Shown one piece after another: positions 1 through 64,000 of a stretch of 64,000 nucleotides of DNA; positions within the stretch are counted from its first letter, which is position 1, and every line of letters begins with the position of its first letter. Under the pieces are notes generated by a model, which had not been told where the DNA came from, did no database searches, and saw only the letters and a list, made by a program, of their open reading frames with translations. The DNA is from Acanthochlamys bracteata (taxonomy: Eukaryota > Streptophyta > Magnoliopsida > Pandanales > Velloziaceae), in assembly GCA_019914995.1 (NCBI GenBank), contig CM034143.1:5061501-5125500 (forward strand), given 5' to 3'. A program made the translations under genes and the position numbers.

Positions 1-642
1 CAAGTACTGGTGTTGCATCCTCAGCCTGTTGACATCTGTTATGGCCGCATGCTAGCTAAGGATGTTCTGAAGCAGCTCATAAATCTGATATGTTATGATG
101 AGTGTTGCCAAGCTTTTTAGAAGAGCACTGAATAACTTATTTATGGGAGATTGTTTTCTTCAACTTAAGAATGTATCCCCCTCCTTTGTTCGGAGATGGT
201 GATTAACAAAAGGTCATGGTTTCCTCGTTAAGAAATTACTTATTTTACTTAAGTTTGTCTTCCAAATGTTCCTATTTATATCTGAATACAAAATTTAGAG
301 AGAACTTTTGTACAGCCTCTTTGTCAAAGTTACTGAGACAAACATTCGATTTGGTAGCGATCAGCTCATTTTGATGGTACATGTATAGGAAGAGACAGTA
401 GAAAATGCTCTCGGGCAAATAGGACATTTTGGATTTGACAATACTGCTAGCTAACTGTTTATTGATTGTTTCTGCAAGTATGCCATTATGACTTGGACTC
501 CCACTAGTATATGTGCAGATATATACATGCTCAAGTTGGTATTTCCTGTGACTGCAATACGAAGTGTTCTTTCTGCTTTTTGCCTCTTGTTTCTACATGT
601 GAATTCTACTTTGTTTCTGAACCCAAGCATTACTCATCTTAG

Positions 643-813
643 GACGATGGGTACATCCCCAAGCACTCTGTGTTGGAACTTCAAAAGGCATGGCCAGGCT
701 CTGAAGTAAGGTGGGTGACTGGCGGGCATGTCTCATCTTTCTTGCTGCATAATGATGCATTCCGCAAAGCAATTGTTGATTCTCTGGACAGATTACAGTG
801 GAGAGAATCATGA
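643..813 (+). CDS. ABHD18-like alpha/beta hydrolase, last exon (partial gene)
   Basis: The final 57 codons of a plant ABHD18-type (DUF2048) alpha/beta hydrolase. A ttag acceptor at 641-642 opens an exon that reads DDGYIPKHSVLELQKAWPG, then RWVTGGHVSSFLLHN, and stops with TGA at 811-813. The conserved D-D-G-Y-I-P and G-G-H-V-S motifs hold what would be the catalytic Asp and His region of the fold, as known for the family. Upstream exons must lie left of the window, because I do not find the expected preceding residues in bases 1-640. Those bases are therefore read as intron. A possible polyadenylation signal AATAAA lies at about 903-908. The substrate of this family in plants is unknown to me. 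Confidence 0.75.
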   Translation, partial: DDGYIPKHSVLELQKAWPGSEVRWVTGGHVSSFLLHNDAFRKAIVDSLDRLQWRES

Positions 814-1167
814 CATTCACTAAGAGCTCTGTATCGACATAATATAGTTTCCTGTTGTCTTCGTGATAAAACCGCTAGTCTCTCAATTTTCCAACTCCCT
901 GAAATAAAAACAATACCTTGGGTTTGCTGGAGTTGATTGTTTTTTTTATTGTTCCCTTCTTCCGGGTAGATTTGTACGTTAGTTACCGGTAGCGGTTTAT
1001 CACTTTATTGAACAAGCAATGTTACTTGTGTTTGCTAATCCACAATACAAAACGCACCACTCTCTCTCTCTCTCTCTCATTACGAAAAATCAATTGCAAA
1101 GAAGTTTCAGATCCCTAAAATCATTCTCAGATTTTAACAAATATCAGGGCTACGTTCCTCTCCAGCC
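814..1167. other. Intergenic: 3' UTR of the hydrolase and a CT microsatellite
   Basis: Holds the 3' UTR of the preceding gene with an AATAAA near 903, then non-coding DNA. A (CT)n run of about 19 bases lies at 1060-1078, just upstream of the F-box remnant, where it would sit in that gene's former promoter or 5' UTR. Nothing else is recognisable. Confidence 0.6.
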
Positions 1168-1369
1168 ATGGTGACAACTCGATCAAATTCAACGACAACA
1201 ACCAAATGGTCTAACATCGACCAAGATCTTCTCTTCCAGATCTTTACAAACTCAATGCGCCAGATTTTGTAGCGCCACCGCAGGTTGCCGATCATGGTTC
1301 TCTGCTGTTGTCGCACGTCAATCACTCCTTGGTCCAACCAAGCAATCACCACTGTGTCTAAAGAGCATC
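1168..1369 (+). pseudogene. F-box protein remnant, N-terminal part
   Basis: ATG at 1168 starts a reading MVTTRSNSTTTTKWSNIDQD then LLFQIFTNSM, which resembles the start of an F-box (W-S-x-I-x-x-D-L-L-x-x-I). It stops at a TAG after 34 codons. A frameshift reading continues RFCSATAGCRSWFSAVVARQ, the second half of an F-box (R-F-x-x-V-C-x-x-W-R-S pattern). F-box/DUF295 proteins normally serve as substrate adaptors of SCF ubiquitin ligases. This copy is broken by the frameshift and then by the copia element that follows. A possible continuation lies beyond that element at 3440-3730. Confidence 0.5.
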
Positions 1370-3437
1370 CAGTGGTGAATGAATCTGATAAGCCCCCAAA
1401 TGAAGTACTATCACTAACAATACTACTATCTTCTCAACATACTATACTTTTTCTATTAGAGATTCTTCATCTTCTGAAAATTATAATAGTACTGGATCTT
1501 TTACGCAACGGAGCCCTATCAAAATGAGAAGTCTTAAGGAGATTTATGAGCAGACAAATAAAAAAAGTGAGTTTAATCTTTTCTGTCTATATGCTGATCA
1601 TGAACCTTTCACATTCTAACAAGTTGTAAAAAAGAACTGTTGGCGACTATCAATGTAATAGGAGATCCAAGCTATAGAGAAGAATGACACCTAGGAGTTG
1701 ACACCACTACAACAAAATCACAAAGCAATAGGTGTCAAATAAGTATACAAGATTAAATGCACTGCTGATGGCGATGTTAATCGGTACAAGGCTAGACTTG
1801 TAGCGAAAGATTACAAACAAAAATACAGCATCGACTATGAAGAAGTCTTTCTATCTATTGCTTGACTTGATATGGTAAAACTAATAATATCTTTTGCAGC
1901 TCATCATAGATGGAAGATATATTATCTAAATATTAAGTCAGTATTTCTCAATGATATTCTTGAGGAAGAGGTATATGTATAGCAACCAGAAGATTTTCAT
2001 GTGAAAAGGCAAGAAAACAAAACATATCGATTAAAAAAAGTTTTGTATGGATTGAAGCAAGCACTACGAGCGTGGAATGCCCGAATTGATGGTTATCTTC
2101 AACAAAATAGCTTCACCAAATATCCTTATGAGCATACTAGTTATATGAAGATGAATCATAAAAGCTAGTTTCTAATATTTTGTCTTTATGTTGATGATTT
2201 GTTATACATAGATAATAGCCTTAAAATGCTTGGAGAATTCAAGGCGATGATGTTGAATTTGAGATAACGGATAATGGTTTCATATCCTACTTCCTTGGCA
2301 TCGAAGTGAAGTAACAACAAGATAGAATTTTTATATCTAAAAAAAAGTACACGAATGACCGATTGGAGAAGTTCAAGATGAGCAATTGTAATTCCATAAA
2401 CATTCCAATTGCCATACGAACAAAGCTATCAAAAAAAATGAATGGAGACTTAGTTGACTCAACTCTTTTTAAGAATCTTATTAGTAGTTTGAGGTATCTG
2501 ACAATCACAAAGCCAAATATCGTTTATGCAGTCGGACCTGTGAGTCGCTACATGGAGACACCAAATGAGTCTCATTGGCTGGTTGCGAAGAGGATTTTAA
2601 GGTATATCAGAGGCTCACTTAATTTTGGTCTATTTTATACTTATGGTGAACCTGCAGAATAAGTAGGCTATTCAGATAGTAATTGGGGTGGTGATCAAGA
2701 TGAAAGAAAAAGCACCACAAGCTATGTCTTTTACTTTGGGTTAATTACATTTTCATGGACATCAAAGAAACAAAATATTGTAACTTTATCTTCATGTGAA
2801 GCAGAATATGTCGCAGCTGCATCTACAGTGTGTGAAGCAATTTGGCTAAAAAATATGCTAAAAAAGTTGCATCATCTACAAGAGAAACCAACAAAAATAT
2901 TAGTTGATAATCAATCAGCTATACAATTTGCAAAGAATCCAGTACATCATGAAAGGATCAAACACATTGATATTCGATTCCACTTTCTCAGAAACCATAA
3001 AAGCAGAATACTGTGTAGTTGATGTATTGTCATACTATGGAACAAGTAGCAGATATTTTTACAAAACTGTTGCCAATTAAATATTTCGGAAGGTTAAGAG
3101 AAATGCTTGGTAAAAAAACGTTTTGATTTGAGGGGCGTGTTGAAATAACAAATCAAAACTTATGCATTGATTTTGGAGTTTCTCAAGACATTAATAAAAA
3201 AAAGTGGGTAAATAATAGTAGTAGTGGACATATATATTACTTAGGAGAAGTAGTGAGTGTGTTAAAAGTTAGTAATAATTATAAATTCCATTTTATTTTA
3301 ATGTCGTAATTAATGTAATGCTTGGTTGTAATGCCTACATAAGAAGGCTTATAGTATGTTGTGTTTTTGTATCGAGTGAAAAAAGAAAAATATTTTAAAA
3401 AAAATTCTCCTCCATAAAAAACTTCTAACTTTTAACA
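1370..3437 (+). mobile_element. Ty1/copia retrotransposon, 5'-truncated and degenerate
   Basis: Contains the late integrase-to-reverse-transcriptase linker (MRSLKEIYEQT near 1523), a reverse transcriptase stretch (YKARLVAKDYKQ near 1783; LYGLKQALRAWN near 2043; LYVDDLLYID near 2187) and RNase H (SDSNWGGD near 2674; SSCEAEYVAA near 2792; DNQSAIQFAKNP near 2908). This is the gene order of Ty1/copia. The frame is broken many times, for example by TGA at 1863-1865 and TAG at 1980-1982. No gag, protease, 5' LTR or primer-binding site is visible, so only the 3' half remains. A purine-rich tract (about 3128-3137) precedes the 3' LTR. The left boundary is approximate. Confidence 0.85.
3138..3437 (+). 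repeat. 3' LTR of the truncated copia element
   Basis: Starts TGTTGAAAT directly after the polypurine tract and ends in TTTTAACA, giving the TG...CA ends and short inverted repeat usual for plant copia LTRs. It is about 300 bp. There is no matching 5' LTR in the window, so no target-site duplication can be checked. The end could also be placed at 3439. Confidence 0.65.
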
Positions 3438-3730
3438 CACCGTCGGAACTCTTTGCTACTAATGCTATGGGAACACGCTTCTCATTGCCGATATCATGGC
3501 TTGTGCTCAATGGCGTTGATGTACAGAGTAGAAATCGACCATGGGGAATTGGTAGAGGTGAACAGTTTCAGAGACTTCTCAATATCTTAGATACATGGGG
3601 AGTTTGGGACTCCTGTGTGCTTGGCTTCGGTTGATGTTCTGGCATCAAAGTTAACTGCCTATAATACATATCACCAGCAATTGGGGCTTACCGTTTGTAT
3701 GGATATGTTGTGAGGTATAATAGTCTTGAA
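3438..3730 (+). pseudogene. Probable continuation of the F-box/DUF295 remnant
   Basis: Directly after the copia LTR, a frame near 3512 reads YRVEIDHGELVEVNSFRDFS. This resembles the DUF295 (KIB) consensus in which a protein of the F-box family describes a value and status line of the type WVEVxSLGD. Other frames are interrupted by stops. Taken with the F-box start at 1168, this suggests that the copia element landed inside an F-box/DUF295 gene and that the gene then decayed. The match is short and I am not sure of it. Confidence 0.3.
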
Positions 3731-4655
3731 GACATAAGCAGTGAAATCCTCACAGCATTCAAAAGTTTCAAACGCCAATGGCAAATGTGTTGGATTATTC
3801 CCACCTTATAAGTTGTATTGTAGCAAAAAATAATTGATCAGTCATTATTTAGAATATTTTTGAGTTATATTAAGCTTATTAAAGTTTGCCCCAGTATTGT
3901 TTCCTGAATGGATAGGAAAAGTGACAAGCCTCAGAGGAGAAGCTATAGCTCTTTGTTTGTAGGACTACAAATTAAAGATAAAGGGCATGTTTCAGTTTCA
4001 TGGAAGACCACTTATTTCTGCCAGATTTTAAATTCAATTTGCATCACGTGTTTCAATTGTCACTCTAAATTTTAATGTCACACCGAATCTACCAAAACCT
4101 CACTTGAAACTCTATTTCATATATTTCAGTCATCATTTCTATTTCTATTTTTACTGAATTTCACTTCTTACAGGATTTTACTTTCGCGAACTCGCTTTAG
4201 TAAAATTCACTTTCAAGAAATTAAAAAACGCCCTAAGACAAAATTTGGCACGATGTAAATTGGGATTGGCCCCAAAAGATTATTCATTTTTTGCCATCCC
4301 ATGAAGGCAAAGAAAAGGGAAATGAAAAAACCATCAAGTACAGTAAGCAGCTATTCCTTTCTTCTCTTCTGCTGAATAGAACCTTCAGTGGCACACCTGC
4401 ATCTACTTTGCTTATGAATCAGGTTTCATTCATCCATCAAAGTTATCCTAACACGTTGAAGAAGCACCATTTCATGAAGGAATTGATCATTAAAGGGTTC
4501 CAATTGTTATAATCCCAGTTAAAATTTCTGTCAGAAGGATCTAACTATTAAAGCCATACTGCAGAAACTATTCTTCCAACCAATTGGCATCCAGAACTGA
4601 AGTTTCTAAGAGAGGAAAGCCCTAACATTTTCAACAAAACCTATCAATTTCAAGC
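3731..4655. other. Intergenic / upstream region of the first MCTP gene
   Basis: No gene is recognised. Short open frames here (for example 4291-4512) show no family resemblance. The last few hundred bases before 4656 are likely promoter and 5' UTR of the MCTP gene. A TATA box or transcription start cannot be assigned with confidence. Confidence 0.5.
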
Positions 4656-7131
4656 ATGCATCATCAAGCTCAACACCCAGATACACAACGAAGCAGCAAC
4701 ACTGATTACAATGTGAAAGACGCCGGCCGTGAACTCAGCGATGAACGTTGGCCGCTCGGCAGCGCACGTGCAAGAGCTGGCGGCGTAAGTTCATGGACGA
4801 ATGCTGCGGACAAGACCGATCTAGTCGAACAAATGTATTACCTTTATGTTCGGGTTGTCAAGGCTCGTGACCTCCCGACAAGCCCTGTCACCGGTGCTTG
4901 TGACCCTTATGCCGAAATCAAGCTTGGCAACTACAAGGGCACCACAAAGTACATGGTGAAGAAAACCATGCCGGAATGGAACCAGATCTTCGCCTTCTCG
5001 AAAGAACGCGTTCAGTCTTCCTTGCTCGAAGTCTTCATCAAGGACAAAGAAACGATCGGCCGGGACGAGTACGTCGGCCGGGTAGTTTTCGATCTCAATG
5101 AAGTTCCGACAAGAGTGCAGCCTGATAGCCCGCTGGCCCCGCAGTGGTATCGGTTGGAAGACCGAAGAGGGCGCAAGGTTCGCGGAGAGGTGATGCTTGC
5201 TGTTTGGGTCGGAACGCAGGCGGACGAGGCGTTCTCAGAGGCGTGGCATGCTGATGCAGTCAATGTTAACGGCGAGGCAGCGATGCTTACTACTCGATCA
5301 AAAGTTTACGTTTCACCGAAGTTATGGTATCTTCGTGTTAATGTGATTGAAGCTCAGGACTTGGAGCCCAATGATCGCGGCCGTGTTCCTGAAGCCTTCG
5401 TTAGAGCACAACTCGGCAACCAGGTGGAAAAATTGTTTCCCAACTCTTAAACTGTAATAAGAAATGTGACTTAAATGTGGATTAATTGATTGAACCTTTA
5501 AGGGCATGCAGGTGTTGATGACGAAGGTGGCAATTGATCGTAGCCCGGTATGGAACGAGGACCTCGTCTTCGTTGCAGCGGAGCCCTTCGAGGAGCAGCT
5601 GGTGCTGTCAGTGGAGAACCGAGTGACGCCGAGAAAGGATGAAGTGCTCGGAAGAGTAGCTGTGCCACTAGCTACGTTAGATAAGCGGCTTGATTACCGA
5701 CCGGTTCCGTCTCGGTGGTTCGATCTTGAGAAGTTCGGGCTTGCTAATTCATTAGAACCGGATGCGGTTCGACGAGAGCAGAGATTTGCTAGCCGGCTAC
5801 ATCTCAGGGCAAGTTTAGAAGGTGGCTACCATGTCGTGGATGAATCGAGCATGTACACAAGCGACCAAAGGCCAACATCAAGACAACTCTGGCTTCCTCC
5901 GGTTGGAATGTTAGAAATCGGGTTCCTTGGTGCCGAAGGTTTGCCACCGATGAAATCGCGTGGTGGTCGAGCAACCACCGACGCCTTCTGTGTTGCGAAA
6001 TATGGGCAAAAATGGGTACGCACCCGCACGGTGCTGGACAGTGCAGCGCCCCGTTGGAACGAGCAGTACACTTGGGAGGTCTACGACCTGTGCACCGTTA
6101 TCACCATCGGCGTGTTTGACAACGGCTCCGCTAGTGCAACACCAACTAAAGACGCAAGAATCGGCAAAGTACGAATCCGTGTAGCCGCACTCGAGAGCGA
6201 CCGGACATACCGCCACTCGTACCCGTTGATCACTTTGCAACCGACAGGGGTTCAGAAAATGGGAGAACTTCGGCTTGCTATCCGCTTCACTGTTATATCT
6301 CTTTCTCATACGCTTCACCTCTACACCAGGCCACTGCTTCCAAAGATGCATTACCTCCATCCATTCACAGTCAGTCAAGTTGAAGCATTGCGGCATCAAG
6401 CAATGGGCATTGTTGCAGCCCGCCTCGGCAGAGCGGAGCCACCCCTTCGCAAGGAAGTAGTTGAATATTTACTCGATGTTGAATCTCATCTCTGGAGCAT
6501 GCGCCGGAGCAAGGCAAACTTTTTCCGGATCATGTCTCTACTCTCCGGCACAATACACTTCTTGCAATGGCTCGGTAAAGTCCGGGAATGGGGCAATCCG
6601 GCGACCACCGCTCTTCTTCATGTTCTGTTCGTGATACTAATTTGGTACCCTGAACTGATTCTTCCCACACTGTTCCTTTACCTTTTTGTCAATGGGCTAT
6701 GGAACTACAGGTGGAGGCCACGGCATCCGCCGCATATGGACACAAAACTCTCATGGGCAGAAGCCGCGATGCCCGACGAGCTCGATGAAGAGTTCGACAC
6801 ATTCCCGACATCGCGACCCATGGATGTCGTCCACATTCGGTATGACCGGTTACGAAGCATTGCCGGAAGAGTGCAGACGGTAGTCGGAGACATTGCCACA
6901 CAAGGAGAAAGATTGCAATCTCTGTTAAGTTGGAAAGATCCAAGAGCAACAGCTCTGTTTGTTATATGTTGCTTGGCTGCAGCAGTGCTGTTGTATGTAA
7001 CACCGTTTAAAGTTGTGGCGCTGGCGACAGGGTTGTGGTGGCTCAGGCACCCAAGGTTCAGGAGCAAGTTGCCCTCTGTTCCAAGTAACTTCTTCAAGAG
7101 GTTACCTTCAAAAGTTGATAGCTTGCTCTGA
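4656..7131 (+). CDS. Multiple C2 domain and transmembrane region protein (MCTP/FTIP family), 795 aa
   Basis: Exons 4656-5423 and 5512-7131, joined in phase 0 across an 88-bp GT-AG intron, give 795 aa. After a variable N-terminus, three C2 domains follow: about residues 65-190 (from YYLYVRVVKARDLP), 225-345 (from LWYLRVNVIEAQDL, split by the intron) and 390-520 (from GMLEIGFLGAEGLPP). Then comes the PRT_C domain (PF08372) with two hydrophobic segments, near residues 640-675 and 750-785. Plant MCTPs anchor in the endoplasmic reticulum and use C2 domains to tether it to the plasma membrane at plasmodesmata. Some (FTIPs) move mobile regulators. Acidic loop residues in the first C2 (D-P-Y, D-x-E/D) look mostly kept. 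Most MCTP coding regions I know are intronless, so the intron is odd. Without it the ORF stops after LGNQVEKLFPNS. The exact paralogue is not resolved. Confidence 0.9.
5424..5511 (+). other. 88-bp intron in the MCTP coding sequence
   Basis: Begins GTGGAAAAAT and ends GGGCATGCAG, is AT-rich and has in-frame stops. Removing it joins LGNQ to VLMTKV, which matches the usual MCTP layout (LGNQ-V-x-x-T-x-V/I, then NPMWNEDL-like WNEDL). Both exon edges are in phase 0. The alternative, a true frameshift or insertion that kills the gene, is less likely because the splice consensus and phase are correct and the downstream ORF is intact for 539 codons. Confidence 0.8.
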
Positions 7132-8427
7132 GAGCAGAATTAACTTTAGGAGGAACACTATTTTTTCCCAACTTTTTCTTTACGGAATTTCTGTTGTATT
7201 GTTGGATTTCTTGCTAATAACATGATTTCTGTAAGTGTTGGTTGAGGTTTGTAATTCAAGAGATTAATTGGCTTTTTTATGACTTATGTTTTTGGTAGAG
7301 AGATTATTAAACGTAGTGTCAAAGTTATTGGGCTTGCTAATTGTGTGTCTGTCCAAAGTAACTTGGATGCAGTAGGCTAATGGACTTCTCCATCCCATTA
7401 ACAAAATCTTTGTTATAAGTTTATTAGATAAAAAAAAAAAAATCAATCTCATTTTTCTGAAAATTCTAAAGTAAATTTTTTTTTAAAAATTTGTTATTTT
7501 AAACACTCTAAAACAAAACATATAGAAACGGAGGAGCAGCCAGCTAAGATGCTACACATCATTACTAATGAAACAAATAATCGCAAACACTTCACAATAG
7601 CACCGTAGCGTGCTTAGGTGGTGTTTGAAAATACATATGAAATAAAATTTTTTTGAAACAAAAAATAGTTTTATTTTTTTTAAAAATGAGTTATTTTTTC
7701 TATTTTAAAAAAATAATAAAAATAAGAAATAAAATATCTCAGTAAAATTTTTTTAATTTTTTTAATTTTTAAATAAATTTTTTAAATATTTGAAAAGTAC
7801 TGTTAGAAAAATGTAGTCCCAAACTAGCTCTTAAAAGTTTGGTTGACGAAGCTTTTTTATTTCATATATTTTAATAAATTTTTTTATAATTTTATATAAT
7901 TTATTTAAACTTTTAAATAAACTAAAAAAATTTTATATAAAAAAATTTTATTATTATTTAATTTTATTATACTTTTGAGATCAAAATAATAAAATTTATT
8001 TATTAAGATAGAATAAAAATACTTATCATTTTAGAAACGTTTTTTCCATAAGTACTCCGTAAGACTTCAACGAAGCCTACACATTGCATTAGAGCAATGT
8101 GCTAGCAGCACACTCATAAAGAGCAAGACCAATGCACCATGAACATGAGATTAAAATCATTAAATTCTCGAACCGTAAAGCTGACCAAGCAGTAGATCTC
8201 CGAACATTCACAAGCATAACCAAAATAATTACCTCATGATTACACTCCCTTTATTTTGCTACGATTCTAAAAAAAGAAAAGGCTTGATTAGCTAGCTTGG
8301 TAATTGGTTTCCAGCAATTTGGATAACATGCAACCTTGCCGCTGACACCGCTCCCTTCAGTAACTTGCAAAACAACGGTAATTGAATTTATCCCCAAAAC
8401 ACCTGTTAATCTTCTTCGTTCGACTGA
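7132..8427. other. Intergenic, AT-rich, with a small MITE-like repeat
   Basis: The first 100 bases or so are MCTP 3' UTR. From about 7618 to 7835 lies a low-complexity AT-rich stretch that opens with GGTGTTTGAAAATAC and has poly-T/poly-A arms, like the small AT-rich repeats elsewhere in the window (28.7, 30.1, 33.5 and 58.4 kb). Another arm-like AT block lies at 7850-8040. No coding sequence is supported. Confidence 0.5.
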
Positions 8428-8733
8428 ATGAGTGATCCAGTCATTCACGCGTTCGAACACTTAGCTCGCCTCTGCAGAGAACTTTAGTCTTCCGATCTGC
8501 TCCGTTGGTTCTGCTGCTATTGCTGCTCTATCATTCGCCTGCTCCGCCACTTTGTTCCCGCCGCTCCGCTCTGCTTCTTCTTTCCTCGATTTTAATTTTG
8601 CTATTGCTTCTAATCCTTCTTCCGATACTGCTACACAATCTTCGAAAATTCTTCTTCTCTTCTCCTAACGACTTTCAGATCCCGAATCGAAGCTTTCGAA
8701 GCCTGAGGCGGGCCTGAATACCTTAGAAGCTTT
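8428..8733 (+). pseudogene. Unidentified host gene, 5' part, broken by the CACTA element
   Basis: A possible start at 8428 reads MSDPVIHAFEHLARLCREL then a TAG. A neighbouring frame continues with a hydrophobic, Ser/Ala-rich stretch (GSAAIAALSFACSATLFPPL) and later SKPEAGLNTLEAF, which runs straight into the CACTA insertion site. Joining across the element (keeping one TTT) continues without a break as EADSTTTNVVDRLFFMMDYG. So the transposon landed in an exon. I do not recognise the family. Stops in the 5' half suggest decay, or that an intron lies there. Confidence 0.45.
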
Positions 8734-8794
8734 CACTACTAGAAATAATGATATAGAAGGGGAAGGAGAAAGAGCCTTCGACCCCAGCGACTAA

Positions 8795-9350
8795 AAGAAT
8801 CAGTCGGCAAAATCAAGAATTCAGTCGGTATATACATTTACCGACTGAAAAAAGATGGTCGGTAAATCAATTATCGACCAACATACACTATCAGTCAGTA
8901 GTGTACAGTAAATTGCCGACTATAGAGGTAGTCGGTGAATACCGATTTATTAATCCGTCGCTATTCAGGCATTACAGTCGGTACATTTTCGACATACATA
9001 ATAGTTGGTATTTTTCGACTACGACTTTGGACGGTAAATACCGACTACATTAGTGATCGATAATTTGCGACTGCAGTATCGGCCGATAACTACCGACTGT
9101 CTAGTTAGTTGGTAATTATCGACTGCGGCGTCAGTCGGTAACTGCCGACTAACAGACCAGTTGATAATTACCGACTGACGTCCTGGTCGGAAGTACCTTC
9201 ATAAACTATGATTATTACCGACTATCTTTGTAGTCGGTAAATTCTGACTTGTGTTTTCAATCGGGAAAGGCCGACTGCTTTTCTAGTCGGTAACTTTACG
9301 TTTTCAATCGGCTATTCTTTTAGTTGTTTGTTACCGACCTGCTTTTACAG
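8795..9350. repeat. CACTA left subterminal repeat region
   Basis: Many degenerate copies of a roughly 9-11 bp motif, AACCGACTG / CAGTCGGTAA, in both orientations. Examples: near 8820 (CAGTCGGTATA), 8838 (TTACCGACTG), 9134 (CAGTCGGTAACTGCCGACT) and 9221-9240 (ACCGACT...AGTCGGTAA). In En/Spm, subterminal motifs bind the TNPA protein and are needed for transposition. The left copies are more diverged than those on the right. Confidence 0.85.
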
Positions 9351-9796
9351 TTGGCATTGTTTCTGAATTTTCTTCAAAATCGCTGCTGTTATTAAAAATT
9401 TATATATCAACAACATTTTCATTCATATCATTCAATTAAACATAAATAATCTAAATATCACAACATTCAACACAAATAATTTAAAAAAAGTAAGTACTTA
9501 TATTCATTGAAAATGCATAATAAATCAATTACAATTCAGTTTTGACAAAATTCCTGAAAGACAAGAAAGAAAGCAGCTCCATGCCCAAGCTGTGCTATAC
9601 AATATCCACCACAAAGTTAATACGGACATGGAAGGTACCTCCTGCATAGTTCACCTTCTGTGCTATCAACTTTGCCCATATAATCCGTCCATCCATTTCA
9701 GGTATATCTGCAGACAATTAAAGAAAGCAGAGACACATGGAATCATCATGTTCATAATCAGAAAACATCGAACGAAAATCAGATTATAACATAATG
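9351..9796. other. CACTA interior, no gene recognised
   Basis: Lies between the left subterminal repeats and the captured PILS fragment. An open frame from 9592 has no recognisable family resemblance. It may be flanking sequence captured together with the PILS exons. Confidence 0.4.
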
Positions 9797-10150
9797 CAAT
9801 GCAGCTGGGAAGCTTTCTTGTATGGACTTATGGTTACAGCTTGATGAAGAATGCTGGAGCTGAATATGAGAAAATCCGAAACCAAAATGTGAACTCAAGT
9901 GAAGGAAATCACGTCACCTATTTGAATGACGAAGAGAGCACTGTTAATGGCAACGAGGAAAACCAAACTGTAAGAACCTTCAAGAGAAACTCTATTGAAA
10001 TTCTGAAGTAATTTTATAAACCTAACTGAATTATTTCGTATGATTTCAGACTGTTTCTTTACTATCAGGAGTAGATTTCAAGAATGCAAAGAGCTTCTTG
10101 GTGAAGATCAAAGACGCTTTTCTGCAGATAGTGCATGAATTGTTGATGCC
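9797..10150 (+). pseudogene. Captured PILS (PIN-LIKES auxin carrier) gene fragment, two exons
   Basis: Exon one (about 9799-9969) reads MQLGSFLVWTYGYSLMKNAG then a hydrophilic stretch ending NEENQT, followed by GTAAGAAC. Exon two starts after TGATTTCAG at 10050 and reads TVSLLSGVDFKNAKSFLVKI then KDAFLQIVHELLMPA. Joining them keeps the frame. This is the transmembrane segment plus cytosolic loop in the middle of a PILS-family carrier, an endoplasmic reticulum auxin transporter. Everything else of the gene is missing, and the frame ends soon after MPANKSI. It lies inside the CACTA element on the strand opposite to the transposase genes, so it is a captured host fragment. Confidence 0.65.
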
Positions 10151-10339
10151 AGCAAACAAAAGCATATAAGACTTAAAAAATCCTTGTAAGGGAGGATCAA
10201 ACGTTAAGACCATCTTGTCCAGTACTCGCGGACAACTAGCATGTCTAAGCCCTTCGTACTACATAACAAATGGGAATAGCTAAATAGCTCACTGGCACGA
10301 TGGAGTGCTGAGCAACAACAAAATAAAAACACACCTTAC

Positions 10340-10435
10340 CTTGCAAGCTCTGCACCAGAATTTGTGTCAAAGCTATTTATGAGTAGGGCAGTTGCTGTTC
10401 CACTTGGGTAGGTAAGCTTGTAATCGATTATCAAC
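10340..10435 (-). pseudogene. Captured YSL transporter fragment, downstream exon
   Basis: On the minus strand, after TGCTCACAG, the exon reads [20 protein letters not shown] and [13 protein letters not shown] and ends at a GTAAGG donor. [18 protein letters not shown] is a hallmark of Yellow Stripe-Like (oligopeptide transporter superfamily) metal-nicotianamine transporters. It follows the 10967-11139 exon in YSL order, with about 530 bp of intron or inserted sequence between them. No other YSL exon is visible in the element. Confidence 0.75.
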
Positions 10436-10966
10436 CTGTGAGCAATAATCCAAAGTGATAAATTTTAAGTCATTAAGGGGAAAATCAGATTATTCCAAAA
10501 GATAAGTAACAAAATATTGAATCTTCAATTTTTTCGTGGTTGAATGGATACATACATTTGACATGCTAGTAAAGACTCACATGCATGAGTCAGCGACAAA
10601 CTTCATAAGCACTACAACCAATATAAGTATATTCTTCTCTGCTAGCTTGCATCCAAAAAAATAGCTACAATTGTCACCTGATCTAGATCACTATAGTATA
10701 GAAATTTGTGATAACCTTGTGAATATGGCCTTGATGGCCTCCAAAAATTCTCTTATTTCTACTGTTGTTGTATAGGCATTAAGGTGCAGTTCAATTTGTC
10801 AGATAATAACATGTATACTACAAAGGGTTTACCAATCCTTGAATTGCATTTTACTATTGGAGAACCGGCACTAAGTCACAATGTATCAAAACTTGGTAAA
10901 GCATTTGGATTAGTGGATTTTGGCAAAAAAAAATCTGGAATTCCCAAATACTATCATGATCAATAC

Positions 10967-11139
10967 CTTGAGTAGTGCTACAAGGCTAAAAAGTCCAAGA
11001 AAGCTAACAACAAACATAAAGCCAACCATCCATCCCAAAGATGGGTTCTTAACATCTTCAGCCCTGTTGCCAGGAGAATCAACTCCAGTGAGCTCATACG
11101 CCTTCTGTTCCATTGATAACATGTATGATCCAAAACCTT
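10967..11139 (-). pseudogene. Captured YSL transporter fragment, upstream exon
   Basis: Minus strand, bounded by acceptor TAATTTTACAG and donor GTATTGATC. It reads GFGSYMLSMEQKAYELTGVD, then SPGNRAEDVKNPSLGWMVGF and MFVVSFLGLFSLVALLK. This is the well-conserved N-terminal membrane region of YSL transporters (GFG-Y-L-x-M, PGN, DVKNPxLGWM, FLGLFSLV). The final K joins in frame to [11 protein letters not shown] of the next exon. Both splice sites are intact and the exon has no stop, so capture may be fairly recent or at the genomic level with introns. Confidence 0.8.
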
Positions 11140-11771
11140 CTGTAAAATTAGATACTTCTGACTATACAAATTAAGCAGAACTACAAGACAGCTCATTTCT
11201 ATAAGAATGTCAACTGTTCAAGCTAAAGACATTTCATCATATATCATGAACTACAGTTTCCACCAGCAACGAATGTCGGTATGTATGTAAATCACTCTTT
11301 AAAGTTATTGATTTAATTTATGAAGTATATGATCGACTCAAGCTATATGGATGGAAATGTATAGGGACAATGTTAAGCAGCTTAGTAGATTAGGATGGTG
11401 AAACAAAAACCACTATAACCAGTTTGATCATGTTAAGCAGCAACGCTCTAACTATTTCAACGATTTAAAATGTATAAGAGTATCTATAAGAAGTTACGCA
11501 TACTGAATAAGGCCTTCACAAATAAGTGAAATCACAAGATATAGTTAATAAAAAGTTGATAACTCTTAACATAAACCTGATCTAATTATGTGAAATAATT
11601 AAGAATCATTTGAAAGAATAATTTGAAAGAAAAAGGACAACACTAATATAGCTGAAATAAAGTAAGAAAAAATATAAAACTTATTATATAGGTGGTCCAA
11701 TAGCGTTTTTGAGCTTTCCGAACATCTCCATTAGAAATGATACCTTTTCTTCATTTTCACGAAGACGTTGT
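11140..11771. other. CACTA interior between the YSL fragment and the TNPA-like gene
   Basis: AT-rich, no open frame of note. It may include the 3' UTR of the minus-strand Transposase_24-type gene (for example AT-rich sequence around 11640-11770). Nothing else is recognised. Confidence 0.45.
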
Positions 11772-13224
11772 CTAGTCTCTTGCGAGTTGCTTCTCAAGCT
11801 CAGACTGTTGTTTCTCAAGCTCAGATTGTTGTTTCTCAAGTTCAGCTTGTTGTCTTTCATTTTTTTCCTCTAGGGTTACGATATGATCTTTCAAAATCGA
11901 ATTCTCATATGCCTGTGTTGATGAACCAGCAAAGCGGGTGCTAGGCGGCTTAGGTCCACGTCCACGTCCACGAATATATCTACGTGCCTTCCCAAGCACC
12001 GATAGACATATGTCTTCGTCATCGACGTTTTTCCCATCCTCTTGGGATTGATTTGCATTTCTACCATTTGATTCTGCATTTCATTCAAAACAAAATATCT
12101 TAGCAAATTATAAACCTTAACTCTTATAAAAAGATCATAACTTACATAATTTGATTGTGATTCCTTCGATACCCAGCTGTCCTTCTTTTCTTTTGCATTT
12201 GAAATATGTGTCTCTTTATATAAGTCAAGACAGTTGGCATTCTGCAAATTTGTTAAGAGAATCAATTTGCTATTAATTAGAGTCCTATCGTCTTTGTTAT
12301 ATTAAAACCAAAACTATAAAAAAATACCTTCTCCCGTTGTATGGATGCGAAAGTGCGTGAGCCTACTATATGCTTACTATTACTCTTTGCTCGAGCAGCT
12401 TTTGCTTTTTCTCATTTTTTTTTCATATAACCAATGATAAGGATATTTTTCAGCCTCTAAATAAAAAATCTTCAAAAAAAAATTTATCAAAGAAATCTTA
12501 CGATCCATTCTGGCGAATCAAACATGTCACATAGCCAGATCCATTCTTCACGCCGAGCTGCTGTAGAAGTGAAGTCCTTATAAGGATTTGCTCCAGCTCT
12601 GTCTCCACCACCGACACTCTTATAGTAGTCATGGCACTCATAACGTCAATTCTTATATCTCTCGGATTCTGTATTATGTAAACATGCCAAGGTTCCGGGA
12701 TGGGACAAATCTAGCTCAAACTTATCCTGTGATAATAAACAAACTTATTAACAAATTCTAACCCTTAATAATGTATATAAACCAATAATAACAAACTTAC
12801 AGCCATCATGGAATAAATCTCGTTCTTAATAGATTTGTCAATCTTACTCCAACCTTGAATATTCTTTACTGGAGCATTAGTACGAATCAAATATGACATC
12901 TCTCTTGCGAACCAAACAGCATGTTCACCGACTGGTCTCCATATGCCATCGGAAATTTCGATCTTGACTTTCTTTTTATTTCTCAAAATATACATTTCTA
13001 AATCACTACATCTATTGCCCGCACGTGGACGTTGTGTTTGTATATCAACAGACCCTACTTAATTAGAGGACAATTATTAGGTTCACTAATTAGTATATAA
13101 TAACTTAATTAAAAAAAATAATCTTACCACTGCTAGAGCCATTAGGATCTTGAGTCTCCAAATTAGCAATATTCTGGCTTGTTTGTAGCGATAGTTGTCT
13201 TCTACTAGAGGTTACCGGCGCCAT
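11772..13224 (-). CDS. Second CACTA gene: Transposase_24 (Ptta/En/Spm, TNPA-like) protein
   Basis: Starts at 13224 with MAPVTSSRRQLSLQTSQNIA and is split into several exons. Downstream blocks read ISDGIWRPVGEHAVWFAREM (near 12945), NPYKDFTSTAARREEWIWLC (near 12590) and KSNSKHIVGSRTFASIQREK (near 12380). Then follow the RGRGRGPKPPSTRF region and a C-terminal heptad-like coiled coil of repeated EKQQSEL units, ending at 11772. This is the plan of Transposase_24 (PF03004) proteins, counted as TNPA-like proteins that bind the subterminal repeats. An acceptor near 12078 (TTCTGC on plus) keeps the frame into NANQSQEDGK. Exon limits are partly uncertain, but I see no clear stop inside the recognised blocks. 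Confidence 0.7.
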
Positions 13225-13342
13225 AAAGATAAATTAATAAGAAACACCTGTATACAAAGTTCAAAAAATAAAACTTAGAATTAAAAGTGAAATAGATTAA
13301 AATAATTATATAAGATTAAGTTAAAACTCACATGAGATTAAT

Positions 13343-16300
13343 TCAATTGCAATCATCATCACTACAGTTATACTCGTCCGAGTTTTTATTTTCATCTTGA
13401 CCATCACTAATATAAATGCCTTCTTGCTCGTCCAAAACATCAATCACTTTATGATCAAGTTCAATAATTTTATTTAGATGATCTATTTCCATATTATCAT
13501 CTCTGACTCTTACGCTTGAATTTTCCACTTCTTGATAAGCATTATTCTCTACGATTATCACATCATCACTAATATTTGTGTCTTCGTCATCGCAGCCCTC
13601 TCCAAACAACGAGGGATGAAATAAATATCTATGTTGAGATTGTTGTACAACAACCCAATCATTACCTTGCTTCGTATCAGGAACATAAAACACTTGAGTC
13701 ACATTCATAGGAAACACGAATGGATCATTTTGGTACCATTTCTTTGTAATGTTAATACTAGTAAAATCATCATCAATCCTGATGGGTTTTCTGTGATCTA
13801 AGTCAAACCATTCACATTTAAATAGAAAGACTTGATGTCCCCTTGGATATGTCAAAATCAAGACATCATTTAGAACACCATAGAAATTTAAAATTTGATC
13901 TTTACGATATCCTTGCACATAAATTTCACTATTTTGAGTCAACAAACGACGTTCGCGTTTGTATGTGAGAAATTTCACTCCATTGACAATGCATCCAGAA
14001 TACCTAATGGCACGTTTATCTGGACCAAGGGCCAGTGAATATAGATCATCTGCATTCTCTTGCATACTGACATGAGTATGTCTCATCTATAATAAAAATA
14101 TATAAGAAGTAAGTATTTTTAAAAAAATATTGGCCATAATTAAAATCTCAAATTCAATATATATGTATATATTGATATAGTATTTCATACTCGATTTTTA
14201 AACCACGTAGGAAATCCATCTCTTTGCCTTATTTCTAAATTAAGTGGACTATCAACTTTGAGAAGCTCCTCATACTCACTGTAAATATTCCTTTTTGTAA
14301 GTCACTTGCCATCCTATAAGATATTAATGACAAAGGCCAAAAAAAATAGAGAATATTTTTAAATTGTAAATACTTATTTGAGATATGGAACGACTTCATC
14401 GCAGTTATTTAATACAAACCAATGTGCTAAATTGTATTCCTCTTCTATGAGGAGAATTTAGTTTACCTTACCTAATGGTCGAACTTTTGAGAAAATACAG
14501 ATAATGTTGTATCCACCTGTTTCTCTCCATCTTTATGTCGTTCTTATCGATTAAATTTAGTCTCCAACCCTCGCAAGTATCTAGAGCAAAAAATAAGACA
14601 GTCATTTACTGTGTAGGATTCAGCTATGGAGCCTTCTGGATGTGCTCTATTACGAACAGACACCTTAACCGTACCAAGAGTCCTACAAATATAGATGGAA
14701 TAAAAATTTTTATATGATTCCAATAGAAAATTAAATGAGAAATTTGAGATTCCCATAATAAAATTCACCTCTCTATAGGATACATTCATCTGTAATGAAC
14801 CGGACCTTCCTTGATAGCTTCATCCGGCAAGTGTACAACTAAATGTATCATGATATGAAAAAATACCGGAGGAAATATCATCTCAAGCTTGCAAAGAATT
14901 AACCACAATGTTATGCTATAATTCTCTCAATCCATCCAATTTTAAAGTCTTTGCACATAACTCTCTGAAAAACTTCCAAGTTCACTATTACTTCTAACAT
15001 TTTTTTTTGGAGATACCTATGTAAACCAATAGGTAGTAAGCGCTGCAAAATCACATGATTATCATGACTCTTCAACCCCGAGATTCTACCGTCCACTGTA
15101 TTTACACATCTCGAAATATTTGCAGCATATCCATCAGAAAATCTTACAGACTTAAAAAATTCACAAAATTTCCTTTTTTTCTGAGATGATAATGTGTACG
15201 CCGTAATCGATTTCTCCCACTTATTGGTATCCAATTTCTTTGTATGCAGATCACGTATACCTAGATCTTCTAGGTCCTAACGTGCCTTTAGAGTATCCTT
15301 CGTTTTCTTATCTATATTCATCAAAGTTCCGAAGATGTTATCACAAATATTTTTCTCGATATGCATGATATCAAGATTGTGACGATTTACGAGATCCTTC
15401 CAATATGGTAGTTCAAAAAAAATACTTTTTTGGTCCAATTAAGCTCCTCGAATGTGCGCTTCCTCTTCTTACCACTTGTAGGTTTTCCAAACTTCACGTC
15501 TTTAACAATATCCATATGTTCTAACAATTCATCAATTGATAATATAGGAGGTGGTGCTGCTGCTTCTTGCTTTCCATTAAATTTTTTACTCCTTCTTTAC
15601 GGATGGTTGCTCAGTAAATAGCGACGATGGCCGAGATAACTAATTTTGTCTCTAAGTTTGACAGAATATGTATATTTGTTGCATACGAGACATGCCAAGT
15701 AGCCTTTTGTGCTCCATCTAGATAAACCTCCATATGCAGAAAAATCATTTACGGTCTATATAACAGCTGCATGCAATTGAAATATAGTATTGGAACTCCG
15801 TTCTCCCACAGCTCCTTCAACTCTTCAATTAGTGGCTGAAGATATACATCAATGTTTCTACCAGGTGATTTTTTTCCTGAAATTAAAAGTGTCATAATAA
15901 AGTATGGCTTTTTCATGCACATCCATGGAGGTAAATTGTACGGCATTAAAATAATAGGCAGCAGCTATATGCATTGCTCATATCTCCAAATGGATTGAAT
16001 CCATCAGTCGCCAAGCCAAGTCTTAAGTTTCGAGCATCACTAGCAAACCATGGAAACTTCAAATCAAAATCCTTCCAAGTCTCAGCATCTGCAGGATGTC
16101 TCAAAATCTTAGAGTTATCTACACGTTTCTCCTTATGCCATCTCATATCCAAGGCCGTCTTTCTTGACATGTAAAATTGTCGCAGTTTAGGTACTAATGA
16201 AAAATGACGAAGCACTTTCTTGGAAACCTTCTTACTGGTGCCACCATTAACCTTCCACCTTGATGTATTGCATTCTGGGCACTTCTCCTCGTTTACCAAC

Positions 16301-17025
16301 TCCTTTCTAAAAAGAACGCAATCATTCTCGCATGCAACAATAGGTTCCCATCCCAAACCTAAATCCTTTAGAATCTTTCTACATTGATAGTAAGACGAAA
16401 GAAGTAAATGCCCTTTCGGAAATGCATCAATCAAAAGATCAAGCAGCATATTAAAACCTTTGTTGCTCCAACGATTAAGCACCTTAACATGCAGCAATTT
16501 TATGAGGAATGATAATTTTGAGATTGTACATCCCTCGTACAATGGATTCTCGACATCTTCAAACAATTTATCATATCTATTGATATCATCTGCTGCAACT
16601 GAAGACCCTTCACCAACAAGGAGCTGACGTGTGTCGCCCTCCGCAGCTACTTGAGGGATCTCTAAATCCACAACACCACCCCTACGTATATCCTCCAAAA
16701 TTTTAAATATTTCATCATATTCTTCGTCTTCAACAGGTCTCACTGGAGTCTCATCTCTACGAACACCAACACTTTGATTACCTTGATGAGTGACTTCTCC
16801 ATGTAAGTTCCATCTCGTGTAAGACGCCATAAATCCATTCACAAGTAAATGCATGTATACCACATCGAGCATGTTTGAGTATCTATTCAAACAACGTCGA
16901 CATGGATAATACATCTCGCTAACATTCTACAAATGATCTTTAGCAAATTGCATAAAGGAGCGAACTCCATTTGTATACTTCTCCGACAACTTATCAGGAT
17001 TATATATCCAACTCTTATCCATCAT
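13343..17025 (-). pseudogene. CACTA TNP2-type transposase, damaged
   Basis: Starts at 17025 (MMDKSWIYNPDKLSEKYTNG). Blocks in order: Transpos_assoc (PF13963; YYPCRRCLNRYS, HLLVNGF), tnp2 (PF02992; CPECNTSRWK, LRLGLATDGFNPFGDMSNAY, MPYNLPPWMCM, FFELPYWKDLVNRHNLDIMH), DUF4218 (RNRAHPEGSIAESY, LIFCSRYLRGLETKFNR near 14640-14560) and DUF4216 (GCIVNGVKF, FYVPDTKQGNDW, 14086-13343). Lesions: an in-frame TAG after FAKDHL near 16930; loss of one base near 15958, where SCW-P should read on into MPYNLPP; a further shift near 15770; and stops later on. Introns explain some gaps but not these. The C-terminal 247-codon DUF4216 block is still open. Confidence 0.85.
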
Positions 17026-17169
17026 ATTTCATAATGAGGTACATTAGCCGGAGTAGAATATACGTACATTATTACATTCATTTGAAATATATTATTTACT
17101 CTAAAAATTAATACTCAATATATATATATAAATTTTCTTGTAGTTATCAATTGTATTCTAACATATTTC
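17026..17169. other. Short upstream segment of the transposase gene
   Basis: AT-rich sequence just upstream of the transposase start, with a (TA)n stretch near 17120. It probably holds the 5' UTR or promoter of the TNP2 gene. No motif can be assigned with confidence. Confidence 0.35.
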
Positions 17170-18660
17170 AAGAGCAACACATCCTACAGCAGGCTGTTCC
17201 AAAAATATATGAGTTTCCTACAGCAGCCAATAGAGTTTTCCAAAAATATATGAGTTCCGTACAGCAGGGAGAGATGGAGAGTTTCCTACAGTAAGGTGGA
17301 CAGCAGGGGGGCAAGGGGGTACAACATCTAAGTGTATTCTCAAAAATATATGAAAATATTCCTACAGCAGCTAAGAGTTTTCTGCATAAGGGGGTACATG
17401 CACTTGAGTTTTTTTTGGAAGGGGAGGGGAAGAGCTTCCTACAGCAGCCAAGAGAGTTTTCTTCCTACAGCAGGGGGAGAGCTTCCTACAGCAGGGGGAG
17501 AGGGAGAGTTTCCTACAACAAGGTGGACAGCAGGGGGGATAGTAAGGGGGGACAGCAAGGAGGAGAGCAAAGGGGTGCAGCATCTAAGAGTATTCTAAAA
17601 AATATTTGAAAATATTCCTACAGCATCTAAGAGTTTTCTGCAGCAGGGGAGACAGCATGCACTTGAGTTTTTTCTGGAAGGGGAAGAGGAAGAGCTTCCT
17701 ACAGCAGCCAAGAGAGTTTTCTTCCTACAGCAGGGGGAGAGGAAGAGTTTCCTACAACAAGTGGACAGCAGGGGGGATAGCAAGGGGGGACAGCAAGGGA
17801 GAGAGCAAGGGGGTGCAGCATCTAAGAGTATTCTAAAAAATATTTGAAAATATTCCTACAGCATCTAAGAGTTTTCTGCAGCAGGGGGGACAGCATACAC
17901 TTGAGTTTTTTCTGGAAGGGGAAGAGGAAGAGCTTCCTACAGCAGCCAAGAGAGCTTTCTTCCTACAGCAGGGGGAGAGGAAGAGTTTCCTACAGCAGCC
18001 AAGAGAGTTTTCTTCCTACAGCAGGGGGAGAGGAAGAGTTTCCTACAGCAAGGTGGACAGCAGGGGGATAGCAAGGGGGGACAGCATGCACTTGAGTTTT
18101 TTTTGGAAGGGGAGGGGGAAGAGCTTCCTACAGCAGCCAAGAGAGTTTTCTTCCTACAGCAGGGGGGAGCTTCCTACAGCAGTCGGTAGAGTTTTCTTCC
18201 TTAAGGGGGTTTCTTGCAGCAGGAGGGAGAGCTTCATACAGCACGGGGAGTTTCCTATAGCAAGGTCTATAGAAACTAAATGCATGCCACAAGATAAATG
18301 CAATGTCAAAAGGATGGGCTAGCATGTAATAACTACAGAATTGAGATGAGATGACATACAATATTGTTTCAGCTACAATAACTAATAAGTTCATAGGATG
18401 ATTACTGACCATAGTTTTTCAGATTTTATTAGAGCAGTTGATGATGTATATTTTTCTGATTTCATCACATAGAAGAATATTTTGAAGCATCCTACAGTAA
18501 GGGGAGAGTTTCCTACAGCAAGGGGGGAGGCTTCCTACAGAGAGAGTTTTCTACAGCATCTAAGAGTATTCTCAAAAGTATATGAAATATTCCTACAGCA
18601 TCTAAGAGTTTTCTACGGCAGGGGGGAGCTTCCTACAGCATGTAAGAGTATTCTCAAAAG
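17170..18660. repeat. GC-skewed tandem array in the CACTA element (~240-bp period)
   Basis: Built of many copies of CTTCCTACAGCAG with spacers such as CCAAGAGAGTTTT and GGGGGAGAGGAAGAG. A higher-order unit of about 240 bp recurs with starts near 17321, 17575 and 17814, each beginning with CATCTAAGAGTATTCT and including CACTTGAGTTTTTTCTGG. The array decays after 18250, is interrupted by unique sequence at 18260-18480, and resumes at 18487-18660. The open frames in it are products of the repeat and should not be taken as genes. It lies between the transposase start and the right subterminal repeats, the promoter side of the element. Confidence 0.85.
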
Positions 18661-19600
18661 AAGAGATGAAAACATTGCTTCAATCGAGAAAATCATTGTA
18701 AACAATATGAAAATAAGTATTGCTTCAAACAAAAATAAAATTGTAGGACTAGACTCAGGTGTCCTACCAATAAACGTCATTCTTTTCTACTTCCTAAAGA
18801 AGACAGAAGACTATATGAAAAATATCTAACACATGTATATGGTAAAAATTGAAATAAAAGCTCTACAAAACTGTACCTGTGAGCAATGCACTCTGCTGCA
18901 ATTTAATGCAATCTTTCAAATCTGGACCTTCTCTGCTTCCTGTCCCTTCGGAAAACTTTCAAAAATAATTTTCAGAAAAATAATTATAGGACAGAACTAA
19001 AGGAATCTAGCTGACAAATGAAATCAGAAAGAAAATAATCATACTTGAAACTTATAAAAAATAACAGCTGTGAAAATTGAATACCAATGAAATACGTACG
19101 AAATATAAAAATGGCTTCAAGCAATACCTTTTGAGGCAATTAATACATAAAAATAACTCATCCAACTGACTAAATAACAGATATCTTAATAGTTAGTACA
19201 AAAGCATCAGCTTCATATATTTCATTACCAGATAAAGCTCCTGTTTATATATCCAATGTCTTTGTCAACTACGCTCGAAGTTAGTGACCCTTTTTGTTTC
19301 TAAGAAATTGGCACTGGCAGTTTCAATTTCCATCCATAACGCAAAGATGCTTACCTATTTCCGGCGAGATGACAGCGACGGTTGTGCAATTTTCGGCGAG
19401 ACAGCGGCTCCAACAAAATCCACCGTGATGGAGCTCAATACGGCGAGAGGAGCCCGAATTAGAACGGATAGCGTCGGATGGCAGCAATTCCGGTGAGATG
19501 GAGCTGAATTTCACCCGCAGACGACCGGTAAGAGAAGACGAGCAATCACCGGCAAAAATCTAGGTTTTTAGAGTTGGGAGAAAATGATGGGTAGCTGGTT
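18661..19600. other. CACTA interior, promoter side, no gene recognised
   Basis: Unique AT-rich sequence followed by a more GC-rich patch at about 19340-19520 (CCGGCGAGATGACAGCG and similar). It has open frames on both strands but no family resemblance. The GC-rich patch near the right end could be the untranslated leader of the transposase transcript. This is an inference from position only. Confidence 0.35.
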
Positions 19601-19614
19601 CGAGTCGGATTAAT

Positions 19615-20118
19615 TTAGACAAATTACCGACTGAATCAGCAAAGCAGTCGGTAACATATACCAAAATACCAACCGACACGAAACGCAGTCGGTAATATAC
19701 CTCCACATTACCGACTAAAATAATTTCCAGTCGGTAATATATATCCACTATCGATTAGAAAAGTATTCAGTCGGAAACTTACAAACTCATATATACCGAC
19801 TGAAAGAGTCTATAGTCGGTAATATAAATCAATTACCGACTAGTAAGGTACACAGTCGGAAACTTGCAAACTAATTACCGACTGAATTAGGTATCAGTCG
19901 GTAATATATCCACTACCGACTGATATAGTATGCCGTCGGTAATATATATACCATATTCCGACTAACTCGTCTAGCAATCGGTAATTTGTTTAAATTGCCG
20001 ACTAATAGAGTAAGCAGTCGGTAAGCTTATAGAAAATACCGACTGACTAGTGTGCCTCGTCGGTAATTGACGAATTTACCGACTGCACTTGGTTGGTCGG
20101 TAAATTATCAGTCGGTAA
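19615..20118. repeat. CACTA right subterminal repeats, alternating orientation
   Basis: Regular alternation of TACCGACT and AGTCGGTAAT about every 20-25 bases, so neighbouring copies form palindromic pairs. Examples: ACCGACTGAATC...CAGTCGGTAAC at 19626-19653, ACCGACTGAAAG...TAGTCGGTAAT near 19795-19822, ACCGACTGAATT...CAGTCGGTAAT near 19877-19906. About ten pairs are visible. These are much better preserved than the left array. Confidence 0.9.
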
Positions 20119-20141
20119 TGCTAGTTATTGTAGTAGTGTTT

Positions 20142-20880
20142 CGAGGCCGATAGCACAACTACCAATGTGGTGGATCGCTTGTTTTTCATGATGGATTACG
20201 GGAGTTCATAACCATATTGATTCTGTCAAAAACACGGAGAAGAAGATTACTAAGTCGATTATTAAAGAATGGCTTGTACTGAAATGATATTTATAAAGAT
20301 TTAAGCTCACTCTTTTTATTGCCAATTGGTTTTAAAAAAAACTTTAAATTCGTCACATGATATCGGAGCGGATTGGACCGAATCGGTCCAAGATGTGGGC
20401 TAAATCTAACTTATTATTTATATCTATTCATGACTTTTATGGTCCAGTTTATTTTAGGGCAAAAATATTTCGGTTTATTTTAGAGTAGGTAGTCCATTTT
20501 ATTTAATAGTTGTCTGCTACATTTTAGGACAAATAGCCTATTTCATTTTAAGACAGGTCGCCCACTTCATTCAATACATTACAGTACACGTAGCCCACAT
20601 CAATTCAATTTACGAAAAAAAAAAAGCTCTGAAGGGCAGGTATTAAAAAATGGTGCTGGAAAACAGATATTAAAAAATAGTTTAGTCCCACATTACTTAT
20701 TAATGGTTCTGAAATGATATTTATAAAAATTTGGGCTCATTCTTTTCATTATCAATTGATTTTGAGAAGAATTCTAAATTCGTCAGAACGATGAAGCTTG
20801 TCGTAATTAAAGTGAGACAAGCTCAAGAAGCTATTGTTAGTGGCCGGCCTTTTTCTGAGACCGTTGTTGAGGTTTGCTAA
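20142..20880 (+). pseudogene. Unidentified host gene, 3' part, interrupted by a TRIM
   Basis: Continues the reading broken at 8733: EADSTTTNVVDRLFFMMDYG, then a frameshift or stop, then NHIDSVKNTEKKITKSM. The TRIM (20260-20788) sits after KKITKS. Removing it with one CGAT continues in frame as MKLVVIKVRQAQEAIVSGRP, FSETVVEV and a stop near 20880. A short open block 20980-21190 (for example HHQILDLLEELLNRDSETHF near 21112) may be a further remnant. The family is not recognised. The helical, charged look and lack of motifs give no clue to function. Confidence 0.45.
20260..20788 (+). mobile_element. TRIM retroelement, copy A
   Basis: Same family as the element at 24808-25334, in the opposite orientation. 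The left LTR (20260-20357) has lost about 25 bases relative to the other LTRs. The right LTR is about 20668-20788. After the left LTR, TATCGGAGCGGATTGG stands where the other copy has TATCAGAGCGGGTTGG, a primer-binding site like the 3' end complement of initiator tRNA-Met. Flanks share CGAT (20256-20259 and 20789-20792). It has no coding capacity. Near 20641-20680, a TATTAAAAAAT unit is duplicated just before the right LTR. Confidence 0.75.
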
Positions 20881-22064
20881 ATCACTTGGTCTTTTGTTAA
20901 ACAAAAAAGTTGATGTGTTTTGAATTTATCATTAGTGGATCAGTAATGCAAAACCGAGACTGCGAAAAGTTGGTGTTTTTCTCAGTGCTGGAACTACTTC
21001 ATGAGCTACTTCATTTGCTTTTTCTTTCTTTTTCTAGTTGAGATGATGTTTTTTCAGAATTAACAATTGTAATGGGCTTGATTCAAGTAATAATTCAAAG
21101 GAATCAATTAAAACTCAACACCATCAAATTCTTGATTTATTAGAAGAGTTGTTAAATAGGGACTCAGAGACTCATTTCTGCAGTACTCCAACTACTGTGG
21201 GCTAAAACATAATTGAAACCATAAAGAGGCCTAAAGAAGGTTGGCCCCAATGCTACTACGATAAGGTGCAATCTAATCTATAAATCCTGGCAAAGAACTT
21301 ACTTTTTTTTTTGTCTGATTATGAATTCGAGCTCATTTTATGTGTTTAAGTACTTACTTTTTTTATCAGATTATGAATTCGAGCTCATTTTATGTGTTTC
21401 AGTTTTATCCTGCACTATGAGCTCACCTCTAATTCACATACTACGAAACTCACTTCATACCACATAAGTTGGTTAAACTCAGCTATCCGTGGATTCATAT
21501 AGATTTTGGATCGGTTCGGAACCGACAACTATGGCATGAAATCGAGCACTCCTCTTCAATTGCATGCAAACTATGTACTTTAACCTTGAGTTAACCCTTT
21601 TTTTTCTTAATTAACTTTAATGAATAGCACATCTATGTTAATGTTAGACAAGTAGCAGCAAGCGGCGGTTTCCAGAGATGGATGTTTTTATTTCAAGCTG
21701 CAAGAAGAAAATAGAGTCAGTTAAAATTTCTGCATACCACTTTCACAGAAAACTCTGAAACGATTCAAAGCTTTTTAGAAGACACATGGAAGTCTCCCTC
21801 ACCTTATCTAACTACTACTACCTTTCCAACTCCCAACCAACCTTGCAAATTTCGCTACAAACTTATTAATCAGATCAGAAAACTAGAAGCAGTATCAAAT
21901 GTAAATGAACGGAATTAGCTAGACCTTTTATAAATTAGGCTAAATTGTACATGAAAGTATATATGAGTCAATAATTTTCTGTTGTGATCAATTCTGCTCT
22001 ATCTTATCTTTTCTTCAACTGACTGTTGATCCCCATTGCTGAATTGCTACTACATTCTAGGGTT
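20881..22064. other. Intergenic between the broken host gene and the TGA gene
   Basis: No intact gene. A near-exact local repeat occurs at 21303-21402, where TCTGATTATGAATTCGAGCT followed by CATTTTATGTGTTT appears twice within about 60 bases. The last part before 22065 is 3' UTR of the minus-strand TGA gene. Confidence 0.45.
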
Positions 22065-25000
22065 CTACTCTTGTCTCGACCGAGTCACCCAGAGAGAGCT
22101 GAGGGCGCGAAGACGATGGAAGTACTCGGCTATGGCAAGGAAGCACCTAGCAGCTTGGCGGGTTGTAAGGATCTGGTGAAGCCTATGTAGTGTCTGTTGT
22201 CTTAAGTTATCTGCCTGTCAAGAAGAAAGTAAATACATGCATGAAAATTCATTTTCCGGAAATTGATACTACGGTTCTTAGGCCTTACTGCTAGCTAACA
22301 GAATGAGTACTAAACGTTTCTTGAAGGAACTGTTCAATGTTGATAATTCTGAAGGAAGAACTAAACGATAATGTTATCATGGATTAAGAGGACTTTTAAT
22401 TGATATTAAGAGACTACTACATTTAGATGATGTTTTTTTTTTAATTTACGTTTTGTATAAAAACTTCTAAATTTTTAGAAAGCATCGTAATATTTTATTA
22501 TTATTCATTATTTTTTTAATATAAAAAAATAAAATTTATTTTTTAAATTTTTTTTAAAATTATTTTATTTAAAATATTCTTTTTTATAGGTATTCCAAAA
22601 TATCTCTATTGCTTTGACGATGTTAAAAGGATTTGAGATTTTAGTCCTTATAAATTCTGGATCATTTTCCTTTATTATCACGTGGTTTTGAAATGAAAGT
22701 CCACTTTTGCCACATAGTATAAGAGTAGGTTATAGTGCATTTTTGTCACTTGTTCAAGCTTGCAAGATGTGTATTGGACTTCAAGATATATGAAAGAGAA
22801 ACATATTTCTAAGCAAAATACATTCAGCAAAGGAAAAAAAAAACCAGAAAACAATTGATGAAGTTTTGTCCATTTGCTTTAGGAAAAAGTCTGTATGGTA
22901 GACTGCAAAATCAAGGTCTAGGTCTTCTACAGTGGTACGTGTTACTTTCAATATTAACACTTCTTTGAAATCTATACTAAAGTTCACACATTATGTTTTC
23001 ATGAAAGGTTTATGAACAGCATACCTAATGCATAAATAAAGCTTAGTATTTGTCTTGGATCAAACACTCCATTATAGCTCTAGCTTAAGATTGATAATAA
23101 AATATCCACTAGAAGTATTAAATCAATGATTGCTATATAATTAATCAAATTATTACTAAGATCACCTAACTCCTTTAGCTTCACCAATATTCTCCAACAA
23201 CTATAAACCTAACTTCGACAAATATAGTCTATTAGATTATTCATGCCTAGATCGATTCCCTACTGTTTAACAACATCAAAATCAACCAAAATAAAAACAA
23301 ATTACTATAAATGTCAACATAGCAGAAGATTAATAATGCACGCTTACTTGTCTAACAAAATCCTCAAGGGCAGAGAGCTTGTTCACAGCCATGGCCATAT
23401 GACCCATGTAGTCTGCCATGTTTGATGGGGAGCTTAATGCATCGGAGGAAATAACATCTGAAATTGACCGATAAAGGGCTTCAAGCCCTTGGCTGAGTGC
23501 CTCTTCAGTCTCATGTGTTGATTGCTGCAGAGCCATTACACCTAATACCTGCTGCTCTGTCATTGGCTCAATGTGGCCAAGGACAACCTGCAAAAGCATT
23601 ATTTACATTGCATCAAACATGAATCAACAATCAGATGAAGAAAATGAACAGTTTCAGTATAACAGAGATTTTTTTTTTCTGTTGGTAGACGAGTAACGCA
23701 ACAGGGAACTACGTTACCTACTCTTGATCAGGACAATTAATCATGCAAAACTCTTCCAGAAAATGAGGAAAGAACTAGAGGTATGTAAAGCTTCTATGTA
23801 CGATATCAATAATAGTGACATATTACCAGATTAGTTCATCTATCAACATAAACCCCGATATTCCTGCGAGTATTTGGCAGCACTTGTTTGTTTTAAATGT
23901 TCCTACGGTATCTTTGTAGCTTCATTTTATCAATGTCTCTATCAATTAGTTATAATTGACTTGAATGGTCAATAGTTTAACTAATAGCCACAAGAGAAAT
24001 TTTAGGAATGGCAGACCAGTCTAGTCAGATACTGCAGGACTCAAACAGCGCAATGCTACGTATCAAAAGGTTAGTGTCCGTTAATTAGGGACAGCTAGCT
24101 GATGCATGCAAAGCAAATAACCAAAGAAAATGAATCCTGAGAAGTGTTTGAATGCAGTTTAACAACAGTTCAGAGTTGTAGGGTTACTCTGAGGACCTTG
24201 ATAGCATCAGATGGCCGGAATCCGCCGATCCATAGAAAGCAACGCTCGGCCGGCGTTTTCCAAATGCCAGAAACGAGGTGGAAAACATCTGACCGGATGG
24301 CTATGCTTTTGAGGTTCACCATTACATCATAATGGGCCAAGCAATTGTCAACAAACATACGCAGCTCATGCTCTGGTAGATGCTCTTGAACTGCTGCTCG
24401 TAGCTCGCACATTAGCCGATGGTGCTCCTCAAGCCATCTTGCGTACTCCATGTCAAACATTGCTGCATCTGAAGACCATAGTTTTCTTAGATTTTGAAAA
24501 TTGTACTAAATTAATCTTGACGTGATCAGGTTCTGGATACATGCCTGAGGCGACATTAGAGCCTTGGCTACCGCTGAGGCCTCCACCACCCAAGAACACA
24601 CCCTAGTTCAGAATAAAACATGTAAGTTTTGAGGAAACAAAGCTAGCTATTATGAAGAAAGTTGAACTGGTTTCAGGTTAAAAACCTGAGCTCTTGCCCT
24701 TTGAAGTTCTTGTTCCAGTTGTGTAAGTCTTATTCTGCTGTTCTCTAGCTGTTGTACATATGCCTGTTGAATTGGAACAAAGAAAAAGGGAGATGAATAA
24801 GGTAAAGTGTGACGAACTTAAGATTCTTCTCAAAACTAATTGGCAATGAGAAAAATAAGCCCAAATTTTTATGAATATCATCTCAGGACCATTGATAAGC
24901 AATGTAAGACTAAACTTTTCTTTAACACCTGCCTTCTAGCAGAGTGTCTTTTTTTTTAAAAAAAATTGAATTGATGTGGCTACATGTCCTGTAATGAATT

Positions 25001-27788
25001 GGATGAAGCGGGCGAACTGTCCTGAAATGAAATAGGCTACTTGTCCTAGAATGAACGGATAAATATTTTTTGAATAAAACGGACTACCTGTTCTGAAAGC
25101 AGGCTATTTTTGTCCTAAAATAAACCGAACCATATAGGCCCTGAATAGATATGAATAATAAGTTAAATTTAGCCCACATCTTTTGCCGATTCGACCCAAC
25201 CCGCTCTGATACTATGTGACGAATTTAGAATTTTTTTTTAAATCAATTGGCAATGAAAAAAGTGAGCCTAAATTTTTATAAATATCATTTCAGAATCATT
25301 GATAAGCAATGTGAGACTAAACTTTTCTTTGACATAAAGCATGATAAAATCAACTAAGATTGGCACTTCTAGCTTTGAAGTTTGGTGAAGATCGTTTAGA
25401 TCAAGCAAAGAGAATCATGCAGCTAGCTGAAACTTGTAGGATTTCTTTTAGTTGCCTTCTTTTAAGTTGACTACTTTTATTTTACCTTCTTTCTTAGCCT
25501 GCTTTTTCTTGCCGCCTCCCTATTCTGAGCAAGCCTTCTTAATGTCTGCTGAAAAACAAAAGCAAAATTAAATTGTTTCATGTAAAAAAGAAAACTTTTA
25601 ATGTCATCAGTCAGAAGTATACACTGTTGCCTTGATCATTTTAGTGCGACTTACTTCAAGAAAAAGCAAGACGCACCCAAAAAAAAAAAAAAAAGAAGCT
25701 GACGATCACCTTGGCATCAGGAGTCTTGGGTCCTTCTTGTTCTGAACTAGAAGTTGTTCCTTTTTTATTTGCTTCTTTCTGCTTAAAAAAGATTCAGCAA
25801 GCAAAAGACTTAAGAAATTTTGCTGACAAATTTCTAGCTTCAAAAGCTTTCAGAGAGCTGTTAGAGCTTAAAAGAAAGAGAGACCTTTACTGGCGTCTTG
25901 CTATCTTTAGCAGGCTGTAGCACGGAAGATGAAGGTTCACCTCTGACATGTTGTTTAACAGAACTGCTTGTGGAAGAGAACAAATTCATTCCGTTCTAAT
26001 AACAACATTAAATTAAGCATCAGTTTCTTTTACCTCAAACGAAGGAAACCAACAAGTAGTAGAAGGTTTCATGAACATTTTCGAAGCTAGCTATAACAGA
26101 AGACAGCTTAATACCTTTGAGGAAGGATTAACATGCATAGGTTGAGAAGGGAAGATGTTCAAGGTCTCTGCATACATGAATTCCTGCAAGGCATTAAACT
26201 TCCAATGGTGCAACTCAAAACATCCCACCATGCATCTCACTACCATAAATTACCGAACAGAAAATAACAATTCCTACCTTACGTAGAGATAATATATATA
26301 AGCAAAACAAAAGAATATCACTTTAATATATGTTGTGAACTATAATAATTAAAAAATATAAGAGAGAAGAAGATGCCAAGATATGAAGGGAAACTGTTGT
26401 TGCTGCCAATGAACAGAAAATGAAGAGGAACAAGGAAAAGCTAGAGACAAGGCAAATGGATAAAAAGTTAAGTATGGAATCCACAGTACTACTCTTTTTC
26501 AGTACAAAGAACGTGTAAAGAAATCATGACTAGTTTGATAGAAGTCACGCTCTACAAACCAAGAAGAAGAAAAATGAAAATATTATTTTCAGTTTTTTCC
26601 GTTCTTGGTTACAAGATGAAAAACTTTTCAAGAGAAAAAGATGAAAAGCAGCAAGTTCGAAGATTTCAAGGAATTTGAAGGGAAGTCTACAGCTAATTCT
26701 TGAAGAATTTTTGAAAAATAATGAAATTATGGTCAAAACAAAAGCACAGGAATAAATCTTCTTGCCATGATCTTCTCATTCCCCAAAAAAGCTACTGTCA
26801 CAGAATCTAAAAAAGCTGCTTCATGATATTCTCTTACCCGTTCTTAAATTACAACCTTTTCCAGCTTTAAGAAAACAGTGAAACTACAATAAGAAAAAAG
26901 CTGCTGTTTAGGTTTTGAGAAAGATTAGCTCACGTCTGTGTTCTTGGCTTGATGATGGGTGATCTTGTTGTCCCTCTAAATTGTAATAAGGAAACAAAGC
27001 TTGATCTAGTTCCCCCAAGTCATAAGCCCCAGGCTCCTTGCTCCTGATAGCAAAACAAATTGAAAAAAAAAAGCATAAATTTAGAAAGGAAAATAACAAC
27101 AAGAATTTGATATAATTTGTTCATCATTATCCATTTTCAAGAATATAAAGTCAACTACAAACTTAGCTTATAGAACAATACTATTGAAATAAACAATAGC
27201 CTTCTGAAACAAATAATCAAACATGTGGTATGCGTATGGTTGCTGCTGTATTATGTACCTAATGTGAACCATCACTTGTAATAAAACGATAACTAAATTC
27301 TTATTTGTCCCAGTTAATTTCTGAGAAATAATAATCTATCAATCACCTTAGTAATTTTCTTCGAAAGCGATAAACAAACCAAGCTAAGTCAAAAGCTATG
27401 ACCGTAACAGCTTCACCTAACCCCCTTTCCAATCAGGTCTTTCTAATGAAATGATCAACACAAATATTCCATGACTTGTTCTGGTCACAGAATCATAACC
27501 AAGTTTTTCTAAAGATCATCAATCAATTAACTCTAAAAGTCTCATTTATATCAATTTCTGCAAACTTTTTTGATCATAGAATTATCTTTAAAAAGGAAAA
27601 ACCGAAAAACTAGGATCATACAAGTACATGAAATTTCCTGCATGCAAGGAAGAAGTTGAAGAAGAAGCAGTGGCTGGCGCTGCTGGAACAGCAGCAGAAG
27701 GTTGATGATGAACCATTCCGAAAGAAATAATCTGTTGCTGCTGTTGCTTGCCGAGAACTGCAGAGCTACTACTCTTATCTTCTTCCAT
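22065..27788 (-). CDS. TGA-type bZIP transcription factor (TGA9/TGA10-like), 456 aa
   Basis: Eleven exons (minus): 27788-27628, 27043-26934, 26167-26115, 25995-25885, 25778-25710, 25545-25486, 24763-24686, 24602-24545, 24468-24188, 23587-23348, 22214-22065. Together they keep one frame of 457 codons. The N-terminal motif GAYDLGELDQALFPY and TLNIFPSQPMH are typical of the TGA9/TGA10 clade. The basic region is TLRRLAQNREAARKSRLRKK, followed by a leucine zipper (AYVQQLENSRIRLTQLEQEL). The C-terminal DOG1-type region has FDMEYARWLEE, WKTPAERCFLWIGGFRPSD and RQAARCFLAIAEYFHRLRAL. The family binds TGACG motifs and, in this clade, is known to act with glutaredoxins in anther development. The start chosen is MEEDK. 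An upstream in-frame ATG at 27827 would add 13 residues. A TRIM lies in the intron between the basic region and the zipper. Confidence 0.92.
24808..25334 (-). mobile_element. TRIM retroelement, copy B, in an intron of the TGA gene
   Basis: 527 bp with two direct terminal repeats of 120 bp (24808-24927 and 25215-25334), each running TGTGACGAA...TTTAACA or TTTGACA on the plus strand. It is flanked by a perfect 5-bp TSD TAAAG (24803-24807 and 25335-25339). On the minus strand the element reads LTR, then TATCAGAGCGGGTTGG, which matches the initiator tRNA-Met primer-binding site TGGTATCAGAGC over most positions, then about 280 bp without coding capacity, a short purine tract (GAAGGCAGG) and the second LTR. 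These are the marks of a terminal-repeat retrotransposon in miniature, moved by another element's enzymes. It lies in the 722-bp intron between the 24686-24763 and 25486-25545 exons. Confidence 0.92.
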
Positions 27789-28280
27789 GAAATAAGATGA
27801 AATCTTTATATTTATCCAACTTCTCACTCAGACGACTCCAAGCAAATAAGCCATTAATGAACAAACCAACTTCTGTTTCTCTTCATTGCTTGGTAATCTG
27901 ATAAATCAGTCTTCAACCAAAACAAAACCGAAATAGCAGGTAGACAAAACCACCTTTCTTTTCTTTCGCACTTCTGCACAACAACAAGAACAGCAGAAAA
28001 GGTCTATGTTTCTGTTAGAGAGAGAGAGAGTGGGGTAATAAGAATACGGACAAGAAACGCCGTACACCAGAAAGAGCGCAGCAGATTAGTTTCACTTCCT
28101 GTTTATTTCTTTCACCGGGTGGCGGCGTTATTCTGACCGCTGGTGGGAAGAATGACGCAATTACCCTCGAGAGGTTGGAGGGTACGTGGCTACGTGCATG
28201 AGGATGAAAGCAAGAGTACGTAAGGGACCGATGTGAAACGCGTTAGGATACGATTCCTCATGTACAAGCGGGTTTCCCTT
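27789..28280 (-). promoter_or_regulatory. 5' UTR / promoter region of the TGA gene
   Basis: Upstream of the chosen start the plus strand reads pyrimidine- and purine-rich leader sequence, with an (AG)n tract at 28017-28031. A more GC-rich segment follows at 28040-28260 with CACGTG-like words such as TACGTGGCTACGTGCATG near 28181, which contain ACGT cores. Such cores are common bZIP targets, but their function here is inference. Confidence 0.4.
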
Positions 28281-31200
28281 GAAATCTCTAGTTTAATGTT
28301 TTTATGTATGAAAACAAAGAAACAGATCTTTGAATTGAGCTCTTACACTCTGGGACATGCTTGATGTAAATCAAAGTCTCTTATTTGAAAAGTTTGACTA
28401 AAAATATTTCAAAGTATTTATTAAATAAAATTTTTATAAATAAAATAAATTTAAAGATTTTTTAGAAATAAGTTTTATTTTTTATTTAAAAAATAAAAAT
28501 ATATTATATAACGCAAAATTTTCTATACTTTTAATTTTTTTAAATTTATATTTTTATAACAAAATATGAAATAAAAATTTAGAATAAAATAGAGTTAATA
28601 AGCACTAATAGAAATATAAACTAAAAAGGTTATAATATTATACGGTTATTGTGGTTTCACTTATAGTAAATTTTAGTCCCCTAAAAATTATTATTTTGGT
28701 ACAATTTAATCACTTAATTTTGTACTTTATAGTTAATTTTTTATTTTACGTTTCTCAATATATATTTTATAAATGTTTAAAAAATTATTAAAAATTTTAA
28801 AAAATATAAAAAAATTTTACATAATGAGATTTTTTAATTATATATTTTTATTATTTTGTAGGTAAAAAATATAGAATTTATTTTTCAAAAAAACTAAAAA
28901 TATTTTTTTTTTAAAAATCTCTATTATATAAGCGTTTTTAAACGCACACTTAAATTAGTTCTTTTCATTCACTATTTTCACTTGTTATGTTAACTTGGTA
29001 CCTATTACTACGTTGACATATATGTACGATCTAAATTATAATTATTTATTAATTAAAAGTATTTTATATTAATATTCGGTCATAAATATATATAGACCAC
29101 TAAAATTATGTATATTCCATATAATAATTATATATTATATGAATTTATTTATGTATTAATAAATCAATTATTTTATATTAATATTCGCTCATAATTATAT
29201 ATAACTACTAAAATTATGTATATGCTTATATAATTCATATAATAAAAATTCCACATCAATTATACTTAATTTAGATTTAAAATACAAATAATGAAGTAAG
29301 GTTTTCCAAATCTATTAATATTATGGCATGTTTTAAATATTTGTAATTAAATTTTATGAAAATAAAAAATAAATTTTTTTGAGAAATAAAATAAAGGTGA
29401 AGTTTCGTATTTGTTTTTCAATAGTATTAAAAATGTTAAAAAATATATATATAATTGTATTGAAAAATAAGAAAAAAATAATTAAAACTAAAATTTCAAA
29501 TATAAATTTTAAATGTTTATATAATTAAAATATATAAATATTTAAAATTTAAAATTCGATAACAAAATTTAAAATTATTTGAACACGTCCGGAAGGGTAA
29601 CCTTGGATATCAATTTAAACATAAAATACGTTAAGGAAATTCACGTTATCTTCATTAAGGTCACTTCAAGGTTGACAAATTACACAATAAGATAAGCAGA
29701 AAATTTCATCCTATTCATTTTTTTTTCTTCTGATCGTTGCCACGTTTAATTGAAGTTTTAATTTAAACCAACATTTATAAAAAGTGTTGAGAGTGATGTG
29801 ACAAAGACATGAAAGGTTTTAATCTGCAATCTCATCGAGGGGTGTTTAGAAAGAATTTTGAAAAATAATTTTAGAAATAAATATATTTTTATTCTATTTA
29901 AAAAAATAAGTTATAATTATTTTACTTAAAAATACATTAAATAATAGTAAAAATTTTATTACGGAAAAATATTATATATTAAAATAAATTTTATAAAATA
30001 TTATAAAATTATTTTAAAATAAAAAATTGTAAATTAATAAAAAAATTAGAAACGCATCGTCAATACGCACCCCAAATTCTATTTCAATTAAAAATAGGTT
30101 TGGAAATACTTATAAAATAAATTTTTTTAAAATAAAAAATATTTTTATTTTAAAAACAAAGTTTTATTTTTTTATTTCAGAAAAATAATATAAATATATA
30201 ATATAAATATTTTACTATGTATAATTTTTTAATATTTTTAAATAAAATTTTTAAATATTTATAAAATATATTTTAAAAAATATGAAATGATAAATTAGAA
30301 AAGCGTTCGCCAAACGCTAAACGAAACAAGACGGCAGTTTTAGTTATTGATCTATAATAAATTAACAAAATTTCTATAGTTTCTTCTGTATAATTTATAT
30401 AAGAGCGTATTTTAAAATGCTCAAAATTTATTTTCTAAATCATATTTGAAGCTTCAAGAAATTCATATGATTCAATAGTTTATTTTACTATATTAGTTCT
30501 ATTTTATTATTTTATGAACTAATCATTTAATTTTTAAAATTCTATTTCTTACTTCCAATCTACTTTTAAATTAAACTAACATTAAAAATACTAATTCACT
30601 TTCAATCCACATTTTAAAGAAATCTATTTCTGTTTTCCACTTTTGTGGAACGCCCTTCTATACATTTATACCTACAGGGGCTGTTTGGCAACGAGTTTAA
30701 GAAAAATAAATTTTTAATTTTTAATTTATATTTTTTAATATATTTTTTATAAAGTTTATTTAAAATTTTAAAACCTATAAAAAAAATTTATCTAATAAGT
30801 TATGTTATTACTTATTATATTTTTAAGATCAAAATAATTTATTTTTTAAAATAAAATATAAATATTTTCTGTTTCAAAAAATTTCTGTCAAATATTTCAA
30901 AAAATATACTCTAAATATTTTTCAAAAGTTGCTAATCTACTAATTTGAAGTAATTATCAATTTGTTGAATTGCTCTTTTTTCTGTAGGAGAGATATTATA
31001 CAGAAAAAGTTACCTAAAATAAAGATATCCTCTCAAAATTGGTTGATATATTAGAAAATTTAATACAACTAAAGAATTTAGCCTTTTTTTTTTCAAATAT
31101 TCCAAGTTTTTTCTGCTAATTTTCTTTTTGTGTACACTTTATAAGACAAGCCAAATTGTGGAAGATTTAAGAAAGACGCAGTCAAAACTAACGTTGATTC

Positions 31201-34180
31201 ACATGATCTGACTTCTTCCAACGTAAACCAAACATAATTATTTGGACAAACAAAATGAAACGAGAGAAGAAGAAGAAGAAGAACAACGTCAATTTTCAAC
31301 CCCTTTCTGTTAATTTCCATTTAAGAGTCATTATCATCAAAGAACTTTTAAATATATTATTTTATAAATATTTTTTAAAATAAAAATTATATATATAATT
31401 AGTTCATAATGTGTATTTTTCTAAATTATAAAATTTATTTCTAAAATTATGCATAATTTCTGAAATTAAAAAAATTATTAGGATTGATAAATAATCCCAA
31501 ACATGTCCTAAAATTAATAATATTTTGTGGAACATTTATACTTCATCAAATTTTTTATTAACACAGCAATATAAAAAATAAACTTTTGAAAGTAAGTTAT
31601 TAAAATAATTTATACACATAACTTCAAACATCATTAGAAGCTAAGTTTTTTTTTAAAATTAAATAAGAAAACATAACCAAAAAAATAAAATAATTTTTTC
31701 GGTTATTATTATTGTTCTTGTCGTTGTTGCTTGGCCTACGAAACAAAGAACTTTTGTACTGTTTTAAGAGTGGACTTGTGATTGGATTAGGTATATCAAA
31801 TCAAATCTGTGCTAGAGAAAATTGATTGATAGTTTTATAGATAATACTTAGTGAATATTTATTACATTTTTTATTTTATAATTTTTTATAATTTTTTAAA
31901 TTTAATAAAATATAAAAAGTATTATATTATAAACTTTTATTATTATTTATTTTTTATATTAAAAGTTATTTTCTAGAATTTTTGAAAATGTTTATTATGT
32001 TAAACAATTTATTTGAGAAGCATTTTTATACATCCTTTTAGGAGAATAACAATTCTACAAAATGTTCGCAAGTATTTACAAAATTAATATTTTGAAATTA
32101 AAAATATTTTAAAAGTATTGAAAAAATAAATTTGAATAAATATTATGTATATAATTTTATGAAATAATTTTATACTTTTCAAAATTAAAAATTTTATACA
32201 ATATTATAAATTTATTTAAAAAGTATAAAATATTTAGTTGAAATAAAATAGAGCTGAAATATTGGGCCAGTGTACCGACAAGATATTCTTGTTTAGGTTT
32301 TCCCTTTTCAAAAATTATATAATATGGAAACGAGAGCAAGTTTTTTATAAAGAAAAATTAGAAGGTATAAAATGTTCCCCACCTACTCCATAGAGAAGGA
32401 CATCAATGAAAGGGATCTCTTTATTTTTGTAATCTTGCATTATTTAGACCATGTTTACTATAACATAAATTTATTTTTTTCAAAATAAATTAAAAAATAA
32501 AGTTTTATAATTATTTTATATTATAAGTAAAATTTAAAATTAAATTCTAAAAAATAAAATTTTAATAAAACTAATTTATCTTAATTTTTTAATTTATTTT
32601 ATATTAAAGTGAGTTTTAAAAAAATGAGTTTGAAAAGATACGTAAATAACTCTTATATGTTATATTAGAAGCTTCTAATTAACTTGATAGAGAAAAGAAA
32701 GCAACAGCAAAATTGTTATACATATGCTCTAATTTACTTGTATATTAAAATGTTATACTAGGTGTTATATTAGGCTTATTTATTGGTCAAGAAATGATTT
32801 TGAAAATATTCCTTTTGTCAAAAATTATTTTTTTATAACTTTTTATAATTTAATTTTATATATTTATTTTAAAAAAATTTATTTTAATGTCACTTCGTAA
32901 TAAGTAAACAAATTATAATATTGATGACATTAAAATATCTTCTACAACAATTTTAAGTATTGCGAAAAAGAAAGGTACGCCGCACTTGAAGATGTTCGGA
33001 AATAAATTTTTTGAAGAAATTACTATTTAAAAATTTTTATATCTTTTAAATTTGTAAAAAATTGTATAAATTTTATTCAAAAAATGTGAATCAAAATTTT
33101 GAATGAAATAAAGTTAAAAAACACTTTCAAATATAACTATTTAAATTCTAAAATCGGTAAAATAAATATTTTCTTTTATATTAACTTTATAAACAAAGAT
33201 CTAATTTTAATTTTCGATCTTATAATTAACTTGGTTTGGATCTGAATCAAATTGTATACAAATTGGTATAGCATTACTGTTTTTGTTTTGGTGGTTAACA
33301 TTGATATCATTATTTTTTTTTATAATCTTTCCTATCAATTTCACAACTTATAATGAACGATTTTATATGTTTGACTTAATTATCAAACCCTCTCCAACTC
33401 TTTTGATGTTCCAAAATTATACTTAAATTTTCTTTCATAGAGTTGGTCTGTGATTTTGACACCATATACATAGTTTATGCCGCCAAGCTGACTATCGTCA
33501 GGTGTCGGTTTTGTTTAGATGTTGCTGGGCCTTCGAATTAAGTACATATGTGGAGAGATTTATTATTATTTGTTATTTAAATTTGTTATTTTATGTTTTT
33601 TAAATAAAATTTTTAAAATTTTTTGAAAGTATAAAAAAATTTTCGGTTATGAAATCTTATTGATAATTATTATTTTTATTTTTTATGTAAAAAAATTGAA
33701 CTTATTTTTTCAAAAATTCTTCAAAATATTTTTTTTTTCAGAATTTTTTTTTCAATAAGTACTTTCAAACATATTTTAAGTCAAATTTAAATAAAAATTA
33801 GGCTAGTAATATGATCTAAATTTAGATTATTAATGTAAAGATCTGAATGTTGCATAAATAAAAAATAGACTAACAAATTTTAGATAGACCTGAAATTCGT
33901 TTTGAACTGAGCTAAATAAGTCCGACTTGAATTTGCCCTATGTCATAATAATCAAGAAATATATCGTTCAAACAAATAATTCTGTTTTCAATTTGAATAA
34001 ATCAAATTAGAATCAACTTAGGTCCAAAAGATACTTTGAGCCCATTTACATAGGGCCCATGTAAATCCTGGGATTGAATTTGGCCCAGTTAATTCATGAA
34101 CCACCTTGACGGACTAGTTAAACCGGCCGGGTCAATTTTCCCTCCAATTTCTTCCTCTGATTAATAAGCCCTAATCCCAA
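28281..34180. other. Gene-free AT-rich region with many small MITE-like repeats
   Basis: About 5.9 kb of AT-rich DNA with no open frame that resembles a protein. Several 150-260 bp units with GTTTGG-type openings and mirrored ends recur: about 28680-28950, 29840-30095, 30105-30320, 30680-30910, 32450-32640, 32780-32980, 32990-33145 and 33540-33780. Shared inner words include TTTTACATAATGAGATTTTTTA. The last 100 bases are probably TOP6B promoter (for example ATTAATAAGCCCTAATCCC near 34160). Confidence 0.55.
33540..33780. repeat. AT-rich MITE-like repeat unit
   Basis: Arms rich in TTAAAT/AATTT with a central block TTTTCGGTTATGAAATCTTAT. Ends with GTACTTTCAAACATATTTT, the mirror of the GTTTGAAAATACNNATG opening seen at 7622. 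It is related to the unit at 58452-58669 by its overall plan. Boundaries are approximate. Confidence 0.4.
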
Positions 34181-34234
34181 AATGTTACTTTCCTTCTTTC
34201 AGCTTTTATGATTTGATTTCTCCAGAATCTCAAA

Positions 34235-37200
34235 ATGGATTCGTTCAATGAGAGCCCTGAAGAATTGAAGAAGTCGAAGGCAAAATCCAAAACTCAGAAG
34301 CCTAAAGAGAGTGTTTTAAAACAGAGTATGATTTTTACTGTTTAGCTGTTTTGCAAGCTAACAAGCTTGGATTTGGAAATGGTTGATTGTTAAACTATTG
34401 GGACATTTTTTTCTAATTTGCTTTAAATTTCTTGTCACAGAGTCTCCGGCGGAATTTTTCGCGGAGAACAAGAATATAGCTGGATTCGATAATGTAAGCA
34501 GTTTTTGAAGCATATTTAATTTTCGACATATGTTGGATTTTTTAAGCTGTTAGATAGTACATACGCTTTGGATTAGTTAGGGGTTTTTGTACTGATCAAC
34601 TGGTTATTCAGCTTCAATGATTTGCTTGTATTTGGCCAGTTAAGAAACTGGAGGTGATTTTGTTTCAAATGGTTACTAAATTATTCTGAGAGATGAATGT
34701 TATGTGCTCCATCCTAGTTGTGCAGTGCAAAATCTTATCCTGCACTTTGATCTGTTTCTCTGAACTAAATGTTATTTTATTTTTAGCCAGGGAAGTCTCT
34801 GTATACAACAGTTAGAGAGCTTGTTGAGAATGCACTGGATTCAGCAGAGTCAATATCTGAACTGCCATCTGTTGAACTTACAATGTAAGCAAACTTGTCT
34901 TTTCCAGCATAAGGGGGATGAGGTTCAATGTTTGCTGGTTTAACATCTGCCTTCTTTTGTTATTGCAGAGAGGAGATAAATAAGAGCAAATTTAATTTGT
35001 TGATTGGTCTCATTGACCGGGAACGTATAGATGAAGAACTTTATGATGATTTTGAGTCAGAGAAAGCTCGTGAGGTGCTAAGCAACAGATATGTTCTGTT
35101 GAATGAATCTCAACAGTTGCTTACCTCCAGGATATCTATTAACATATGCGCTCATTGATAATGATATTATTTTCTAAGCTACTTATTGAATTTCTATACA
35201 TTTAGTTTGTTTCATGCCTTTTTATTTTCTAATTTTCTTGTAGAAACGGCTTGCAAAAGAGGCTCGCATTCAGGAAATGCAAGCAAGGTATGCTGCTGTT
35301 GGTAAAAAAGTAAAGGATCCCCCAGCTGTGAAGGGTATGAAAAGCCGAGGTGAAGCATCATTTTTCAGGGTTACCTGCAAGGTGCACTTTACTATCTCAT
35401 CACATGATTGCAAGTTTGCAACCGTTGAGATGATATTTCTCTTGGCTAAACTACACCTCTTTGAGATATGTAGGATAATGGAAGAGGAATGCCACATGAG
35501 GATATCCCCAACATGTTTGGAAGAGGTTTGATGCCACTTACTTTTTACAATTATGTGCTTTCTATGCCATCCATGTACATTTTATATATTTTCAGTTGGC
35601 TCTGAGTTTTATTGGTTAACTTAAATTTGAGCATGTAACATTTGCAGTTCTTTCTGGTACCAAATATGGTTTAAAGCAAACACGTGGAAAGTTTGGACTA
35701 GGTGCAAAAATGGTAACTTTATTGATGACTACTATCATTGTTTCTTAATAGATATAAGTAAGAATATCTAGTGGGTGATGTTCAATTACTGAACGGACTA
35801 AGGAGCTTGTTCTTGTGCCCTCATTATGCTATCTCAACTTTGTTCTCATACATAGTGATACCTGCATCACAATGATGGGGGTTCCCCAAATCGTGTCCTT
35901 TTGAAATGGAGCTTGTATGGCCACGTCAGTACTCACAGCAAATCTTGGAAATTCTGTTGAGACATTAGAATTGTTTGTTTATTTAGTCTATCATATTTAT
36001 TCTGATGCTTAGATCGAGGAATTAACTTTTTGTGGGTATATACACAAGGTAACAGATGTGAGGATGTGGAGAAATCTTTCTAAAAAGTAGTTTAAAGTAA
36101 ATTAAGTTATCACCAGACCAGGAACATTTTAGTGATGCCATTTACTTGGACAATAGATATCACATGACTATTAGTCATATTTCTACTTTTTGCCATGAGA
36201 TAGTGAAATATTGAATAAGACTTAATTGACATCAGAGTAATAGATAGTTGACAAAGTTAGGAGAAAGCCTTTTAAATTGATGTATGCATGAATTATAACA
36301 CGTATCTCTAAAATGTAGTTACATGTACACCATATTTAAATAATTCTGCAGTGCTTTTAGACCAGTTTAATTTTTCTTTAACCTATATAACTCCATACCA
36401 TATTTCTGGTTTTTTATCACTTCTTCCCTTTTAGTGTAACTCCATGACATTGTTATTCTTAACGAAAATCATTTGACACTCCAACTCGTGCATTCATTAT
36501 GAACTTATTTTATTTCCTTAACTCTTCACTTGTATCTCACTCCGTAAACTGTTAATGCCTCTTGTGACATGCTAGCATGTGTGTACTGTACCAGTTTGCT
36601 CATAATTGAGTGACAGGCATTGATCTGGTCCAAGATGAGCACAGGGCTCCCAATCGAAATATCATCATCCATGAGAGGGCAAACTTTTGTCTCATACTGT
36701 AAATTAGATATTGACATTCATCGGTATGTTCCAAGCTGTTGATAGCTTTCTATAAATATTTTTCCAGTGGCTTTTTAATGTTATTATATCTCATGAATTT
36801 TGGACCTCTTTCATCTGTTTGAACTTATAAGATACACTATTTATTAACAGAAACACACCTCATGTGCATGTACATGAGAAAAGAGGGAACAAAGAATATT
36901 GGCATGGAGCAGAAGTTCAAGTTACCATTGAAGGGAATTGGACAAATTATCGTGTGCGTGGTGCTACCTTATATACCTAATGTTTTAATGCTTACTATCT
37001 AATTTTTCTATAGTTATGCAGTTGCCTGTTGCACTTTGATGACTGCTAAGTGGGGATTTATTCTTGCATATGCAGTCAAAGATACTTCATTATATGCGCC
37101 AGATGGCTGTCATTACTCCCTATGCTCAGTTTCTTTTCAGGTTCATCTCTGACATGGGAGAGTAAGTTGCCTTCCATCATCTGAAATATCAGATTCAATA

Positions 37201-40200
37201 GCTTTGCTTTGACCGTCTCCAGCATGGAGAGAGCTGACCTCTTCTTATCTTATGTTATTATAACGATTTTAATATTTTTTCCGTTGTGTACAGCAAGAAT
37301 GTAACTGTGCGTTTTGCACGAAGAACAGATGTAATGCCTCCTGTTCCTCAAGAAACCAAGCATCATCCTTCTGCTGTTGATTTGCTGCTCATCAAGCGTC
37401 TTATGGCAGAGACTTCAAAACAGAATCTCTTGCAGTTCCTTCAACATGAATTTGTAAATATCAGCAAATCCTATGCTGAGCGCTTGATAGGTTAGTGCTG
37501 ATTTTATTTTCAATTTTCAATTTTTTTGTACTTAATGTTGGCTGCATTAGCAAGTAAATTTATAGAGTGCATATGTTTATGAAGGCTTGCAAAATATAAA
37601 TTAGTTGTTTGGTTTAGTTGCTGAGACATAAACAGTTATGTTATGACCCTAAACAATACAAATAACATAAACTTACATATGATATGTATTCAAAACTGAT
37701 TTGTGCTATTTCTCTTAACTCAATGCCTGTGGAAGAAATTTATCTTGGTTTCATCCATATTATGGAAACCGCTGTGTTATTGCAGTGTTTTCAGTGATCT
37801 TATAATTAGCCCAATCGAATTTATAAGCAATTGGGCAGGGTAGCACATTTTATGCTGCTTGACCATTTTACGAAGCTGTTCAATATGTATCTATACAAGA
37901 TGGAACATTTTGGCAATTTATTGCCAATGCAATTAGAAGAGTGACATTATTTCATGCTGTGTGCTACACTTTATATGCCATAAAACACACAGGCATACAC
38001 ATACGCAACTTATGCATTCAATAAGATGAGCAGAAAAGGGATAATAGAAGAAAGTAATCAAATGATGTGGCAAAACTTCGAATGTAGCATTTGTACTCTA
38101 GTTAATGTGTTTCTTTTGGAACTGCTGGACAGATTTTTTCCCTTTTTGAATTTAGTTTTATCTTGTGTATTTAGAAATGACTTTGCAAACAATTCTTGAT
38201 ACTTGGAACAGCCAGAGTTGATATGTCCTTTTTTAACAGGAGAAATGGGACCAGAGTTTAGTTCGAAGATGCCTGTCAAAAGTCTGACACAACAACAACT
38301 GGTGCGAATACATCAGCTGTTTCGTCAGGCTAAATTTGATGATCCTAGTGGTGATGTAAGTTCTTACGTTCAGATTATTTCCATTCTCTGAAACTTAAAA
38401 GGGTGTTTGGCCTTTGCTCTTCTTATTGTTCCTTGATGTTCTAGAAATCTTTTGTTATTTTGATATTTTTTGGAAAGTGGTTTTTGGAACTTGTTACTAA
38501 TATCTGCCATGCAAGCTTGCAGTGTCTCAGTCCAGCGGGAGAGTATAACCTTAGGCTTGGTATTATAAAAGAGTTGCATCCAGACATGGTTGCTACTTAT
38601 GCAGGCAGGTAGAGTTAATCAGTTGATTACGTAGACCAATTCTGAAGGAGGCTTTTCCTTGTCGTTCATCTTGGTAACAGTATTTTCTTGTCATTCTGAT
38701 AGCAGCTGTTCTCTTTTCAGTCCGCAGGTTTTTGAAGGCCATCCCTTCATTGTCGAAGCTGGAATCAGCCTGGGAGGAAAGGATGTCAAACAAGTAGGAC
38801 TTCTTATATTTTACTGCTTAGCATTTTATTAGAATATGTATTTTGACAGAAAGCATTTAGAAATATTCTCTTGAAAGCATCAGGCTGTAACATGGTTTTC
38901 ATTCTGCAGATTGCAGTAATTTCTGCTATAGTGTTTCTCCAGTCATATACTGTATTATAGCACTTGCAAAAACAAATTTCTGCTTCAGCATAATCATTCT
39001 TTATTTTAGCATATTCAGAAGTCAGTTAATATCTCAAGCAATAGAGGTTGTCAGGTTGATACGTGCATATTTCAATTTGTAATTTCTTTATTAAAACCCC
39101 TGAATAGGTCTTCAGTCCTTGATTATACATGTGGATTTTATGCTACTTTACTCATTGTACCATCTCTAAGCAATTTGATCTCCAGGGTCTGAATATCTTT
39201 CGCTTTGCAAACCGTATCCCCCTCCTTTTTGAACAAGGAGCTGATGTCGTCACAAGAACTGCTGTGAAAAGGATCAAGTAAGTTTATGTTCTGTCAGTTG
39301 TTCAAGCACCTTGCCCTAACTTTTAATGAAATAGAAATATGAGGAAGGTCCGTTCTTTTCCAGTTGGAATAGCTATAAAATCAATCAGACACAAGATAAA
39401 GTTGGAGTATTCGTGAGCATTGTCAGCACAAAGATACCCTTTAAGGGAACTGGGAAGGAGTACATTGGAGATGATATAATGGAAATATCCTCTGCTGTCA
39501 AGGTATCATAACTCTGTTTTTTGTGGAAATCATGGAAATATGATGCAGTGAATCCTTTTTTAATTGTACAAGAATTGTCAATCTACATATCCAGGCTGCG
39601 ATACAGCAATGTTGCCTACAACTTAAATCTAAGATTGTGAAGAAACTTCAGGCTCGTGAAAGGCAGGAAAGGAAGAGGAATTTAACAAGGTAGCTCCATT
39701 GTAATTTAGTTAGCACATCACTGCCAATACTACTATCTTATTGCTTGCTCTAACATAGCGCAATATCATCACGTAAGTTCACTTTGAAGTTTGACCTTGT
39801 GGTTTTGTTTAATAAATTGATAAACTGCATAAAAAGGATTCATTAATTCTTATGGAAAAGTGTGCGTGCTCAACAAATATTGGTTGCAGATATATTCCAG
39901 ATGCTGCAAGAGCAGTAATGTCAGTCCTAAATGGCATGGCTGAGCATCAGGGATCAAAGCGCTGCCGTTATGAAGATGAGGACAATCAGCTACTGAAGAA
40001 AGTGGTCTCTCAAGAAATAACTGAGAGGACCTTAAAGGAACAACTGACACTTCATGTTGAGAAGGTATGCCATTTGTTCACTTATCAATTCACCTTATTG
40101 CAGAATCCTAAAATTATTCTCTGTTATAATGACTATTTCTGAAAAGCCTGAAATATGTTTTCAGCAATCTGTTTTCTTGTTTAATTGAAAAAAACGGTTT

Positions 40201-40851
40201 TCATTGATGTAGTTGCTCCATAGCAAATACATATCTGTAACATTTGTAGTTATTTGTAGAATAAATTTACATATCTGAACTTTTCTAAAATCAAAATTGA
40301 TTAGCTTCATACTTTCTAATCTACATTTTTTTAATAAAAGATCGCACCTTCCTTGGTTTTTATAAAACATAAAAGGACTGAAATCTCAAATTTCATCTAC
40401 TTACCTCAATAAACTTATCTATATTACCTATGTGTAAAATTTTAGATTTTTAGGGACATCTTCACAATTGATACCCATCGTGCATGCCAGCCAGACTAGT
40501 ATTTTTAGAGAAAAAAAACAGTTACTTTTCGATCTTCCTGAAGTTCATACTATGATGATGATAATTCTTTCTGGCAAATAGTTTCTTCTTCTGAAAGTGT
40601 GTATATATCCAAAATATAGTAAAGTATGACTAACAATGGTGAAGTCATGCATTAGGCATGCCATTTTTTTCTTTTTTCAACTTGATAATTTAATCGGTTT
40701 TCAGGTTGATTATGAGATGGCATTGGAATATGCTACTCAAAGTGGAGTCAGCGAGGAGCCGAGAGAAGAGATCTATCTTAATTCATTGGAGACCTCTACA
40801 TATTTGGCTGAGTTCCGCAGCCCCGTCTTTGTATTCAGACTCTACAGATGA
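34235..40851 (+). CDS. TOP6B: DNA topoisomerase VI subunit B, 672 aa
   Basis: Nineteen exons: 34235-34325, 34441-34493, 34787-34884, 34969-35074, 35244-35381, 35474-35525, 35648-35712, 36617-36723, 36851-36953, 37076-37161, 37294-37490, 38240-38355, 38523-38608, 38721-38793, 39186-39277, 39364-39502, 39595-39689, 39890-40064, 40705-40851. All are GT-AG and in frame, 673 codons with stop. TOP6B is the GHKL ATPase subunit of the plant type IIB topoisomerase, which with TOP6A decatenates DNA during endoreduplication. Visible motifs: VRELVENALDSAES (N box), DNGRGMPHEDI (G1), TRGKFGLGAKMALIWSK (G2/ATP lid), PFKGTGKEYIGDD in the transducer domain, and the C-terminus EEPREEIYLNS. Length matches the usual 670 aa. 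Nothing is missing, so the gene looks functional. Most introns are short; the 7-8 intron is about 900 bp. Confidence 0.96.
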
Positions 40852-42435
40852 AGAAAAAAGAAAAAATAATTCCATTCAATTGATATCTATGTTCTTCAAT
40901 ACGAGAAAATGTAATTAATATTTTCTGTAACACCAGAAAAAGTTATTTCTCAGTGTTGAATACATGCACTCTTTGTAGCTGAGATTCGTCTAATTTATTC
41001 TCTGTAACAAGGGAAATGCACTGTATTGAAATGTTTTTCCTGGGCATTTTCTTTCAGAAAAAGTAAGAATGGTGATATATTATCCGATCCGAAAACGCAA
41101 TTCGAAACTGACTCATTTAATTAGAGTTAGGATTAGAAAATTTGATCTCTATAAATATATATATTGGGTTATAGTTGAGTGAATTTGATCTGGTTATTAA
41201 ATAGGTCGATTTCAATATTTGATTTTTTCATTCTGTTTGTTAAAATTTTTATAAGAAAAATAATCGATAATAGTAATAATAAATTATTAAATTATATGAT
41301 AGAATTAATTATTATTTTTATATTTTAGTAAAATAGTGTACAATGAGATTTATAATATTATCGAAAGTATTATTATGTACGTATTTTTATAATGACGAAT
41401 TTTGATTTTATATAAAAAATTTTATCAAAATTTTATTAGATAGTTATGTTTATTAAAATTTTAATCAAAATTATTAGTATGTATTTATAAAATTTCAACT
41501 GTATCACATATTTTAAAAATAAAAATAAATTTTTAAAAATATTTTAAGGACCGATGAGGATACTAAATAAAACATATTTTGACGGGTATTCATTATATCT
41601 CGTCATTCAGAATATCGTTTATTTTTATTACAACTAATATTATAAATTTACTGAAATTTAAAAATATAAAATTAAAAATTAAAATTTTAATTATTAAATA
41701 AGTCGATCCAAATTTGACCCGATTATTAATTGATTGGATTACGATTAATAATTTTGATCCACATATATTTATAGGTTAGATTAAAATTGAATAAATTTAA
41801 TTCTATTATTAAATAAATCGATTTAAAATTTATCCATCAATTTAAATTATCATTAAAAAGTACGGAAAAATATTTAATTTATATTTTATACAAGTTAAAA
41901 TATCACATGGGTCAAGATCCATTTGCATTTCCGTCCTGTCCGTTTTGATGCTGTTGCCATCAACGGCTCCATATATGTTTAATTTCAGAACCAACGGTCT
42001 AGATGAAAGCTTTTTCTAAGCGCATGCACCCAATCGTCTCGATCTGTTCTCTCCATTAGCTCACTCCAGATTTGAAGCCCGAGATCCATTTTTAGTAGGA
42101 AACATTTGAGTGTTTGGATCGGTTATTCAACATTGGAAGAGGTAAGCCAAATAATTTGGATCTGTTATTTTTCTTGATTTTTAATGCTCGAAAATGTAAA
42201 AAGATTTCTTGAAATATGGAATGTCTCAGTTTCTAATCTTTTAAGATTCTTAGGATTCAGGTTCTGTTTGACCCCTAATAGTTGTTTAAATTTTATATTG
42301 CTGCAGTTAGTATAATGTGTTGCATTCCTTTAAGTTCTATAATTGTAATTTATGGTTATTCATTGGTGTTAGTTTTGATTTTGAGCTTACTCTAATTTGA
42401 ACGCAAATTTAATTTCTCAGGAAAGCGGATTCAAG
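40852..42435. other. Intergenic between TOP6B and the oxidoreductase gene
   Basis: The first 200 bases or so are TOP6B 3' UTR. From about 41070 to 41850 lies AT-rich DNA with related words (TTATTAAATAGGTCGATTTC, TTATTAAATAAGTCGATCC, TTATTAAATAAATCGATTT near 41196, 41691 and 41802), probably a degenerate repeat. From about 41930 on is the promoter and 5' UTR of the oxidoreductase. A 5' UTR intron is likely at 42142-42420 (GTAAGCC...TTTCTCAG). Confidence 0.5.
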
Positions 42436-45400
42436 ATGGCAGCTGCTCAAGAATTAAAACCTCCACAGATTGCGGTTCTTGGTGCTGGCATCTTTGTCAG
42501 GACGCAATATATTCCTAGGCTACGTGAAATAGCTGATGTTATTACTCTGAAAACAATTTGGAGTAGAACTGAGGTAGTCAGTAACTCCTTGACCATTGAA
42601 ATTTGCTCTGGAAGTTTTATGGTATGCTTTTTGTTAAAGAACAGGATTCAGAACGGTGTCTTAATTTTTCACATGACTGTCTTGTTCAAACATTTCTAAA
42701 GGACAGTAATTGTAAGCTACATTGTTTTTCGCTTTTATTCCCTTACATTTGATAGACTAAATGTTGGTTCTTCCCCATAATGTGGTTTTACTTGTTTCTA
42801 GGAATCTGCGAAAGCTGCTGCAGAACTTGCTCGTGGTTTTGCACCGAATGTAGAATATAAATGGGGAGATGCAGGTCTTGATGATATTAGCAAAGATAAC
42901 TCAATATCTGGTGTGGCAGTAGTCCTTGCTGGACAAGCTCAGGCACTCCTCTTCTGAAATCGTATTATATGCTTGCCTTCAATATTTTGCCTGCCCTTTA
43001 GGCATACAACATAAAACAATAAAAAATCCAGGTGTCAGTGTCATTGTCGCATTTGGATGTCTATGATATTTAAATTAAATGTCAATATTTTTGTTGTAAA
43101 ATGGAAATACTCAACAGCTCGCAATGACTTAATACTGCGTGTCTGCAGGTTGACATTTCACTCCGTATGTTGACGGCTGGAAAGCATGTCATTCAAGGTA
43201 ATAACTGGTTTTAGTAGTTCCATTTAAAAACTCAACGCTACATGCTAAACCTTTGGCAAAATACAGAGAACTTTCTGTTATTGCTACTTATATATTTTAA
43301 TTATTATCAAGTTACCAATGTTCAATCATTGCCAAAGGCCTAACTTACTTAAAAAATAGTTGGCACGAAATACTATTCTACACTTCAATCATCAATTCAA
43401 AGGGTGCTAGACAACAAACTATTTCTTATGATAGAAGATATCTTGCATACTGGTGCCATAAAGCAGGCTTTCACCAATCTGAATTTGCCTTCTTTTACAC
43501 ACTATTTGCATGAACTGCTTGAGTTCACCTTCAATGTTTAAAAGCTGTATAGGACACAATGCTAAATTGCTGCCGATAATCCTCCAGTGACCCACTAGGA
43601 TCGAGAGAATAAAGTAATTAGATACCTCATTTTACTTCTAGTGGTACCATATGTCCAAAGATCAAGGAAGAGCTTGCTTAAGGCTGTAAGAAGTGCACAT
43701 TGATGTAGTCAACTTTGATTATATGATCCTAAACTTTTCACACAGTATTTGTCAGTAGTCAATTCAAAAGTTTTGATCCATCATATGGCCCTGTTCCTCA
43801 CCTTTTCATCTTCAGAATAATGATTGATCCTGTTCCATTGGTAGAGTCTAGCTTCTGTAAGTGAAAATGGATAGAAAAGTTCTACATTTAGAGATAGCCT
43901 TATATCTACCAAGATGCTTTTTACAAATTCCTTGAATTTCATAAATAGCTGACATTGCCGCCACAAGAATACTCATTTTTCATTCAGTCAAAAGCATATT
44001 GAACTGAGTGTAATCCTAGCTAAAGAACAACAAAATAAGAAGAGATTCTAATATGTTAATTTGTTCCTGTTAGCACGAGGGTAGTCTGAAATATCAACTC
44101 CATAAGCGGGTCCCTTAATTTGCTTTGGTGCAGTTGTGCCATCTAATAGACAAATCTTGGGAACAACTTAAGCAGGAGCGATTGTGCTAAAAGCAGGAAA
44201 CAATTGTGCAAATCCTCCACAATTTCTTGAAAGGCTCATCAAAATTCATGCTTTCTGTATTTATCATATAGTTAATCATTTTCTTTCTTTTTCTTGTGTC
44301 TATTTCAATGTTCTGATATAAGATTCTAATTCATTTCTTTTTGCTGATTGGCTTGTATATGATGGACCTGAAGAGAAACCTGCTGCCGGATGTAAGTATA
44401 CTTTTATGGTCTTTTACCTGATTCTGTTGTATCTACATTGTAGCCCAGCCTCTCTTTTGTTGCGACTCAGCTTGCAGTTTTAGCTTCTTCTCTTTTCTTT
44501 TTAAGTAAAATTTATTTGAAACATTTCCATGTAGATAGGTTATTTCTCTCTGATGAACTTTGTAGCGTTTTCCTCTCCTTTCTATTTTACGTTGTCCTTG
44601 GAGAATGATAAAAGTTTTCATTGTATACTGGTTTTCGTTGCTACATTCACCTTATAGTTCCATTTGCTTTATGAATATCATTTGTGGTTTATTTTTAGTT
44701 GCAACTAATACATTATAGTGGTGAGCTATTATGCTAAGGAGGTTGTTGTTTCATGTTGTTCGCCTTATCTGAAAAATCAAGATCTGCATATTTAATAGAC
44801 GCAAATTTTTGCAAAATTTATGTGATTGCTGTACATCTTATAAGTCGCACTAGTGCTTAGTGTAGGGTTTTACATACCCTACCTTAGAAAGAGATTTGTT
44901 ATGAATCCAGCTACTTGCACTTGTACTTTTATCTGTTTAATGAGGGAAAGAAATAGTTTCTCTTTGACATTGTGAATCTTCAGTCAACTAATCAAGTTAT
45001 ATGATCTAATGCCAGCCATCAACGAAGCAGAAACTGCAGTATCTACCTATAAATCTTTGTGTAATAAGTTATCTTCTCAACCAATTTGGGCTGTTGCAGA
45101 AAATTATCGCTTTGAACCTGCATTTGTAGAGGTATATCATGTGCTTTAAAGCTGCACATTGCTTTATGTGTGTACCATTAGTTTTATTCTGTAACTTGTG
45201 AAACAGTCCAAAAAGCTGATGAATAACATAGGTGAAATGATGAACATCCAAGTCATTGTGGAGGGATCCATGAACAGCTCGAATCCGTACTACTCAAGCT
45301 CCTGGCGGAGAAATTTTACTGTAAGTGGTGCTCGTTATGAAATTTTACTCTTTCTTTTTAGCTTTACACAATGGACATTTAGTTTCTGCGACATTTGTCT

Positions 45401-47344
45401 AAAGATTATTATAGTACCTCATGAGATGTTGTGAAGTGTTCAACATGTGAAATTTGAAATGTTTGTCGCACTTCTATACTGATTCACAACTGGATTTAAA
45501 ACACATGAGATTAGCTAGGTAAGTTGATGTTATAAAGTGATAAAAGGTAGACAACTCTCTTAAGAAAGCATCTGCTCAAAAGCTTCTTCAGTTTTCACAT
45601 ATCATTGTTGTAACATGTTTGTTTACTGTCTGATTGTTAATGGTTGCTTCCTTATGAAGCATAGACTCAATCAACATAGCCAAAAAATTCTGTTATCGAT
45701 TTTAGGTTTCCACTTTATTAAAAATATATCCCTGAGTATAGCGGGCTTATAACTACTGGGATGATGGTTTCAGAAGTATCAAGTTATGTTCTGCTTGTCC
45801 ATATGGGTTGTTGTAGGTTTCAGCAAGTTGTAGCGAACATCTTTCTTTAGTTGTCTATATGCAAATGAAGTACAAAAAACATAACAATGAAATTATATAT
45901 AGCTTAAAGGTTGTGATGTCATATTCATCAGATAAGAGAGGGTGAAAATAAAAGATCAATGATATTGCTTAGTCAACTTCTGTTTTGCAGGGAGGTTTCA
46001 TTCTTGATATGGGAGTTCATTTTATTGCGGGGTTGCGAATGGTGAGTAACTTGTATTGAAAATGCGACTATTATATAGCATTCTTTTTTTCTTTTTTCTC
46101 TTTTTTTTAGATGTCAGAGCAATGGTAGCTGAAGAGGAAGCATTGAGCAGTGACGAGTTGTATTACTGTTGAGGATAAGCCTGCTAGTGGGAAGAAAACA
46201 ATCAATATGCAGGTTTAATTGTTTATGATTCTTTTTTTTTTCAGATACTTGGTTGTGAAATTAGAAGAGTATCTGCCATTGCCCGTCATGTGGACTCAAA
46301 CTTGCCTCCCCCTGACAACATTTGTTCTCTTTTGTAAGTATACTTGGTATAAATCCCTCAAAATTTTGTATACTTCACTGCATTAACTAACCATGCTTGC
46401 TCAATGCAGCCAATTGGACAATGGCTGTGCTGGAGTATTTGTAATGGCAGTATCGGCAGCTTCTCCCAAGGTGAAACTAGTATCACTACTTTTGTGGGCA
46501 TTGCTTAAGAATGTTTGCAACCCTTTCATCGTTTGAATTTGACGTTCCCAATTTTTTGTTAATATTTAAATAGAGCGGTTGTAAAATTTAGTGATTTTCC
46601 GATAAAATGAAATTATCTCACCAGTAATCTCTCATGATATTATGGTATTCATATACCTTGAATTTTGTGTGTGAAGGTTTATTGGCGAGTTGATGGTACC
46701 AAAGGAACCATTCAAATCGAACGTGGAAATGAAAATGGGAAACATGGCTACCAGGTGCGTACATCCAGTGCATATGCCTAAAGCTTTACGTATTCACTGA
46801 TTATGAATATTTTTTCTATGAGCTCTGATGTTAATGTTTTGATTGGATACCATTATTATAGGTGTTATTCTACACGCCTGATGGGCAAATACAGAGGACC
46901 TTCTACCCATTTTCTGGAGTGAACAATGAGTTGACAGCTTTTGCCCATGATATAGAACAAGCAAGAAATAAGGTATTCCGTTTATTGAGTCAATTTTCTT
47001 GTGTTACTAAGGAGCTCTTGGGCGAATGACATGATAAGCGAAGATCTCTGAAAGAGAGTGCTTGTAAATGTAAACTGGAAGTCCATTTAGGGTTGCGGTC
47101 ATAAGACCATCATATTCAACTAATATAACCAAACGAAATGCAACTTCTGTTATCAGATATATGCTACAGGATGTCTTCAAACATATTTGACAGCACATGT
47201 TCATTATTACAGGCTTTAGCCAGGCCAGAAGCTGAACCACGTAGCTCATATGTCGAAGGTGCCCAAGATGTTGCTGTCTTAGAAGCCATGCTTGACTCCA
47301 GCGCCAACCAGGGTGCTTGGACACCTATAAAGAGATTCCTTTAA
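42436..47344 (+). CDS. Gfo/Idh/MocA family NAD(P)-binding oxidoreductase, 365 aa
   Basis: Twelve coding exons: 42436-42573, 42802-42942, 43149-43197, 44374-44391, 45016-45131, 45207-45320, 45991-46041, 46245-46333, 46410-46470, 46677-46754, 46862-46972, 47213-47344; 366 codons with stop. The N-terminal Rossmann fold shows PQIAVLGAGIFVRTQYIPRL (G-x-G-x-x-x form) near residues 10-30. The family's EKP motif stands as GKHVIQEKPAAG, and GGFILDMGVHFIAGLRMILG is the C-terminal substrate-domain motif with D and H. Members oxidise or reduce sugars or related small molecules with NAD(P); the substrate here is unknown. No transit peptide is obvious, so it is probably cytosolic. Odd points: an 18-nt microexon (44374-44391) coding the core of EKPAAG, and a GC-AG intron after 42942. 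The start at 42436 follows a 5' UTR splice, so an upstream ATG at 42397 is intronic. Confidence 0.92.
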
Positions 47345-49033
47345 GCACATAGTAGATCCACGAAAGTACCAAATGCATTTATCTTTCATAGGAAAGTAGA
47401 AAGAGCTAATTGCCCAGCAACTGTTATAGGGAGTTTTTGATGTCGCCTGAGATAAAAAAAGAAGCCAATAAAAGGGATTCAGTTGTTGCTGGGACAACTT
47501 CAATGAATATATATTACAATTCCAAAGACATTCTTATTAGAATAGACATTTCATACAGTGTTAACTCAAAACCTTTTCTATGAGAATTGGATTACGTCAA
47601 GAAGTGGCAAGTTAGAACCCTTCTATGAGAATTTAGTGTTCAATGATTTTAACTTTGTTAGATAGGGAGCAAAAGATGCAAAAAACAAAAAAAAATTAAG
47701 TATATTATTGCAACTTCTTATTACGAGTTAGTTTGAAATGCAGCTTCATTCATCTTGTATTTGGTGTTTCAAATAGGGAGAATGCAATGGTTATTTATAC
47801 GTCAATTGTACATTTTAAGAATTCGTTTGGCAAAACTTTTCACTTTAATTTACAATTTTATTTCAAGTTTTTATTTCTCAATAAATTTTCTATACTATTC
47901 TATTTTTTTTTTAATTTAGACAATACTAATAAATTCAATGTCATAAAACTATTATATATATTTTTATTATTTTTTAAACTAAAAAATAAATTTATTTTCA
48001 TAAATTTCAAAATAATTTTTTTTTCTTATTTAAGCACCCATAAATCAACTAAACAAACTTTGCTGGTACAAATGTGACAGCAATAAAGAGAGAAATTTGA
48101 GTGCTATCAGCTAGCTGAAGGAAGAGTTTGTTTGGTGGTGTCTGTTTGGCTTGAACAGCTACGCAAATCCGGATCTACCGTGATACTCTTCCACGTGGAA
48201 AATACTCCCGAATGAATCTCGTGATCTCCTCTCGTTTCCGTTTCTACTGTGAACTGATGAAACACCTTCACTCGCTCAGCATTGTTTTCCAGACCTAAAA
48301 CCCACCTAAAAACCCAATCTTTTTCTATCCACACTTCTCAAGAACTAAACTTAAAAGAGAATTCTTCTCAGAAGTCGAATCTTGGGATATCTTGCAACTG
48401 GTTTGGTCTCAGTTGCTCAAAAGATCTTGTGCATTGTTTATGTATTGGATTTGAAACGGTTCTTCTTGTTCTCTGCTTCTCTATCTTTCTTTCCATTTTC
48501 TTTTCTTTTTCTTTCTGGATTTACAATTTAGTTCTAGGTTTCAAATTTCTTTAAATTTTAATTGGTTGTTTAGTATGGTTCGATATGCTTGGCTTGAATT
48601 GGTGTAGCTCTAATACTGTTATTTGGAGGTAGGTTCTTGTTTGTCGATGTCTCATAAATTCTAATGTGTACTTGTTTTTTGGTTACTTTTAAATTTCACA
48701 ATCTTGAATGGATGGTAGCTATTTACTAACATTTAGTGCGTTTCAGTTATGGCCTAGCTTCAATCCATAGGTTATAGTTTGGATTTGGTAATTTTGCTTC
48801 AGTCACCTTTTGAATTGATTGTGTATATTATATAGTTTCCTCACAAATTGTTTGTTGCTTCGCTCAGATTCTTACTTTTGATATTAGCTTTCCTATTCAT
48901 AGATACTGATGCATTATTATTATTATTCTTCTTTTTCAGGAAGGGGATCTAGTTTGTCGGTTAATATTTCTCTTCCTGGGCTACCACTTGGAGAATTTCA
49001 AATACCACAAGGTGCTGTTGCATACAGTTGTAA
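47345..49033. other. 3' UTR of the oxidoreductase, intergenic DNA and ISA2 5' region
   Basis: 47345-47700 is 3' UTR-like. 47810-48060 is AT-rich with a GTTTGG opening (AAGAATTCGTTTGGCAAAAC) and ACAAACTTT near its end, like the small AT-rich repeats elsewhere. From about 48100 comes a leader with ATG triplets but no long frame. A likely 5' UTR intron of ISA2 runs 48629-48939 (GTAGGTTC...CTTTTTCAG). The ISA2 start follows at 49034. Confidence 0.55.
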
Positions 49034-51724
49034 ATGACAACCTTTCCGCTGCCTACGGCAATACAAAACAGCATTATAAACTGTGAGTCCTTAAGAGTGG
49101 TTAAGGTGGTTTCATCTGGGTCCGCCCGTCATGGCAATTTTAGCAGGAAGCTACGATTATATCATATCCAAAAGCTGTTCATGCATGGAGCTAACAAACG
49201 TTTGCAGGACACAGATGTAGGCTCTAAGGACCTGCAGAAATTTAAAGTTTATGCTGTTCCTGGTAGTTCTGTTGATCAGGTACCATCTGTGCATTTTGCT
49301 AACAAAGAGGGAGGGGTGAAGAGGGAGCATTCTTATTTGTTTAGGACCGAAGTTGGTGGTCTGGTTAAGGTATTTGTTAGAGATAAGGGATCAACTCATT
49401 TGGTAGATATTGAAGTTTCATCCTTGCCATGTCGTAGTTCTGAGTGGGACTTGGAACTCGAGTGGGGAATGTACAGATCAGATTCTTCAAGCTTATATTC
49501 TAAAGATTTCAGGACTTCAGGATCAGGAAGTTCATGGAGAAGCCCGAGAACAGGCCTTGGTACTGTCAAGGTGCCATTTGCAAAAAATGCACTCGGTGCA
49601 CATACTGTAGATTTGGAGGTTCACTCCTCTCAAGTTCCATTTTATCTCTCATTTCTACTGAAATCTTCATCTGAAGGTCATGGATCAAATTCAAAAATAA
49701 GATCTCATAGGAAAACAAATTTCTGTGTGCCTGTGGGTATGTTTCGTGGTTGTCCAATGCCGCTGGGTGTTTCAATTTCTGAAGATGGGGACATGAATTT
49801 TTCTTTATTTTCAAAGAATGCAAAAGGTGTTGTTTTGTGCCTATATGATGGGAATTCAAATGAACCCTCTCTGGAAATTGAGGTAGATGCTTATATTAAC
49901 CGGACTGGTGATGTTTGGCACATTTCAATGCCAAACACCAGGGCTTATGTTAATTATGGCTATCGCTGCAAAGGGACGCCTCTTTGGGATGATGGAAGCC
50001 GATTCCATATGCGTCATGTACTTCTGGATCCTTATGCCAAGAAAATTGGCAAATTTTCACCTGACCAGGGTGATTTCGTGTCTCTAACTAAGTGTCTTGG
50101 CTGCATAGAAAAGGGTCCTAGTTTTGATTGGACAGGTGACATTCATCCCATGTTGCCAATGGAGAAGCTGGTTGTTTATCGTCTCAATGTGGAGCAGTTC
50201 ACCAAGGATGATTCCAGTGGTTTATCCAAGGCTATGGCTGGGACTTTTCTTGGCATATCCGAGAAACTGCATCATTTTAAAGTTCTTGGTATCAACGCTA
50301 TCCTACTCGAACCAGTTTTTTCATTTGACGAGCAAAAAGGACAATATTTACCTTATCATTTCTTTTCACCTATGAGCAAATATGGGCTAGAAAATGAAGT
50401 ATCGGCTGATGATTCTATGAAACAGATGATTAAGATTATGCATGCTCATGGCATGGAGGTCCTGCTGGAAGTTGTCTTCACAAATACTGCTGAAGGGGGA
50501 GATGCAGATTCTCAGACGATATCATTTCGAGGTATTGATAATTCTTCTTATTATATTGTTCATGGAGAAATGGGATCAGGAACAAGTAACACATTGAAAT
50601 GCAGCAACCCTGTTGTCCAGCAGTTGATTCTGGACAGTCTGAGGCATTGGGTTTCTGAGTTTCATGTCGACGGCTTTTGTTTTATGAATGCATCATCTCT
50701 AACTCAAGGTCCTAATGGTGATTATCTGTTCCGACCACCATTAGTTGAAGCAATTGCATTTGATCCTATACTTTCAAAAACAAAAATAATAGCTGATTGT
50801 TGGTCACCACTTGATGTGTCCTACAAGGATATCCACTTTCCTCACTGGAAAAGGTGGGCAGAAGTTAACACGAGATTCTGTGATGACATTAGAAACTTTA
50901 TGAGGGGAGAAGGTCTTGTTAGAGACCTTGCAACCCGACTGTGTGGCAGTGGTGATATCTTCTCAGCTTCCAGAGGTCCAGCTTATTCTTTTAATTACGT
51001 TACAAAGAACTTTGGGCTTTCTCTTGTTGACTTAGTCAGCTTTAGCAGTGACGAGCTTGCGTCTGAACTAAGTTGGAACTGTGGTGAAGAAGGAGCAAGT
51101 AGTGACAATTTAGTTCTTGAAACTCGACTCAGACAGATTAGAAACTTTCTGCTTGTTTTGTTTCTTTCTCTTGGTGTTCCAATTCTCAATATGGGCGATG
51201 AGCTTGGGCATTCCACAGGTGGGTCGCCATTGTATAGCAGCAGACAACCTATTAAATGGAGTAAGATCAAAACAGGTTTTGCTAATCAGATCATCCAGTT
51301 TATCTCCTTCTTAACTTCACTTAGATCAAGGAGAAGTGATATTTTCCAGAGAAGGGAGTTCTTAAAGGTTGAGTGTATTGATTGGCATGCTAATGATCAA
51401 TCTGAGCCCAAATGGGAGGACCCCATATGCAAATGTCTTTCTGTGACACTTAAGGCAGAGAAGGACATGGCACTCTCAGATTCTTCTGGAGGGAACCTAT
51501 TTATGGCTTTCAATGCTAACAACCTCTCTGAAAGTGTTACACTCCCTGCACTCTCTGAAGGATATTCTTGGTTTCATTTGGTTGATACCTCGATGCCATA
51601 TCCTGGATTCTTTTCTGGTGCTTCTGACACCAAAGTTCTCCAGGCCACTGGGTTGTCAGATTATAAACTAATGCCTCACAGTTGTACTCTATTTGAAGCA
51701 GAAAAGAGCAGATCTGAAGCTTGA
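49034..51724 (+). CDS. ISA2: Isoamylase 2 (non-catalytic starch debranching subunit), chloroplast, 896 aa
   Basis: A single coding exon, as is usual for ISA2. Residues 1-50 or so have a Ser/Arg-rich, acid-poor start that fits a chloroplast transit peptide. A CBM48-like region begins near residue 229 (VPVGMFRGCPMPLGVSISED), followed by the GH13 barrel from near residue 375 (MEKLVVYRLNVEQFTK). Where active isoamylases have GFRFDLAS with the nucleophile Asp, this protein has VDGFCFMNAS (near 543-553). The acid/base Glu motif is replaced by IIADCWSPLD (near 585), and the His-Asp site by YVTKNFGLSL (near 654). So it should be inactive. In plants ISA2 is known to pair with ISA1 in a hetero-oligomer that trims pre-amylopectin and enables starch crystallisation. 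Full length fits the family (about 880 aa), and no lesion is seen. Confidence 0.95.
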   Translation: MTTFPLPTAIQNSIINCESLRVVKVVSSGSARHGNFSRKLRLYHIQKLFMHGANKRLQDTDVGSKDLQKFKVYAVPGSSVDQVPSVHFANKEGGVKREHSYLFRTEVGGLVKVFVRDKGSTHLVDIEVSSLPCRSSEWDLELEWGMYRSDSSSLYSKDFRTSGSGSSWRSPRTGLGTVKVPFAKNALGAHTVDLEVHSSQVPFYLSFLLKSSSEGHGSNSKIRSHRKTNFCVPVGMFRGCPMPLGVSISEDGDMNFSLFSKNAKGVVLCLYDGNSNEPSLEIEVDAYINRTGDVWHISMPNTRAYVNYGYRCKGTPLWDDGSRFHMRHVLLDPYAKKIGKFSPDQGDFVSLTKCLGCIEKGPSFDWTGDIHPMLPMEKLVVYRLNVEQFTKDDSSGLSKAMAGTFLGISEKLHHFKVLGINAILLEPVFSFDEQKGQYLPYHFFSPMSKYGLENEVSADDSMKQMIKIMHAHGMEVLLEVVFTNTAEGGDADSQTISFRGIDNSSYYIVHGEMGSGTSNTLKCSNPVVQQLILDSLRHWVSEFHVDGFCFMNASSLTQGPNGDYLFRPPLVEAIAFDPILSKTKIIADCWSPLDVSYKDIHFPHWKRWAEVNTRFCDDIRNFMRGEGLVRDLATRLCGSGDIFSASRGPAYSFNYVTKNFGLSLVDLVSFSSDELASELSWNCGEEGASSDNLVLETRLRQIRNFLLVLFLSLGVPILNMGDELGHSTGGSPLYSSRQPIKWSKIKTGFANQIIQFISFLTSLRSRRSDIFQRREFLKVECIDWHANDQSEPKWEDPICKCLSVTLKAEKDMALSDSSGGNLFMAFNANNLSESVTLPALSEGYSWFHLVDTSMPYPGFFSGASDTKVLQATGLSDYKLMPHSCTLFEAEKSRSEA

Positions 51725-52869
51725 GTATCCTCACATCATAGAATAACATTTTTGTACAATAAACGCTTGAAATATTTACTCTGTACTCCATCTAATTAGG
51801 ATAAGTTTTAGCATAATAAATATAGCGTTCGAAAGGATCTCTCGTACCTTTACGACAATTTGCATCGGGATTATGTAGTTAAATGGATAGCATCATTCTG
51901 GAAATAAAGTGTTCTTATGCCATTAATACTTTGCATGCGGATTTGTGATTCCGGGGGGGTTTGACATGTGTATAAACTGTTTAGTAACCACAGTTAAGCT
52001 GGGAAGACTTTTACATGTGTAATTAATAGAGAAGTAAATATGATTGTTGTGAGACTAGTTCTCCATGTCCTTTTGTTTGGGGATTCTGCAAGGCATGTAG
52101 ATGTGGCTATGCTAGAAATAGAAGAGAAATCTGATTGCCCGCGTCCATGCTTATGCAATCTGTTCCTATTTATATTCTTGATGACTTCCTAGAAAGATGG
52201 TTACGACATCCAGATTTAGAACCCAGCATTTCGAATGTATTGGATGGAGAAAGAAAAACTAATGTCTCTAAGCAAATGTTAGAGAAGTTTCTTACCTGCT
52301 GATCATATCTGATGCATTTCTGTTTCAATTGTTGCGTATCATATATGATCATTTCTAGAAGTGATATACTACTTCATTGCTGGTTATGTGGACTGATCTT
52401 GTATTAACAATGAGTTACACTTTCATTGAACAACATTTCTGAATCCTGCTCCAGAAATAGAGCTTCTGCCAATTGGTTTACTTGTTGCAGGAATGTTAGG
52501 AAAGGCTTAACAAACTAGTTTAACATGTAACACTGAGGTATATCATATATTTTCTACTTGGTTTACATATTCTGCGTAATTGCTGCTTCCTCGTTCTTCA
52601 TATCTGTCATTATGAATTGTTATTTGTCTGTATGTTGCGATACCTTCTTTGTGATATCGGGAACTATCTGAAACGCAATGATCCTATTAGATGAACACTC
52701 GACTACAGCAAGAGCAATATTTTCTCCGCTTCCAGGTTCCTGCTTATCATTTTCAATTTCATTTTAGGTTCTCTTGTTTATATATTCAGTTTTAAAACTC
52801 CAGAAAATTTCGTTATTCTTATAATTTCATTCTCCCGAAATTTTGTTGTGTTGCTTATTGCTATGCTGC
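51725..52869. other. 3' UTR of ISA2 and intergenic DNA
   Basis: Unique, moderately AT-rich sequence without a recognisable gene on either strand. An AATAAA-like signal (CAATAAACGC) at about 51759 may serve ISA2. Confidence 0.5.
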
Positions 52870-53314
52870 AATAATCAAAATACTCTTCAAGAAAGTGTGC
52901 CAATTTCCTTTTGGGAATTCCATACCAACTATACAGCATTTATTCTTAGATCTAGCTCCTGATCTACATTGTATCGCAAGTTCAACAAGCATTAGAACTG
53001 AAACCATTCCTTTGCTTCTCACCATCAATAACAATATCACGGTATTTTGCTGTAAGCTCCCTATAGCTAGGTAACCCAACGGAGAAAACGCCAGGCAACC
53101 ATGATTTGACCTGATCGTTGGGGAGAGCAGGATCCAGGAGGCATCAAGATTCATTGCAGCTCCACCATCAAACTGCAGCTCAATTGCTGGTAATATTATG
53201 CTATCTTTGGCTCTCTGAAGTGGTAACAGGGTTTGAGGCCAAAGAAATCCGGTGCCCTTGAGTAGTCTGACATGGAGTCAGTGAATTCTTCTTTTAGAGA
53301 TGGTGTGCTACTTA
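52870..53314 (-). pseudogene. Aspartyl protease (nepenthesin-type) remnant, C-terminal part
   Basis: Minus strand. Frames read DSMSDYSRAPDFFGLKPCYH near 53280 and KDSIILPAIELQFDGGAAMN then LDASWIL near 53200-53120. These match the A1-family C-terminal lobe pattern (L-D-x-C-Y-x-F ... L-P-x-I-x-x-x-F-x-G-G-A-x-M-x-L-D). Between and after them the frame shifts, so no full protein is encoded. The catalytic Asp regions are not visible here. The gene's upstream half lies at 55475-55620, on the other side of the inserted element. Confidence 0.55.
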
Positions 53315-55471
53315 GAGTCTGTTTGGATATAGGAGTAATAAATAAGAGTAAATAAGAGTAAGATTAAACAAAAATAGATTATTCGGGTGAAGATGAGAGT
53401 AAGAATAATAATTTATTTCGTCTTGTTTAGATATATTAATAAGATTAATGAAGAATACATAATTATTTTTGTTTGGTAACGGAAGAGTAAACAAAAATAA
53501 TTTTTATAAAAAGACTGAGATATCCTTTTTGTGTTTTTAGGAAAGCATGGTCTCGTGCACCCTCTCCATAGCTTAGAGTTTGTTGAGCTTGCTGCAGATA
53601 ACAGACCATTTTTTCCTTGGTATTTGATTGATATGCATTTTTGACAGCTCCTACTGCTTGTGATCTTTTTTTAAGAATTTTGCGAATCAATAAATACATG
53701 AATGTATACTGAAGGGCATTTTCAAAAAGAAATGCCCAAAGAGTATCTGTATGGATATGGATATGCATATGGATACTAGCATCAAATTTTTGCATGGAGA
53801 GTATGCTAACTGCAGTATTTCCTGAGAGGATGCTAACTGCAGTATTATTCCATTAACAAGTAATGTTGCATATTGAATGAAAACCAAGCAATCCAAGATT
53901 CAACTGCAGTATTGCCAACAATAAGGAAAAAAATACAATGATCTCTACGGGTTACAACTTCAGTGTTACAATCTAAATTAACATAAAACTAATAAAAAAA
54001 CAGTATATGTATTGCTTAGGGTAATCGAATAGCTGCACGAAAATAAATCAATGATAATCTTATTGATTTGTTCGACAAAGAAAACAAATAGTATACCAAT
54101 CAGCTATACATTACTACTTAGTTCAACAGAGCATGCACACAAAGCAGTTGAAGAAACAGCTGCTGTGGAGCCTGAGAGCATCCATCATGTCATCTTCAAG
54201 GCCGAATTTAAGGATGTTCCTGACCATGGTTGAGTCGATTTTCCTAACACACATAGAGCAACATATGGACTATATAAATCATCAAGAGCTGAGGTGCATT
54301 ACAGAACTAGAAAAAAATCATGAAAGATGGGAAGAAAAATAAAAATTTTCGTGTGCACTTCACTAACAGATTTGAGTGCAACTTTCAGATAAATTTTTTA
54401 CAAGCTAGACTCATGCCTTTGACACGAAATTTTGAAGACATGAAGTTTTGCACATTCACTACGAGACCAGAACAAATGATTCAACATGCAGTAACAAAAC
54501 AAGCTAATAATAATCGACAAAGTGTTGAACATAAGATTAATTGTCATATCATGAACAAAATGCTTAATTCCTTAAAGAATCTGTAGACACAAATTCAGTT
54601 GTTAATATCTGTTAACATTTCAATATCCAAAATATGAGAGTATTCTAGAATTCTATTCTTTAGAGTTATCTATTTAAACATTTTTTAGATTGTTAAATGC
54701 AAACTCTAGTTTCACTAGAAAATAAGTTCCCAAAGCACTTTCTGCTACCAAAGCTCAAGTGCAAAGAGATACTTTTCTTCTCTTAATCACTTTCATTTTT
54801 TGAGAAAAATCATAACTCCACTTTGCTCCAATACAATTTTCCTCAAAAGAAGAAAATTGAAAGGTTGAATGTGTTGAAACCTTTTCCTCAAAAGAAGAAA
54901 ATTTAACCTCGTTGTAAAAGAAAGCGGTACTGAATTGATGGAGGGCGAATGCGAGCTCATGCTAGAGCTGTCGCCGGTAAAGATCCGCAAGATAACTGTA
55001 CCACTTCCTGAGCCATGGCTTTCCTGATCTCGCCGCAGCACACTCCGTCGTCTCCAAGAATTTCAGTGGTGGCTCCATCGCTCCACAACTGACCAAAACG
55101 AAATCGAAATGAAATTTCAAAACGTACCTCGATCGACGACGGCGAGGAGCGACGAGAACAGACGATCGGTGCGGCGAGTGACGAATGAGATTGAGAATGA
55201 GATCGAATGAGAACAAGAAGAAAGATGATCCACGTAAATAAAAGAAAGCACATATGGGTAAGATGGTAACTTCAAAGTTGTAACAGCTACAAGATTGCTC
55301 TTACTCCAGGTTACAATGTGGAGTGTAACCGATTAATCCTCGTATAAGATTAATGGAGAGAAGTTTTACTCTCTATTAATTTTATAAATTCATTACCAAA
55401 TAAAAATAATGGAAAGTAATTAATTCACTTACTCCTAATTGCTTTTCATTACACCTAATCTAAACAGAGTG
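53315..55471. mobile_element. PIF/Harbinger-like (Tourist-type) non-autonomous element, 2.16 kb
   Basis: Left end GAGTCTGTTTGGATATAGGA. The right end, reversed, is CACTCTGTTTAGATTAGGTG, so the termini match over about 24 bases (…GAGTAAT / …GTGTAAT). Further inverted similarity continues inwards (ATTATTTTTGTTTGGTAA near 53462 against its mirror near 55395). Both sides carry TTA (53312-53314 and 55472-55474), the 3-bp TSD typical of PIF/Harbinger. No transposase is seen. The interior holds a GC-rich patch at 54950-55160 and other unique DNA, possibly captured. It splits the aspartyl protease remnant. Confidence 0.75.
54950..55160 (-). other. GC-rich patch inside the Harbinger-like element, possible captured first exon
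   Basis: The minus strand has an ATG near 55085 that opens MEPPLKFLETTECAAARSGK PWLRKW and ends 38 codons on. The base composition is much richer in CpG than the surrounding DNA, like a plant first exon. I do not recognise the protein, and it may be chance. Confidence 0.25.
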
Positions 55472-55625
55472 TTAGAGTCCCTGCTAAGGCTGAAAGACCA
55501 AACGACACCTCTTCCTGGGTCTGGTGTCGTGCCCGCAGCCAAACACAAAGCTGGGGTTTTGCCATTATGGCCTAATCCTAATTCATCGACATCAACATGT
55601 TGGCTACTGCTGGACCTGTCAAGGT
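55472..55625 (-). pseudogene. Aspartyl protease remnant, middle part
   Basis: On the minus strand, right of the inserted element, a frame reads FVFGCGHDT (near 55570-55540), the well-known FGCG-H-D/N motif before the second half of nepenthesin-type proteases. A frameshift follows. Joining across the element with one TTA gives the open stretch GTLSSTPSLKEEFTDSMSDY, which runs directly into the 53314-52870 part. This supports one broken gene. Earlier exons to the right of 55625 are too diverged to assign. Confidence 0.5.
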
Positions 55626-57470
55626 ATTAGTATTGGCCAGTGAAGGCAGTGCCAGAGCGGGTGTTGTTGCAGGCAGTAAATCTTGATATTTCATGGAATT
55701 TCAAGAAAAAAGTTATTTTCACAATATGTAAATCTGTTTTAGCTTTGGCGCTTGAGCAAGCAGTGTCTGGCATGAAGTACAAGTCAAGAGCATGAGACAC
55801 CTTTCTCCAAAGGCAACAGAGAAGTAACCTGAAGCAAGCAGATAGAAGCAGAAGACTGCGGGAAACATGGGGGAGGGCGAAGGTTTTGATTTGAAGGAAC
55901 ACTGCAGGTTAGAACGTTATACCTTAGCAGATATAGATAGCAGTCTTGAATTGATGATGTAATTAAGATGAAAGCTACATAACCAGAATGCACTCAAGGT
56001 AACAAGATAATTACCAAGTCTAGGAGAAGAAAGAACTGAAGAAGAGTTTGAGTAGCCCTTTAGTAAGATATTTGGAACTATTAAAAGTAAAGAGACTTGT
56101 AATTAATTGCCAGAACTTTTTATCAGGAAATTTTTACCAAGTCTAGTAAAATAGGAACAAAGTCCATATGGAACTTAAAATCTTCAAAAAAAGAAGGAAG
56201 TAAAATGACTGATATTACAGAGTGTTCTTATTATAAGACACTGTTGCATCATAGCTAATTTTTCTTCTAAGTGCAGATTAACTTTAAATTTTAAAAAAAA
56301 TGAACTGTACTTGAGAAGAAAGAATACACAGAAGTCTGTCCACAGCTGGTTATGTAGCCAAATGAATAGCATCCATCTTGAATTGAACACTTACTCTTTT
56401 AGTCACTTTTATAACTCATCAGTTCTCTTTTACCCCCAAGTTTTACATGCTCTTTTCTTATTGAATAGCTTTTACTCCTAAATTTCATTCTGATGTTACT
56501 AGTGTTTCTGCATATTAATGGTTTCATGCAGTTTAACTAAGGTCCAGCTGGTTAACAGATCTCCATAAAATGTTGGTCAATCTATAGCTAAACTAGAGTA
56601 TTCTTTTGTAAATGCTACTTGGTTTTGAGTTTTGTTTTGTTTTATTTTTTGATGCTGTCATTCTGAGAGGTGGAATTCCAATATGGTGCTGCAACTTTAA
56701 ATAAACAAATGTACAAGAATCTCTAAAAAGCAATTACAAGTAGGCATTGGAGCTAATTAAATTTCATATTTGAAGCACTAACGCCTCTTCTATTTTGCAT
56801 GTTAGCTTTACAAGATATGTAAGATTCACTAACATGTCTAACAGCTCTTGGCAATTTCAGAGTATAATTTCCTTTGTTTCTACCTACTACCATTGGTATA
56901 CTTGCAGGAAAACTCTGCACCTGTATGAACTATTAAGACAACTCAGGGATCTGATTGAGACACAGTATGCTGGTCATAGATTTTACAAGGCATGATAATA
57001 AACGAAAAGAAGATATGTAAAGGTAATTTACTGCTATGTATTTGGATTAATCTTGTACATCAAAGTTGTTTTTAGGAATTGTGGTCGTGCAGATATATCT
57101 TATTTACGAGTTCTACTTCAGCAATAGAACTTCAGAGAAACACAATCCAAGTCTTAACAGGCAACAATCTAGTTGATGCTTTTTTTTTCCTTCATTCAGG
57201 TTTCTGTTCATGATCAATATCAGTATTCGTGAAAAAAAAAACAAAACTCGGCTAATCTCTTTTTTCTTTTGTTTCGTTCTCTTGTTGAATTATCTATCAT
57301 TCAGTTTGAACTTTCTGAAATGGAAAGAAACTTGTTCTCATGGGCATGGCATGCTAGTGCCAACAAATGGTAGAATTCTTTTCAGCAGAAGGCAACAAGC
57401 ATGTCAGCCAATGCACTGGTTCTTGTCCTTCCTTCGCTGGTTAATTACTTAGCTGTGAAGTCATTCTCGT
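55626..57470. other. Intergenic, possible gene debris
   Basis: No intact gene. Weak debris of the aspartyl protease may extend to about 55850 on the minus strand. An orphan exon-like frame lies at 56909-56995 (separate entry). Near 57310-57430 the plus strand has short readable stretches (LSEMERNLFSWAWHASANKW and ANALVLVLPSLVNYLA) that I do not recognise. Confidence 0.35.
56909..56995 (+). pseudogene. Orphan terminal-exon-like frame, unidentified
   Basis: After a TATACTTGCAG acceptor-like sequence the plus strand reads KTLHLYELLRQLRDLIETQY, AGHRFYKA and stops. It looks like a real helical C-terminal exon, but no upstream exon or family is recognised. Given the debris around it, it is more likely a leftover than a live gene. 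Confidence 0.25.
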
Positions 57471-60400
57471 GATTCATTGGAGATGTCTATGAAATGATTA
57501 CGTCCGTTTTGTCCGTGCTTATAAAATAAAAAATATTCTAATAATAAATTTAATTTTTTTAATCTAAAATAATAATAAAATTTATTTCTATAAAGATTTT
57601 ATAAAATATTTATTTCAAATATAAAAATTTATTTTATAAATTTTTATAAGTTCACTTCTAGTTAAAAGAACACACCTTTATTTAGCGTGTCTTATATATG
57701 TGTGAAAAACAAAATCGTGGAGCAGTAATAAGAAGATAAAAATTTAACTAAGATATACATCAAGGTAAAATTAAAACTATACTTCTTTAATTTTTTTAAT
57801 GTATGTCTATATATATACCTAATGGAAAATATAGTACATATAATCAATCTATAGAGGATCTTTTAAGAGTGCTTAAAATAAATTTAAAAATAGTTTATTT
57901 CAAAACTTTTCAGAAGCAAGTTTTAGTTTTTATTAAAAAATACTATAAATTATATATAAATATTTTACAATATATAATTTATTTATATTTTACAAAAAAT
58001 TTAAAAGTTTTCTAAAAATATTTTAAAAATTATTTGAAATGTAAAAACTTAAAGAAAGTGAATTCAGTACAAAATGTCTGAAGGTTATTTCATTTTATTT
58101 CAAATTTTATTTATATTTTTTAATAGATTTTTATAATATTTATAAAATATATTTAAAATTTTATTAAATATAGAAAATTATATATAATAAAAAAATAAAA
58201 CTATGTTTATATAAATTTAAAAATATATTTTGTTTAAAAAATATATTGCAAAAATGAGAAATCGCCAAACTTATTTTTATCAATTAAAAATTTAAAACCT
58301 TCTAGCTTTTGTCTTTTGCAACTAGAACCCTTCTGTGAGTATATTTCAATTAGAAACATTATATTATTCAATTTATACTGAGACCCACATGTAATATAAA
58401 TATTTTGATTTCTTACAGAAAATTATAAAGAAAATAAAGACAACTGAGTCGGGCGTTTGGGATTGCCTTTTTCAAAATGCTTCATTTTAATTTTAAATTT
58501 TAAATTTTTGAATACATATTTTATAAATATTTAAAAATTTTATTTAAAAATTTAAAAAATATAAAAAAAGTCTACATAGTGAGATTTTTTATTATATATA
58601 TTTATTTAAAAAATATAAAAATATCATCAATTTTTAAAAAATTTCATTTCATAAACACTCCCAAACGCCTTATACTCATCAGATGAGGTAATGTTTCATT
58701 ATCGGCCGCATTTGGAGCGCATTTTTGGATAAATGTTTTAATTATTACATCTTAAATTTATAATAAATTTTATATTATTATATACAAATTTATTTAAAAA
58801 TTTAAAAAATAAATTTTTTGATTTTATAAAAATTATTATTATTTATATTATTATTATTTTTGAAATAAAATAAGAATATTTTGTCTTAAAAAATATTTTT
58901 AAAAATACTTTCAAGTGCCTCTTTTGAGTTTTAATAAATTATTGAGAGTATGAAATAAAATATTTTAAATTATATATATATATATATATATAAATAAATA
59001 TATCTTTTGTAAACATGTGATTTCATAGATAATACCAAATTGTATATATATAACAAATTGTACCAAAATAATTTTTTATAATTTTTATTTAAAAATAATA
59101 CTTCAATTTTTTTAAATAAAGTATTTATTTAAAATGATAAATATTAAAAAGTTTTTCCAAATTACCTTAGTTAGTCAGTCACTTAAGTACTTGTTCTTCA
59201 CACGTTCCTGCTTTTTTTTTTAATTTTACAAGTTACTAAATTTTAATCAAAATAATGGATAAGTGATTGCTCATTTCATAATAGATAACTAACGTTCTTG
59301 AGAAAAATATTACATATTTTATTCTAATAAAAGGTCAACCACTTTCCAATTAGTTTTTAATTAGTGGGAATTATTTTTTCAGATAAAGTGCTATGAGAAG
59401 ATTCATATAACAAATTTTTTAATGGAAAAAATAAGTAAAAAATAAAGTAAAACATTCCTTTATTAAAGCTATGTTTATTTATTAGTTGAAAATTAGTTCT
59501 TTTTGTTGATGTGGTGTTTTTGCTTTCAAGGAACAATTTGATTACGTGGACTAAAGCATAGAGTGCAGTAAAGAAAAACTACAAAATCCAATTTTAATAA
59601 AACATAATAAATAATAATTGCTTCCTATTATAAGAAACAAACAGAAAGAAAAACTAATTTGAATGTAACCACTGCAGTAGTACCTGGAAAATTTTGATTT
59701 GGCTATTTAATATCTATTTAAAACAATTCTATTCGTAAAATGATCAGAGCGAATTTCTTTGACCATTGATTATAGTTATGATTAGAATAGCTGAAAAATT
59801 AATTGTTTTTTTAAAAAATTCTTTAGAAACTTTTTTTATGAACTTTAAATAAACTCATATGTATATAATTTTATTATATAGAATAATTTTAAAAAATTTT
59901 ACAACACAGTTAGGATCATTTAAAAGTGATTTAAAATTTAATACAAAATTATTTTATTTTATATAAAAAACGAATTCTATTTTTAAAATAAACAATAATA
60001 AAATTTTTATAAATATTTTTTATTTTAAATTTAATTAAATTTAAAAAATTACAAAATCTTATTGAAAAATATAAATTAAAATTAAATAAACTTTTTTAGA
60101 CCTGTTGCCAACCGGTCCTGTATTTAAAAAGTTCAAAGTTTTCAAAAAAAGACGGGCTAAACGTAGCTTACTTTGTAATAAAGACTCCGATAAATATTTT
60201 TTGCATACAACAACCAGATCATTTCTTTTATTAGTTGTCAGGTTAAATCTCAGCATGTGCCACAATTATTAGTTGAAACTCCATCACCGTTAAAGAAAAA
60301 AAAGATATAATAATGTCAACTAATATAAAAATGATTGGTGGGGTTGATCATGTAGTACTACCGCGAATAACAATCATCATCTCCAACGTATAACTGTCGA

Positions 60401-60475
60401 CGTGGCATCTATTGATTAACAGTCAGTTTAATTCAAATATTGAAATTGATTAATTAATATAGGTATTATAACAAC
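57471..60475. other. AT-rich gene-free DNA with small repeats and a TA microsatellite
   Basis: Very AT-rich. A MITE-like unit with perfect 11-bp ends lies at 58452-58669 (separate entry) and a related one at about 58705-58925 (GCATTTGGAGCGCATTTTTGG at the left, CACTTGAAAG mirror-like words at the right). A (TA)n tract of about 20 bases lies at 58972-58992. No coding sequence is supported. Confidence 0.5.
58452..58669. repeat. AT-rich MITE with 11-bp terminal inverted repeats
   Basis: Begins GGCGTTTGGGA and ends TCCCAAACGCC, a perfect 11-bp inverted repeat around 218 bp. The interior is almost wholly A and T, with the word CTACATAGTGAGATTTTTTA. The same word in diverged form occurs near 28816. 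The family of transposase is not known. No clear TSD is visible beside these ends. Confidence 0.6.
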
Positions 60476-61108
60476 CATAATTTTAAAACACCAAAAAAAT
60501 TATTCGATTAAACAGACGGATCACCAAATTAACCTATTAAATTAAAATAAATTTAATAAATAAATATTAATATATAAATAATTATATGTATTATATAGCT
60601 TCTTCTATAATAATTATTTAAAAATTAAAAAATAATTATATATAAGAAACTTTAAATATATTTTAACATTATATTTTTCATATTTTTTCAACTAAGTACT
60701 TAAGATAATAATAAAAAAGTCTAACATATGATAAATTTTTATATTTTATGCATTACAAAAAATAAATTATCTACGATATAATTATTTATACTATCTACAC
60801 TATATTATATTTATTTATTATTTTTTAATAAATATAAAGATAAAAAAATAAATTAGTAATTTAAAAATATTCAATAAAGTATACATTTTAAGGTATATAT
60901 ATATATATTTTTTTTTAAAAATACTAAAATCGGATCGATCCGCTCAATTGGATCACCGAATTGATCTAAAATTCGGCCGGCCGGATCAATTCGAATTTTA
61001 CTGGATCATTTGTGCACCCAATTTTATATTAATTTGGCTGAAAATCAGTACCGGATTGTCAATTTTCGATCCGATCAAGCCGATTCGAAACCGAATTTTA
61101 AAACTATG
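60476..61108. mobile_element. Small DNA transposon with 8-bp TSD (hAT- or MULE-like)
   Basis: Left end CATAATTTTAAAAC and right end TTTTAAAACTATG are inverted repeats (the reverse of the right end is CATAGTTTTAAAA). Direct repeats ATAACAAC flank it (60468-60475 and 61109-61116). The right side holds degenerate GGATCGATCCG / CCGGCCGGATC words (60930-61090), of a kind I have seen in dispersed plant repeats. No coding capacity. It lies about 100-200 bp upstream of the likely transcription start of the second MCTP gene. Confidence 0.65.
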
Positions 61109-61116
61109 ATAACAAC

Positions 61117-62573
61117 CCAGTTGAGATTAATATAAACAAATAAGTTACTTAATGTTTGATATTAAAATTATAAAGGACTGATATTGCAAACACATCCTCT
61201 TGAAATCTCATCGGTGCACTCGCTCGCTTACTCACACGTGTGAAACCATCCGACCGCGGTCGTGTCTCTCTTCTTTCTTTTCCTTTTCTCTTCATTTTCG
61301 CCTCGGGTTCTCTGCAAGCACTACTGTACTGAGACAGAGAACAAGAAAACAAAAGAGTTTATTTTCTTTTTCTAATTCGACTCTCTCTCTCTCTTTCACC
61401 TGTGGTTGTTTGGTTTCTAGGGTTTCTTCTTTGGAGGGCGAAATAATTTGACTGGAGGAGGAGAAGAAGAAGGTAGGTTGAGAAGTTTTCTCTTCATTCT
61501 ATTGACTTATTCCTTGGTTCATTTGGAGTTGGTTGTGGTGGATTGTATATGCTTTTTTGTGGAGGAAATAGTTCATTTTTTATGCAATGGCTGATGGGTA
61601 TGATGAATCTTGGTACATTATTTTGAAACGGTTGGTAAGTGTCCTGATCTTGATTTCTTTACTTGAAAAATATTCATCTTTTTTTTTTTTTGTGTGATCT
61701 GCTTGAACATTGGAGAACATTAGTAGGATTTCTGGATTTGCTAAATCTTAGGTTGTCATAGTAAAAGTGCTGGTAAGCTGAAATCTTTCTCGTCCTGATT
61801 CTTTGCTTGGATTGAATCTACACAATCATTGTGTAGATTTTAGGTTTATTTTGCGTTTTGGTACTCTGATCTGTTTGCTTCGCTTAAGAGGGTTTTTCAG
61901 GGCGAGGGAGGGGCTTTCTATAGCAAATCGGGAGTAGTTCTCGGATTTGTTCAGTCTAACAATAGTTTTACTAGAATGATGGGTACATATTACCCTTTAT
62001 ATTTATCATTCTTCTGTGTTTTGGTTCACTTGTGCCAAAATATGGGTTCTTATCTGATGAACGATATGATGTGAAATGCATGACAAAGGTCTATTGCAAT
62101 GGTGATCATGAAAGCAGGGGGTCTTTTGTAGAAAGAAAAAAAGGGGGCTAATTCTATTTCCTCTAGTAGTAGATACTATTTAATTGCAAGAATCCTGGAT
62201 TTGATGCTTCTAATTGATTTTTGAAGTACTTATTTGCAGTTTCTAATTGGATGCTTATTCTATGTGCCTAACATTTGTCTTGTTTTCTTTGGATGCAGTA
62301 GCTTTGGCATAAGTGGGAAATTATTTTCCCTGGATTCCTTTTGTACATCTATCAAGGGATTTCTGAAACTTCCCTGGATCATTTGAAGTTATTAGTTCAC
62401 TTAGTTTCAATCTTCCCTTTTTCTGAAATTGCCTGAGCTATCAGTGGCCTGTCACTACTCAGTTGACCTCTGTCACTTCTTGATCTATGCTGTAAACATT
62501 GCAACAGACATACTGGACTTTAGACTGTTACCCTGAAGCAAATTGCTGGCTGGTGACTACCTAATTTACAACA
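61117..62573 (+). promoter_or_regulatory. Promoter and spliced 5' UTR of the second MCTP gene
   Basis: A pyrimidine-rich leader with a (CT)n tract at about 61380-61395 ends at GAAGAAG|GTAGGTTG. The likely 5' UTR intron is 61473-62298 (826 bp, ending TTGGATGCAG). The second UTR exon runs to the ATG at 62574 and has a few short upstream frames. The transcription start is not determined. Confidence 0.55.
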
Positions 62574-64000
62574 ATGCAACGGCCGATGCGTCCTGATGAG
62601 TACTCCTTGAAGGAGACCCACCCTCCCCTTGGGGGAGGAGGGGTAGCTGGCGATAAGCTCACAACCACTTATGATCTTGTTGAACAAATGCAGTACCTTT
62701 ATGTTCGCGTTGTCAAGGCAAAAGACCTCCCCGCAAAAGATGTTACTGGTAGCCTTGATCCTTATGTGGAGGTGAAGCTCGGAAATTACAGGGGCACTAC
62801 GAAGCATTTTGAAAAGAAGACAAATCCTGAATGGAACCAGGTCTTTGCTTTCTCCAAGGACCGGATTCAAGCCTCTCAACTTGAAGTTCTTGTGAAAGAC
62901 AAGGATTTAGTGAAAGATGATTTTGTAGGAAGGGTGGTGTTTGATCTCAATGAGATACCAAAACGAGTTCCACCGGACAGTCCATTGGCACCGCAGTGGT
63001 ATAGGTTGGATGATAAGAATGGGATGAAGGTGACTAAAGGGGAGATCATGCTGGCTGTCTGGATGGGGACACAGGCAGACGAGGCTTTTCCTGATGCTTG
63101 GAATTCCGAAGCTGCAACTGTTCCTGGTGATGGCCTTTCTAGTATAAGGTCAAAGGTGTATCTTACTCCCAAGCTCTGGTATTTACGAGTTAATGTGATA
63201 GAGGCCCAGGATTTAGTACCTGGCGATAAAGGTAGATACCCTGAAGTTTATGTGAAGGTTATGCTTGGTAACCAACTCGGGCGGACTAGGATATCTCCAA
63301 GCCGGAGCACAAACCCGATGTGGAATGAGGACTTGTTATTTGTTGCAGCAGAACCTTTTGAGGAGCATCTTGTACTCAGTGTTGAGGACAGGGTTGGACC
63401 CAACAAGGATGAGGTGCTGGGAAAGACAATTATACCATTGCAGAATGTGGATAGGCGACTTGACTATAAGCCAGTTAACTCCAGATGGTATAATCTTGAG
63501 AAGCATGTAATTCTGGAGAATGGCGAGAAGAAAAAGGAAGTCAAATTTTCTAGCCGGATCCATCTGAGGATTTGTTTGGATGGTGGGTACCATGTTTTGG
63601 ATGAATCCACACACTACAGCAGTGATCTCAGACCTACAGCAAAGCAGCTGTGGAAGCCCAGCATTGGCGTTCTTGAATTGGGTATCTTGACTGCTCAGGG
63701 ACTACTACCAATGAAAACAAAGGATGGTCGGGGGACTACTGATGCATACTGTGTTGCAAAATATGGTCAGAAATGGGTTCGTACAAGGACAATTATTGAT
63801 AGCTTTAGTCCAAAGTGGAACGAGCAGTACACTTGGGAGGTCTATGATCCTTGTACTGTTATCACAATCGGAGTGTTCGACAATAACCACTTGCATGGAG
63901 GGGACAAGGCATCCGGGCTTAGGGACAATAGAATTGGAAAAGTCCGTATCCGCCTCTCAACTCTTGAAGCTGATAAGGTGTATACTCATTCTTATCCTCT
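62574..64000 (+). CDS. MCTP/FTIP-family protein (FTIP3/4-like), N-terminal 475 codons, runs off the window
   Basis: Starts MQRPMRPDEYSLKETHPPLG. The motif LKETxPxLGGG...DKLTTTYDLVEQMQYLYVRVV is that of the short three-C2 MCTPs of the FTIP3/FTIP4 type. C2 domains: about residues 40-165 (YLYVRVVKAKDLP ... DPYVEVKLGNY), 200-325 (LWYLRVNVIEAQDL ... NPMWNEDLLFVAAEPF) and the third from about 362 (GVLELGILTAQGLLP ... TTDAYCVAKYGQKWVRTRTI). The frame is open to the last base, so the third C2 end and the PRT_C membrane region are outside. No intron interrupts this part, including the position where the 4656 paralogue has one (LGNQ|LGRTRI). It probably works as an ER anchor at plasmodesmata that helps traffic mobile regulators. 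Confidence 0.93.
   Translation, partial: MQRPMRPDEYSLKETHPPLGGGGVAGDKLTTTYDLVEQMQYLYVRVVKAKDLPAKDVTGSLDPYVEVKLGNYRGTTKHFEKKTNPEWNQVFAFSKDRIQASQLEVLVKDKDLVKDDFVGRVVFDLNEIPKRVPPDSPLAPQWYRLDDKNGMKVTKGEIMLAVWMGTQADEAFPDAWNSEAATVPGDGLSSIRSKVYLTPKLWYLRVNVIEAQDLVPGDKGRYPEVYVKVMLGNQLGRTRISPSRSTNPMWNEDLLFVAAEPFEEHLVLSVEDRVGPNKDEVLGKTIIPLQNVDRRLDYKPVNSRWYNLEKHVILENGEKKKEVKFSSRIHLRICLDGGYHVLDESTHYSSDLRPTAKQLWKPSIGVLELGILTAQGLLPMKTKDGRGTTDAYCVAKYGQKWVRTRTIIDSFSPKWNEQYTWEVYDPCTVITIGVFDNNHLHGGDKASGLRDNRIGKVRIRLSTLEADKVYTHSYP

Follow-up and report, generated by a model that had tools for sequence, protein, structure and literature searches.

A transposase-bearing CACTA element of Acanthochlamys bracteata contains nested fragments of three host genes

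CACTA transposons are already known to transduplicate host genes, and several elements resemble the one presented here. In soybean, Tgm-Express1 encloses exon-intron pieces of several unrelated host genes between CACTA ends (PMC1947982), and in the grapevine element Cactavine-5, a piece of a PPR gene lies downstream of the CACTA transposase frame (PMC2528002). Captured gene fragments are found outside the coding part of Chenopodium CACTA elements, whose authors note capture-prone regions (PMC8978399), and Pack-CACTA elements, of the Pack-TYPE kind, hold transduplicated coding DNA between CACTA ends (PMC8903248). In the maize hAT element Ds2, foreign filler DNA that includes an exon-intron piece replaces internal sequence (PMC3260210).

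We describe a CACTA element from Acanthochlamys bracteata in which the layers of capture are unusually clear. It is 11.4 kb long and has transposase-type genes, whereas Tgm-Express1 measures 5.7 kb and carries five gene fragments (PMC1947982); three donors are nested in it, whereas Cactavine-5 has one donor (PMC2528002); and its captures lie on the 3' side of a TNPA-like gene, unlike those of Chenopodium, which lie 5' of ORF1 (PMC8978399). Pack-TYPE elements are by definition non-autonomous and devoid of transposase (PMC8903248), whereas a Pfam search detected transposase-type domains in our element, which is thus not a Pack-CACTA. Nested order is not mentioned in the accessible parts of the reports on Tgm-Express1 (PMC1947982) and on Ds2 (PMC3260210), the latter belonging to a different superfamily. 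A limited search of the open-access literature yielded no description of nested or successive capture, and an open-access literature search for CACTA elements with YSL or PILS sequences yielded nothing relevant.

The window is the 64,000-nucleotide stretch C18:5061501-5125500, and the genome searched was the same 195.5-Mb assembly. Within the window, the element occupies positions 8734 to 20138, with the ends CACTACTAGAAATAATG and CACTACTACAATAAC (the right end read in reverse complement) and a TTT target site duplication (8731 to 8733 and 20139 to 20141). Subterminal repeats lie at 8785 to 9545 on the left (GTCGGTAAT/ATTACCGAC type) and, together with the end, at 19620 to 20138 on the right, the GTCGGTAAT type being present at both ends. 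On the minus strand, we found a gene region common to other copies (11629 to 13240), called TNPA-like from its position, a DUF4216 frame of the transposase gene (13343 to 14086; PF13952, 2.7e-22 at 13346 to 14086), and a TNP2-type transposase (15946 to 16926) with, at 15949 to 16926, Transpos_assoc (PF13963, 9.3e-11) and the start of Transposase_21 (PF02992, 2.7e-21). The longest transposase frame has 326 aa, and the downstream transposase frames, read without mending, are split by introns or damage. The TNPA-like stretch 12768 to 13058 gave no match in a Pfam search, and the last TNPA-like frame stops at 11684 to 11686, 60 bp from the captured block described below. The sequence GTAAG at the TNPA end is kept in 13 of 14 other aligned copies; because it overlaps a conserved double stop, it is undiagnostic as a splice donor. 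In genome searches, the left end yielded 67 matches and the TNPA-like part 43, single copies contributing several of them; 40 candidates were scored for each. CACTA ends, a 3-bp duplication, a TNP2-type transposase, subterminal repeats, and multiple copies together place the element in the CACTA (En/Spm) superfamily, in agreement with the earlier note on this DNA. Upstream of the transposase gene, positions 17180 to 18650 consist of G+A-rich tandem repeats, one unit being about 238 bp long (CTTCCTACAGCAGGGGGAGAG), and related repeats are found in other copies as well as elsewhere in the genome.

BLAST and local comparison revealed a captured block (9552 to 11623), flanked by the left subterminal repeats and, on its other side, by the 3' side of the TNPA-like gene, and composed of pieces of three host genes with their introns in the nested order A1-P1-Y-P2-A2. 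Six nucleotides of filler (9546 to 9551), also present in a relative on C2 (L010), precede A1, a minus-strand PDI-like (thioredoxin-domain) fragment with exon and intron (9552 to 9740; nearest parental locus L019, C4:3886423-3886627). About 7 nt of filler separate A1 from P1, a plus-strand PILS fragment of two exon parts with introns (9748 to 10156; nearest parental locus L004, C2:3403k). P1 overlaps by 4 nt (3 nt with the present L004 base) with Y, a minus-strand YSL fragment of two exons with introns (10153 to 11262; nearest relative L002, C4:10036009-10036874). Y in turn overlaps by 5 nt with the plus-strand P2 (11258 to 11373), which derives from the same parent as P1, starting there 641 bp past the P1 end and keeping its direction, and the 4-nt filler TAAG (11374 to 11377) leads to the minus-strand A2 (11378 to 11623), which starts 1.2 kb beyond A1 in L019. 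The outer and the inner pair are each collinear with a single parent, these two intervals being the missing middles. Since P2 lies beyond the YSL piece, YSL is nested in PILS and not placed beside it, as the earlier note had supposed; that note had also confined the captured region to 9797 to 11139 and counted two genes, whereas PDI-like sequence forms both outer sides as a third. Its proposal of a capture at the DNA level in opposite orientations agrees with the introns kept in both the PILS and the YSL stretches. With exon-intron DNA of host genes inside it and parental loci elsewhere, the element is a transduplicating CACTA, the locus found for YSL being only a relative of the donor.

Microhomology overlaps and short fillers are a typical trace of end joining after interrupted copying, and we infer that the junctions of the block were formed in this manner. 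Another model, ascribed to Catoni et al. 2019 (PMC13317346), starts from two neighboring CACTA copies whose end deletions complement each other; the chromosomal DNA enclosed by them then moves with them as one element. It would account for one continuous host stretch between left and right element parts, but the DNA enclosed here has its sources in three unlinked loci, on C2 and C4, shows no contiguous flank, and has lost the donor middles, which makes such an origin highly improbable. Two further candidates were rejected. Positions 9552 to 9740 are not native element sequence, as C4:3886k matches them at 89% including gaps and they are absent from 33 other stretches of the same region; a TE insertion into this region was rejected by eye only, the donors being low-copy and no target duplication being seen at the joins.

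Same-genome BLAST of positions 9797 to 11139 gave eight places, all of them scored: the element itself, a PILS gene on C2 (97%, with 9798 to 10156), a PILS paralog on C1 (76%), two YSL loci on C4 (90% and 84%, with 10153 to 11139), a 158-bp YSL piece on C17 (98%) and on C20 (97%), and a 70-bp match on C1. The matches of the captured stretches to PILS and YSL had E values from 0 to 1.6e-167, and both gene assignments of the earlier note were borne out. A third donor locus, on C4, was found for 9552 to 9740 by a genome search with the left end. Single PDI-like exon pieces gave no match in the Pfam search; the two exon peptides, once joined, matched Thioredoxin (PF00085, 3.6e-6) and TXNDC5, DNAJC10, and PDI chains in the PDB (best 1.5e-17). 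The captured PDI-like exon has lost 1 bp relative to L019. A 75-bp part of A2 (11478 to 11552) is absent from L019, and its interpretation as a further insert was ruled out by a PDI-like paralog on C6 (L069), which matches 11379 to 11537 at 79%.

The nearest PILS locus, L004 (C2:3401524-3404883), is itself damaged. Polarization of the P1 substitutions with the paralog L005 assigned eight to the element side and two to the parent side, with two ambiguous; one of the two parent-side changes destroys a splice acceptor of L004 (AG to TG at 10048), and a 1-bp insertion at 9829 shifts its exon frame (+1). At both sites, the captured copy and L005 have the intact state. The captured copy has lost 13 bp before the PILS exon, and Mem_trans (PF03547) matches its exon at 4.9e-4, below Pfam's cut-off, versus 3.4e-9 for a parent exon.

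The YSL piece differs at 75/892 positions from L002 (C4:10034509-10038374) and at 175/1082 from L003, which lies about 6 kb from L002. We found no donor nearer than L002 in the assembly, so that only a relative of the donor was located. About 200 bp are missing from L002, among them most of the YSL exon that is present in the element; L003 retains this exon stretch. The OPT domain (PF03169) matches exon 1 of L002 at 2.7e-15, whereas the captured YSL exon, taken by itself, did not match OPT in the Pfam search. Compared with L002 and L003, the captured second exon (about 10341 to 10436) carries a 2-bp deletion just after the acceptor, which causes a frameshift; the open frames claimed by the earlier note are confirmed in one YSL exon and in the first of the PILS exon parts, but not in the other YSL exon.

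A 158-bp part of the YSL piece (10563 to 10720) is also present within two other CACTA copies, L006 (C17:4823924-4827081) and L007 (C20:5675237-5678394), where it is located elsewhere, upstream of the transposase at a place corresponding to around 17123 in this element, next to CCTACAGCAAGGGG-type repeats. This part differs from L006 at 3/158 positions, from L007 at 5/158, and from L002 at 7/156, and the three elements share one substitution and a 1-bp loss that are absent from L002 and L003. Apart from these 158 bp, which are nearer to the copies in L006 and L007 than to L002, not significantly so (p = 0.22 for L006), the captured stretches match low-copy host loci, as the proposal of the earlier note required. 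Over a transposase stretch, this element and L006 differ at 74/1083 positions, versus 3/158 in the YSL piece (Fisher p = 0.013), which argues that the YSL pieces were probably acquired after the split of the backbones, either from an L002-related copy not found in the assembly or by passage between elements.

Sense or antisense/small RNA produced from the captured pieces might regulate the parent genes. The high identity to the PILS parent (97 to 99% outside gaps) and the antisense orientation of PILS to the transposase-side reading direction would suit such a role, which has been discussed likewise for a grapevine CACTA with an antisense PPR piece (PMC2528002). However, since the transposase-type frames are on the minus strand, putative read-through would be antisense only for PILS and sense for YSL and PDI-like, which weakens the antisense RNA against YSL suggested by the earlier note; in addition, identity to the nearest YSL relative reaches only about 90%, and the nearest PILS locus bears the lesions described above. 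We regard a regulatory role as improbable, and the fragments are most likely passengers without protein function.

We then looked at the slot in other CACTA copies, the slot being the region enclosed by the left subterminal repeats and the 3' end of the TNPA-like gene. In the set of loci compared, similarity to this element ceases at 9541 to 9545 in those copies that include the left end, except in L010, where it extends to 9705 in A1; on the TNPA side, the match starts at about 11629 in nearer copies and at 11649 to 11679 in more distant ones. We cut 33 other slot stretches by hand, from at most 30 copies, some being two halves of one copy and the one-sided flanks possibly extending outside the slot. 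None of the 33 shares the captured block, and the median depth of coverage by other stretches was at least 4 in 22 of them and 0 to 1 in the remaining 11. As 22 stretches resemble each other and none shares the block, we conclude that a family-specific slot stretch was replaced in this element. In copies in which its two sides were placeable, the native slot measures about 0.4 to 2.2 kb. The ends of the element recur in other CACTA copies around different filler, a point on which the earlier note had made its proposal depend.

Three of the 11 stretches with a depth of 0 to 1 (on C17, C12, and C18) were searched against the genome. In the C17 relative, the slot is filled from four donor loci at 91 to 98% identity, with overlaps of 1, 5, and 5 nt: a kinase-like locus (98%; L050, named from a Pfam match at 4.1e-5), a NAC-alpha locus (91%), and, at 97% each, an aconitase locus and one without a name. 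NAC-alpha and aconitase were identified from exons that lie outside or beside the captured parts. The NAC-alpha, aconitase, and unnamed pieces also occur as one block in the copies L051 (C16) and L052 (C9), between two left-subterminal matches and not directly adjoining the TNPA part; these two copies are 98.6% identical over 2 kb of shared captured DNA, which is compatible with transposition or segmental duplication. The C12 relative is un-nested, with two collinear pieces of one C6 region (98%) separated by 12 nt, 3.3 kb of the donor being missing between them. Matches of the C18 slot are partly local and partly on C7 and C1. As side observations, the NAC-alpha piece in the captured DNA of L051 and L052 has a PDB match at 5.3e-22, a piece in L051 is apparently from a sucrose phosphate synthase gene, and a donor on C6 is of UBX/UBA type, the last two names being our own reading with little or no database support.

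We propose that the block A1-P1-Y-P2-A2 probably results from interrupted gap repair that copied ectopic donors, repeatedly and within earlier captures; abortive gap repair is reportedly due to Rubin and Levy. A transposase-bearing CACTA element would have had its slot DNA replaced by host DNA: one or both broken ends would have used an ectopic gene as template, and microhomology or short filler would have linked the resulting copies, so that the donor's middle was omitted. The PDI-like gene would have been the first donor, a later break within the PDI-like block would have been repaired from the PILS gene, and a still later break from the YSL gene. Alternatively, a single complex repair event with template switching of the replication type, in which one copying strand switched from A to P and Y and then back to P and A, would have given pieces of one age. 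The microhomology and short fillers at the junctions suit this alternative too, and the divergences of A from L019 (13/350) and of PILS from L004 (13/514) do not differ significantly (p = 0.32). A second copy of the full A-P-Y-P-A array was not found by same-genome BLAST of the whole interval, P2, and A2, nor was an A-P copy without Y; because the matches of P2 and A2 are confined to this element itself, the loci of PILS and of the PDI-like gene, and the PDI-like paralog, the steps of nested capture are not seen, as a single event would also have it.

Against a single event stands L010, which has its own CACTA end and a flank different from that of this element, and already contains A1 with the same first junction and two shared gaps (12 and 3 nt). 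Judged by the transposase stretch (62/1449 differences), its split from this element seems to predate the PILS capture (13/514), a weakly supported difference (p = 0.08); the left subterminal stretch, with 72 mismatches in 789 aligned columns (56 gapped), diverges from L010 more than the transposase stretch does, which indicates an uneven clock. L010 is cut inside A1 at 9705, and a former presence of PILS in it is therefore unreadable. The un-nested two-piece capture in the C12 relative also speaks against a single event, which we judge unlikely. For repeated gap repair, the A1 shared with L010 and the divergence data suggest, short of proof, the order PDI-like, then PILS, then YSL, and the probably young age of the YSL piece relative to the backbone split fits YSL as the last layer. 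The distance of YSL to L002 (75/892) exceeds that of PILS to its parent (13/514; p = 6e-6) and contradicts this position of YSL unless YSL came from a different copy, a possibility for which 158 bp of sequence speak.

The way in which cut-and-paste transposons acquire host genes remains under debate, and the nested, un-nested, and multi-donor captures in one slot form a natural series that could separate gap repair from hybrid-element and single-event models. Tentatively, the slot may be a recurrent break-and-capture site and the A-P-Y-P-A block a time-ordered record in which each break fell within the prior capture, its layers preserving a YSL copy lost from the host and a PILS exon pair disabled in the parent. 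The nested order and the repeatedly replaced slot deserve specialist attention, and the captured copies keep host-gene states that have since been lost at the nearest parental loci.
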